64,000 bases of DNA, taken from NCBI RefSeq assembly GCF_019175385.1, contig NC_083346.1, positions 55,209,821 to 55,273,820 on the forward strand, written 5' to 3'. This stretch comes from Lycium barbarum (taxonomy: Eukaryota; Streptophyta; Magnoliopsida; Solanales; Solanaceae). Within the stretch, counting starts at the first letter, position 1, and each line of letters starts with the position of its first letter. The position numbers and the translations under genes are program-made. Under the pieces are notes generated by a model. That model saw only the letters and a list, made by a program, of their open reading frames with translations, ran no database searches and had not been told where the DNA came from. Positions 1 to 64,000 of the stretch are shown piece after piece.

Positions 1-1123
1 CATAAGGCCCAATATACCGGGGACTAAGCTTCCCCTTTTTGCCAAATCTCATAACGCCCTTCATTGGCGACACTTTTAAGAATACCCTATCCTTAACTTG
101 GAACTCTAAGTCTCTTCGACGATTATCTGCATAGGACTTCTGACGACTTTTAGCCGCTAACAACCGATCTTGTATGAGCTTGACTTTCTCTATGGCTTGC
201 TGGACCAAGTCTGGCCCTATCAACTAAGCCTCTCCTATTTCAAACCACCCAATTGGGGATCTACATTTTCGCCCATATAAAGCCTCATACGGTGCCATTT
301 GAATGCTAGAATGATAACTATTATTGTAAGCAAATTCAATGAGTGGCAAATGATCATCCCAACTACCTCCAAAATCTATCATACATGCCCGTAACATATC
401 TTCAAGAGTATGAATAGTACGTTCGGCTTGTCCATCGGTCTGTGGATGAAATGTCGTGCTAAGGCTCACTTGGGTCCCTAAACCCGCTTGGAAAGACTCC
501 AAAAATTTAGCTGTAAACTGAGTTCCTCTGTCTGAGATAATCGATACTGGAACACCATGGAGTCTCACTATCTCTTTAACATACAGTTTTGCATAATCTT
601 TAGCCACATACGTCGTCCTGACTAGCAAGAAGTGAGCTGACTTTGTGAGTCTATCAACAATCTCCCATATGGAATCATACTTACGTCGAGAACGGGGTAA
701 GCCTGTAATGAAATCCATGTTCATCACTTCCCACTTCCAAGTTGGGATTTCTATAGCTTGCAACAATCCTCCCGGCTTTTGGTGCTCGATTTTCACTTGT
801 TGGCAATTAGGACATTGAGCCACAAATTCCGCTACATCTTTCTTCATCCCATTCCACCAATATACAGACTTGAGATCATGATACATTTTCGTCGCTCTGG
901 GGTGGACAGAATAACGGGAATAACGAGCTTCTCTCAATATTTGGTGGCGTAGCCCCGCCACATCGGGAACACATAATCTGCCTCGACATCGAAGGACTCC
1001 GTCTCCTGAAATATCAAATGATGACTCCTCTTTCTGGGGGAGTGTATCTCTGTAGTGCATTAGCATGGGAGCTTCGTATTGCCGCTCTTTCACCTCCGCG
1101 ACTAGCGACGAAACTGTTGAATT
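1..1123 (-). pseudogene. E1 integrase (partial, stops)
   Basis: This is the integrase part of the E1 polyprotein. The zinc-binding HHCC region includes [11 protein letters not shown] and CPNCQQVK. The DDE core shows NMDFITGLP, then [10 protein letters not shown], then the [12 protein letters not shown] segment with the catalytic Glu. A TAG near 224 interrupts it. The same frame then runs on through the GPY/F region (SPMKGVMRFGKKGKLSP, near 15-75) and off the window, so the chromodomain is not seen. An in-frame TAG at 1124-1126 separates it from RNase H. It would insert element DNA into chromatin, but this copy cannot be translated through. Confidence 0.9.
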
Positions 1124-2545
1124 CTAAATAGTAGTTCCCTTGTTACCTGAGTCCACTACTCGGACTCCTAGGCTAGCTAATTGCTGAAGCTCACAAGTTA
1201 TTTCTCTCTTCTCCGGTCGTACATCACATAAACTTCCCATAGATCTACGGCTAAGAGCATCAGCTACAACATTCGCCTTTCCGGGGTGATACAAGATATC
1301 AACATCATAATCTTTTAGCAACTGTAGCCATCGTCGTTGCCGCAAATTCAACTCCTTCTGCCTGAAAATATACTGAAGGCTCTTATGATCGGTATAAATA
1401 TCCACATGGACACTATATAAATAATGTCTCTATATCTTTAAAGCATAAACCACTGCGGCCAATTCTAGATCGTGGGTCGGATAATTCTGCTCATGTTTTC
1501 GCAGTTGCCTTGAAGCATATGCAACCACTTTACCGTGTTGCATCAATAGACAGCCTAGCCCAACACCTGAAGCATCACAATAAACAACATATCCTTCCAA
1601 TCCCTCTGGAAGTGTCAAGACTGGTGCAGAAGTCAACCTATCTTTCAACTCTTGGAAACTACGTTCGCTAGCATCTGTCCACTGAAACTTTGCCGATTTC
1701 TGGGTCACTCTTGTAAGTGGTGCAGAAATAAAAGAAAAACCCTCAACGAATCTCCTGTAATAACCTGCTAAGCCCAGAAAGCTACGTACATCCGTAGGAG
1801 TTGTGGGTCGTGGACAAGTCTTCACAGCCTCAATATTTTGGCTATCCACTCGAATACCATTGGCTATAACAACATGCCCTAGGAATGCCACTGAGTTCAA
1901 CCAGAACTCGCATTTGGAAAACTTTGCAAACAACTCTCGATTTCGAAGAACTCCAAGGACAATACGCAAATGATCCGCATGTTCTGCCTCGGATCTAGAA
2001 TACACCAAGATATCGTCGATGAATACAATCACGAACAAATCCAGAAAGGGCCTGAACACATCGTTCATCAAGTCCATGAACACTGTCGGCGCATTGGTTA
2101 GCCCAAATGACATTACTCGGAACTCAAAATGACCATATCTTGTTATGAAGGCTGTCTTAGGGATATCTTTCTCCCTAACTCTCACTTGGTGATACCCGGA
2201 CCTCAAATCGATCTTTGAAAACCATTTGGCACCTTGCAACTGATCAATTAAATCATCAATCCTCGGAAGAAGATATTTGTTCTTAATCGTCACTTTATTC
2301 AATTGCCGATAATCAATGCACATTCTCAACGAGCCATCTTTCTTTCAGACAAACAATACGGGTGCTCCCCACGGGGATGAACTAGGCCTAATGAAGCCTT
2401 TATCAAGACAATCTTTCTCCTTCAACTCTTTCAATTCTGCGGGAGCCATTCTATAGGGAGGAATAGATATAGGCTTAGTGTCTGGCAACACCTCAATCGG
2501 GAGGAAGGCCTGGAAGCTCTTCCGGGAACACATCCGGGAATTCAT
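1124..2545 (-). pseudogene. E1 reverse transcriptase and RNase H (stops)
   Basis: The protease-RT linker ([17 protein letters not shown]) leads into the RT fingers and palm, with [37 protein letters not shown] and the catalytic FIDDIL near 2007-2030. RNase H follows with [24 protein letters not shown] and VVADALSRR, which carry its acidic residues. In-frame stops lie at 2345 (TGA), 1430 (TAG) and 1124 (TAG). Two small deletions, near 2552 and 2498, shift the frame at the protease-RT junction. The codons match the sister copies E2 and E7 closely, so this is decay of a once-functional copy. Confidence 0.9.
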
Positions 2546-3292
2546 TCACCACTTCGGCGACTCAGCTTCTACATCTTGAACTCGTACTAGATGATAAATA
2601 CACCCTTTTGTGATCATTTTCCTTGCCTTTAGATAGGAAATAAACCTACCTTTTGGTGATGCCGTATTTCCTTTCCATTCTAAAATTGGTTCTCCCGGAA
2701 ACTGGAAATGAACCATCTTCATCCTACAATCAACATGGGCATAACAAGAAGCCAACCAATCCATGCCCATAATGACATCAAAATCTACCATCTTTAGCTC
2801 ATGCAAGTCAACTATAGTACGGCGGTCACATATCACAACTACACAATCTCTATATACTCGGCTAGCTATTACCGATTCACCCACGGGTGTAGACACCTCG
2901 AAAGGTTTGATCGACTCCGGCTCGACTCCAAATCGACCCGCAATATATGGAGTAACATAGGACAATGTGGAGCTCAAATCAATCAAAGCATATACATCAT
3001 GAGAGAATACCGATAATATACCTGTGACCACGTCAGGAGAAGACTCAAGATCTTGGTGTTCAGCCAAAGCATAAATGCGGTGCTGAGGACCGTTAGAAGT
3101 GGGAGCTCTCCCTCTGCCTCTACTATGGCCGACTGGCGCATGTGAACCTGGCCCCGTAGGGCGTGCAGATGCTGAAGATCCGGCTGCCGACCCTGATGGC
3201 TGGGTCCTACCTCTACCATGTACTGAGGGGAAATCACGCATTATATGGCCTGGTCGACTACATGAATAGCATCCATCTGAGCCCAATCGGCA
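2546..3292 (-). pseudogene. E1 Gag zinc knuckle and aspartic protease (damaged)
   Basis: The segment begins with a Gag zinc knuckle, CYSCSRPGHIMRDF, a CX2CX4HX4C pattern whose last Cys is replaced by Phe. A Ser/Gly/Arg-rich linker follows (SRGRGRAPTS), then a retropepsin-like domain. The usual active-site triad region reads ALIDLSSTLSY, where the sister copies E2 and E7 have LIDPGST, so the catalytic loop is altered. The downstream [14 protein letters not shown] motif is typical of plant Ty3 protease/RT linkers. It is in frame with Gag across a TGA at 3293-3295. Confidence 0.85.
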
Positions 3293-4408
3293 TCAACCCC
3301 AATGCAACTTCCCACACTCGGAACATCGTGGTACAAGTGGCCTTGACTGGCCTAAATCATCTCTGAACTGAGGTCCTGAATAGCTTGGACTCGGCCCTGA
3401 ACGAGCAGATCTATCAAGGCTCTGGCCTGAAAACCGTGGAGATGCACTGGTCATAGAATAGCCTGAATGTCTAGGGAACTGCTGCCTGTGTCCGCCTCTG
3501 GACTCACTCATCGGGCTTGAAGATCTGGCCCTCTTGCTATGACCCCTATCCTGCTCGCGTTCACTTCTCCGCTGCTCTAGGCTTTCTTCTAAGTTCTGAG
3601 CATGTGCCTGAATGCGTTCATTATCCATACCGTCCTGAAGGGACGCAGTCAAGCATCTATCCATCAAGTGTGGTCCTAAGCCCTTCACAAGTCGGTGTAC
3701 CCGGTCACCCATATCCGCTACCATGGCCAAAGCATACCTGGCCAAGGAATTGAAGCGGAGGCTGTACTCTAGAGCACTCATGCTACCCTGCCTCAAATTT
3801 AAGAATTTATCGGCCCTAGCTCGCCGAACCTCTAGAGGCATATAATGACGGAGAAAAGCATCAACAAACTCTTGCCATACCGGGGGAGGTGCATTGGCTC
3901 CCCGTGAAGCCATCCAGACTGTATACCACTGGATCGAGACATCTCTGAATCTATATGACGCTAACTCCATCGACTCGGTGTCTGAAGCATGTATCAATCG
4001 AAGCGTCCTCAACATACCATCAATAAAGTCCTGGGGGTCCTCCGCCGGCTTTGACCCAAAGAATTCCGGAGGGTTTAAAGTAATGAACTCACGGGCCCTT
4101 GCACTAACAGCCCTGTCACCCTGCCCAGTACTTTGCCGCTGAGTCTAAGTAGCAACAAACTATGTAAGCAAATGTATGGCCTCTTTTACATCTTGGCCAG
4201 AAGCATCCGGTGGAGGAGCTGGAGGTGCTGGAGCTGGGGCTGAGGCTCCCTCACGCTCCTCAGTAATAGGCACTGTCTGGGAGGACTGAGATTGAGCGGC
4301 ACTCTGGGACTCACGTTCCTCTACTACCGGTGGCGGTGCTCTTTCAGCCCGCTTTTCTGCCACCGTCTTACCCTTTTGGGCTGCTGTAGTCTTTCTCTTT
4401 ACAGGCAT
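3293..4408 (-). pseudogene. E1 Gag (stops)
   Basis: The start is the ATG at 4408-4406 (MPVKRKTTAAQKGK), which lines up with the Gag starts of E2 and E7. A Pro/Ala/Glu-rich N-terminus leads to the capsid-like region (RAREFITLNPPEFFG, ASDTESMELASYRFRD, WQEFVDAFLRHYMP), then a basic Ser/Arg-rich tail and the first Cys pair (RCSECGKLHWG). Two in-frame TAG codons lie near 4160 and 4145, after the helix EAIHLLT, and a TGA ends the piece at 3293. In an intact copy Gag would package element RNA into particles. Confidence 0.85.
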
Positions 4409-4459
4409 TCTCTGAAATACACAATACACGATTAAGGAACAAGAATTTCTTACATGATA

Positions 4460-4474
4460 GCTCTATCGCACGAT
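4460..4474 (-). other. E1 conserved leader motif ATCGTGCGATAGAGC
   Basis: This 15-nt box lies between the leader hairpin and the Gag start and is nearly invariant in every element here. It contains the short inverted repeat ATCG-TG-CGAT. Confidence 0.6.
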
Positions 4475-4520
4475 TCTTATGAAGAAAGAAGGTCATTTAT
4501 TCCTAAAATGTATGCAGCTT

Positions 4521-4560
4521 CCTGTTTATAAGTGTGGCGCGCAACACACCCATAACCAAG
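4521..4560 (-). other. E1 leader hairpin with GCGCGC loop
   Basis: On the minus strand a 9-nt arm and a 7-nt arm pair with their counterparts around an 8-nt loop TTGCGCGC. The self-complementary hexamer is at 4537-4542. There is one G-A mismatch and several G-U pairs. The position, about 45 nt from the PBS, and the architecture match all other leaders in the window. Confidence 0.75.
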
Positions 4561-4603
4561 ACTCTACTAGACACGGCTCGTAGACACACCCTAGGACTGA
4601 ACT

Positions 4604-4615
4604 GCTCTGACAATA
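4604..4615 (-). other. E1 primer-binding site (degenerate, initiator Met tRNA)
   Basis: The minus strand reads TATTGTCAGAGC directly inside the LTR. The plant initiator Met tRNA site is TGGTATCAGAGC, so there are three mismatches. Confidence 0.7.
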
Positions 4616-4619
4616 CTTT

Positions 4620-5339
4620 TGTCACGACCCGACCAGGGCCGCGACGAGCACCCGGTGCTACCCCACCCGGGCACCCCTTTAACATACTTTCACGTAACGT
4701 CTAGGTGAGCCATAAATCAAATCATGCATTCTAGCCATCAATCATACTAGTCCCAATTGGACGACAACATTTTTATATCATCATAGGAATCTATGCCACA
4801 TCAATGTACATGGACCGACAAGGCCAACAAAATAACATACAAAAATATAGGCCGATAAGGCCAAACACATCTAACCACATACACATGTCTACGGGCCTCT
4901 AAGAAGGTTATAACATATCACATGAGTGGGACAGGACCCCGCTATGCCCATAATTATGTACACAAAAGAATATGTACCCAAAAGCTATAGCTACGAATGA
5001 AATGGAGCTCCGCTATGTAGTCCCTGAAAATAAAGCTATGGATCAAGCCTGTCTCCCTGTGCACCTGCGGGCATGACGCAACATCCACAAACAAAAGGAC
5101 GTCAGTACGAAGAATGTACTGAGTATGTACAGCATGATCAATATCGATATGAAAGCTTAAGAGTCAACATATGAGATAGCATAACATGGGAGATAATAAT
5201 ATCGTCGTCATAGCACTTACTTGCTTTCCACAAGGACATTCCATTTCTATTACGTATCCGTGTACATACATCCATATCTGTATTTATTTACCTTCACATT
5301 CATTTTTATAATATATTCGTACTCATATTGATGTCTTAT

Positions 5340-5372
<33 letters not shown>

Positions 5373-6945
5373 GCTATAGCGTGCTCGACCATAAAGGTTC
5401 GGTGTTTCATACATACTTGGCCAACCAAGGCTCAAGGTCATACATACCTGGCCCTACCAAGGCATCAGGGTTATCCGTACCTTCTGCAGAAGTGTGCGTG
5501 CGTTTCATAATCATATACATACTCTATACATATATTCTTACCCGGTGTCAAAAGCTCGGGGTCATATTATAGCCCTTCATAGGCACACATACATATCATA
5601 GCTCGTAAGCATCTTTAGCATCATTTTATTCTCATCATCATAACTATCATTGTCATTATCGTTACATCTACCCTATAGGCTTACTCGTCTTATGAGGAAC
5701 TTGGTACAATCGTAGCACATCGAGCATCGGGAGCTTACTAGCTCGGAGAATCAAATCGTTTGAAGGGAATCATAGTCTTATAAGAGATTTAGACGTTTGG
5801 CCAAAGAACCATGCCTTATGAAAGAAGGGTTATCCTTACATACCTTTTCGTTCGACTATATAACACTTGCACGTTCCCTTCCACGCTTGCGTTTATACCT
5901 TCATCAAGGTCATACTATCGTTAGCATTGACAACTAGCATAAACGGCTAAAGCTAGGGAAAATTTAACAACATCTCCTTTATTTATACAACATTCCTCCA
6001 TATCGTAATTCAACTCCCAACCGTGAACAATACATTTACAATATCATAACAATAGCCTTTAGTCATCTACATTATCCATATTCTCAATTCACTTCCAATT
6101 TTCCATATTCAAGACCATAACACACGATTTCGTCCATTCACATACAATGCCTATTTCATGATCATAACGTCATTTATAACCCATTCATGTCACAACACAA
6201 CAACAATCATGATTCAATTCAAACTATTTCTCAAAACGTCACTATTCATCTTTCATGACCCATTTTGCTATACTCTTCTAAAATCCAAGTGTTTCAACTT
6301 CCAAATACCTTAAACAGCATATAAATACCATAAAGCTTACCTTAGATGTTGTAGGAACAAGCCTTAGTCGAAATACTCCACTTGAGCAAAAACCCTAGTT
6401 TTTCTCCACTTGGATTTCTTGACTTGAATGATCTTTAATGGGTTTGCTTACACTTGATTCACTTATTTAGTGTTGTTGATCACTAAAAACCCTTGAAAAC
6501 TTGTGGAATATATGTAGAGAGATGTTTTAGAGAGAAGGGGTGTCAAAAAGAAATAAAATAAAATAACCTTGGTCCCTTACATTTATTGGACAAAATCTGT
6601 CCCGACCAAACATACAAACCAACATACGGTCCGTATAAATTGTACGGGCCGTATGTTTGGTCGTACAATTGGTCCAGAGAGTTTTGCCAATCTGGGTGGA
6701 TTATACGGTCCCAAACAAACGGATCGAATAAATTATACGGCCAGTATGTTTGGCCGTATAATCCCCAGTGATCCCGAAGTTCGTTTCGTCGTCTCGTTTG
6801 ATCTCCAATCCTTATGGAACCTCCTTATGCAATACCAATCCAAGGGACGTTATCACTCTTCTCCAAGACATCATTAAGCCCTTACTAACTCGTTACTCAT
6901 AATTTCTTTCCGATGCTTATCAAAATACTTTGCCTTCTCTTGGCA
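4620..6945 (-). repeat. E1 5' LTR
   Basis: The LTR end adjoining the PBS is TGTCACGACC on the plus strand, the complement of the GGTCGTGACA terminus shared by the other LTRs. The far boundary at 6945 is inferred from a CA terminus followed by a purine-tract-like sequence. Inside are the conserved stem-loop (5102-5122), a splice-donor-like AAG/GTAAG (near 6335 on the minus strand), TACGGNCCGTA hairpins (6625-6765), and repeated GGCC-GACAAGG-CC motifs near the U5 end (4805-4865). No coding sequence. Confidence 0.65.
5339..5372. repeat. (CA)n(TA)n microsatellite in E1 LTR
   Basis: Five CA units are followed by about eleven TA units. Confidence 0.95.
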
Positions 6946-7058
6946 ATCCTCTTCCCCCATCTCTAACATCTTTGAACTCTCACCTAGAATCATCGAATGT
7001 CATCGCTCGCCCATGAAAACATCGTATACTCATACTGCTCACTAGTTCATTCACTTCC
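6946..7058 (-). other. Spacer with a possible decayed polypurine tract
   Basis: The minus strand contains a G-rich stretch (GATGGGGGAAGAGG) just outside the inferred LTR end and a degraded relative of the ACATTCG...ATGTT hairpin. Both normally precede a 3' LTR. This suggests the E1 LTR once doubled as the 3' LTR of an upstream copy. Evidence is weak. No gene. Confidence 0.3.
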
Positions 7059-8719
7059 TGTTACACCTCAGAAATTTCTCCGTACTTGTATGATGAGTGG
7101 TATGATGAAGAGTTTGAGTGAATGATGTTTTATTAAGTCGGGAATGGCTAATTAAGAATTTTTGGAAATAAGAAAGTCGCGAAAATTTTTCTGTCCAGTG
7201 GTCGTATATGGCTCTATACGGCCCGTAAAGTGATTTACGGACCGTATAGTGCAATCGTCCCTCAGCTAGCCAAAAATCTCAAGTTCTGCCCAGTGATGAT
7301 ATGGTTAAATACGACTTGGAGGACGGCCCGTAAACTGGTTTACGGACCGTAAACCTTAGTCGTAAATTGCCATAATCTCCAGCCAAACTTTCTGTTTTTG
7401 GAATGCTTAAAAATGACCACAGTGGACGGACCGTAAATCCAAATACGGTCCGTATATGGTGGTTTACGACCACTGTTCACCCCGACAAGAATTCATTAAA
7501 AATCAGATTTTGTGATTTTTAAAAGGGACTTAAGCCTCATTTCACTTCATTTTCATCCATACACCTCAAGAGACATTCTAGAACTCTCCAAATAATTCCT
7601 CCACAAGAATTAAAGAGAATTAAAGGGAATATCAAGACCAACAACACTAATTTCATGGAATCAAGGGTAAGAACTCAATAAAGGGTCATCTAAGTGAAGA
7701 AATTCCCAAGAAGGTGGGACTAGGGTTTTGGCTAAGTGAAGTATTTCAACTTAAGGATTGTTCAACCATCCTCCAAGGTAAGTTTCATGATTATTCCATA
7801 TTGTTTGAAGTATTGGAAAGCTTAGACATTTGAAATGTAGAAGAACATAGAAATGGGTCATTATTGAGTGAATAGTGGCATGAATGAATGATAGTGGAAT
7901 CGAATTATGAATATTTAAGTGTTGTGAGTACTAATACGTTATAAATGATGTTTTTATCATGAAACAAACATTAAATGCATGAAAACGCAAGGATGAGCTA
8001 GAAGTAGAAATAAGGGAAAATTGGAGGAAAATGGTGGATTTTGCCAAACGCACGTAAATGACGATTGTCGATTATGATATTGCGAATAATATTATGAATA
8101 TTGGGAGTTGATATAGAACGTGTGAAAGGTAGTATGAGCGAAGGAAGCGTTGTCCGACTTCTCCTAGAATTAGCGACACGTTCTTATAGTCAGTTACTAA
8201 TGTTGATACGAATTCTCTTATGAAGGTAACGACGTGATATCGACGGAGAACAAGTGAGCGATATCTTAGCTAAAAGACCAAGGTATGTGAGGCTAGTCCT
8301 TCTTTCTAATGGCATGAATCCTTTAACTTGAATCCCTATTCCTTTCATGAGTTCTTGTATTCTAAGAAGTTAAAAGCTTATGCCTATGAATGTCTATATG
8401 AGATAAGTTATGCGATATGATGACACTCGAATGATGATGATGTTATTCCTTGCCTATACTCACCTTATGTACTAGTCCTTTCAAGGTGAGGCGGAATGTC
8501 CATGATGGTTCCATAATGTAATCGGGGGATCACGACCTTACGTCACCCCGATAGAGTAAAGTTGATCATGAGTCTTATATACGCATTATGATAAGATAAG
8601 TATTTTATGATAAGCATATTACTATGAGCATTTTACAATGAGCAAGATAAGCAGTAGAGTGAGCGGTGCTCGGTAACTAGCTCCGGGTACCCGTCGTGGC
8701 CCCTAGCTGGGTCGTGACT
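7059..8719 (+). repeat. E2 5' LTR
   Basis: It begins TGTTACACC and ends GTCGTGACT, with the usual final CA mutated. It pairs with 13906-15566. Three hairpins built on TACGGNCCGTA lie at 7208-7470. Donor-like motifs AAG/GTAAGT (7778) and AAG/GTATGT (8283) are present. The LTR lacks the stem-loop pair of the other families. No coding sequence. Confidence 0.92.
7208..7470. promoter_or_regulatory. Cluster of three TACGGNCCGTA hairpins in E2 U3
   Basis: The first inverted repeat (about 7211-7246) has a stem of about 16 bp with one mismatch. The second (7323-7350) has about 12 bp. The third (about 7434-7463) has a perfect 10-bp ACGGACCGTA/TACGGTCCGT stem. The cluster is repeated in the 3' LTR at about 14050-14310. 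Function is unknown; its U3 position makes a promoter or structural role possible. Confidence 0.6.
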
Positions 8720-8723
8720 GAAG

Positions 8724-8735
8724 TGGTGTCAGAGC
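8724..8735 (+). other. E2 primer-binding site
   Basis: TGGTGTCAGAGC, one mismatch from the initiator Met tRNA complement, starts four bases after the LTR. Confidence 0.85.
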
Positions 8736-8777
8736 AGTTCGCCCTAGGAAGTGTCTACGAGCCGTGTCTAGTAGAGT

Positions 8778-8816
8778 CTTATTTATGGTGTGTTGCGCGC
8801 CACGCTAATAAACAAG
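8778..8816 (+). other. E2 leader hairpin with GCGCGC loop
   Basis: A 9-bp lower stem (one mismatch) and a 6-bp upper stem with one bulged A enclose loop TTGCGCGC, with the hexamer at 8795-8800. The conserved leader box GATCGTGCGATAGAGC follows at 8861-8876. Confidence 0.75.
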
Positions 8817-8838
8817 AGGTTATAGGGCATTTAGGAAA

Positions 8839-10209
8839 ATGACCATCTTTCTTCTCATGAGATCGTGCGATAGAGCCATGTCTAGGATTATATCATTCTT
8901 AAAGGTGCGTTATGGTTTCAGTAAAATACCGGCGAACGGAAAAGCTACAGCTGCCCAGAAAGGCAAAGCTACGACGAAGAAGCGGGCAGAAAGGGAGCCT
9001 CCGGCGGGGGTAGAGGAAAGTGAATCGCAAAGTGAGGCCGTGCCCAATGTAGAAGAGCAGGGAGGAGTCTCAGCTCCGATTCCTCCACCGGGTGCTTCAG
9101 GTCAACAAGTGTCCGAGGCTATACATTTATTGACACAGTTGGTTGCCGCTCAGGCACAACGACAGAATGTGGGCCCAAGCGATCGTTCAGCTAGTACAAG
9201 AGCCCGTGATTTCCTTACTCTAAATCCTCCAGAATTTTTCGGGTCGAGGCCGGATGAGGACCCTCAAGGTTTTATTGATGAGATGCTGAGGACGCTAACA
9301 CTTATGCATGTTTCTGAGACTGAATCTGTAGAGTTGGCCTCATATAGACTTCGCGATGTGGCGATACTATGGTATAAGAATTGGGTGATAACAAGAGGGG
9401 AGAATGCACCACCTCCCGTGTGGCAAGAGTTTGTAGATGCCTTTATTCGTCACTACTTTCCACCTGAAGTCCGCCGAGCTCGAGCGGACAGGTTCTTGAA
9501 TTTGAAACAAGGAAGCATGAGTGCCCGAGAGTATAGTATGCAATTCAACTCATTGGCTCTGTATGCTCCGACTATGGTGGCTGACATGGGGGACCGAGTC
9601 TATAGATTTGTGAGTGGTTTAGGACCACACTTGTTCAGAGATTGCATGACAGCCTCTTTGCAAGACGGGATGGATATTTCCCGGATACAGGCCTATGCTC
9701 AGAACCTCGAGGAACGACAACGACAGCAGAGAAGTGATCGTGAGGGTGACAGAAGACAAGGTAAGAGGGCTAGATCTATGGGGGAGAGCAGTGAGTACCG
9801 AGGGGGGCCGAGGCAGACATATTCTAGGCACTCAGGTCAGTCAGTGACTAGTGCACCTCCTAGATTCTCAGATAGGAGGGTTGATCGTTCTACTCAGTCA
9901 GGCCAGGGGCAGAGTTAGAGGGCCTCAGATTCGCAGTCCAGGGGAGACTTTAGCCAGAGGAGACCACTAGTGCCGCGGTGTAGCCAGTGTGGCAAACTAC
10001 ATTCCGGACAGTGTCGTCAGGGTTCGGATGCTTGTTATGCTTGCGGGCAAGTTTGTGACATGATGAGAGATTGCCCCTCAGCGAGAGATAGAGCTCGGAC
10101 TCAGCCTACAGGTTCAGCAGCGGGTTCGTTTTCAGCACGCCCGACAGCACAGACTCCTCAGATTACAGCAGGTAGGGGCAGAGGTAGAGGGGGAGCATCT
10201 ACTTCAGGT
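8839..10209 (+). pseudogene. E2 Gag (stop, start codon lost)
   Basis: The frame is open from an ATG in the leader at 8839. The position matching the E1/E7 start (before PANGKATAAQKGK, about 8929) is ATA, so the authentic start seems lost. The capsid-like region (ARDFLTLNPPEFFG, VELASYRLRDVAILWY, WQEFVDAFIRHYFPPE) precedes a basic Gln/Arg-rich tail. A TAG at 9916-9918 cuts the frame, which then continues to the Cys motifs [13 protein letters not shown] and [14 protein letters not shown]. In the second motif the His of the CX2CX4HX4C knuckle is replaced by Cys, so nucleic-acid binding is probably impaired. Confidence 0.9.
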
Positions 10210-10935
10210 GTTGTTCAGCCCCGTGTGTACGCTTTAGCTGGGCGACAGGATCTTGAGTCTTCCCCAGATGTTGTCACAGGTACCTTGACTATTTTTTCCC
10301 GTGATGTATATGCTCTGATTGATCCAGGTTCTACCTTCTCATATATTGCTCCGTATATCGCTGATTGTGTTGGGGTGAGACCTGAGCCAAGTAAACCTTT
10401 CGAAGTATTCACTCCGGTTGGTGATCCTGTAATAGCGAGGCAAGTATATAAGAACTGTGTAGTCATTATACGTGATCGTCAGACAAAGGCTGATTTGATT
10501 GAACTTGAGATGATAGATTTTGACGTAATTATGGGTATGGACTGGTTGGCATCATGCTATGCTAATGTTTGTTGCCGGACAAAGGTAGTTCGATTCAAAT
10601 TTTCGGGAGAGTCCATACTCGTGTGGAAGGGTAATACAGTTTCCCCAAAGGGTAGGTTTATTTCCTACCTTAAGGCGAGAAAGATGATAGCCAAGGGTTA
10701 TATTTGTCATCTAGTTCGGGTTCATGACACGGAAAGGGAAGTGCCAACTTTCCAGTCTGTCCCGGTAGTGAATGAATTCCCAGATGTGTTTCCCGACGAG
10801 TTACTAGGCCTTCCTCCAGAAAGGGAGATCGACTTTGCTATTGATGTATTACTAGACACCGAGCCTATTTCTATTCCTCTTTATCGAATGGCTCCAGCAG
10901 AACTGAAAGAGCTAAAAGCACAGCTAAAAGATTAA
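10210..10935 (+). pseudogene. E2 aspartic protease and RT linker
   Basis: After an Arg/Gly-rich linker ([11 protein letters not shown]) the retropepsin-like domain shows [13 protein letters not shown], with the catalytic Asp codon at 10321, and then [15 protein letters not shown]. It runs in frame from Gag and ends at a TAA near 10933, in the linker before RT ([15 protein letters not shown]). DPG in place of the textbook DSG/DTG is shared with E7, so it looks like a family trait, not damage. Confidence 0.85.
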
Positions 10936-12240
10936 CTTGAGAAGGGGTTTATAAGGCCTAGTTCTTCGTCATGGGGAGCACCAGTCCTGTTCGTAAGGAA
11001 GAAAGACGGATCTCTACGAATGTGCATCGACTACAGGCAGTTGAACAAGGTGACAATAAAGAATAAATACCCTCTTCCTAGAATTGACGACTTGTTCGAT
11101 CAATTGCAAAGTGCTAAATGGTTCTCCAAGATAGATCTGAGATCGGGTTATCATCAGGTGAGAATTAGGGAAGCAGATATTCCCAAGACTGCCTTCAGGA
11201 CAAGATATGGTCACTACGAGTTTCGAGTAATGTCGTTCCGGTTGACGAATGCCCCGGCGGTGTTCATGAATTTAATGAATAATGTGTTCAGGCCGTTTTT
11301 GGATCTTTTTGTGATAGTGTTTATCGACGATATCCTGGTATATTCTCGCACAGAATCAGAACATGCAGATCATCTAAGAATTTTTCTTGGCGTTCTTCGA
11401 GATCGGGAATTGTATACAAAGTTTTCGAAGTGCGAGTTTTGGCTAAACTCAGTGGCATTTCTAGGTCATGTTATTTCAGATAATGGTATCCGAGTCGACA
11501 CTCAGAAAATAGAAGCTGTGAAGACTTGGCCAAGACCTACGACGCCTACAGAAGTTCGTAGTTTCCTTGGGTTAGCAGGATACTATAGAAGATTTGTAGA
11601 GGGCGTCTCATCTATTTCAGCCCCATTGACAAAGTTAACCCAGAAGTCGGCTAAATTCCAGTGGAGTGATGCCTGTGAGCGTAGCTTCCAAGAGCTGAAA
11701 AACAGGTTGACCTCAGCGCCGGTGCTAACACTTCCAGAAGGATCAAATGGCTATGTAGTGTATTGTGACGCCTCCGGTGTTGGATTAGGATTTGTATTGA
11801 TGCAGAATGGGAAAGTTATTACATATGCTTCGAGACAGTTGCGAAAACATGAACAGAATTACGCCACTCATGACCTTGAGCTAGCTGCGGTCATTCATGC
11901 ATTGAAAATATGGAGACACTACTTATATGGTGTGCACGTGGACATCTATACGGATCACAAAATCCTTCAATATATTTTCAAACAGAAGGAGTTGAACCTG
12001 CGGCAAAGGAGATGGTTGGAATTACTGAAGGATTATGATGTGAACATTCTATATCATCCAGGGAAGGCGAATGTAGTAGCAGATGCACTTAGCCGCCGAT
12101 CGATGGGTAGTTTATGTGGAGTTCCTTCGGAAAAGCGAGAAATGGTTCGTGAAGTCCATTGGTTAGCAAGTCTCGGCGTACGGCCCATTGATTCAGGAGA
12201 TGCAGGTATTAGCGTCAATGACCCCACAGTTTCATCATAG
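10936..12240 (+). pseudogene. E2 reverse transcriptase and RNase H
   Basis: The frame is open between the stop near 10933 and the TAG at 12238. RT motifs are [57 protein letters not shown] and the catalytic FIDDIL near 11319-11340. RNase H motifs are [35 protein letters not shown] and [10 protein letters not shown]. All core acidic residues are visible. The SFRLTN segment has Arg where E1 and E7 have Gly. In an intact element this enzyme copies RNA to DNA primed by tRNA. Confidence 0.92.
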
Positions 12241-13670
12241 AATCTAGAAGTGAAGGAACGACAATATGAAGATCCTCAGCTAAGCCACTATCGAGATCTA
12301 TCTCAGGAAAAGGAAAAGTCTCCATTCGAAGTTTCCATAGAAGGGGTTCTTAGATATCGAGGCGGGCTATGTGTACCGAATGTGGCAAACTTGCGCCAAC
12401 GGATTTTAGAGGAAGCACATTATTCCTGGTATTCTATTCATCCAGGTGCAACCAAGATGTACCACGATCTCAACTTGGTATACTGGTGGGATGGCATGAA
12501 GCGAGACATAGTAGAATTTGTAGCACAGTGTCCGAATTGCCAGCAAGTGAAGGCCGAGCATCAAAAGCCAGGAGGGTTATTGCAAGAAATGGAAATTCCT
12601 ACGTGGAAATGGGAAGAGATTAACATGGATTTTGTGGTAGGATTACCCCATACGCGAGGGAAGTATGATTCTATATGGGTGATCGTGGATAGACTCACGA
12701 AAGCAGCTCATTTCTCCCCGTTAGAACCACATATTCAGCGGAGGATTATGCTAAATTGTATCTCAAGGAGATTGTACGACTTCACGGTATTCGTTTGGCC
12801 ATTATCACAGACAGAGGGGCACAGTTCACAGCCATGTTCTGGAAGTCCTTCCAAGAAGGTCTAGGTACCCAAGTTAAGCTCAACATGGCGTTCCATCCGC
12901 AGACTGACGGACAAGCCGAGCGCACTATTCAGACCTTAGAGGATATGCTACGGGCATGTGTATTGGACTTTGGCGGTAATTGGGATGAGCATTTGCCTCT
13001 TATTGAATTTGCCTATAATAACAACTATCATTCCAGCATTCAAATGGCCCCGTACGAGGCCTTATATGGAAGAAAATGCAGATCTCCAATTGGATGGTTT
13101 GAAACCGGAGAAATACAATTGATAGGCCCCGACTTGATCCAACAAGTAGTTGAAAAGGTTAAAGTGATTCGAGACCGACTGTTAACAGCTCAAAGTCGCC
13201 AAAAGTCTTATGCGGATAATCGCCTACGAGATTTGGAATTTCAAGTGGGCGATTGGGTGTTCCTGAAGGTATCGCCGATGAAGGGAGTGATGAGATTTGG
13301 CAAGAAGGGAAAGCTAAGTCCCAGATATATCGGACCCTACCAAATCATTCGCAAGGTGAGTCGAGTAGCCTATAAATTGGACTTCCCTTCAGAGCTCGAA
13401 TCCGTGCATCCAGTATTCCATGTTTCGATGCTCCGCAAGTGTATTGGAGACCCAACAAGAATAGTTCCGGTTGATGATGTGCAAGTAACAGAGAAGCGAA
13501 CATACGAGGAAATGCCCATTGCCATTTTGGATAGACAAGTACGAAGGCTTCGGAATAAAGAGGTTGCTTCAGTCAAAGTTCTATGGCGGAACAATAATCG
13601 GGAAGAAATGACTTAGGAAGCGGAGGAGAAGATGAAATCCATGTACCCCCATTTGTTCCAAATCCCATAA
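12241..13670 (+). pseudogene. E2 integrase and chromodomain (frameshift, stop)
   Basis: The HHCC region ([19 protein letters not shown]) and the first catalytic Asp (NMDFVVGLP) are in the first frame. A one-base loss near 12711-12715 shifts the frame, and the core resumes with AIITDRGAQFT and [12 protein letters not shown]. The GPY/F region (SPRYIGPYQI) follows. The C-terminal chromodomain (VKVLWRNNNREEMT) is cut by a TAG at 13614-13616, exactly where E3 has Trp, and the frame then runs to TAA at about 13670. Chromodomains of this lineage are thought to guide insertion to heterochromatin, which fits the nesting seen here. Confidence 0.9.
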
Positions 13671-13905
13671 GAGATTCAAGATGAGACGTCGATGGTGTAA
13701 GGTATGTATGTTTTAATTTTATGTTTTTGGTCGTGTGTGGCCATAAATGTGTTGATATTGTAATATAGCCCTGTGAGCCGAAGATATTGTGGGTTGTTGT
13801 AATGGAAAGGTAGTATCCAAATTACAAAGGAAACTCTGGCAAAAATTTTCCAGAATCCCCGAGTGTCGAACATTCGAGGACGAATGTTCCAAAAGGGGGG
13901 AAGAA
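13671..13905 (+). other. E2 3' untranslated region, pre-PPT hairpin and polypurine tract
   Basis: This is non-coding sequence between the Gag-Pol end and the 3' LTR. A perfect 9-bp stem GAACATTCG/CGAATGTTC with loop AGGA lies at 13868-13889, followed by the purine tract AAAAGGGGGGAAGAA at 13891-13905 that primes plus-strand DNA. Confidence 0.85.
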
Positions 13906-15566
13906 TGTTACACCTCGGAAATTTCTCCGTACCTGTATGATGAGTGGAATGATGAAGAGTTTGAGTGAATGATGTTTTATTAAGTCGGGAATGGCTAATT
14001 AAGAATTTTTGGAAATAAGAAAGTCGCGGAAGATTTTCTGTCCAGTGGTCGTATATGGCACTATACGACCTGTAAAGTGATTTATGGACCGTATAGTGCA
14101 ATCGTCCCTCAGCTAGCCAAAAATCTCAAGTTCTGCCCAGTGATGATATAGTTAAATACGACTTGGAGGACGGCCCGTAAACTGGTTTACGGACCGTAAA
14201 CCTCAGTCGTAAATTGGCATAATCTCCAGCCAAACTTTCTATTTTTGGAATGCTTAAAAACGACCACAGTGGACGGACCGTAAATCAAAATACGGTTCTG
14301 TATATGGTGGTTTACGACCACTGTTCACCCCGACAAGAATTCATTAAAAATCAGATTTTGTGATTTTTAAAAGGGACTTAAGCCTCAGTTCACTTCATTT
14401 TCATCCATACACCTCAAGAGACATTCTAGAACTCTCAAAATAATTCCTCCACAAGAATTCAAGAGAATTAAAGGGAATATCAAGACCAACAACACTAATT
14501 TCATGGAATCAAGGGTAAGAACTCAATAAAGGGTCATCTAAGTGAAGAAATTCCCAAGAAGGTGGGACTAGGGTTTTGGCTAAGTGAAGTATTTCAACTT
14601 AAGGATTGTTCAACCATCCTCCAAGGTAAGTTTCATGATTATTCCATATTGTTTGAAGTATTGGAAAGCTTAGACACTTGAAATGTAGAAGAACATAGAA
14701 ATGGGTCATTATTGAGCTAATAGTGGCATGAATGAATGATAGTGGAATCGAACTATGAATATTGAAGTGTTGTGAGTACTAATACGTTATAAATGATGTT
14801 TTTATCATGAAACAAACATTAAATGCATGAAAACGCAAGGATGAGCTAGAAGTAGAAATAAGGGAAAATTGGAGGAAAATGGTGGATTTTGCCAAACGCA
14901 CGTAAATGACGATTGTCGATTATGATATTGTGAATAATATTATGAATATTGGGAGTTGATATAGAACATGTGAAAGGTAGTATGAGCGAAGGAAGCGTTG
15001 TCTGACTTCTCCTAGAATTAGCGACACGTTCTTATAGTCAGTTACTAATGTTGATACGAATTCTCTTATGAAGGTAACGACGTGATATCGACGGAGAACA
15101 AGTGAGCGATATCTTAGCTAAACGACCAAGGTATGTGAGGCTAGTCCTTCTTTCTAATGGCATGAAACCTTTAACTTGAATCCCTTTTCCTTTCATGAGT
15201 TCTTGCATTCTAAGAAGTTAAAAGCTTATGCCTATGAATGTCTATATGAGATAAGTTATGCGATATGATGACACTCGAATGATGATGATGTTATTCCTTG
15301 CCTATACTCACCTTATGTACTAGTCCTTTCAAGGTGAGGCAGAATGTCCATGATGGTTCCATAATGTAATCGGGGGATCACGACCTTACGTCACCCCGAT
15401 AGAGTAAAGTTGATCATGAGTCTTATATACGCATTATGATAAGATAAGTATTTTATGATAAGCATATTACTATGAGCATTTACAATGAGCAAGATAAGCA
15501 GTAGAGTGAGCGGTGCTTGGTAACTAGCTCCGGGTACCCGTCGTGGCCCCTAGCTGGGCCGTGACC
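13906..15566 (+). repeat. E2 3' LTR
   Basis: Begins TGTTACACCTCGG and ends GCCGTGACC. It is the same length as 7059-8719, with scattered substitutions and compensating single-base indels. Confidence 0.92.
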
Positions 15567-15983
15567 AACGGAAGATTTTCCGAGTTGTAACAAGATGATG
15601 CCAAAAAGAAGGAAGGGTTAGCTTTACATACCTTTAACGCTTATCCGTAACACAATACGTAATACGCTGCCCGAAGTGTCTCAACCTATATTAAGACGTC
15701 AAGAACTATGGTTAAGCTACGGGAAGATTCAAAACGTATTCCAACGTTAGTAGTTTATTTCTAGAAAATTAGACGACGTTTCCCTTATATTAAAACCAAC
15801 CACATAACAACCAAGTCAACATCAACAACCACACGTTCAAGTACTATATCGAAACTAACCAAGACATGATTCAAGGATACTCCGAACAGCCCGTATAACA
15901 TTCCAATCAGCCCATACATTACAACATTCAATATTAATTAACCTAATGACTACGACGTATTCAAGTTATTCTTAACAATCTAC
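15567..15983 (-). repeat. Old minus-strand LTR fragment, left part (split by E3)
   Basis: The minus strand carries the mid-LTR signature AAGGTATGTAAAG with a following pyrimidine tract and GGCAT (about 15595-15640), as in the E3 and E7 LTRs. Its U5 side is missing where it meets E2. The last five bases, TCTAC at 15979-15983, are the E3 target-site duplication. The LTR continues at 26017. Confidence 0.7.
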
Positions 15984-18909
15984 TGTTATGTCCCGTGTTT
16001 TTCGTATGATTGAAAATCGAGAAATAATTACGACTTGTGTGTTGAAAGGATATGATTTGATTTTTGTGAATATGACTATGTTGGTTATGGAATCTTTAAT
16101 GTTAAGACATCGGGGAAGGCCGAGGGTAAATTTGGAATTTCGGAAATTAGTTTCGGGAATTACAAAACGGGACGTTTTATGAATTGGGCCAAGAAAAATA
16201 TAACACGAATGAGGCCCAAGAATTCTTGAAGGGGCCGACCAAAGGCCAAAGCCCAACCCATTTTTAATGTCATGTGTTGAGCACATGACTTATACAATTG
16301 GATATATATCACTTCACACTTAGAATTTATCAAGAAAAAATCACATTTCCACTTTGACTCAAAAGAGAGCTCTCGGCCGAAGGAGAGAAAAGGAGAAAGA
16401 AAGATTTTCCAAGCTTTGTTGTTAAGCAAAAATTCTTGTTCTTCCCATAGTTGTGAAGTACTCAAGGCCCTCTTCAACGGGGTATAATTAGTTTGGCACA
16501 AGAACCTCGTTTGCGACAAGTCAGAAATTCAAGAAAAGGTAAGAATTTTGCCCCTCTAATGTTATAGAATTGGTATGAATGTGTTAATGATTGAGAATAG
16601 ACGAGAATTTCGTAGTTTTAATGTGTGTACGAAACCGTGGGTGTATGTATACTTGGTGTTGTGGCCGTGTGCCCTAAGAGGAAGAAGGAATATGAATTTG
16701 ATCTTGTTTAGTTGGCATAATGTGTTGTTGTGATCCTTGTGTCGTAAATGATTGATTGATGAATTAAATTGGCGTTGGAAAATGATTTCGGATATTATCG
16801 GAAAGCGTATACCTTTGGTATCATTATGTATATCATTGTATATTTAGGGTGCTAGAGACTTTAAATATGAATTTATAATGATGTTAATGAATTCGGAATG
16901 AAACGACGTGAGTTAGAATGTTCGTCGTGAATTTTTGATGTTTTGAAGAATTATGGAAAGTAATGGATTTTGGGGAAATTTCGTGTTTGGCTTGGATTGT
17001 AGTTAGGATGTGATTGTATAAGTTTGAATGAGGAAATGAATACAATTATGTAGATATAGAATTGGAGTTTTGGAAGTTTGAATGAAAGTTGCCAACTTAA
17101 GTAATAAAGTTGAACTTTGAACCTAGAGTGGTTTGATTATTGCTTGTGTTGTTTGTTGATGTGTGGGCTGTTGTTATTGATATATTTTGAGCCGAGCTAA
17201 GTCTCGGGGATGTTTGATTTATAGGGGAAATGCTGCCGAAATTTCGGTAAGCAAAAATGAAGTTAATGGCATTTTTAGCCTAAGAATCTCAATTGGTAAC
17301 TTTGGCCATTTGCAGATTTCAGGCGAAACGGGACTGGACTTTTGGGAGAGCATACGACATCTGTGAGGTATGTAAAGTTCCCTACTCCTTCATTTGGCAT
17401 GTCTTAGTATCCTAGGCGAATATTGGAACTTCCGGAGCATTTCTGCTCCTCGAAACCCGATCCACAGAAAAGTTACTATTCATTCAATTCAATTGAAGCC
17501 TAAGGGCTCTATTTTGGCTAGAATGCCACCACTCGTCCGAAACCTATCGAAATGTGGTCGGGTAACCTAGAAACGATTATGTATGACCTTTGGCATATAA
17601 ATGTTTGTAAAAATATGTTCGCCACCTCACTTTGACTCGAGGTGGGCCCGCTACCCCGAAACGCCCTATTTCTCTCATTGGGCTATCTTTGTGAATAGAG
17701 TTGGATATACTACTTCTGATTTTTGGAACTTCCTCCTACGGGGTATGTTTTGAACATTACGATGCGCCAAGTTATGTTTTGAACTATACGTACTATTTTG
17801 GAAACGTTTTGTGAAATGAAACCTTATATCGACTAAGTATTCGATTATTTTGTACTATGGAACGATTTGTGAAACTATTATGTTTTGAAGACTATTTTGA
17901 AGTATGATTTGCATTTGTTTGCTCACGACTCCGCTCGTGCCTTATTATGACTTCGTTCACCGGTTCCCGGGCCGGTTTTGATTCGTGCGCCTTATGACAA
18001 ATTCGGCCGTATGCTGTGTTACGGTTCCCGAGGCTTCGCCATAGGGCCGGGTTCCGTTTGGAGTTATGCTGTGATATGGCTCGTGATGCGATACGCTCAC
18101 CTATGATTATGTTTGTGTTCGGGGATGTACGGAGATTTGAAACCTTCTGGTGTTATGCTGTGTGTGGCGCCAGTGTCGGAGTGGCGACCACGTTCTTGAG
18201 CTTTGCATGATTTTCGCCTGCATTATGTATATGTATATGATTTGATACGGATTTTGACACTCCGGTTTGTTCTCTACTTTGTCTTTTGATTTGCTTTCAG
18301 TTTGGTTCATATATCTGTACTCCGTGCTTTACATACTCAGTACATATTTCGTACTGACCCCCTCTCTTTGGGGGGCTTCATGCCCGCAGGTACAGAAGCT
18401 CGTTTGGGAGATCCTCCGGTTTAGGCTACTCATTCTGCTGTGTTGAAGCGCTCCCCTTGATCTGGAGCCTAACTTTTGGTACATACCCCCTGTTGTGTGT
18501 GCATTCTGTACATTTGACTATTTGGGTACGGCGGGGCCCTGTCTCGCCATCTGTCTTTGTTTTGAGTTCGTAGAGGCCTGTAGTCATATATGTGGGGCGA
18601 GGGTCCTATGTATGTTTGTTCGATTTTGTTTTTTTTTGGTCTTAGAGCGGTCTGTTTGTTATGATGGCCCTAAATGGCCCTTATGCTTATATTTGCGCTT
18701 TTGACTGGCGATGGCCATTCCGCCGCTCAGTTTGTATTTGATATGACACTCTGATTTGTGCGACCGCCTAAGACATATTTTGATATAACCTATGTTTCCT
18801 ATGATTTTGTAAAATTCTGGAATAAGTTTGGATTTGGTATCGAATATGCGATTTGGTCTGGGTACCCAGGTAGGGTGCCAGTCGCGGCCCACGGGGCTGG
18901 GTCGTGACA
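15984..18909 (+). repeat. E3 5' LTR
   Basis: TGTTATGTCCCG...GGTCGTGACA. Donor-like motifs AAAAG/GTAAGA (16539) and GAG/GTATGT (17368) and an acceptor-like CCCGCAG/GTACAG (about 18389) are visible. Tandem stem-loops lie at 18337-18375: TCAGTAC/GTACTGA, then CCCCC/GGGGG. No coding sequence; short open frames here are chance. Confidence 0.95.
18337..18375 (+). other. Tandem stem-loops in E3 LTR
   Basis: TCAGTAC/GTACTGA (7 bp, 7-nt loop) is followed immediately by CCCCC/GGGGG (5 bp, 7-nt loop). The same pair occurs in the 3' LTR at 25434-25472, in the E7 LTR and in the E8 LTR. Confidence 0.7.
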
Positions 18910-18913
18910 AAAG

Positions 18914-18925
18914 TGGTATCAGAGC
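18914..18925 (+). other. E3 primer-binding site
   Basis: TGGTATCAGAGC, a perfect 12-base match to the initiator Met tRNA complement as known in plants, four bases inside the LTR. Confidence 0.93.
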
Positions 18926-18966
18926 AGTTTGTCCTCGGAATGTCTACAGGCCGTGTCTCGTAGAGT

Positions 18967-19006
18967 CTTGTTTATCGATGTGTTGTGCACCACATCTATA
19001 AACAAG
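18967..19006 (+). other. E3 leader hairpin with GTGCAC loop
   Basis: A 9-bp stem CTTGTTTAT/ATAAACAAG, one C-T mismatch and a 6-bp stem GATGTG/CACATC close loop TTGTGCAC, with the hexamer at 18985-18990. The conserved box GATCGTGCGATAGAGC follows at 19049-19064. Confidence 0.82.
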
Positions 19007-19064
19007 AAGCTACAGGGCATTTAGGATGTTACCTTCTTTGGAATCTTAGATCGTGCGATAGAGC

Positions 19065-20190
19065 CAGCTATAGGAAGTGAATTCCCCTTTTTTTCTCTAA
19101 CCCTTGATTGCAGCTGGAGAGTGGTGTCGACGTAAGACAATGACTGCTGATATTGGAAGCTATATAATGATCTGGTAAGAAATGTTACGAAAGACGTATG
19201 CTGGGTAAGGTATTCTGAAGTACGATTAAGACTTAAAGTCAAGCAGCGAAAAGAGAAATAAATATGAAAAGTGTAGCTGGAGCAGTCGAGTTGGGCATGT
19301 GAGGTAAGCCTCGGCATATTTATATTTTTGTTTGAAATTGTTAGCCCGTGTGGCTATGAGGTGATATGATGTGATATGTATGTACGTATATGTGGTGGCC
19401 CTGTGAGGCCCGGTTGGTATTTCCTGTGTACAGGTTTTGGGATAGAAAAAAATATAGAGGAACCTCTGCCCAAATTTTTCTAGAAATATGAAAAGGGAAA
19501 TGGGATATAAATTTTTAACCTGTCTTGAAGGTCGATACCATTATGATAAACCTATTATGGTGGATTTAAAGGTACTCTCCGTGTTATTTGTAAGGAGCAT
19601 TACCTTTAGCGGGGAAAATTTTATCTCAAGTAAATATGTACGAGTAGTAGATTCGTAATTTATTTGGAGGGACCAGAAATGTGTTCTAACCCCATTTTGT
19701 TTTAGCACAACCCATGTGAAGGGTAAAAATGTCCGACGAGCAAGGTTCCTCAAACTGAAAGAATACAAACCGTATGATAAGCAGTTGAGGATTTAGCGGT
19801 TCGCTCTCGGCTTAAGTATATAGATATGTATAACCGTGGGGGTAATTATGTGAATTAGGCATTTGATGATTTCGCGAAGTTCGTCGGACTCTAGTCTTTT
19901 TGTGCTGATGGTTGGAAGATATCTTACAGTAACATTCTGTCAGTTTCTCTCGACTATTTGGAGACGAAATTTGTAGAATACGAATTTAGACTTGTGGACT
20001 GTCTGGAAGTACATATGTATGCATGGAGGTATATGTTGAGAATTTACAAGTAACGCCACGGTAGTCACCAAGTCAGAAAAAGTAATAGAATTCTCGTAGG
20101 TCGGGGTGGGACCCGCTACGGGGACGTTTCGAAAAGTTGTTAAGACCCCGAATTGTCTTAAATTACGTGACAAAGGTCGTGAGTGGCGAT
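19065..20190 (+). other. E3 internal non-coding region
   Basis: No open frame with any retroelement domain. Parts resemble the E8 internal region in order: TGTGTACAG with its surroundings near 19425-19440, and the segment just before the 5S-like sequence. This marks a shared non-autonomous scaffold. Confidence 0.6.
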
Positions 20191-20312
20191 CGACGAAATT
20201 ATATTAGCCCTAACGCGTCAAAATGCGTGAAAGTTTCAGGGTTAAGCGTGCTCAAGCCAGAGCAATTCTGGGATGGGTGACCCCCCTGGGAAGTGATGCA
20301 AGATTTTTGCAC
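20191..20312 (+). pseudogene. 5S rRNA-derived sequence inside E3
   Basis: The segment aligns almost without gaps to plant 5S rRNA as I know it. GACGAAATTATA aligns to the 5' end, GGTTAAGCGTGCTC to the box A region, and GGGATGGGTGACC...CTGGGAAGT to the box C region. The box A to box C distance is preserved, with an 18-nt spacer. The 5' half is strongly diverged. A T5 run (about 20303) follows. It would not give a functional 5S rRNA, but parts of the internal Pol III control region are recognisable. Confidence 0.8.
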
Positions 20313-20539
20313 AAGTGTAAATATGCTAGAGATAAATGAAAATTTGGGGTAATTTAAAGGAAATGAGTATGGAGGGTAGGAAAGATGAAAGATAATCAGT
20401 GTGAATAAGTGGGATCTTTGAAAGAGTTGATACGCGAGACGCAAGACAATTTGTGTGACAGCTTGGCGAATAAGTTTACAAATAAAGGGAAATTTTTCAT
20501 GAATCATTGGAGCCTTAATAAGAGTGATTTGATCCTAAT

Positions 20540-21445
20540 TCGGATTCTATCTGCTATACTTTTGCACTCCCGATTTTGATAAGGCTCTGTCTATTACGCC
20601 TCTATGCTTCTGGCTTCGATTGTGTTCCCATTTGATACACCTTGCTACATCTGGTTCTGAATTTGATTTTGGTTGAAATACCTCTGCATGATTAGTTCTG
20701 ATTGCGAATCCGTCTGACACATCTCTGTATGTCTGACTCTGGATGCGAACCTGTCTGATATGCCTCTGCACGTCTCATTTTGATCACGCGTTTGTCTGAT
20801 ACATCTCGGTATGTCTGATTCTGATTTCGACTCTGTCGGATACATTTCTGCCTGTCTGACTTTGGTCACGATTCTGTGTGATATAGTTCTGTACGGCTGA
20901 TTCCGGTTTCGAATCTTTCCGATCTGATTCCGTACGTCTGACCCTGATTGTGAATCTGTCTGATAAATCTCCGGTATGTTCGTATGTGGATCTGTTTCGC
21001 CTTCTTAAGCGGCCCGTATGCTACTATGGCCAAGATGGCCCACGAGTTTGTACATGTGTGTGCATTTGGGCGATGTATATTCCGCCACCTTTATGATTTT
21101 GATATGACTGTTCTGCACGGGCGACTACTTAAGATAAGTGTTCGATAAGTGTTTGTGTGACGTCTGTTGTTAATTTTCAGCTCGACCAACGTATGTTGAG
21201 TCTGAATGAGTCTGAATACGATGATCTGGTTGTGAGTTCGTTTGGGGTGACAGAATATTTCAGTGTGTTTGATTCTGATTACGAATTCGTCTGATACGCC
21301 TTGGTACGTCTGACTCCGACCTCATATTTGTCTGACATACTTCTGTACCTCTGATTTTGACTATGAGCCGTCAGCCATAGTCTAGTATGTCTGCCTCCGA
21401 TTACGAGTTCGTTCGATATGCTGCTAGGCGTCCGGTCCTAGTTTT
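20540..21445 (+). repeat. Degenerate 41-bp tandem repeat in E3
   Basis: Units begin TCTGA(C/T)TCTG and contain GTCTGATA...CTCTGTA(C/T)G. Starts at 20732, 20773, 20814 and 20855 are exactly 41 bases apart. More diverged units flank them (from about 20560 to 20970), and a second block lies at about 21250-21440. It is not coding. Confidence 0.85.
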
Positions 21446-21621
21446 GAATCCGTGATGTAAAGTGTTTGGTATGATTTTGAATTCGTTGCTGTGAACTGTC
21501 CAGTATGAAGTGGGATTACGATAATGTGGTAGGGAACTCAGTAGTGTGATAAGGAATGACATTAGCTATGATGTCTGGAAAGCGTTTGTCCGTTACAGAA
21601 GATAGCGTGTGGGCCCTTAAT

Positions 21622-22946
21622 AAAACAAAGGCCCAGTTTGAAATCTCGCCTGAAGGAGTATTATTATACGACGGCAGATCCTGTGTACCGGGCATTGCGG
21701 GCTTACGACGGTAGATTATGGGCGAGGCACATCATGCACGGTATTCTGTTCGTCCTAGTTCCACTAAGATGTATCGGGATCTCAGCTGTTTGTATTGGTG
21801 GGACGGCATGAAGAAAGATATTGCCGAGTTTGTTAGTCAGTGCCCAAAATGCCAACAAGTTAAGATCGAGCATCAGAAGCCCGGTGGATTACTACAGGAG
21901 ATGGAAATTCCAGCCTGGAAATGGGAGATGATTAATATGGACTTCATTGTTGGGTTGTCGCGTACTCTACGCAGGTACGACTCTATTTGGGTTATTGTGG
22001 ACAGGCTGACGAACTCAGCCCATTTTCCTTCCGGTCCGGACTCTTTATTCGCCTGAGGATTATGCCAGATTATATATCAGAGGGATAGTCAGACTTCACG
22101 GAGTCCCTGTATTATTACTGACCGAGGTGCCCAGTTTACAGATAATTTCTGGAGGTCATTTCAGGAGGGATTAGGGACTCAGGTGAGCCTCAGTACAACT
22201 TTTCATCCTCAGACTGACGGGCCTGCGTTATTGGTTTCAGGGGCAGCTGGGATGATCATGTGCCGCTTATAGAGTTTGCCTACAATAGCAGTTATCACTC
22301 CAGCATTCAGATGGCCCCGTACGAGGCCCTTTATGGCAGGAGATGTAGATCTCCTATTGGTTGGTTTGACGTCGGCGAGACTAAGTTGGTTGGGCCAAAT
22401 GTGATCCAGGAAGCTGTAGATAAGGTGAAGTTTATTCGGGAGCGACTATTGGCTGCTCGGAGCCAACTGAAAGCTTATGCTGATAGACGACGTCGACCGT
22501 TGGAGTTTTAGATTGGCGACTGGGTATTCCTGAAGGTGTCGCCCATGAAGGGCGTTATGAGATTTGGCAAGAAGGGTAAGTTGAGCCCGCGGTACATCGG
22601 GCCATACCAGATTGTTCGGAGGATAGGCGCAGTCGCCTACGAGCTACACTTGCCATCCGATTTGGAGGCCGTGCACCCGGCGTTTCATGTATCTATGTGG
22701 CGGAAGGGTAATGGTAATCTTTCCAGGATATTCCCAGTAGATGATCTTCCGGTGACGGAGCAGTTGTCTTATGACGAGCAGCTGGTGGCTATTCTGGATC
22801 GTCAGGTGAGGAGATTGCGCACTAAGGAGGTGCCTTCTGTCAAAGTTCTATGGCGCAATAATAACCGGGAAGAGATGACTTGGGAGGCGGAGGATGAGAT
22901 GAAGAAGCGATACCCCCATTTATTTCCTACGCCTCTTGTAATCTAG
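21622..22946 (+). pseudogene. E3 integrase and chromodomain remnant
   Basis: The only coding remnant of E3. It begins near FEISPEGVLLYDGRSCVPG. A TAG at 21712-21714 interrupts it. Zinc-binding His positions read VRPSSTKMYRDL, so both His are replaced by Arg, while CPKCQQVK is kept. The catalytic region NMDFIVGL is followed by a frameshift near 22040. A deletion of some tens of bases near 22218 removes the segment with the catalytic Glu. TAG at 22509-22511 precedes the GPY/F part. From 22536 the chromodomain (VKVLWRNNNREEMTWEAEDEM) is intact to the stop at 22944-22946. Confidence 0.92.
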
Positions 22947-23044
22947 ACGTTTGTATTTATTGTACCAATGAACGGATGGACCATGTGTGCTATTTATAAA
23001 AATGGTTTTCCCGTTATGTTTGTGAGTCTTCATAAGATTTATTT

Positions 23045-23080
23045 AACATTCGGGGACGAATGTTCTTAAGGGGGGGAGAA
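23045..23080 (+). other. E3 pre-PPT hairpin and polypurine tract
   Basis: AACATTCG/CGAATGTT (8 bp, loop GGGA) at 23045-23064, then AAGGGGGGGAGAA at 23068-23080, ending at the 3' LTR. The stretch 22947-23044 is non-coding. Confidence 0.85.
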
Positions 23081-26011
23081 TGTTATGTCCCGTGTTTTTC
23101 GTATGATTGAAAATCGAGAAATAATTACGACTTGTGTGTTGAAAGGATATGATTTGATTTTTGTGAATATGACTATGTAGGTTATGGAATCTTTAATGTT
23201 AAGACATCGGGGAAGGCCGAGGGTAAATTTGGAATTTCGGAAATTAGTTTCGGGAATTACAAAACGGGACGTTTTATGAATTGGGCCAAGAAAAATATAA
23301 CACGAATGAGGCCCAAGAATTCTTGAAGGGGCCGACCAAAGGCCAAAGCCCAACCCATTTTTAATGTCATGTGTTGAGCACATGACTTATACAATTGGAT
23401 ATATATCACTTCACACTTAGAATTTATCAAGAAAAAATCACATTTCCACTTTGACTCAAAAGAGAGCTCTCGGCCGAAGGAGAGAAAAGGAGAAAGAAAG
23501 ATTTTCCAAGCTTTGTTGTTAAGCAAAAATTCTTGTTCTTCCCATAGTTGTGAAGTACTCAAGGCCCTCTTCAACGGGGTATAATTAGTTTGGCACAAGA
23601 ACCTCGTTTGCGACAAGTCGGAAATTCAAGAAAAGGTAAGAATTTTGCCCCTCTAATGTTATAGAATTGGTATGAATGTGTTAATGATTGAGAATAGACG
23701 AGAATTTCGTAGTTTTAATGTGTGTACGAAACCGTGGGTGTATGTATACTTGGTGTTGTGGCCGTGTGCCCTAGGAGGAAGAAGGAATATGAATTTGATC
23801 TTGTTTAGTTGGCATAATGTGTTGTTGTGATCCTTGTGTCGTAAATGATTGATTGATGAATTAAATTGGCGTTGGAAAATGATTTCGGATATTATCGGAA
23901 AGCGTATACCTTTGGTATCATTATGTATATCATTGTATATTTAGGGTGCTAGAGACTTTAAATATGAATTTATAATGATGTTAATGAATTCGGAATGAAA
24001 CGACGTGAGTTAGAATGTTCGTCGTGAATTTTTGATGTTTTGAAGAATTATGGAAAGTAATGGATTTTGGGGAAATTTCGTGTTTGGCTTGGATTGTAGT
24101 TAGGATGTGATTGTATAAGTTTGAATGAGGAAATGAATACAATTATGTAGATATAGAATTGGAGTTTTGGAAGTTTGAATGAAAGTTGCCAACTTAAGTA
24201 ATAAAGTTGAACTTTGAACCTAGAGTGGTTTGATTATTGCTTGTGTTGTTTGTTGATGTGTGGGCTGTTGTTATTGATATATTTTGAGCCGAGCTAAGTC
24301 TCGGGGATGTTTGATTTATAGGGGAAATGCTGCCGAAATTTCGGTAAGCAAAAATGAAGTTAATGGCATTTTTAGCCTAAGAATCTCAATTGGTAACTTT
24401 GGCCATTTGCAGATTTCAGGCGAAACGGGACTGGACTTTTGGGAGAGCATACGACATCTGTGAGGTATGTAAAGTTCCCTACTCCTTCATTTGGCATGTC
24501 TTAGTATCCTAGGCGAATATTGGAACTTCCGGAGCATTTCTGCTCCTCGAAACCCGATCCACAGAAAAGTTACTATTCATTCAATTCAATTGAAGCCTAA
24601 GGGCTCTATTTTGGCTAGAATGCCACCACTCGTCCGAAACCTATCGAAATGTGGTCGGGTAACCTAGAAACGATTATGTATGACCTTTGGCATATAAATG
24701 TTTGTAAAAATATGTTCGCCACCTCACTTTGACTCGAGGTGGGCCCGCTACCCCGAAACGCCCTATTTCTCTCATTGGGCTATCTTTGTGAATAGAGTTG
24801 GATATACTACTTCTGATTTTTGGAACTTCCTCCTACGGGGTATGTTTTGAACATTACGATGCGCCAAGTTATGTTTTGAACTATACGTACTATTTTGGAA
24901 ACGTTTTGTGAAATGAAACCTTATATCGACTAAGTATTCGATTATTTTGTACTATGGAACGATTTGTGAAACTATTATGTTTTGAAGACTATTTTGAAGT
25001 ATGATTTGCATTTGTTTGCTCACGACTCCGCTCGTGCCTTATTATGACTTCGTTCACCGGTTCCCGGGCCGGTTTTGATTCGTGCGCCTTATGACAAATT
25101 CGGCCGTATGCTGTGTTACGGTTCCCGAGGCTTCGCCATAGGGCCGGGTTCCGTTTGGAGTTATGCTGTGATATGGCTCGTGATGCGATACGCTCACCTA
25201 TGATTATGTTTGTGTTCGGGGATGTACGGAGATTTGAAACCTTCTGGTGTTATGCTGTGTGTGGCTCCAGTGTCGGAGTGGCGACCACGTTCTTGAGCTT
25301 TGCATGATTTTCGCCTGCATTATGTATATGTATATGATTTGATACGGATTTTGACACTCCGGTTTGTTCTCTACTTTGTCTTTTGATTTGCTTTCAGTTT
25401 GGTTCATATATCTGTACTCCGTGCTTTACATACTCAGTACATATTTCGTACTGACCCCCTCTCTTTGGGGGGCTGCGTTTCATGCCCGCAGGTACAGAAG
25501 CTCGTTTGGGAGATCCTCCGGTTTAGGCTACTCATTCTGCTGTGTTGAAGCGCTCCCCTTGATCTGGAGCCTAACTTTTGGTACATACCCCCTGTTGTGT
25601 GTGCATTCTGTACATTTGACTATTTGGGTACGGCGGGGCCCTGTCTCGCCATCTGTCTTTGTTTTGAGTTCGTAGAGGCCTGTAGTCATATATGTGGGGC
25701 GAGGGTCCTATGTATGTTTGTTCGATTTTGGTTTTTTTTGGTCTTAGAGCGGTCTGTTTGTTATGATGGCCCTAAATGGCCCTTATGCTTATATTTGCGC
25801 TTTTGACTGGCGATGGCCATTCCGCCGCTCAGTTTGTATTTGATATGACACTCTGATTTGTGCGACCGCCTAAGACATATTTTGATATAACCTATGTTTG
25901 CTATGATTTTGTAAAATTCTGGAATAAGTTTGGATTTGGTATCGAATATGCGATTTGGTCTGGGTACCCAGGTCGGGTGCCAGTCGCGGCCCACGGAGCT
26001 GGGTCGTGACA
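23081..26011 (+). repeat. E3 3' LTR
   Basis: TGTTATGTCCCG...GGTCGTGACA. Near-identical to 15984-18909. A 5-bp indel (GCGTT present here) lies just after the CCCCC/GGGGG stem-loop. Confidence 0.95.
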
Positions 26012-27229
26012 TCTACAGTCGTAACTTTTCATCGAAACGACCTTATAACAGTCCAACCATTATAGTAACATGATGCATAACTCTAATTACACTTAATCTT
26101 CAAATTCTACAAGAACGACAACACGTCCCAAAACAGCCCTTAATTAACAACATAGAGATGCCCGATAATCTCACGAACGTCTACAAATACACCAAGCAAA
26201 CCACATACGCTTCTTTGACATTATCTCATACACTCTTTCCATCAAAATTTGCGAATCATATCAACACATAAACGACAACAACATAAATTATTCATATGCA
26301 AGAAAACTACCTTAACATCACAATAAGTCCTTAAAACAGCCCACAAAACAAATACAACTTCAACTTTAACCATCAAATTCCTTCACTTTCATCACATAAT
26401 CCATGACAACAACAACTACAACATTAATTAAAATTAATCCACCATTTTTAATTAGAGCAGCCCCTACACAGCCCAAACAACGCCTCAACATCAACATACA
26501 CAATTCCTTAAATCCAATCCACATCTACCAAATTATAGCAAGTTCAAACCATCTCCAAAACATGTAGAAAAGGATTAAATCTTACCTTAGAGATAAGCTC
26601 TTATTATCAACCATGGTCGTGAGCTTCCTCCTTTTTTTTTTCGTCCAATTGAACTTCAAAATCTAACAATTTATTGGTGTGCGGGGGGGGGGGAGCTGGC
26701 CGTGAGCTATTTAGGGGCTGCCATGGCTGGCCGTGAGCGTCATGAAGCCATGCCATAGCCATGGCCGAACCCTCTCTCTCTCTCTCTAGAGCTTTAGAGC
26801 TCCTCTTTCTAAGTTCTATTTTGCAAAGTTGAAATTGTAATGTAATTGATGACTTAGTCATCAAACCATAATCTTATATGGTGCCTAAAAAATGGACATG
26901 TGTCCACCCTTGTGACACGTGTCTATCCTTATGACATGTGTCAAATTTTCATTCAACACCAATCAAATTCCGCCATGTGTCGTGGGGCTCACTTAGTGGT
27001 CCAATTAGCTTAATTAATTGTTAATCCCCACTTAATAATATAATCATACTTAATTAATCCCTAATCTCCACTGATATTTCTACACCAATTAAATTTACAA
27101 GCAATCGCGCACTCATTAAAAATCGGGGATTTAAAAGCCCTTGTCTCATATCCCAAGAATAATCTCGTCCTTAAACTTACGTCGATTAGCTTTCGAATAA
27201 TCCGACGTGCAAAAATACGGGGTACAACA
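26012..27229 (-). repeat. Old minus-strand LTR fragment, right part (E3 duplication, U3 end)
   Basis: Starts with the TCTAC duplication, then continues the LTR of 15567-15983. Its minus-strand 5' end, TGTTGTACCCCGTATTTTTGC (27229 downward), resembles the start of the E7 LTR (TGTTATATCCCGTATTTTTA), and homology continues for several hundred bases. A donor-like AAG/GTAAG is near 26590. A G-run (near 26685) and a CT-run (near 26775) are present. The minus-strand open frame 26607-26864 is inside the LTR and is not a gene. Confidence 0.75.
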
Positions 27230-28304
27230 CTTCCCTTATCTGAATGACAAACATAAGAAATGGACACATCATACTATCCTTTCCTGACATAGGATTTACG
27301 TTGTCCCCTGTTGTACAAGTAGTCCTGATGAACAGGGAATAGGCTAATTCCATAGGCCTACTTATAATTTTCCATAACTGCGGTAAACATGGTCATCTAT
27401 ATTGATGGTTTGGAGTCTCAATGACTTACTATAACTTACTAAACTTCTGATATCTAACTTTTGTTGCACTATGAATTTTGGTATGTCTTTCCTCATTCCC
27501 TTCTTAGTAGTATTAATGTATGTCCTTGTTGCTCTCAACTGCCTAGCATAACAAGGCAATCAGCTTTTCCTTTTATCAGTCGTCAATCTAATCACATTGG
27601 ATAATCTGCTTCACTATAATTGGAGTCCGTAGGATGTATTAGGATAGCTCCTCCCTTGAGGGTCCATAATCCTATAATGAGCTGACATCAAATTCACCGA
27701 ACTCTTTTTTTTCCCCCCTGACTTAATAAGGCTATGCCCTAGATAGATGCCATAATCTAAGTTTACTAATCAATTCTGATACTGACGAACTGCTGAACTT
27801 ACAAGTCCTTAACATTTCCTCTTTATCTTAACATAAACTGAGTTACTCTAGATCTGCGGCTCGAACATTAGCGACTTTCTTTTCTTCCATGGACATTCAC
27901 AATCATCGGAGTCTTTCCATCATTCTATTTATTAACCGGGTCGTAAACTCAACTATCTTTAGTAAGGGTGCGCTAAAATCTCATAGAGTACTTATATAAT
28001 TAATATCGACGCTATCCCAATATATCCTTTCCTATACACATAACTATAACTAACTTAAGAGCATGGGTCAAATAATTCTTCTTGTACCGTTACAGCTATC
28101 CTGAGGCATGAGCTATAATCTCACCACGCTGTATCAATCCATAACTTAACTCAATGCTTGAATCATCATAACGCGTGATATGGCTATCCAGTCCCTTTAG
28201 GAATGTTACACTTGATGCTGAAACTTCACTTGTCACTCATCTTCTAGAAACTTAAGCTTACAATTATCGTCCTCTGGAGTCTGGCTGTTTCCTTGGCCAG
28301 TTTA

Positions 28305-29000
28305 TCAGTGGTACAAAACGTGAAAAACGTCCTTCACAAAATTCCAATAATAACTTGCTAAGTCCAAGAAATCACCGACTTCTATGAGTTTTCTAGCCCT
28401 TGGGCCATTTTGTATAGCTTCAACCCTCCTTAATTCTAAACTTAGAAGAGCTATACCGTTTAATTTGCAAAAGGTTCTGAGCCGACAATTCCTGATACTA
28501 AGAATTATAGGTCCGCACGTAACAAACAACATGCTCTGACTTTAAGCAAGAGTAACCCCAAGATCGTCTAGGGAAACTGTTACGAATAGGTTTCGGAGGA
28601 GTCTACTAAGCACACTTACTCATCAAGCCCATAATACTGATAGGGCCTTAGTCAGTCCAAATGACATTGCTCAAAACTCGAGTTAACTTACCTGATCCTG
28701 AAAGTTTTCTTTGGGACGCCTTTCCTCTGACCTTTATCTGGGAATAACTTGAGCTCATGTCCGTCTTTAAGGAAGCATTCTGTGCTAGCAAAACAAATCG
28801 ACAACCCTTAATTGTACTTGCTCATTCTTAGATATCATCTTATTTACCTGCTTACAATCACTTGTACATATGCAAGGAGCTATCCTACTTCCTTATAACC
28901 CAAACTGATTCAACTGATCCTTCAAATACTCTTTATTTTCTTCAACTTTGCAGGGATCATTTCTATAAGGCGAAGTAAATGTTGGCTGCGTACCTGACAA
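28305..29000 (-). pseudogene. E4 reverse transcriptase remnant
   Basis: Minus-strand frames give VEAIQNGPRARKLIEVGDFL and DLASYYWNFVKDVFHV, which track the [13 protein letters not shown]...[14 protein letters not shown] segment of the E2 RT-RNase H junction. Near 28840-29000 another stretch follows the [17 protein letters not shown]...[11 protein letters not shown] segment with many substitutions. Stops and frameshifts are frequent. Confidence 0.7.
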
Positions 29001-30384
29001 TACTTTTGTTTAGCAAGACTAATCCTTTACTTAGAGAAAGTCTTGGGATTTCCCTCGGACATCCCTAAAACTTATGAACCATAAAGGTAAACTGGGAGGT
29101 CTATAACTTGGCTTTCATAATATGAACTCCAATCATATGAGATACATACTTGTTTCTGATTCATCTTCCCGATCATAGGACAGGAGATAAATTTATTCCT
29201 TCGTGCTTTTACAACATTGCACGACTTGAGTGCCTTTGAAGGTCTGCACCCAATTTCTTCTATAGCCCATATCATTTCGGTGCGTATACCTTGGAAAGCA
29301 TACTATATACTTTATAAGCTACTCACCGATATTCATATAATGTCCCACCTAATATCTTATTCGCTATCGCGCCTTAGAAAATATCCCTTAGCAGAATGCA
29401 TGACTCGCCCGTTGACTTTCCATGACATGGTTCTTTACATATCACAAACCTCGCAATGTTTCAAGGCGTTGACCTTAAAAATTACTCCCACAAGGTACCT
29501 TATAACCATTTTGTAATCCTTAGTCAAAATTTTATATATTCTATAATCAAGTCCTTGCCAAGGACCACAATTCACTAATTAACTCACTCTCTGATCATGC
29601 TCCTTACTTTTCGGTCTACGAAGCCTTGATTTACATACACTATTCATACAAATCATCCATTATCCTTTTCTTTGATTACATACCGCATTCCTTTTCCATA
29701 GGTATCTGCAAATCTCATCTACTTGTATCTACTACACCTTCTATCACTGGTGCCTTATTCCTTTATTCAGCTTCTTTTCTGTTTCATTCCTCTTAAAGGC
29801 TAAAATACTATAAGCCCAGGGTGCTTCAATCTAATACTGCTAATAAATGTAGGGGATGAAATATCACCTCATCTGCTTAGTTCTACTACAACTTCTGTAT
29901 CCATCCCTGAGAAATCCCTTTGAGAGCACATAAACTTATATGACTTAAAATCTCAATTCTGACTTCAAAATCCATGTCCATAATAAAGATGTCCTGATTA
30001 TAATTATTCGTAAGAACAATCCACTATCAAACTTTCTGAAGCCCTAGAGTAACGAATGATTGATGATGTCCTGAGATTAGGTCATATATATATAAAACAC
30101 AATTGGTTTCTGAAGGAAAGAGCCGCATTCCTGTAAATAAGATACTGGAGAACTTAGGTCGGATATATCTGGAAATAAAGCCCCTTTGTCCTTATTAAAA
30201 GTACTGCTCCTTAACTGACTCTCTTCTTTCTCCATCTCGTACTCCCCACGATCTGTGGGAAACTCCTGGTTAACTAAATCCCAAGATAGAGAACTAGGTA
30301 CCTTTGTGATACTAGCATCAGAAGTTGGCCTAACATATTGCTAAAACGGAAGGAAAATCTGGATGTGCCAAGCTCTGTACTTCA

Positions 30385-30640
30385 TTAATTGCGTCTTTGT
30401 CCGCAGGAGTCTCGTGAACCCTTAAACGGGTCTTTGTCATATGAATTTTCAGTCGGGTCTCCTCCTACTGGAGCCACATCCTCCGATGGATCCGTCTCAA
30501 GGGAATAGCTGATGCTCTTTCTTATACCTCTTGACATCCTTGACCCTGAGTCGACAGGTGGTACGGATCTCATGTCCACCTTCGGAGCCTTACTTACGCT
30601 GGCATTAACTGAACTTGTCCTCTTCTGCAATACAATCCTT
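30385..30640 (-). pseudogene. E4 Gag N-terminal remnant
   Basis: An open minus-strand frame (QKRTSSVNASVSKAPKVDM, then a Ser/Pro/Asp-rich stretch) sits where Gag starts in other elements, about 190 nt inside the PBS. Composition fits the disordered Gag N-terminus, but there is no conserved motif to prove it. Confidence 0.4.
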
Positions 30641-30744
30641 CAATTTAACAAAAATCGTACCAAGAACGAGCTTTCCTATCATTGGCTCTACTGCACGATC
30701 TATGATCAGAAAGAAAGATGAACATCCTAAATATCCTACAGCCT

Positions 30745-30784
30745 CCTGCCTATAAGTATGGTGCACAACACACCCATAGACAAG
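30745..30784 (-). other. E4 leader hairpin with GTGCAC loop
   Basis: CTTGTCTAT/ATAGGCAGG and GGGTGTG/CATACTT pair around TTGTGCAC, with the hexamer at 30761-30766. A T-A pair of the other copies is C-G here, so pairing is kept. Confidence 0.75.
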
Positions 30785-30825
30785 ACTCTGCTGGATACGG
30801 CTCATAGACAACCCTACGACGAACT

Positions 30826-30837
30826 GCTCTGATACCA
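30826..30837 (-). other. E4 primer-binding site
   Basis: Complement of TGGTATCAGAGC, perfect, four bases from the LTR end at 30842. Confidence 0.9.
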
Positions 30838-30841
30838 CTTT

Positions 30842-33096
30842 TGTCATAGCCCAACCGGAGGGCTATGACGGACACCTAGAAGCTGACCTCCAAGATACAA
30901 CAAAACATACATAACATACATGCTCCTGCTCATTCTGGGCTGCTTGAGGGCGCTCACAACATGATTTGCTGACTGATAGATATCATAAACTGGAGAGTCA
31001 CAATCCTCAAAAAGATATATATATGTATATACATGCATTACTAAACTAAATCGGGGTATGAGTCGACAAGGCTACCCGATAAAACTATGTAACCAAACGG
31101 GTACAGAGCGGGCCATACTGTCTGATTGAGTACAAGCGCCTATGAGCCTCTACTGAGATACTGGACATGCTGTGGACGGGACAGGGCCTCCGCCCTACCC
31201 ATAACATCAGGACACATTTTCGGTCTAGACGGCAACTCCGACAAGAAAGGAGTGCTCCACTATTAAGCTGAGGAAGCAGCCTAAGGATGCGATCTGTCTT
31301 CCTGGCTATCTAAACCTGCGAGCATGAACACCGCCCCTCGTACAATATGAGAGTCAGTATGGATAATGTATCGAGTATGTAAGGCAGAAGAGTAGCATAC
31401 ACATAGGATTCATGAACAAAAATCGAGAATCATAAACTAAACTGACTGACTGAATACATCTGTATGTCTGACTATCTGAACATATATGTATGAGTGCATC
31501 TATATGTCTGACTATCTGAATATATCTATATATCTCTGCTTCATGAAAATGCCTATGAGGGCATATGATATACAATGTATAAGTCATAGTGCCGAGGAAC
31601 GTACGGCCCGATCCATATCCCATCATCAAACAGGCCCCTTTGGGCATAATAGCATAATGGCCCCTCCGGGCATAATAGCATAATGGCCCCTTCGGGCATC
31701 ATAATCATCATCATTGTGCAGCAGCTGATCAGGTGGTAATGCGTATATAACACCTCGCCCTTTTCCCATACCCCATATATATAATATACACGTATCTAAC
31801 GCCTTCTGGTCAGGGTCAAAATGCATATATGTAAATGCATGCAATGCATAAATGTGGACTAACATTATCATAATACAGACTCAAGACCCGTGAACAGAAG
31901 GAACAATCATAACAAAAGGGTACAGGATCATCAAGAACGGGTATACTCCTAATACCTCTAAGAGTAGAGTTATATGGAGACTCGAGTATTAATTGTCCGC
32001 GGATATCATAGGATCACGCCAAAAAGAAAGAAAGGGAAAGCCTTAACATACCTGGAAGCTTACTTCTTGACTTTCCAACTTACTTCTTGTCTTTGAATCT
32101 ACATAAGATCATTCGTAGTCTCGTAATCTAAATATAAAATCATTCATACTATTATTAGGCTTATCGTCATGTGCTTCGTCAAGCCTTCAAAGTAAATCCC
32201 TTAAAGTCTGTCGAAATTTGGGCAGCATCTCCCCTGTTTATATCTCTAGCCCAAAATCACAATACCAACAACCAACAACAACAACAACAAAAAACAATAC
32301 TAACATCATCAACATCATCATTAACATCAAAATATGCCATAAAACATTCCACACGATGTTTATCCAATTTCTCAATCCACAACTTTATTATACGACCCTT
32401 TAATCACACTATCTTCGTCAATAAACCAAAAGTAACATTAATAAGGAGAGATTCATACCTTATTCTTGTTAAAATAGAAATATCTTCAATATCTACATTG
32501 AATCTGAGCCCAATATCCACTGCAAAACAATTCTATAACCGTAACTATACGTTACCCGAGCCTTGATTAGCCAAAAATAACTTCAAACCCTCACTTTTTG
32601 TGACATATTTCTCCCTATATGTGTGCTGGGCTTAAGTATCTATTTTTGGTGCATAAAAATGGGGTCTTGACCCTTTTATAGGTGAGTAAAGTCGGTGGCA
32701 CTGTGGCACTAAATGTAGCGGGACTGTAGCGGTTACTGTAGCGCGCGTTTTCTGCTCTCTCAGCCTAACTTTTAACGTCCATAATTCTCTACACCGATGT
32801 CTTATTGATCAGCGGTTTGTTGCGTTGGAAACTAGACTTGACAAACTTAATTTTAGGCTTTTGAAACGTCTTAAAACTCCCATTATACTAGGAGATATAT
32901 CCCTCAACAATTGACCAAAAATTCTATCTACTTTTTTTTCCAAATTTTCGACAAACTTATTTTCTTCGATTTGCTTGATCCCGGAACCTTTAGACGCTTG
33001 CTTAACACTTGGTAAGAGTATTCATTAACCTTATAAGGGTTCCATGACCTCTTCGATCTTATGTTAGTTACTAGGAATATTTTTCGAGGTGTAACA
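30842..33096 (-). repeat. E4 5' LTR
   Basis: Minus strand TGTTACACCTCG (33096) ... GGGCTATGACA (30842), 2255 bp. It holds a weakened copy of the stem-loop (about 31350-31375), donor-like AAG/GTATGA near 32456, and repeated CTGTAGC(N)GCGCG motifs (32715-32750). It does not resemble the LTR remnant at 27229 closely, so the two flanking LTRs may not be a true pair. Confidence 0.7.
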
Positions 33097-34262
33097 ATCT
33101 TCTACTCCCTCCAATCTTCAAAACAACTCCCAAAAAACAATAAAGCCTCATTCAAAACAACTCCCAAAAGATTACATTCAAACTATAATCAATTCAATCC
33201 CAAAACTTCATTTCATAATCAATCCATAACAACAACTTCATACAACCCCTTATATACTTGTATACGACCATTCCTTAACATTATTATTGTCCCTCATAAC
33301 AAGATTATGCTCAAAACATACTAATAATTATAACTGAAGTTAATTCCCAACTCAAAATATCATCAAATGCATAGTTGAACTTTTCCTCCAATTTTTTTCT
33401 CCTCAAATCTTTACATAATTACCAAACAAACTCATAAACATGAAACTACGATGAAATCTTACCTCAAAATTGAAGAACACTTCAATTCCATGGTTACTCC
33501 ATCTTAAAAATACTCACCCAAATATCTTCAAGAAGAGGAGACAAGTGTAGGCCTCACTTGGAAACCTTAACCACTTTAATCTTCAGTTGGATTTTTGATT
33601 TAGGCTTGGAAATATGTTGGAATATGTTTGGAGAGGTGTCTAGGGCTTTCTAGGACTTGGGGTTATGTTAAAAATGAAATAAAAAAGACCAAAATTGCCA
33701 TATAGACTTGTAGGAATATATGTGCATGTTGTAGAAGTTGGGGAAATGTTCTAGAGGATTTGGGATATGTTTAGGGGGGTTTGGATGAAGAAATGAGGGG
33801 TAAACCCCCTTTTATAGTGCTCTAGTGTAGGTTGGGTCCGATCTAGAGTTTTCGGGTACTGTAGCGCGCGTGTCGTGCACTGTAGCTGCGCGTGTTGCAC
33901 ACTGTAGCTGCGCGTTTCTGCTCTGCAAGCCTAACTTGTAATGTCCATAACTCTCTACTTCGATGTTATATCGATGAGCGGTTTGTTGCATGGAAACTAG
34001 ACTTCATGAACTTCAATTTAGCCTTTTGTTTAACTTCAAAACTCCTCATATACTAAAAGATATGCTTCTCTAATATTGACCCAAAATTCTGCAAAATTTT
34101 TCCAAACTTTCAACAAACTTATTATCCTCGATTTGCTTGATCCCAGAACCCTTACACACTTTCTTAACACTTGTTAAGAGTACTCCTAAAACTTATAAGG
34201 GTTCGATAACCTCTCCGAGCTTACGTTAGTTTGCAAACGACATGAAAACTTTCGAGGTGTAA
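33097..34262 (-). repeat. LTR U3 fragment, same family as E4 LTR
   Basis: Homologous to the U3 half of 30842-33096: CTGTAGCTGCGCG repeats at 33855-33920, shared GCGGTTTGTTGC...GAAACTAGACTT, and the same start ACACCTCGAAA at 34262. The first TG is missing and the fragment is fused directly to a leader at 34263. Confidence 0.7.
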
Positions 34263-34425
34263 TGCAGCTCTATCGCACGATCTAGAACAAGAAAGAAAGG
34301 TTGCTAATCCTTAAAGTCCTGTAGCCTCCTGCTTATAAGTGTGGCGCGCTACACACCTATAAACAAGACTAAACTAGACACGGCTCATAGACATCCCTAG
34401 GACAAACCTGCACTGATACCAAGTT
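34263..34425 (-). other. Isolated leader with PBS and GCGCGC hairpin
   Basis: A 163-nt piece carrying the full leader signature on the minus strand: PBS at 34410-34421 (one mismatch), hairpin 34328-34367 with hexamer GCGCGC at 34344-34349, and the box GATCGTGCGATAGAGC near 34266-34281. No Gag-Pol follows; an LTR U3 start abuts it. This is the scar of a deletion or template switch between leader and 3' LTR. Confidence 0.8.
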
Positions 34426-36915
34426 TGTCACACCCTAAACTCGAGGGGCATGACCGGTACCCGACTTGACTCGCGGAGTACCACTTGGCCATATAATGTA
34501 TATACATATCTTGTCTATTTAGGAATCAAGTGAAGGTACAGTACACATGAAACATAGCAAAGTCCACCTGCATACAGAAAAGTCCTGACATATCATAATT
34601 TATGTACAAGCCGTCAAGGCTGTCACAGAAAGCAACATGTAAACAAAAGGCCAACGAGGCCACCAAGAGCATATAGACATCACACTAGGGTTGACAACGC
34701 CACAGATGACATCTATACCCATGATACATTCTATGTGCCTTTAAGAACATACATACACCTCATGTTGGTCGGGACAGGGGCCCGCCATACCCGTAATGCA
34801 AATATTACATAAATACATACAAAATTTAAGGACCACCTAGTATACACACCTCTACATCGACTCCAGGAAAAGCGGAGCGTAACCATCATCGTGGAATTGA
34901 GACTCATATCACGAAAGTCCTTCTGTCGAGCTATCTGGACCTGCGAGCACGAACGCAGCATGCCACCAATAGGACGTCAGTACAGAATAATGTACTGAGT
35001 ATGTAAGGTAGGAATACATATATATAAAGACAATAAATCAAAGAAAAGTAGAGAAGGATGTAACCTGAAACTCTGGGAACATGTGACATGCATGCATTAG
35101 TTTTGAAACCATATACAAACATACATATATATGTATATACATAAGTCACACAATCATCAAGCCGCTCTTTGGGGCTAATCATCATCATAATATCGTACCT
35201 GGCCTTAGTGGGACTTGGTGTTATTGTACCCAACTACAGTGATGTGCACAATAGGTGCCATATGCGGCCGACTATATCCCGGCTCGGTGTAGTAAAATAG
35301 ATACATATATGTATATAATGCATGATGAACTCGTGGAACATGAACTGAGACCATCGGAGTGATGTAAGGTCGGTAGCCTCCGAATAAGTTATATAACTAA
35401 CAATGTCACATGTGACTCATCTGTAAACTAGAAATCAAGTTTAAACGAATCAAATAACATTTTGAAACATGAAGAGCATGGAGCTTATAAGCATTAGAAT
35501 AGAAGTTTCTTCTTATGGGGACATTCGTTAGCTAGTATCGTTGGATTCGTGCCAAAGAAAAGAAAGAAGAATCTTACATACCCTGTTAGCTTCCTTGTCA
35601 GTCCAACCTCACAATTTTTTTAGTGGTTCAATCTATAATAGTGATAATGTCTCTCATTATGCTAAGGATATACTTGGTATATCATGTATATCAAATGACC
35701 AACTTGTCGTATCATGAATCGGGCAACATCTCCCTTGTTTATACTACTTTCCCAAGTTCACAACACTATGAACAACAATAAACATACTTAATTTACCATA
35801 ATTATCCTGAAACAAATTTCGTACAGCCCACACAATACCAACAATGACAAATATCAATTAACGAAACTAGTACCAAACACGACCAGCAGTAAGCTCGGTT
35901 TGCAACAAATAACCACCCCTTTTCCCCTATCTTCTTCCCTAATTTTAACACAACAACAACAATAACAAATTTATAACAAATTTACATGATTTCTAGCCCT
36001 ATATTCATCACAAGAACCACATCAAACAACCGACACGACAACAACAACAATTTATACGATTCCCCGCTATAAATTCTAAATTTCTCATATCACAATTTAG
36101 CTATGACCTGAACTTAAATATATTTAGGGGAGGAGAATTCATACCTTATATGTCAAGAACTACTCTTCTTCCACCTTACTTCACTTAGAAGAAGTCCGGA
36201 TTCAACAACACGACAAGACGGAACAACGAGATTGAAGTGGTGAGCGAAAATAGTAACAAAATTGGTTAATGTTACTGTGTATATCTATTCATGGAATAAA
36301 ATTGATGTATGTGTATTTATACACTAAAATACGTTGTTGCCTCCTGATTTTCAATTTAAAAAACCACAATTCTTATGCATTCAAAATGATAAGTTTAGTA
36401 CACAAAGATGATTATGTATTTCTCCACTATATGGAATATGGGCCCACTTGTCTTTTTATAACTCTGGACAACTGTTTTGTGCAAAAGATGCCACCAACAA
36501 CTAAATAAAAGTTAGTCACAATATGCTCTTTTCCCATGTAGCACATGGAAGTGTTTTACAACACTTATCCATTAATTAATTAATTAATGCTACTGTCCAT
36601 ATATAACCAATTGTGTGCATAATTAATTTCTTGATCTCAATTCACTTAAATAGTAATTATCTTTAACACACTTTATATGTTCATTATCATGATCATCTGA
36701 TACATCACTAGTCCATAGCATCTTTATGCACATCCCAAAAAATTATTTCCAACCATCGTGGTCCCATTTTTGAGTCGTTTCATTTTAGAACTTCATCGCC
36801 TTATACAACGAGCTCTTTATTTTCATACTTGAATATGACCAAATCCTCCGGGATCGAGTAAGTTTTCTCATGTTGGACGGTTCAATTTTCGAGTTCGAAA
36901 ATACGGGGTATTATA
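34426..36915 (-). repeat. Minus-strand 5' LTR linked to the isolated leader
   Basis: Runs from TGTCACACCC (34426) to CGGGGTATTATA (36915), the decayed complement of the TGTTATATCCCG start, about 2490 bp. The conserved stem-loop TCAGTAC/GTACTGA is at 34977-34998, GGTATGTAAG near 35580 and AAG/GTATGAATTC near 36145. No gene. Confidence 0.65.
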
Positions 36916-37083
36916 ATTTGGACCGTATTTCATTCAAATAAATGTCGAAAGTTGACGAAACTTATTTTCTTCAATTTGTTTAACTTCTAATACTTATGAT
37001 ATATCCGTACTATTATTCTAACACCTATAAGCTTGGGGATAACCTCATTTTCCGCTACTTATGTCGTCTAACAGGATGCAACA
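36916..37083 (-). repeat. Short LTR U3 fragment, E4 LTR family
   Basis: GACGAAACTTATTTTCTTC and neighbouring text match the U3 tip of 30842-33096. It is a remnant between two larger LTR pieces. Confidence 0.45.
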
Positions 37084-38777
37084 ATCATCGAGCCGCTTGT
37101 TGGGCCTAACATCATCATAACGTACCCAACTGCAGTAGTGTGCACAATAGGTGCCGTACCCGGCCGACTATAGAGCGGCTCGGTCTCATGACAAAGATAT
37201 ATATATATATATATATATACCTATACATATACACATATAAAGCATGATAGATTCCTGGAATAACATTCTGAACCGTTCAGAGGGACGTAAGATCGGTAAA
37301 CCTCTGAACATTTTATGTGAGCTAACTAGTCAAAATATGATGTCATAAGAGGCAGAAAATACCATCTACATACAATTCATTAGGAATCAAATATCAATGT
37401 AGCACGGATCAAATATACATCATGGAAGACAATGAACATGAGCTTCTAAACTACTAAGAGTAGAGTCGTTTATGAATATCGTTCATTTACGTTTCGTTCG
37501 TTCAGAATCATGCCAAAAGAAAGAAAGACGGTGCCTTAACATATCTAATATCGAACCACGATGTATCAAATCGTAACAAGACTTATTCATGCTTAAGTCT
37601 ACAACCAACAGTGAGGGTACTAACATTAATTACGAGTAGTTCAAAAATTCCCTATCGAGAGGCAAGCTCGTTGTATATAAAATCGAAAAGCATATCCCCC
37701 GTTTTCCTTACTTTCTCAATTCTGTAAAAACTATAACAACACATACAACCTTCAACTATATACTTGCAGTACCACAACAAACCCAACAGGCAAACAACAC
37801 AAATCAATCTACACAACAATAAGTGCACAACTGTCACCAACGAAAGTACTATTTATCACGACGAGCGGCAAGCTCAGATTTGAACCAAAACCAACTCTTC
37901 TCATCTCTCCCATACTTACAACACCATCAAAAGGTCCAGCATCAAAAGTTAACAATAACATAAACAACTTCAAGGTGTTATATGACCACTTCTCCTTTTA
38001 GATTATAACACCATCTTCATAACCCACGCAAATACAAGCATTAAAAAAAATCATAATATAACCAAGATATTTTACATAATTTCCGGCCATTAGAAGTCAT
38101 ATATATCACACCAAAGCATTCCAACAAAATACAACAACATCTTATGCTATGCCAAGTACTATCTTGCCGATTCTTCACCAAAAAAACTTAACCAACACCT
38201 AGATAAGCTTAATCACAAGAAATAGGGTGTTATAATTACCTTAAATAGTTAGAAAAACCTAGAACCAAATATTCCCTTAGCTTACAATCACCCTCAAAGC
38301 CATCACAACACCATGGAAACAATGTTCTTCACTTAAACTAGCTTTTGAGGTTGAGTTTAGGTAAAACCACCTTGGATTCACTTTGGAACCTTGGAGAATT
38401 GTTAAGGAGGTGTTGGGAGAGTGTAGGGACAGAGCGTGGTCTAAAATGACCAAAAATGAGCCTTCCATCCACTTTAAAACGTTCTATGGTCTGCCACCGC
38501 CTAAGTGGGTCCTAAAATGGGCTGTCTGCGCAGTCTTACGAAAACGTAAATATCTCTCTACTCCTACGTTACATTGATGAACGGTTTAATGAGTTGGAAA
38601 CTACACTGGTAGACCTTCAATTTGGTGGGTAGATCACCCCGTAAATCGAAGTATATATTTGTAAAGGTTGTTAACACTTCTTTTTACCCATCATTATCTT
38701 TGTAAAGTCCCTTAAACTCTCCGGCTCATATTGATTCACTTAAGATGAATTCAAACATGAAAGTATGGGGTGTAACA
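37084..38777 (-). repeat. Partial 3' LTR of old element E6
   Basis: Its start repeats the middle of 34426-36915 (CCGCTTGTTGGGCC..., compare 35160). Its U3 end is TGTTACACCCC on the minus strand at 38777, directly joined to a purine tract, so this was a 3' LTR. A (TA)n run is at 37197-37219. Confidence 0.6.
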
Positions 38778-39196
38778 TCCTTCCCTCTTAGGAACATTCA
38801 TCCTTGAATGTCGGGACATATCATGGTATAATCAACTCTCAGTGAATCATGGAACATTTGGACAAAGTCTTTCCTTATCAATTTCCTCTCGCTAGATTAT
38901 ATAATACAACATATTATTCTCTTAAGTTTCGCATTAATACCAATCATCAGTCATAATCGCTTAGTCACGATCTTACCTTGTACATAAGTACTTCCTCATC
39001 TGGTCATGCCATTCTTTGACCTTAGGTGTCACCAACGTATGGAACGAGAGATTTGTATAATATTCTTGTGACATACCGAGGTATACACATTTCACATGGA
39101 AACTTTGAATTGAGTAAATGAGTTCTCCTTCAGCTTCCTTTGAAGTCATCTTTCACATTCTCGTTCCTTAACGCTATTTAACCTCTTTCTTGTACT
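38778..39196 (-). other. E6 3' internal end with polypurine tract and pre-PPT hairpin
   Basis: The minus strand reads CCTAAGAGGGAAGGA next to the LTR (38778-38792), preceded by ACATTCA/TGAATGT with loop AGGA (about 38792-38811). The rest is non-coding. E5 interrupts it at 39197. Confidence 0.65.
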
Positions 39197-41280
39197 TGTC
39201 ATGCCCCGAACCATGGCCTAGACAAAAAATGGCACTTGGTGCCTTACTATATGTGACCGAGAAAACCACATGGCTCGCTGAATCATCATGAGGCATACAT
39301 GAGCGTAATATGGCATAAACATGATGAGCCTAAACATGGGATATCATAAATACCAAATAAAATACTTGTTTTAAGAAAACATGAATATGGATCGTCATAG
39401 ATAATGAGCCAAAGATGGCTATACGACTCTAAACATCTGAGATAGAGTAACTGTCTAGTCTATGAAACCTCTAACATGAATCTGAACTACTAGACGCCAC
39501 TGCTGGGACAAGGCCCCCAGCATACCTTAAATGCATAACTAACAAAAAGTAAATAATGACTAAACCTCGAAGAAGATAGGGCTCAACCAAACCTGATACG
39601 TGGGTGGTCCTATGGAGTAGATCCGTCGTCCTGTGTATCTGTACCTGCATCGTGAAATGCAGGCCCAGGGGCCATAGAAAGGGGACGTTAGCACATTGAA
39701 TGAACTGGCATGTAAAGCAACTAAATGAAATAAACATGGCACATGAAACAACATGATGAAAGCTGAAACTGAAACTAAAACCTGGTCATGAACATGTGTA
39801 TCTGACATGGACATAAATACATATATGACATGGGTAAAAACATCTTTAAGCTGGGAGAGCATTAATATAACCGGCATGTAGCGACCACGTTAACATGTGG
39901 CATCTAATCTCTACCCGACCAGCTAAGCCATTATGTACCTTGCCGGGGTACAAGACGTGAATATGACATGAATGGATCCAAATCCCTCAATGGGGAGTAT
40001 AGGAAGGAATCATCCTACTGGGCAGAGCGATCTTTATGCTACGTTGGCATATGTTGTTTTAGGTATAAAAACCTTCTCGGTAATCTGTGCAACTCCGAAA
40101 TTACATGAACATGATATAGCTGCCTAAGAAGCCCATGAATTTGATAAAACATGACTTGTATTAAACATGAGTATCTTGTATCATGGCATGGATATAAGAA
40201 TATAATATAATTTCATGAAAACTTATAGACATGTAGGATATTCATGAAAATAAGCATTACATATAATAACGTGCACGTAGGAACCCATGGAATGCAAAGT
40301 ATGGGTTTTCATGGATTACGGACAGATTCTCAATAGCCAAAAAGGGACTATTAAGAATACAATAACAAAGTAATCATACAATTATAGTATATCATGGTAC
40401 ATGTACTTAGGGTTATCATGAACATGGCTAAAATACTAGTTTGGTATAGCTTGTATGATCATGGAAGAACGTGGAGTGGGGAATAACAAGATTTTCGCAC
40501 ACGTGGATAGAAATTCTACATACCTGGTAATGCTCCAAAACTTGAATTAAAAACTTGAACTTTGAAGAAAATTTCCAAAATCTTGAATCTTTAACCTTGA
40601 GATGGGTTTTTCTGAAAATCCTAGGTTAGGAATAATGATTTCTTGTTTAGATTACAACGATATTTATTAGAATAGACTTGGAATGATTAGAATAGGCTTA
40701 CCTTGGTGTTCTTGATGATGGGAGAGGGTAGGAGGTCATTCTAGGGCCTGAAGGAAGGAAAAATAATTATTTGGATTGATATGGATGAATATATATTGTT
40801 CTGGAACATTAAATTTTATGCCCAACAAAATACTGGCCGTATTTTGAAAGAACGGCTGTATTTCAATCCGTATTTTGTTTGTACTGCTCTGTGACTCTTC
40901 AGTAAAATATCCATAAATCTTTGCACAGATGTCGATTTGACCCCATAATATACGGTTAGAAAGGTATTTCAAAGCTCTACAACTTTTATCAAGGACGTTT
41001 TCCCCAATTCCAGGCACAATTGTTAAATACGGGCCGTATTTCAAAATATGGTCTGTATTTAACAATGTATATCCCCCAAGCCAAATTCCATAATGCTCAG
41101 CGATTTAGATGGCAAATTATGATTTGAAATACGGGCCATAAACTGAAATACGACCCATATTCTGGGGCGTAAATCACCATCTTACAACTGAAGAGAAATT
41201 TTCAATTTCCACGTTCTCTATCTAGTTTTCTAAGTCTAGAATCATGGTCAAAGCTTATGTTAAAGGTACAGGATGTTACA
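39197..41280 (-). repeat. E5 3' LTR
   Basis: Plus-strand ends TGTCATGCCCCG and GGATGTTACA. TACGGGCCGTA-type inverted repeats lie at 40832-40872 and 41025-41065, and donor-like AAG/GTAAG near 40700. CATG words are very frequent. No gene. Confidence 0.9.
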
Positions 41281-41330
41281 ATATCTCCCATTTGCGATCA
41301 TTCGTCCTTGAATGATGGGTCGTGGTAATG
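41281..41330 (-). other. E5 polypurine tract and covarying pre-PPT hairpin
   Basis: ATCATTC/GAATGAT stem at 41297-41316 beside the purine tract (41281-41295, complement of ATATCTCCCATTTGC). One A-T pair of the other copies is T-A here. Confidence 0.65.
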
Positions 41331-43440
41331 TTTAGGACTGGTCATGGCTTGAATACATGAACGTGAAAGAAACATGACATAAAACATAAGAGCTTGACAT
41401 GGTTACGTAGGAACGGGTTCATGGATCATGAGAACTGAATACATGATTACATAGAAACATGTACACGGGAACATGAAGCTGAGTAGTACATACATGAATG
41501 AGAATCGTGAAACATTTGTCCTCGATTTGTGACTAGTGGTTAAGAATCGCTACCAACTCTGGAATCTACAAAATTTATGGCAGGACTTCCTTCATAATTC
41601 AGACCCTCACGACATTCTCAAATGCCTGCCAGCTAACTAAAGTACCGACACACATCTCATAGGGTATCTTAATACGCATGATTTGACATAACATGATTAC
41701 TGAATCTTGAATGTGGCTAACGTGAATACTGAGTTGGCCTGAACTCACAGATATGGGATGAATGACTACATGATTACTATACATGGGATTTGGAAGAGAA
41801 TCCGTAGACACGAATGACATGAGTACTAGAAATAGGCACGAACATAACATGATTACCTGGGCGTGAGGCGCATGACGTGGGGCATAAATACATGAAGACT
41901 GGCTGACATGAATACATGAGTGCGAAACTGTCATGAGATACGAATACGTGTAAACATGGATATCATAACATGGGATCTGAATGTCGAAAACGTGATTGTC
42001 ACAACATGAGGGTTAAATACTAAGTATGGGTAGGATTTGGATACTTAGAAACTTGATCATAGACGTTCGTATGTTACCACGGTAATATGAGCTAGGAGTA
42101 TGACTTAGGCTTTTAGTGTAAGCGCAACTCGGTGTGAATGCGACATTTTTGAGTCATACAACAAGAATATGATCCTAACATAGGTATTCATAAAGCTCTA
42201 GCATAGGCATCACATGAATATGTCGAACCTGAGTAGAATACTCCTGAGATAAACACCATAGGGTGCAGGAAAGGAACTCTTGTTTTCTCTGAAACATAGA
42301 TAGGAATACCTTGGCATACCTTGCTTATTATTGTGAGCGGATCATAAAGGATTGAGAGAAAAGGAATTGTAGGTACTAATCACGTGAGATACTTCGCTTT
42401 AGAGCACAGACCTGACATGGTGCATTGAACATGGAGAACGTAATGTGGATCATGCGTACATGGGAACATGATTCATATGGCATGAAACGTGAATAGCATG
42501 TAATGGGGCATGGGACCATGAGCAACCTGACATTTACATGAGTATATCATAGATGCATATCGTGGCGTCTGGACTTGATTCATGAGTATTGAGCTAATAA
42601 TAAGGCATAAGTGTGACTTGCGTGGAGTACAATTGTAGGCTCACTCTTGGGTACTCAGAGACGTAAGGCCTGGATAAAGTATTACCTTTAGAACTTGGAT
42701 ATACTAAAATGATGGGACATGGTTTAACATAGTTTACTCTTATCAATGTGGGTCAACACCCTCGTTAAAATGAGGATCATGAAGGAAGGGATCATAAGCA
42801 TGAATACTTCACTCATCAAACACCTAATACATGAGTAGAAAGTCACTTTGAACATACAAATGGCATACATACTTCAAAAAAAGATAAGGGCATCCGTTGT
42901 GCCAAGCTACGAGATGGTTTAAAACATTATCCAGAGAAACATAAGCACAAATTACATAGAATTATGGGTAGGACATCCATCTTGATTCACCTTCATCATT
43001 ATCTAAGAGCATCATTGTTACGATAAAACTATAAGTGGGATGCATAAAGAAATGGATTAGGGCACGAGTACGTGATAACATGGATAACATAATCATAGGG
43101 GTCAAGATAATCATCAGATTTGAAAAGAACTTAGATTCTAGAACATGGACATGAGTATAAAAGCAGGTTAGATACGTGAGACATGGGTACGGTTTTTTTT
43201 TTTTTTTGGTTAGCTCTTACACATAAGCACAACCTGATGTGCAAAACATGAAAGAACATTTCTTTTGCATGGATTACTATCATTAGGGAGTCTTGGTTCT
43301 TGAATCATAAGCATGGAGTGTAAGACGCTAACTTGGCCATGAAATAGCACGGAGGCATGAGTAGAGTACGTCTGGGCATAAGTACCACATGGTACAAGAA
43401 TTACTTCAGAATTGGAAACTTAAGGTTACTCCAAACTTTT
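41331..43440. repeat. CATG-rich low-complexity region in E5
   Basis: About 2.1 kb of irregular ACATGAATACATGAG-like sequence with no fixed period and no open frame of note. A T-run lies at 43195-43207. Confidence 0.6.
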
Positions 43441-44175
43441 CTTTCTCGACACTTATAGATATAAGGAACACATGATATACCTAGGTGCCTTATCGTACCA
43501 TCTCCCCCTTTAGTTCAAAAGCCAATGTTCTAAGCATGTGGATCCTTTAAGTTTAGAAATAAGCCGCCATCTGATCATTCTTCTGATTCTGCCTCTAAGA
43601 CTATCGCCATGAGACTTATCTTTTTATTCCCTTACCTACCTCCTCTATTATCCATCAAAATAATCCTCTTAATAAAATTCACTAATATCACACCCTCTAA
43701 TGCTGCAAAAAAAAACTTAATCACCTAACCTTAGAAGGAACTGTCACATCTTTTCATCTTATAGTAGTATCTATTCCTTACAGTAACTTACTAACATGGT
43801 ATTTTCTGGTTTTAACCTAAATAAAATTAGAAAATTTTAACATATTCCCGGGAATTCAATAGCACATGCTTTTGATTTTCATGTCGTACACCCTCTCTTT
43901 TATTTATGTAGATGGGCCATACAAACATATCTTTATTTGGCAATATCGAAACATTTTAGAACCATGAATGACTCGCCCATGGACTATTTCCTATCCATAA
44001 CTGTGATAATCAATATGCTCTCCAGAGGCTAAAATATATCATGCTACCCCGTGGGGGCTTACGTAAGAGCTACCATCATCATATCTGTGGCTACGTCTGA
44101 AGATGCCCCTGGGTCCTGACGTCCTGCTAGAGTATATACGATGCTTCAATATCTACCTCTAGCATTCTAGTTTTC

Positions 44176-44538
44176 TCAAAGACAATCCTTAAGATGACGA
44201 CTCTGTTGACCGCATCCGAAGCAACCATCCAAGCCCGAACGACACACTCCTAGGTACCTCTTTCCACACTTATTGCATGTAGGGTGTTTAGAACTTCGGT
44301 GGCCCACATTAGTTTGTGGCTGTGAGTTCACGGCCCTGATAGCCCGATTGTTTTGATTAATCTTGAACCTTGGGACAGGTGTATTCACCGTAGAAAGAGC
44401 AGGTGCTGACAATCCATTGTTTAAGAACTGCTTATTTCCGCCTTCACGAGATTTCCCACGGTTAAAGTTACCTATAGACTTAGCTCTCTTGCTAAATTCC
44501 CTGTCTCCCTCCTTTTGTAGCTTCTGCTCTTTTTGCAT
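44176..44538 (-). pseudogene. E5 Gag C-terminal remnant
   Basis: An open minus-strand frame of 120 codons: a Lys/Glu/Gln-rich start (QKEQKLQKEGDREFSKRAK), an Asn/Ser-rich middle, then CNKCGKRYLGVC and CFGCGQQSRHLKDC. The last motif resembles a CX2CX4HX4C knuckle, but the His position is Arg with a His one place later. The layout equals the Gag tail of E1 and E7 (RCSECGK..., CYSC...). The rest of Gag and all Pol are absent or unrecognisable (43441-44175 shows nothing clear). Confidence 0.75.
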
Positions 44539-44780
44539 TTTGTGCTTATTACCTTTGGCACCCTGCCCAGCTGACGGGAAATCTCTCTAAACACGGCTCC
44601 TCCATCCCCAACCATAGCACAGGTAGCAGCCCTTAGGCTCGTAGATTACATTCTCCTAGGAGACACTTTCTGAAATACATAATTCGCACGAGTTAGAAGG
44701 ATTCTTGAAGGTACTCTCTAACTGCATGATCTAGAGTATGAAAGAAGTGAGACAATCCTGGATGTCTTGGTGGCCAACTG

Positions 44781-44813
44781 CTTATACGTGTTGGCGCCAC
44801 ACACATATAAAAG
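44781..44813 (-). other. E5 leader hairpin with GGCGCC loop
   Basis: TTATAT/GTATAA and GTGT/ACAC stems enclose a loop containing TGGCGCCA (44792-44799), again self-complementary but different from the other elements. Confidence 0.65.
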
Positions 44814-44864
44814 TAACCCCACTGGACACGGTTTTATAGACTCCCTAAGACACTTGAACCTAAG

Positions 44865-44876
44865 GCTCTGATACCA
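44865..44876 (-). other. E5 primer-binding site
   Basis: Complement of TGGTATCAGAGC, perfect, five bases from the LTR. Confidence 0.9.
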
Positions 44877-44881
44877 AGCTT

Positions 44882-46966
44882 TTTCACGCCTCGAACCATG
44901 GCCTAGACGAAACACGGCACTCGGTGCCTTACAGTATGTGACCGAGCGAACCACATGGCTCGCTGAATCATCATGAGGCATACATGAGCGGAATGTGGCA
45001 TAAACATGATGAGCCTAAATATGGGATATCATAAATATCAAATAAAATACTTGTTTTAAGAAAACATGAATATGGATCGTCATAGATAATGAGCCAAAGA
45101 TGGCTATACGACTCTAAACATCTAACATAGCATAACTGTCTAGTCTATAAAACCTCTAACATAAGTTTTAACCGCTTAACGTAACTGCTGGGACAAGGCC
45201 CCAGCATACCTGAAATGCATAACTAACATAAAGTAAATAATGACTAAACCCCGAAGAAGATGGAGCTCACCAAAAGCTGATACGTGGGTGGTCCTACGGA
45301 GTAGATCCGTCATCCTGTGTATTTGTACCTGCATCGTGAAATGCAAGACCCCGGGCAATAGAAAGGGGATGTCAGCATATTGAATGTACTGGTATGTAAA
45401 GCAACTAAATGAAATCAACATGGCACATGAAATAACATGATGAGAGCTGAAACTGAATCTGAGACATTTTCATGAACATCTGTATCTGACATGGACATAA
45501 ATACATATGTAACATGGGTAAAAACATTTTTAAGTTGGGAGAGCATTAATATAATCGACATGTAACCACCACGTTAAGATGTGATGTCTGATCTCTGCCC
45601 GACCAGCTAAGTCGTCCTGTACCTTGCCGGGCTACAAGACGTGAACATGACATGAATGGATACAAATCCCTCAATGGAGAATATATGAAGGAATTGTCCT
45701 ACTGGGTGGAGCGATCCTTATACTACGTTGGCATACATAGTTTCAGGTATAAAAACCTTCTCGGTAATCTGTGCAATTCCCAAATTACATGAACATGATA
45801 TAGTTGGCTAAGAAGACCACGAATTTGATAGAACATGACTTGTGTTAAACATGAGTATCTTGTATCATAGCATGGATATAATAATATAATATAATTGCAT
45901 GAAAACTTGTAGTCAGGTAGGATATTCATGAAAATAAGCATTACATTTAATAGCTTGCATGTAGGAACCCATGGAATGCAAAGTATGGGTTTTCATGGAT
46001 TACAGACAAATTCTCAATAACCAAAAAGGGACTATTAAGAATACAATAACGAAGTAATCAAACAATTATAGTATGTCATGGTACATGTACTTAGGGTTAT
46101 CATGAATATGGCTAAAACCCTAGTTTTGGTGTAACTTGTATGATCATGGAAGAACGTGGCGTGAGGAAGAACAAAGATGTTCCCACACGTGGATAAAAAA
46201 TCTACATACTTGGTAATGCTCCAAAACTTGAATTAAAGACTTGAACTTTGAAGAAGATTTCAAAAATCTTGAATCTTGAACCTTGAGATGGGTTTTCTGG
46301 AAAACCCTAGGTTAGGAATGATGATTTCTTGTTTAGATTACAAGGATATATATTAGAATTGACTTGGAATGATTAGAATAGGCTCACCTTGGCATTCTTG
46401 ATGATGGGAGAGGGTAGGAGGTCGTTCTAGGGCTTGAAGGAATGAAAAATAATGGTTTGGACTGATATGGACGAATATATACTGTTCTTAAACATTAAAT
46501 TTGACGCCCAACAAAATACTGGCCGTATTTTGAAAGACGGGCCGTATTTCAGTTCGTATTTTATTTGGACTACTCTGCGACTCTTCCGCAAAATAGCCAT
46601 AACTCTTTGCACAGATTTTCGTTTGACCCCCATAATATACTGTTAGAAAGGTATTTCATAGCTCTACAACTTTTATCAAGGAAGTTTTCCCAAGTTCTAA
46701 TCACAATTGTTAAATACTGGTTGTATTTTAAAATACGATCTGTATTTGACAATGTATATCCCCCAAGCCAAATTCCAGAATGCTCAGTGATTTAGATGAC
46801 AAATTATGATTTGAAATATGGGCCATAAATTGAAATACAGCCCATTTTCTGGGCGAAAATCACTATCGAACAACTGAAGAGAAATTTTTAATTCCCACAT
46901 TCTCTATCTGGTTTTCTAAGTCTAGAATCATGGTCAAAGCTGAAGTTAAAGGTACGGGGTGTTACA
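44882..46966 (-). repeat. E5 5' LTR
   Basis: Matches 39197-41280. The base that should make the terminal CA is mutated (plus strand TTTCACGCC against TGTCATGCC). TACGG-type inverted repeats at 46525-46560 and 46705-46755. Confidence 0.88.
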
Positions 46967-48034
46967 TACATCATCAATTGGCACTACCTGCGGGGGATTT
47001 CTAATGCATTCCTTCAACATAAAAACACGGATGCTTGTGCAAATGTTTTAATCTGATTGAAGCTCCTACTCACAAGCCAATTGGCCAAATCTCCTCTGTA
47101 TTGCTTTACATATCTTGGTTAACTTATCCTACCATGTCGTTACATTCTTCATGGCCGAGGTTTCTTAGAAAACCTGTTCATTATCTTGAAATTTTCTTAA
47201 TCCTTATCGTTGGGTATCTGAAGATAATTTTTGACATTTCTCGGTAAAAAACCCTGAACACGGTTGACTTTTCTACAGGCTGATACACTTAATCAGGTGC
47301 GAACAATTTTGCCCTCAATATCTTGTGGGATATCTATATTTCTTTCCGTAACATGCTTCATAAGGACTATCCCGTCAAGCTTAAGTATTCTCATGACCCT
47401 CACTATGATAATTATACGAATTCAATAGTCGGTGATTGATTATTCCATCCTTCCATAAAATTTGGCATCTTAGCTTGTAACACATCTTTGAGCATCTGAA
47501 TTGTCCGCTTCACTTGTGCTAGAATTATCTTATGTACCCAAGTTTCTTTGAGAGGACTTTCAGAAGTTATTTGTAACTAAGCACCTGTATTAGCCGTAAC
47601 AGAGGCGGAAGCATTATGTTTCTAAGCTACCTCCTACACCCTTCCATTTTACATAACCTTTGGTAGCCTATCCGGTAAAAGTAAACTGGTTTTTGTCAAA
47701 CTAACCACAGTCATCCATGTGGAATCGAACTTGTTATATCTGTAATGAATCTTATGCCAATCGCTTCTCATTTCCATATTGGGTTACTTTATTTTGTGTC
47801 AACTCATTGGGTTCCTGATGTTCTATTTTGTATGGTTAGCATTCATTACAATATTGATTCTGCCCTTTTTATTCTAGTTCTTAGCCATCTTATATGAAAC
47901 ATGTAAACCATTATGGTTCTCCATTCCTCCTTCTTTTCCTCACTGCCACTAGTTGTTAACGGTTTGTTATTTAGGATTATTCTGATACTCCTTATTTGCA
48001 ACTCTGATCTAATTCCCACACATTCTGAATCCCT

Positions 48035-48037
<3 letters not shown>

Positions 48038-48089
<52 letters not shown>
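48038..48089. repeat. (TA)26 microsatellite
   Basis: Uninterrupted TA dinucleotides. Confidence 0.98.
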
Positions 48090-48090
<1 letters not shown>

Positions 48091-48355
48091 GTATTCCCTC
48101 ATTGTTAATTCCCGTCCTTGTGTCATCCTACAAGGTAAACATTAAATTCTAAACATATTCCCTTGTCGGTTGTACTGATAACCTAAAAGAAGCTGGCGTT
48201 ATTAAACAATTCATATATATATTTACACGTATTCTCTCATTCTTAATTCCCGTCCTCGTGTCATCCTACATGGTAAACGATAAATTCTGAACGTATTCCC
48301 TTATCGGTTGTACTCATAACCTAAAAGAAGCTAGAGTTATTAAACAATTCACCTT
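48091..48355. repeat. 138-bp tandem duplication
   Basis: GTATTCCCTCATTG...AACAATTCA starts at 48091 and again, with a few differences, at 48229. The first copy abuts the TA microsatellite. Confidence 0.85.
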
Positions 48356-50299
48356 TACACGAATTTTTACTATTCCCCGTCCTTCACTCATTTGCCGGTA
48401 TCTCCCAAAGCTTACCTTCAATACTGACTTTATCTTTCTAACTTTATGTTTTGTCCCTTCTAAACTTCTCTTAAAATGTTATACTAGCTCCTTGTCGTCT
48501 TTGCCATCTATTCTTTTTCTCAAGGGGTCAACTCTGTAGCAGTAAAACTAATTTTGAGCGACTACGCCATTTGGATGTTATCAAGGCTTGTCTTTTATCC
48601 TCATGTGTAATCATAACTAGATCCTTTGCTAGTCCTTTGTTAAATATTTCGATTGATCTACCTCAATATCTCAACCTCAATAAATTTTTTGTTTGGATTC
48701 ATGTCTACCAACTTCAACTCGTTCTTCAGGTTAACATTCCTATGTACAAATGTTTGACTACGCTTGTCATTAATTTGTAAACAAATATCGTCTCCTTTCC
48801 ATATCGTTTGTACTCGTGCGTTACTTAAAAGTTGCTTCTAACCCTTTTCTATCCCAATCCTCCCATCTTTTCATTGTTAAACAAAATGTGCTCTCGACTT
48901 AGTGCTTTACCACCTTGTCTCCCCCTTAGGGAAATTGTTCAATGTTTCACGCTTGAAATCCTACTCGTTTTTTTTCCTTCTGTAGGTCCGTATTACTTGT
49001 AGCTTACGATTGACCTAGGGGTAACCTTTTCTCCTTTAAGATAATTTATAGGGGTCCATATAATTAGAGAGTCATACCTTCTTGCTGGCATGCCTTCTCT
49101 TGACATGTTTAACTTTTTTTCACGTGGCCTATTAAGGAGATCTTTACAAATTTCTTTCAGGGTTCTTTTCCGACTAATCCTCTTCCTCCTTCTTCTCATT
49201 CTATCACTGCAATGCTAGTTAGTGTGAGAGCCCTTTGAATCTTTAATCGGTACCTTACTTCTAGTTAATCCTAAGTCATCCTCCTATATCGGCATCTCGC
49301 AGTTATATGGTTAAATTGACCTTCTGATAATCCTCGTTAAAATTATTAATCCAGTTTTAATGAAAACGTGGCCCATACTGCTTTATAACCTCAAAGCTCA
49401 CTTGCCTACGAATCTTATTGTACTTCTATACTTTAACTTACGTCCCTTAATAGTTTTCCCCATTCACTCATATTGCTCTATTTGGTTTCGTACCAACCTT
49501 TCGCAACATTCCACTTCTCATCTCCTTCGGAGTAATTTCAACAAAACATCCTTGATTCTCGACTTCCCATATTCTAACTAGCCTTATTTTTTAGTCATCT
49601 ATTATGTCTTTACTTATTTGATAACCACATAATCTGCAGAACCTCCCCGATGATATCTTTCACATTTTTGTGCTTATCGTCTATCTTTAAAACATTTTCA
49701 TATACAATGATTTATCCATAAGGGTCAAAACTATCCATCTGAGCTTCCCCGCACTGTCGAGTAACATTCTACTAGTCAACATGAACATTATAAAAGAGAA
49801 TTGGGCCGTGTATCTATCACAATATCACTAATGCTTCATAATTCGCTAACTTGATAGGATAAGTACGATCTTTTATTTATTTTGTAACTTATTTCCATTG
49901 GGATGCCTGAAACCCTCGATAACACGATAGAACTCCGATTTTACGAACATGATGTCAATAATATAAAACATATAGCACTCTACGACCAACTCATAAAATA
50001 CGAGATCTAACATAATATGATTTACATACATGTACTCAGAAAGTAATCTCAAATAGCACCGGAGCCCCACGCTCTATCTCCACTCCTATCTTTGTCTTTA
50101 TGCCTAAGAATTGGATACGATTATATCTAGTGGCTCTTGCTGCCGTACCAAAAACAACCCCCCATACCTATACGACATGCTCTGGCATGCGCCCGGCCGC
50201 AATGACGACACGGTGGCCAGGGCGTCTCTAGTTTACCTGTACTAGAACGATCCTGACATACTGACATCAACAAACCCTTTACGACCCTACTTGAGAGCT

Positions 50300-50672
50300 C
50301 TAATCACGCACAACTCGATGTAAACACCTAGCCTGTTGCAAACCACCACTACCCGACAATCCTCTGTAATCACAAACTGTGCTAGCCCTCTTGGTCCATC
50401 TAATAGCCTCATCAGGATCATATCTTATAAATATATATGGGCCTCGATCTATGGGTTCCCAAGGCTGTGTACTCCCTGACCCTTTAAGGGATCTGGTTCC
50501 ATCAGGTGCTTCGGGGTTGCGCCAACCCTGTGAGGCAACCAGGTTAGTCAATACCTACACCGCCCTCCTCATATCCCGATTAGATGGAGCCGGTGGAAGA
50601 ACTGGTAAAACTGATGATGCTGGAGCTTCCCTAAGCCCCTTTAGTACTCAACGCATCTGTCTCAATAGAGGG
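50300..50672 (-). pseudogene. E6 Gag N-terminal remnant
   Basis: The minus strand encodes SSVLPVLPPAPSNRDMRRAV, a stop, then VLTNLVASQGWRNPEAPDGT. The second part corresponds to the (A/I)HLLTQLVAAQAQR helix of E2 Gag, and the preceding Pro-rich stretch fits the disordered N-terminus. It is cut by E7 at 50684. Confidence 0.7.
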
Positions 50673-50683
50673 CGTACCTCTCA

Positions 50684-53120
50684 TGTTATATCCCGTATTT
50701 TTATACGTCGAGTTATTCGCAAGAGAATCGACTCAAGTTAAAGACGGGATCATTTTCGGATACGAAATAGGAACCTTTAATTTTCAATTTTAATTAGAAC
50801 ATAAATTGTTTACAAATTTTATTTAGTGTAGAAATATTATTAGAGATTAGAGATTAATTAATTGTGATTAGATTAATAAGTAAGAATTAGTGATTAATTA
50901 AATTAATTAAGCCTAATTACTAAAGTGGGCCCCACCCGAATTAAAAATATATATATAAATTCAAGAAGTTGATTAATGAGTCACAAGGGAGGGGGCACGT
51001 GTCCTCCTAGGAATAATCATATATATAGGAAGTAAGATGAACAAATTCTCATTTTTCATTCATTTTCAAAGAAAATCAAATAAAAAAAATCATCAACTCC
51101 TCCATGGCTGCTCTCGGCCAGCCATGGTGTTGAAGAGAAATTGTGAATCATGAATGTATTGATCAAGTTTCAAGTGCAATAAAAATTCAAGGAGGTGATA
51201 GCAACATTGGATATTAAGTTGGAGAAGAAGAAATTGTAAAATTGGAGCAATTGGAGCAATTGAGCGTAGAAATTCCTCCGAGAAAAATTTGGTTAGATTT
51301 TCTTATTTTGTGGTATAATGGTGTTAATAGTGTTGTAAAGGAATTATTAAAATTGGATTGGACGAAATTGGAAGTAAGAAAATGCATAAAATTGGTGTTA
51401 TATGAGATCGTGGGTTGAAATGGATTCAGAAAGGTTGTTGGGTTGTTAGAATTGTTATGGGCTTAATTGTAAGAATTTTATATGTATATCTCTATTATTG
51501 ATATTTCTGTGTTAACAGGAGGATAATTGGAAATTCGAGTTAGGCGAATATATAGGGGAAATGCTACCCGATTTTCATTAAGTCCTTAACTAATAAATAA
51601 CCCTAAACGAGAAAGTATAAGTTAAAGAATAAGTTTTATAAGAGATGGGCTACGGATTTACGAACTAGAAAGTATAGTTACTAACCATAACGTTACTTTT
51701 ATATTAAATAGGCTAAAAGAGCGACAAAGCGAACGGGTTTACGAATAGTCGTTAACAGGTATGTAAAGTTGTCCCTTCTTTCTTTTGGCATGTCTTAGAT
51801 TTAAGTGATGAATAATATGAGCGTTGGGGTAATTTTATTCATAAGTTTTGAGTGTGATTCATGATTCTTATTCACTTCTTGATGTTAGAACTCTTAAGTG
51901 ATTGAGCTTCCCTCTACAGTTTCCTATACGTTGGATAGTAGTCGATATATATAAGCTCGTATTCTTAGAAACTCTACGATAACTAATTTCCTTGACTTCT
52001 ATAAGTTGTTTCATACTATATTGACATATGTCTATGATTCCTAAGGCTCTTTTAATATTATTTATGATGACATTCGAGGGATATTTGATATGATTGTCGC
52101 TATTGATACACAGGTGTAAATCCCTTCTTCTTATTCTGTTTGAGTCTTGATAATGTTTTAAATTGCATATGGTTGCTCACTACTCTGCTCGGGCATGCCT
52201 CAATATGTCTTTCACCGAGTCCCGGGCCGGGTATGTTATCGTGCACAGTTCCACTGCATTGTTCACCGAGTCCCTCACTAGAGGGTCGGAATATGATATA
52301 TATATATATATGATGGAGTTATGTTGTGTTATGGAGTTATGCTGTGTTATGGAGTTATGCTATGTTTTGGCGTTATGATGTGTTTATGGTGTTATACTGT
52401 GTTATGGCGCCAAAGACGGGGTGGCGACCATGTTCACCGAGTCCCATAATGGGCCGGATATCATATATGATAATGACATGCATGATTTATGTTTCAAAGG
52501 CAAGTGTTTTGGTATTCTGGACATTGTACTTGTTTTTTGTACTCCGTATATCATTTATGATACTTTTTACTGTATTTCATGCTTTATATACTCAGTACAT
52601 ATTCCGTACTGACCCCCTTTCTTCGGGGGGTTTCGTTTCATGCCCGCAGGTACAGACGCTCGATTTGGTGGTCCCTCAGCTTAGGAGTCCCTTTCAGCTG
52701 TCTTGGAGAGCTCCGTTCCGGAGCCTAGATTTTGGTACAGACCTTCTGATGTATATATATATGTTTGTCTAGGGGTACGACGGGGCCCTGTCCCGTCATA
52801 TTTCACTGTTCATACTTTTAGAGGTCTGTAGACATGTATGTGGGTTGCATACAGATTTGATCAGCTGTGTCTATATAGTTATTGTGGATGTTCCGTCGTT
52901 GTAGAAGCCTTGTCGGCTTGCATAATATTCTGATATGTACTGGCAGCCTTGTCGGTTTGCGTAGCATAATGATATATACAGTGGCAGCCTCATCGGCTTG
53001 CATATGTTATTACGATGTGATTGATTGAGGGCCTATAGTATCAGTCCGATTATGTTTGACAGGTACATATGGGTGTCCAGCTCGGGCACTAGTCATGGCC
53101 CACGGGGCTGGGTCATGACA
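50684..53120 (+). repeat. E7 5' LTR
   Basis: TGTTATATCCCGTATTTTTA...GGTCATGACA, 2437 bp. Contains GAACAG/GTATGT-like donor CAG/GTATGT (51759), tandem 18-bp TTATGGAGTTATGCTGTG units (about 52313-52404), stem-loops at 52592-52630, acceptor-like CCCGCAG/GTACAG (about 52650), and three copies of GCAGCCTTGTCGGCTTGC-like text (52906-53005). No gene. Confidence 0.92.
52592..52630 (+). other. Tandem stem-loops in E7 LTR
   Basis: TCAGTAC/GTACTGA then CCCCC/GGGGG, with loops ATATTCC and TTTCTTC. Stem sequence is identical to E3; loops differ. Confidence 0.7.
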
Positions 53121-53124
53121 AAAG

Positions 53125-53136
53125 TGGTATCAGAGC
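53125..53136 (+). other. E7 primer-binding site
   Basis: TGGTATCAGAGC, perfect, four bases inside the LTR. Confidence 0.93.
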
Positions 53137-53177
53137 AGTTCGTCCTTGGAGTGTCTACACACCGTGTCTAGTAGAGT

Positions 53178-53217
53178 CTTGTTTATCGGTGTGTTGTGCA
53201 CCACATCTATAAACAGG
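53178..53217 (+). other. E7 leader hairpin with GTGCAC loop
   Basis: CTTGTTTAT/ATAAACAGG and GGTGTG/CACATC close loop TTGTGCAC, with the hexamer at 53196-53201. Conserved box at 53261-53276. Confidence 0.8.
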
Positions 53218-53324
53218 AAGCTACAGGACATTTAGGATGTCATCTATCCTTCTTATCGTAGATCGTGCGATAGAGCTGTATTTTCAGGATAATCCCTTCC
53301 TAACAGACTATTATGTTTACAGCT

Positions 53325-54690
53325 ATGCCTCCAAAGAAAGCGACAGCTGCCCAGAAGGGCAAATCGGTAGCAGGGGATACTAGCCAGACTTTGAGAGTTA
53401 CTAGGGCTCGTGCCCAGTTTATGCCTGAGATTGTGTTCCAGTCCGTGAGTTCTGCTACACCGCCACTTCCAGAGGAACCTATGGTGGCGACAGCTCCGGG
53501 TCAGGGGGCGGCTCCACCGCCAGTTCCCGAGGTTCCAGCACCTGAGCCTCCAGCTCCTCAGCCAGGGGCGGAGGATAGAGCCATGAGAGATGCAGTTCAG
53601 TTGCTCACCAGATTAGTGGCAAGACAGGCTCGCAGGCATGGACTAGGGGTTGACCAGATGGATAGACATGACAGTGTGAGAGCCCGTGACTTCCTAAGCT
53701 GTAATTCTCCAGATTTTTTCAGGTCAAAGCCCGAGGATGACCCGCAGGAGTTCGTTCGGCAGATGCAGCGTACGTTGCGGATAATTAAGGCTTCTGACAC
53801 TGAGTCTGTTGAGTTAGCTTCGTATCGATTGCGGGATGTGGCTGTTAATTGGTATGAGTCGTGGGAGTTGTCTAGGGGCGAGGATGCTCCTCCAGCAGTA
53901 TGGGATAGGTTTGTGGAGGCCTTCCTTGGCCACTTTCTGCCTCCAGAGATGCAGCGAGCTAGAGTTGATAGATTCCTACAGTTGAGGAAGAGGGGCAAGA
54001 GTGTTTGAGAGTATAGTCTAGAGTTTGACTCGTTGGCTAGATATGCACCCACTATTGTAGCTGATAAGGCGGATAGAGTGCATCGGTATGTGATGGGGTT
54101 AGATCGTTATTTGGTTGATGGTTGTATGGCAGTGGCTCTTACGCCAGGTATGGATATTGTTCGGGTACAGGCATATGCACAGGGGGTGGAGGACCGACAC
54201 AGAGCACGCCAGCATAATAGAGGCCGGCATAAGAGGGCCAGGTCGGCTGCCTATCCTGGCGAGTTTCGAGGCGGGCAGCCTCAGCAGCATATTAGATATC
54301 CATCCCAGCCAGCACAGAGTGCACCTCCACAGTTCTTGGGTAGGATATTTGACAGTACAGGGTACTCAGGAGCCGGTCAGAGCTCCAAGGCTTCAGGATC
54401 GCAGGTTAACAGGGGTTCCAGTCAGTCGAGGCCATCTTTGCCTCGCTGTTCTCGGTGTGGGAGGCATCATTCTGGAGAATGTTATCGTGCTACAGGTGCT
54501 TGTTTTTCTTGCGGCCGTCAAGGCCATATTATGAGGAAGTGTCCATCTAGTGGTTGTCCGGGCCGTGCGTTTCAGCCCACTGGGTCGGTTTCTGGTTCAT
54601 CTTCTTCTGTAGCTATGCGCCCTATGGGGCAGGGTGTTCAGGTACCAGCAGGCCGTGGTAGAGGTCGTGGCGGGGCTTCCAGTTCTAGCA
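53325..54690 (+). pseudogene. E7 Gag (one stop)
   Basis: The likely start is the ATG of MPPKKATAAQKGK at about 53325; an earlier in-frame ATG at 53313 adds four residues. A Pro/Ala-rich N-terminus leads to the capsid-like region (RARDFLSCNSPDFF, VELASYRLRDVAVNWY, VWDRFVEAFLGHFLPPE). A TGA at 54006-54008 is the only break; it lies in a CG context (CGA to TGA would explain it). Then follow a basic region, RCSRCGRHHSGEC and a canonical knuckle CFSCGRQGHIMRKC. This is the best-preserved Gag in the window. Confidence 0.92.
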
Positions 54691-55330
54691 GTCCTTCGAA
54701 CCGCATATATGCTTTGGCTAGTAGACAGGATCAGGAGGCGTCACCAAATGTGGTTACACGTATACTATCGATTTTCTCCCGAGACGTATATGCATTGATA
54801 GACCCAGGCTCCACTATATCGTATATTTCTCCCTTTGTTGCTAGTAGAATTGGGATAAAACCTGAACCGATAAAACCATTTGAGGTAGCTACACCGATAG
54901 GAGCAAGTATATAGAGATTATTCGGTAATTACATATAGTCGTTGCACAAAACCAGACCTGATAGAGTTAGATATGACTGAGTTCGATGTTATTATGGGTA
55001 TGGATTGGCTAGCTTCTTGTTATGCCAGCGTGGATTGTAGAGGAAAGGTAGTTCGTTTTCAATTCCCGGGAGAGCCGATTATAGAGTGGATGGGAAATAC
55101 AGCATCGCCGAAGGGTAAGTTTATTTCATACCTCAAGGAAAGGAAGATGGTTAGAAAGGGGTATATATATCACCTGGTTCGGGTGCATGACCTGAAGGCA
55201 AAGGCGCAGACTCTTCAGTCAGTGCCGATAGTTAGCGAATTTCCAGATGTATTCCCAGATGAACTTCCAGGCCTTCCTCCTGAGCGGGAGATAGAGTTTA
55301 CTATAGATGTGCTGCCAGATACGCAGCCCA
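54691..55330 (+). pseudogene. E7 aspartic protease and linker (frameshift)
   Basis: RIYALASRQDQEASPNVVTR leads to [14 protein letters not shown], with the catalytic Asp codon at 54801. A frameshift near 54908 ends the Gag frame. The sequence resumes in another frame by about 54912 and continues through [15 protein letters not shown] into RT without a stop. Confidence 0.88.
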
Positions 55331-56700
55331 TATCTATTCCTCCTTATAGGATGGCACCTCCAGAATCGAAAGAGTTGAAGGAGCAATTGAGAGATTTATT
55401 AGAAAAGGACTTCATCAGGCCCAGTACATCACCTTGGGGAGCGTCGCTACTGTTTGTGAGAAAGAAGGATGGGTCGCTGCGGATGTGTATCGATTATAGG
55501 CAGCTAAATAAAGTGACGATAAAGAATAGATATCCCCTCCCCAGAATTGATGATCTATTTGACCAGTTGCAGGGTGCTAAGTGTTTCTCGAAGATAGACT
55601 TGCGGTCAGGCTATCACCAGGTGCTGGTAAAGGAGGCAGATATTCCGAAGAATGCATTCCGGACCCGATACGGGCATTATGAGTTTAGAGTGATGTCTTT
55701 TGGGCTGACCAATGCTCCAGCAGTATTTATGGATTTGATGAACCGAATATTCAAGCCGCTCCTAGATATGTTTGTGATTGTGTTTATCGATGATATTCTG
55801 GTCTACTCACGGTCCGAAGAGGAGCATGCAGACCATCTGAGGGCGGTACTTAGAGTGCTCCAGCACCAGAAGCTGTATGCTAAGTTTTCTAAGTGTGAAT
55901 TCTGGCTGACTTCAGTAGCATTCTTGGGGCATATTATTGGGGCTGATGGTATTTGGGTAGACTCACAGAAGATTGAGGTGGTAAAGACTTGGCCTAGACC
56001 TACGACGCCTACTGAGGTATGTAGTTTTCTGGGGCTAGCAGGGTGTTACAGGAGGCTTGTAGAGACGTTTGCCTCAATTTCAGCGCCTTTAAGAAGGCTA
56101 ACACAGAAGGCAGCTAAGTTTCAGTTGACCGATGCTTGTGAGCGAAGCTTCCAATTATTGAAGAATAAGTTGACTACGGCTTCAGTTCTAACACTTCCTA
56201 AGGGGCCAGATGGCTATGTTATTTATTGTGATGCCTCAGGCATCGGGTTAGGTTGTGTGTTGATGCAGCATGGCAGAGTTATAGTCTATGCCTCCCGACA
56301 GCTCAGAAAGCACGAAAGAAATTATCCCACCCATGATCTGGAGTTAGCAGCGGTGATTCATGCCTTGAAGATATGGAGACATCATTTATATGGCATGCAT
56401 GTTGATATTTATACAGATCATAACAGTCTCCAGTATATCTTTAAGCAGAAGGAGCTAAATTTGCGGCAGATGAGGTGGCTAGAGTTGCTGAAGGACTATG
56501 ATGTTGACATTCTATACCACCTAGGGAAAGCAAATGTTGTAGCAGATGCACTCAGCCGTAAATCTATGGGTAGCTTGGCAGATGTACAACCAGAATGGAA
56601 GGAGATAGTCCACGAGATTTGCCAGTTAGCTAATCTTGGAGTCCGTTTGGTTGATTCTGATAACGGCGGAGTTTCTGTTCGAGGAGTTGCTGAGTCCTGT
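55331..56700 (+). pseudogene. E7 reverse transcriptase and RNase H
   Basis: Uninterrupted frame. [57 protein letters not shown] and catalytic FIDDIL near 55785-55800. RNase [36 protein letters not shown] and [10 protein letters not shown]. All core catalytic residues are present, so as protein sequence this is the most intact RT/RNase H here. The surrounding polyprotein is broken upstream and downstream, hence the pseudogene call. Confidence 0.93.
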
Positions 56701-56853
56701 ATCATAGAAGAGATAAAGAGACACCAGTACGAGGACCCTACTCTTGTACATTATAGAGATGCAGCTCTTCAAAAGGAGGAGACCCCATTCGGAGTTGCAC
56801 CTAACGGAGTGCTACGATACAGAGGCAGATTATGTGTACATGAGGTTGCAGGG
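56701..56853 (+). pseudogene. E7 integrase, first part only
   Basis: [20 protein letters not shown] and [13 protein letters not shown] are the N-terminal extension of integrase. L9 begins at 56854, before the HHCC region. The reading frame runs on for 14 codons into LTR sequence by chance. Confidence 0.88.
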
Positions 56854-57808
56854 TGTTATATCCCGCATTTTTTACGTTCGGATAATTCAAGATAATTGCG
56901 GGAAGTTAACAGCCAAGCTATATTTTTAATTTTGTTTAGCACACAAGTTGTCATGGGAGTTATGGATGTGGAAATACTAAGAGAGGCTAGGGGTAAAAAG
57001 GAAAATACGCAAGGTGACTTATGGAAATAAGGAGGAAGGCTAAGGGAAAATCCGAAATTTGAAAAATTATTTTTCATGAATTACAAGACTAGATACAAAA
57101 AAAAATAGGCTTAATAAATGGGCCAAAGTGGCCGGCCACCTATGGGTGGGCTTCAGCCCACATGAATGTTTAAAAGAGGAATAACCCATCACAATATTCA
57201 TCTTCAACTTAGAAGAGTCAAGAAACTTTGAGAGAAGGAGAGGAAACACCCCCCATATTCGGCCAAGCTTGGGGTGAGCAAGAACCTTGGAAAACAATTT
57301 CTCAAAAATTAATTTCTACTAATTGGAAGGTCCCTAGCAAAGTGAAGTAATTATTGGAGCAAGAAAAACATTTATTCTTGCAATTTACAAATTCTAGCCA
57401 AGAAGGGAGCTAAGGGAGAAAGGTAAGAATTAATCTTCTTTTATATGTTATGAATGGTTTTGTATGTTGTGGTATGTGGAAATGAATGAAATTCATGAAA
57501 ATATGGGTGTTAAGTGTGGTCGTGTATATGTATGTGTGTGGCCATGTGTGTTGTGTAAGATTAAGGGGCAAATTTTGATTAGTATTTTGGTTGTTGTTGT
57601 TATGGATTCCATGTTGATAATGAAAGTTTAATGATCCTAGTGAAGTTGTAATGGTTGGAGACTTGTTTTAGAAGTTAATGTGAATTGAATATAGTGTTCT
57701 TGTATTTATGGAAGATCATGTTGTTAGTGTGTGAATTGTTGGTGAAGTTCATGAAATTGAAGAAAGAAAATGTGTTGTTATTGTTCTTATTCCATTTGAG
57801 AGATTTCG
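56854..57808 (+). repeat. L9: 5' part of an LTR inserted in E7, itself split by E8
   Basis: Starts TGTTATATCCCGCATTTTTT. Left flank CAGGG is the candidate target site. Donor-like AAAG/GTAAGAAT at 57423. It resembles the E8 LTR but is not the same subfamily. The last five bases, TTTCG (57804-57808), are the candidate E8 target site. No gene. Confidence 0.8.
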
Positions 57809-60457
57809 TGTTATATCCCGTATTTCGCACATTCGGAAAAAATTTGAAATAATTGTGACTTGTAAGAGGTAAGGCCATATTATGATTTTAATTAACATAT
57901 AGGTTGTTCATGAAAGGTCTTGGTGTGGAAATATGGAGGAAGGCCAAGGGCAAAATTGGGAATTTCGGAAATTAGTTTCGGGAATTACAAATTATGATCC
58001 ATCATTAATTGGGCTCAAAAAAAACATTGAGGCCCAATATTTAGAAGGGTGGCCGGCCATAGTCCATTAAGATGAGCCCAAGCCCATGTTTTAATTCAAG
58101 TCATGTGGTAATTAAAAAAATAAAGGGGCCACGGTTCATTCTATACCATTCATGAAAACAAAAATAAAAAAATAAAAAAGAGCAAGAACAAAAGGAGGGG
58201 GGTTTCGGCCCCTTCAAGAAAAAGAGAAAAAAAAATTCCAAGTCCTTCAATTGTGATCCAAAAATCATGATTTTCTAGCAATATTACTAACTCAAGGATG
58301 CTCTTCAACATGATATAAGTTTTAAGGAAAGAAAGTGCTTGTGTTGGCAAGTGGAAGTTTGAAGAAGATTGGACAAAGAGGTAAGAATCAATTCCTTTTT
58401 ATTATGTTATGAAGGTTTGTTTGTGTTGTAGTATGTAGAAATGAATAAAAAGTGTGAAATTGATGTGTTATGGGTGTGTTTGTATGTGGCCGGATGTGGT
58501 GGGTGTTGGAGAGAAGATGAATTTATTTTACTTAGTGTATTAATTGTGTTGTTGTGTTCTTATGGGGTAAATGAAGGAGAATAGTTCAAGTTGGTATGAA
58601 AATCCATTGTTAAGTTGTTGTAGGAAAATATACAACTTTATTATAGTTTATGTAATTATGAGAATGCAATTGTAAGATGCAAATTGTTGTTGTTGTAAAT
58701 GAAATTGAGGATAAGAATATGCTGTGGATGTTTATGTTGAAGATTGGAAGTTTAGGTGAATTATGGTTTTGGTGGAAGTTTGTATATTTTGTGAATATTT
58801 TGTAGAAACGATATGAAATGCTTCCGAATTGTATTGTGATGATCTTGGTTGGGAATGAATATGGAATATTGGTATTGATTTGAAAATGGGAAGTTGGAAT
58901 AAAAGATATTGCGTTATGTTGGAAAGAAAATTAGTTATGCTATAATGTATTTTGTGATGATGGTTGATGTTGTTGGTATTGTTGGGTTGTTGTTGTCGAC
59001 ATTTTGGGCCGAGATGATTCTCGGGGCAGCGAAATTATAGGGGAAATGCTGCCCAAATTTTTTTGTAGATAAGTGATGAACTAAAGATTTGAATGCTAAA
59101 AGTCTTACTATTGACAATTGGTAAATATGACCATTTGTAGATTTTGGGCGAAACGAGAATTGAGTTTGGACGAGCATAAGGTGCAAGTGAGGTATGTAAA
59201 GCTATCCCTTTTCTTCTCTTGGCATGTCCTAGGTGTACTAGATTCGGATTTGAGCCTCGTAGGTTATTCTGCTCATGGGAATGCGAGTCTGAATTTTTGG
59301 TACTATTCATTCAGCACAATTGAATTATAGCCCTTAAGTTTTGTTGGAAAACTGTTCAAACATCCATAACCCGTACAGACGTGATCGGCTCTCTTTGAAA
59401 CCTTCATGGATGACTCCATAGAGCCCAATGTTTGTAATTTATATCCGCCACCTCGACTTGACCCGAGGCGGGCCCACAAGTTCCTAAACTTCCTACGTTT
59501 GTCTCACTTGAGCTATTTTTGTATGATATAAAAGTAAGACTTTCGTCTATGAATCTAAGACTCCGTTTGATTCATTCCATAAGTCATTGGAAAGCTCCTT
59601 AATGTGAATATCCTGATGTGAGCATGTAATTCGATATAAGGAGTCTGCTATGAGTAATCTGATATAGGTATGTTAATAGAAACATCCTGACACAGGTAAT
59701 CTGATATAAGTATCCGAAATAAGTATTCGGTTATAAATAATTTGTTACGAATATCCTGGTAATACATTCGATTCCTTCATCGGGTTTTAATTTATGTGCA
59801 CCTAGTTTCTTACTAATCCGCTCGTATATACGCTATGATCCCTTTCACCTAGTTCCGGGCCGGTATGTATCGTGCGTATGGTTCGCCGAGTCCTTTGTCT
59901 AGGAGTCGGGTTCCATGTATGTAATTTCAAAGTATGATGTGTCCGACTCCGGGGTACTGTGGTATATGTCCGTCCCCGGTTGCCGTGTATATGGAGTATG
60001 ATGTGTTCGGTTCCGGAGTACTGTGGTATATGTCCGTCTGCGGTTACCGTGTACGGTTCTGGGGTACTGTGGTATATGTCCGTCCCCAGTTGTTGTGTAT
60101 ATAGATTATGATGTGACTGGTCCTCGGGTTCTCGTGGTATATGTTCGGTTCCCGAGATACCGTATACATGTTATGAAATCTTCTGGAGCATGGTGTGTTA
60201 TGGCGCCAGAGACGGGAGTGGCGACCATGTTCCTCCGCCCTTTGTTTGACTTTGGTATGCATCAGTTGTGGTTGAAAAGTAAGTATTCTGATATTCGGGA
60301 TAAGCTACTTACCTTTGGCATTTTTCTGATATACGATTTTGGTATACATGAATCTATTCACCGAGTCCCTCACCGAGAGCCGGGGCACGTTGTATGTATG
60401 TGTGATGCATGATTCTGAACTGTGTGATTTATGTTTGGAAAGTAATAAATTTGGTTA

Positions 60458-60745
60458 TTGACCGCTGGACCCCTGACCGCGGTGTGTGCGACATTGACCG
60501 CTGGACCCCTGACCGCGGTATGCCGCACTATGTGATATTGACCGCTGGACCCCTGACCGCAGTATGTGCGACATTGACCGCGGTATGCCGCATTTGTGAT
60601 GTTGACCGCTGGACCCCTGACCGCGGTATCTGCGTCATTAACCGCTGGACCCCTGACCGCGGTATGTCGGGTTTGGGATGCTAACCGCTGGACACTTGGT
60701 CGCGGTATGTGTTATAGTGACCGCTGGACTTTTGGCCGCAGTAAT
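60458..60745 (+). repeat. GC-rich minisatellite in E8 LTR
   Basis: About eight units of 28-44 bp, each with TTGACCGCTGGACCCC or a relative, then TGACCGCGGTATG. CCGCGG palindromes recur. The last two units are diverged. Confidence 0.92.
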
Positions 60746-60962
60746 TGTGTGTTTGATATTCTGTGTGTATGAGACGAAAACGTTTTTCAAAGGAAAGCAA
60801 AGTATTTTGGCATTTTGATTGCCGTATTTGTCTTCCGGAACCTTTTATGTATGATTTGTACGTCAGATGCAACACTTTGGTATTCTGGCTATTGTGCTCA
60901 CCTTCTGTACATTTTACTTCGGTTATGGCTTCATTTTTTTTGGTGTTTCATGCCTTACATTC

Positions 60963-61000
60963 TCAGTACATATTCCGTACTGACCCCCTTTCTTCGGGGG
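60963..61000 (+). other. Tandem stem-loops in E8 LTR
   Basis: TCAGTAC/GTACTGA (loop ATATTCC) then CCCCC/GGGGG (loop TTTCTTC), as in E3 and E7. Confidence 0.7.
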
Positions 61001-61423
61001 CTGCGTTTCATGCCGCGCAGGTTCTCCCAGATGAGTTGAAGATATTATAGAAGATGTTCCAGCGAGGATGGCAAGCTCCATTTGCTCCCGGAGAATTGCC
61101 GAGTCAGAATATATGTGTTAAAGGTTCTGTTAATGTTAGAGACTTTGCAGACAGATTCGTGGGTTTTGGTTGTCAGTCAGTAAGCGGCTCCGTCAGCCGA
61201 TATGTCGGTTTGTGTTATGTACTGGATTTTGTATGATCATAAATTTGTTCGGCTTGGAAGCTACGAGAAAGAATATTTCAAAAAACAATTTATTATGTAT
61301 TTTATCTTATTTGATTTAAAAAGTTTGATGTGATTTTATGCACAGCAAAGTCTGAGGGTTCGCTCGGCCCTAAGTAAGGGTCGGGTGCCCATCACACCCT
61401 AGTAAGGTTGGGGTGTGACAAAG

Positions 61424-61435
61424 TGGTATCAGAGC
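61424..61435 (+). other. E8 primer-binding site
   Basis: TGGTATCAGAGC, perfect, three bases inside the LTR. Confidence 0.93.
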
Positions 61436-61479
61436 AGGTCTGTCCTAGGGGTTGTCTGCAAAGTCGTGTCTGGTAGAGT

Positions 61480-61517
61480 CCTGTTTATGGTGTGTAGCGC
61501 GCCACATTATAAACAGG
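61480..61517 (+). other. E8 leader hairpin with GCGCGC loop
   Basis: A perfect 9-bp stem CCTGTTTAT/ATAAACAGG runs into GGTGTG/CACATT (two G-U pairs) and loop TAGCGCGC, with the hexamer at 61497-61502. Conserved box at 61563-61578. Confidence 0.85.
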
Positions 61518-61578
61518 ATGCTACGGGGCATTTAGGGATTGTTGACCTTTTTTCCGTAATAAGATCGTGCGATAGAGC

Positions 61579-61926
61579 CAAGACATAGGAAAAATAAAAC
61601 CGTTTCCGTAAGCCTTACATACGATGGAGAAGGGTAAGTGATGATATGGAAAGGTCACGAGGACAAGTCTGGATGTATTTGATCTGTTACCTGAGACAGA
61701 ATGTTCTGGGTGGCTAGAATATGATATATAGGTGTATGCTCTATAAGGTGTTGTTAGTATTTGCTGTGTACAGATTTCGGATGATAAGAATTTGTAAAGG
61801 CGACTATTGAAGACCAAAAAGGGTAAAATGGTAATTGTAAAAGAAGGAACGTATTACGAACATGCCTCGGAATCTGTAAGACCTCGATTCGCCCTGAATC
61901 ATGTAATAAAGACCATAGGAGAAAGT
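61579..61926 (+). other. E8 internal non-coding region
   Basis: No open frame of interest. TTAGTATTTGCTGTGTACAG (about 61748-61767) and the segment before 61927 are recognisable in E3, showing a shared internal scaffold. Confidence 0.6.
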
Positions 61927-62030
61927 GGACGTGATTATGTTGGTATTAAGGCACCGAATTCCGCCAACGTTTCGGGGTTAAGCGTGCTAAAGTGGAAGGA
62001 TGGGTGACCCCCTGGGAAGTGTGCTAAATA
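61927..62030 (+). pseudogene. 5S rRNA-derived sequence inside E8
   Basis: From GGACGTGATTAT onward it matches plant 5S rRNA without gaps for about 68 nt, including TTAAGGCACCG and GGTTAAGCGTGCT. A deletion of about 9 nt follows, then GGATGGGTGACC and CTGGGAAGT (box C region). Many differences are C-to-T or G-to-A transitions. The 3' tail after GGGAAGT is not recognisable. Confidence 0.82.
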
Positions 62031-62240
62031 CTCTAAAGATTTAGCTGTCAGAGACAAATGAAAAGGATAGAGTAACCAAAAGGGAAATTAGCGTATGAGG
62101 AATGGTTAGAGACCCTAAACGGCCAGATTGTCGTGACAATTGGTAATCTGGAAATTTTTTAAAGAAAGAAAGAACGCAGCGCCTGTGGATGAAGATAGAG
62201 GGACCCTCCCGAAGTACTATAATACCCCATAAGGTCAGTT

Positions 62241-62277
62241 GAACATTCGAGGACGAATGTTCTAAAGGGGGGTAGGA
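62241..62277 (+). other. E8 pre-PPT hairpin and polypurine tract
   Basis: GAACATTCG/CGAATGTTC with loop AGGA at 62241-62262, then AAAGGGGGGTAGGA at 62264-62277. The stretch 62031-62240 is non-coding. Confidence 0.85.
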
Positions 62278-64000
62278 TGTTATATCCCGTATTTCGCACA
62301 TTCAGAAAACATTTGAAATAATTGTGACTTGTAAGAGGTAAGGCCATATTATGATTTTAATTAACATATATGTTGTTCATGAAAGGTCTTGGTGTGGAAA
62401 TATGGAGGAAGGCCAAGGGCAAAATTGGGAATTTCGGAAATTAGTTTCGGGAATTACAAATTATGATCCATCATTAATTGGGCTCAAAAACAAAAAGAAA
62501 TTGAGGCCCAATATTGAGAAGGGTGGCCGGCCATAGTCCATTAAGATGAGCCCAAGCCCATGTTTTAATACAAGTCATATGGTAATTAAATAAATAAAGG
62601 GGCCATGGTTTATTGTAGACGATTCATGAAAAAAAAATAAAGAGCAAGAACAAAAGGAGGGGGGTTTCGACCCCTTCAAGAAAAAGAGAAAAAAATTTCC
62701 AAGTCCTTCAATTGTGATCCAAAAATCATGATTTTCTAGCAATATTACTAACTCAAGGATGCTCTTCAACATGATATAAGTTTTAAGGCAAGAAAGTGCT
62801 TGTGTTGGCAAGTGGAAGTTTGAAGAAGATTGGAGAAAGAGGTAAGAATCAATTCCTTTTTATTATGTTATGAAGGTTTGTTTGTGTTGTAGTATGTAGA
62901 AATGAATAAAAAGTGTGAAATTGATGTGTTATGGGTGTGTTTGTATGTGGCCGGATGTGGTGGGTGTTGGAGAGAAGATGAATTTATTTTACTTAGTGTA
63001 TTAATTGTGTTGTTGTGTTCTTATGGGGTAAATGAAGGAGAATAGTTCAAGTTGGTATGAAAATCCATTGTTAAGTTGTTGTAGGAAAATATGCAACTTT
63101 ATTATAGTTTATGTAATTATGAGAATGAAATTGTAAGATGCAAATTGTTGTTGTTGTAAATGAAATTGAGGATAAGAATATGTTGTGGATGTTTATATTG
63201 AAGATTGGAAGTTTAGGTGAATTATGGTTTTGGTGGAAGTTTGTATATTTTGTGAATATTTTGTAGAAACGATATGAAATGCTTCCGAATTGTATTGTGA
63301 TGATCTTGGTTGGGAATGAATATGAGAATGTTGGTATTGATTTGAAAATGGGAAGTTGGAATAAAAGATATTGCGTTATGTTGGAAAGAAGATTAGTTAT
63401 GCTATAATGTATTTTGTGATGATGGTTGATGTTGTTGGTATTGCTGGGTTGTTGTTGTCGATATTTTGGGCCGAGATGATTCTCGGGGCAGCGAAATTAT
63501 AGGGGAAATGCTGCCCAAATTTTTTTGTAGACAAGTGATGAACTAAAGATTTGAATGCTAAAAGTCTTACTATTGACAATTGGTAAATATGACCATTTGT
63601 AGATTTTGGGCGAAACGAGAATTGAGTTTGGACGAGCATAAGGTGCAATTGAGGTATGTAAAGCTATCCCTTTTCTTCTCTTGGCATGTCCTAGGTGTAC
63701 TAGATTCGGATTTGAGCCTCGTAGGTTATTCTGCTCATGGGAATGCGAGTCTGAATTTTTGGTACTATTCATCCAGCACAATTGAATTATAGCCCTTAAG
63801 TTTTGTTGGAAAACTGTTCAAACATCCATAACCCGTACAGACGTGATCGGCTCGCTTTGAAACCTTCATGGATGACTCCATAGAGTCCAATGTTTGTAAT
63901 TTATATCCGCCACCTCGACTTGACCCGAGGTGGGCCCACATGTTCCGAAACTTCCTACGTTTGTCTCACTTGAGCTATTTTTGTATGATATAAAAGTAAG
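62278..64000 (+). repeat. E8 3' LTR (cut by window end)
   Basis: Starts TGTTATATCCCGTATTTCGC. Aligns to 57809-59538 with few substitutions and small indels near A-rich runs. Donor-like GAG/GTAAGAATC at 62842 and GAG/GTATGTAAAG at 63654. Confidence 0.92.

Follow-up and report, generated by a model that had tools for sequence, protein, structure and literature searches.

Does the hairpin that recurs in the leaders of LTR retrotransposons in Lycium barbarum, with a loop hexamer that changes and remains self-complementary, serve to bring two element RNAs together? The question was raised by a first-pass annotation of a 64,000-nt stretch of the genome (hereafter the window), in which eight such leader hairpins were described as candidate RNA dimerisation signals. 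All sequences analysed here were taken from one genome of 1.67 Gb, the one that holds the window.

Domains of gag, protease, reverse transcriptase, RNase H and integrase were found in the window when elements E1, E2, E3 and E7 were pooled, and a chromodomain was detected in the C-terminal frame of E3 (22701-22943, + strand; Pfam Chromo, E 2.9e-6, 27.5 bits against a cut-off of 25.1). Because the chromodomain ends the E3 frame, the window elements are assigned to the plant chromoviruses (Ty3/gypsy), on domains pooled over these four elements and a chromodomain seen in E3 only. Elsewhere in the window, two tandem 138-nt copies with 90% identity occupy 48075-48350.

E8 is organised differently. 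Its 5' LTR extends from 57809 to 61414 (+ strand), the far end being placed from the primer binding site (PBS) and from the match of LTR ends in other copies, which gives an inferred LTR length of about 3.6 kb. The 3' LTR starts at 62278 and runs past the window end at 64000, and the repeat (57809-59538 and 62278-64000) is 97% identical over the part that lies within the window. The whole internal region is 863 nt (61415-62277, + strand), and none of its three forward frames is free of stops for more than 69 aa. Of 40 matches to this family, the best 8, one of them the window copy, were checked; all eight loci carried the hairpin, and in each the next LTR began equally far away. E8 therefore appears, from its sequence, to be a non-autonomous element without gag/pol that has spread in the genome, and the spread of such a family with the hairpin kept argues for a cis-acting RNA role.

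When the window was read base by base, the eight leader hairpins were all confirmed with respect to coordinates, strand and loop. By sequence and computed fold, the loop hexamer is GCGCGC in E1 (4521-4560, - strand; hexamer at 4537-4542), in E2, whose stem is imperfect (8778-8816, + strand; 8795-8800), and in an isolated leader (34328-34367, - strand; 34344-34349). It is also GCGCGC in E8, where it occupies 61497-61502 within an 8-nt apical loop, TAGCGCGC (61495-61502, + strand). GTGCAC is found in E3 (18967-19006, + strand; 18985-18990), E4 (30745-30784, - strand; 30761-30766) and E7 (53178-53217, + strand; 53196-53201), and GGCGCC in E5, which belongs to a second lineage (44781-44813, - strand; 44793-44798).

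An exact TGGTATCAGAGC lies at 61424-61435 (+ strand) in E8, which we take to be a primer binding site of the initiator-Met tRNA type. The hairpin starts at 61480, leaving 44 nt between the two, in agreement with the proposed spacing of 40-50 nt. The 9-mer TATCAGAGC is named as a Met-tRNA PBS in the accessible portion of an earlier report (PMC2829016). The leader is framed by TGGTATCAGAGC and by a conserved downstream motif with a GATCGTGCGATAGAGC core (61561-61578, + strand, in E8), with mismatches in either of them in some of the eight copies; the downstream motif served as a search anchor. The sequence near GATCGTGCGATAGAGC, in E8 and at the equivalent places of other leaders, vaguely resembles the PBS (ATCAGAGC). 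No match to Rfam was obtained in the window at the gathering threshold.

Computed folding places a stem-loop close to the PBS in the 5' leader. Its inner helix (P3) had been seen in the first-pass annotation, but the whole unit is larger, outer helices P1 and P2 bringing it to about 70 nt. RNA folding placed the structured unit of E8 at 61466-61533 (+ strand), in which the P1 strand GTGTCT (61466-61471) pairs with GGGCAT (61526-61531), the P2 strand GTAG (61473-61476) pairs with CTAC (61521-61524), and the 5' strand of P3 (61478-61494) forms 17 pairs with 61503-61519; the 3' strands of P3, P2 and P1 together occupy 61503-61533. A similar shape was obtained for all eight window leaders (68-71 nt folded each), with the hexamer open in an apical loop of 8 nt, or 9 nt in E5. 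P1 has 6 bp in five copies and 4 bp in three, P2 has 4 bp in most, P3 has up to 17 bp, and the stem is broken up by short internal loops. In E4, P1 is kept through changes on both strands (GUAUCC/GGAUAU versus GUGUCU/GGGCAU in E8).

The folding z-scores of the eight leaders were -3.4, -2.0, -6.6, -6.3, -4.1, -2.6, -5.8 and -7.3, the weakest being that of E2 (-2.0) and the strongest that of E8 (-7.3). The 39-nt core of E2 alone folded into a different shape with a 3-nt loop, and the hexamer returned to the loop when 69 nt were folded. The RNAalifold consensus of 52 leaders (alignment A2, described below) contained P3 and three P2 pairs with the hexamer open; P1 was missing from it. In the consensus of 38 E5-type leaders, the stem slipped or the loop closed over part of the hexamer. 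Folded singly, 13 of 20 E5-type copies kept the hexamer open, and in the other 7, which included all three GGCGCC copies and two GGGCCC copies, the GT-rich stem slipped or the loop partly closed on the hexamer.

The genome was searched for first-lineage leaders with the pattern TAGAGTC-N(75-90)-GATCGTGCGATAGAGC. The 5' anchor of this pattern lies over the base of P3 and a portion of P2 and leaves the upper stem and the loop free. As a result, 20,522 matches were obtained, and none with the reversed control. Loops were read from the first 100 matches in chromosome order (C1), which is not a random sample. Two were unreadable, and 82 of the remaining 98 were exact palindromes (GTGCAC 57, GCGCGC 24, GCCGGC 1), the 16 non-palindromic loops comprising hexamers with at most three copies each. 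Column shuffles, which in both lineages ignore the relatedness of the rows, gave a mean palindrome fraction of 0.43 and a maximum of 0.61 in 2000, compared with 0.84 observed. A second set of 98 loci, biased to E8, whose nearest relatives account for 40 of them, yielded 74 palindromic loops among 90 (GCCGGC twice) after 8 loci with an unreadable loop had been dropped. Further material consisted of 80 shortened leaders from a search with too short a gap. The two bases 5' of the hexamer varied in this lineage (TT, TA, AA, TG, TC). One locus on C2 (L192) has an E2-like stem with GTGCAC in place of GCGCGC, which may have arisen by a separate switch or by recombination between leaders of different loop type. 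TCACGC, two changes off a palindrome, was found in two E2-like copies (L202 and C1:22982380) and may mark a small non-palindromic family.

For E5-type leaders, a pattern anchored on the outer helices gave 683 matches, with none in the reversed control. The loops were again read from the first 100 matches in chromosome order (C1-C2), not a random sample, and 7 were dropped for their unusual length, the hexamer being intact in some of these. Exact palindromes made up 73 of the 93 standard-length loops (GGGCCC 41, GCGCGC 24, GGCGCC 8), and each non-palindromic hexamer among the other 20 occurred in at most two copies. The palindrome fraction was 0.78, compared with a mean of 0.35 and a maximum of 0.51 in column shuffles. 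Among E5 relatives, the 40 that were scored out of 2384 candidates (window copy included, and partly the same places as the 93 loops) carried 31 palindromes (GGGCCC 24, GGCGCC 7) and nine different singletons. The 5' arm TTTTATATGTGTG was common to 33 of 41 GGGCCC, 21 of 24 GCGCGC and 6 of 8 GGCGCC copies, and the 3' arm CACACATATAAACAG was present in 9, 12 and 5 copies, respectively; the three palindromes were thus found in identical stem arms. The single base that precedes the hexamer in loops of the 1+6 form was variable (A, T, C or G).

A sub-lineage with the arms TTTATGTGTGTG/CACAYATGTAAA was found at 43 places, of which 11 carried strict palindromes (GCGCGC 9, GCATGC 2). Its second commonest loop, GCGTGC (7 copies), is self-complementary solely via G.U pairs. 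It could be an old, decayed group or a family that relies on G.U pairing; the former is suggested because departures of the G.U type (10) and the A.C type (11) were about equal in number. The earlier description of the hexamer as always self-complementary therefore holds for the eight window loops but not for the genome, where the share was 82/98, 73/93 and, in this sub-lineage, 11/43. The more general expectation was upheld, in that palindromes were about twofold above column expectation in both samples read.

Five palindromes recur, namely GCGCGC, GTGCAC, GGGCCC, GGCGCC and GCCGGC, of which GGGCCC and GCCGGC are additional to the three of the first-pass annotation. They share a first G, a last C and self-complementarity, and no further sequence, and no non-palindromic hexamer exceeded three copies in the samples of 98, 93 and 40 loops. 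These observations bear on an alternative in which the hairpin controls packaging or translation by binding Gag or a host protein that reads the loop, the palindrome being incidental. The position of the hairpin behind the PBS, its retention in a non-autonomous family and the short internal loops that interrupt its stem would all suit such a site. However, five hexamers are in use whose common trait, beyond the first and last base, is self-complementarity, and the paired transversions that separate some of them are left unexplained; a protein site of this kind is accordingly considered unlikely.

It had been argued that a switch between loop types needs two coordinated changes, so that palindromy itself seems selected. 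Two changes suffice in general, but GGCGCC and GCGCGC are four apart. By arithmetic, 135 hexamers lie two changes from GCGCGC and 9 of these are palindromes. A palindrome could also be a by-product of mutation, if inverted repeats are perfected by repair on the hairpin template, or by template switches in the course of reverse transcription, and CpG deamination converts GCGCGC to GTGCAC. The latter conversion indeed amounts to two CpG transitions, and many scattered variants are one CpG transition away from GCGCGC. On the other hand, GGCGCC/GGGCCC and GCGCGC/GCCGGC differ through paired transversions, on both sides of the hexamer, which CpG decay does not give, and loops of the form GG[CG][CG]CC were palindromic in 49 of 49 cases in the E5-type sample and in 31 of 32 among the 40 E5 relatives. 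Moreover, templated correction would symmetrise the sequence on the stem axis, whereas the symmetry axis of the hexamer is offset from it by 0.5 nt in 7-nt loops and by 1 nt in 8-nt loops. Palindromy therefore does not follow from the inverted repeat of the stem, and the loop palindrome appears to be out of register with the stem pairing, as it would be in a kissing loop.

Across the three samples, 45 loops were not palindromic, with 14 departures of the G.U type, 14 of the A.C type and 17 of neither, a split that post-insertion decay predicts and that counts against the by-product explanation. Because of this split, and because no supported group of the leader tree shares such a loop, the scattered non-palindromic loops look like decay after insertion. 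The tree was built from 122 leaders with the loop columns removed (14 of 128 loci were dropped; the E5 loop was misregistered and not counted), and its 16 non-palindromic rows were scattered. It was poorly resolved, with 6 starred branches among 114 inner branches, and gave one independent contrast for loop positions 2/5 on supported branches. With E5 left aside, the best tree has at least eight changes among palindromic types, but it is too weak for a firm count. In view of the offset axis, the paired transversions and the decay-like split of the 45 loops, we regard a mutational origin of the palindromes as very improbable.

Stem pairing was analysed in two alignments. For A2, 28 of 128 loci had less than 95% of the hairpin, leaving 100, from which 51 near-duplicates were removed; 5 of the 49 representatives were then dropped (one duplicate of the window E8 and four with broken outer stems). 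A4 comprised 38 of 40 E5-type copies, without L312 (9-nt loop) and the window E5. The proportion of paired stem cells, which is pushed up by leaving out broken copies, was 93.6% in A2 (35.6-50.8% with slid partners) and 96.6% in A4 (32.4-53.5%), where the counted structure has an advantage over the slid versions, being derived from the same sequences. Double changes in the stem were confined to 8 cells in 7 pairs in A2 and one cell in A4, and most stem change was one-sided via G.U. In A4, doubly changed pairs numbered 2 compared with 1.9 in shuffles, which is not above the shuffles (319/500), and pair types behaved likewise (149/500). The proposed covariation of the stem was thus weakly borne out: the contrast with slid partners and the tolerance of G.U speak for it, but the double changes are few and in A4 their number is not in excess of the shuffles. 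In the loop, pair 2/5 of A2 was C-G in 26 rows, U-A in 20, U-G in 2, not paired in 3 and a gap in 1, and pair 3/4 of A4 was G-C in 24, C-G in 7, G-U in 1, U-G in 1 and other in 4.

The stem cells of A2, which are not independent of one another, contained 223 G.U and 25 A.C combinations, or 58 and 21 when pairs that are mostly G.U were excluded. Because G.U is far above A.C, a bias that is not expected of a DNA cruciform, the constraint appears to act on the sense RNA. A feature of the leader DNA, either a cruciform or a dyad-symmetric protein-binding site, is thereby made highly improbable, even though the region forms an inverted repeat that is long and almost perfect, and the accessible text of one study likens Sirevirus palindromic repeats to cis-acting transcriptional activators (PMC2829016).

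The best-supported explanation is that the hairpin is a kissing-loop dimerisation or packaging signal of plant chromoviruses, and we consider this candidate role probable. The palindrome excess and the several loop types within the same stem argue for the role as first proposed. The weak covariation of the stem counts against it, as do the sub-lineage with 11/43 strict palindromes and the closing of the loop in some E5-type folds. As a cis-acting RNA element 44 nt past the PBS in E8, the leader hairpin would offer a GC-rich self-complementary hexamer through which two genomic RNAs could start to pair by a loop-loop contact of 6 bp, either in the course of their packaging into the virus-like particle or ahead of it. 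The resulting loose RNA dimer would then be captured by Gag and perhaps later be extended through the stem. The sequences and computed folds show the hairpin, its place, its recurrence and the excess of palindromic loops; the kissing contact, the dimerisation and its coupling to Gag binding and packaging are what we infer. Among the 64 palindromes, computed RNA duplex stability ranked GGGCCC first, GCCGGC second, GGCGCC third, GCGCGC fifth and GUGCAC twenty-first.

Retroviruses are well known to carry dimerisation signals, and such signals have also been put forward, and tested, for the yeast elements Ty1, which is copia-type, and Ty3. Like HIV-1 SL1/DIS, the hairpin sits in the 5' leader and has a GC-rich palindromic hexamer in its apical loop and a stem interrupted by an internal loop. 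The HIV-1 DIS loop has the form 2+6+1, whereas the loop found here, by sequence and computed fold, has the form 2+6 or 1+6, the hexamer running straight into the 3' strand of the stem, and its flanking bases vary where those of HIV are conserved purines. According to the available text of PMC5874298, HIV-1 loops are mainly GCGCGC, GUGCAC and GUGCGC and require central G-C pairs, which agrees with the earlier statement that GCGCGC and GTGCAC are also HIV-1 dimerisation loops; all five recurrent loops described here have two central G-C pairs. The likeness is read as convergence, and homology is not claimed.

The dimerisation site of Ty3 (DS/PAL6, CUGCAG, nt 391-396), examined by deletion and SHAPE, is described in the accessible part of its report as a palindrome that a short hairpin carries in its apical portion, with a kissing-loop model (PMC11381356). 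Ty3 has in common with the present elements the Ty3/gypsy type and the apical palindrome, but the site here, known from sequence and computed fold, lies just behind the PBS and has several loop types per genome. In Ty1, loop-loop contacts close to the 5' end of the RNA start its dimerisation, as stated in the text available (PMC5454406).

In barley, conserved dimerisation and packaging signals have been invoked for BARE2, a parasite that produces no Gag of its own and has its RNA packaged in BARE1 particles (PMC3735527). The likeness is that of a plant LTR retrotransposon with invoked signals, and the part of that account at hand gives no hairpin or loop and points to earlier work (PMC3735527); BARE is placed in the copia superfamily in the accessible text of a review on the LTR elements of plants from 2025 (PMC12786077), the main text of which contains no word starting with "dimer". 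A plant quadruplex paper mentions dimerisation in general terms alone in the portion available (PMC3902901). Among the titles and passages that the literature searches listed, with few subscription journals covered, no such hairpin was found for plant Ty3/gypsy elements, and for plants only the barley BARE signals were mentioned. A 15-base pattern matched 52 and at least 120 stretches in bacterial, archaeal and viral contigs, among which a single locus fitted the leader frame, by chance. Two further contig scans gave no match. The 15-base pattern was too short for the one scan of genome contigs. The variety of loops within one genome is unusual.

Since several loop types coexist, a rule by which like pairs with like is possible. 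Loop types would then be compatibility types: a shared loop would let RNAs be packaged together and recombine, and different loops would not. We offer this reading tentatively and hold it to be rather doubtful. If it is true, loop switches such as those among GGGCCC, GGCGCC and GCGCGC in one stem would split a family into sub-populations that package separately, and elements without gag, such as E8, would have to match the loop of the element that supplies the particles. More than 20,000 matching leaders with at least five palindromic loop types amount to a mutagenesis of loop-loop pairing carried out by nature, which makes it testable which plant RNAs pair, are packaged together and recombine, and what gag-less elements need in order to be carried.
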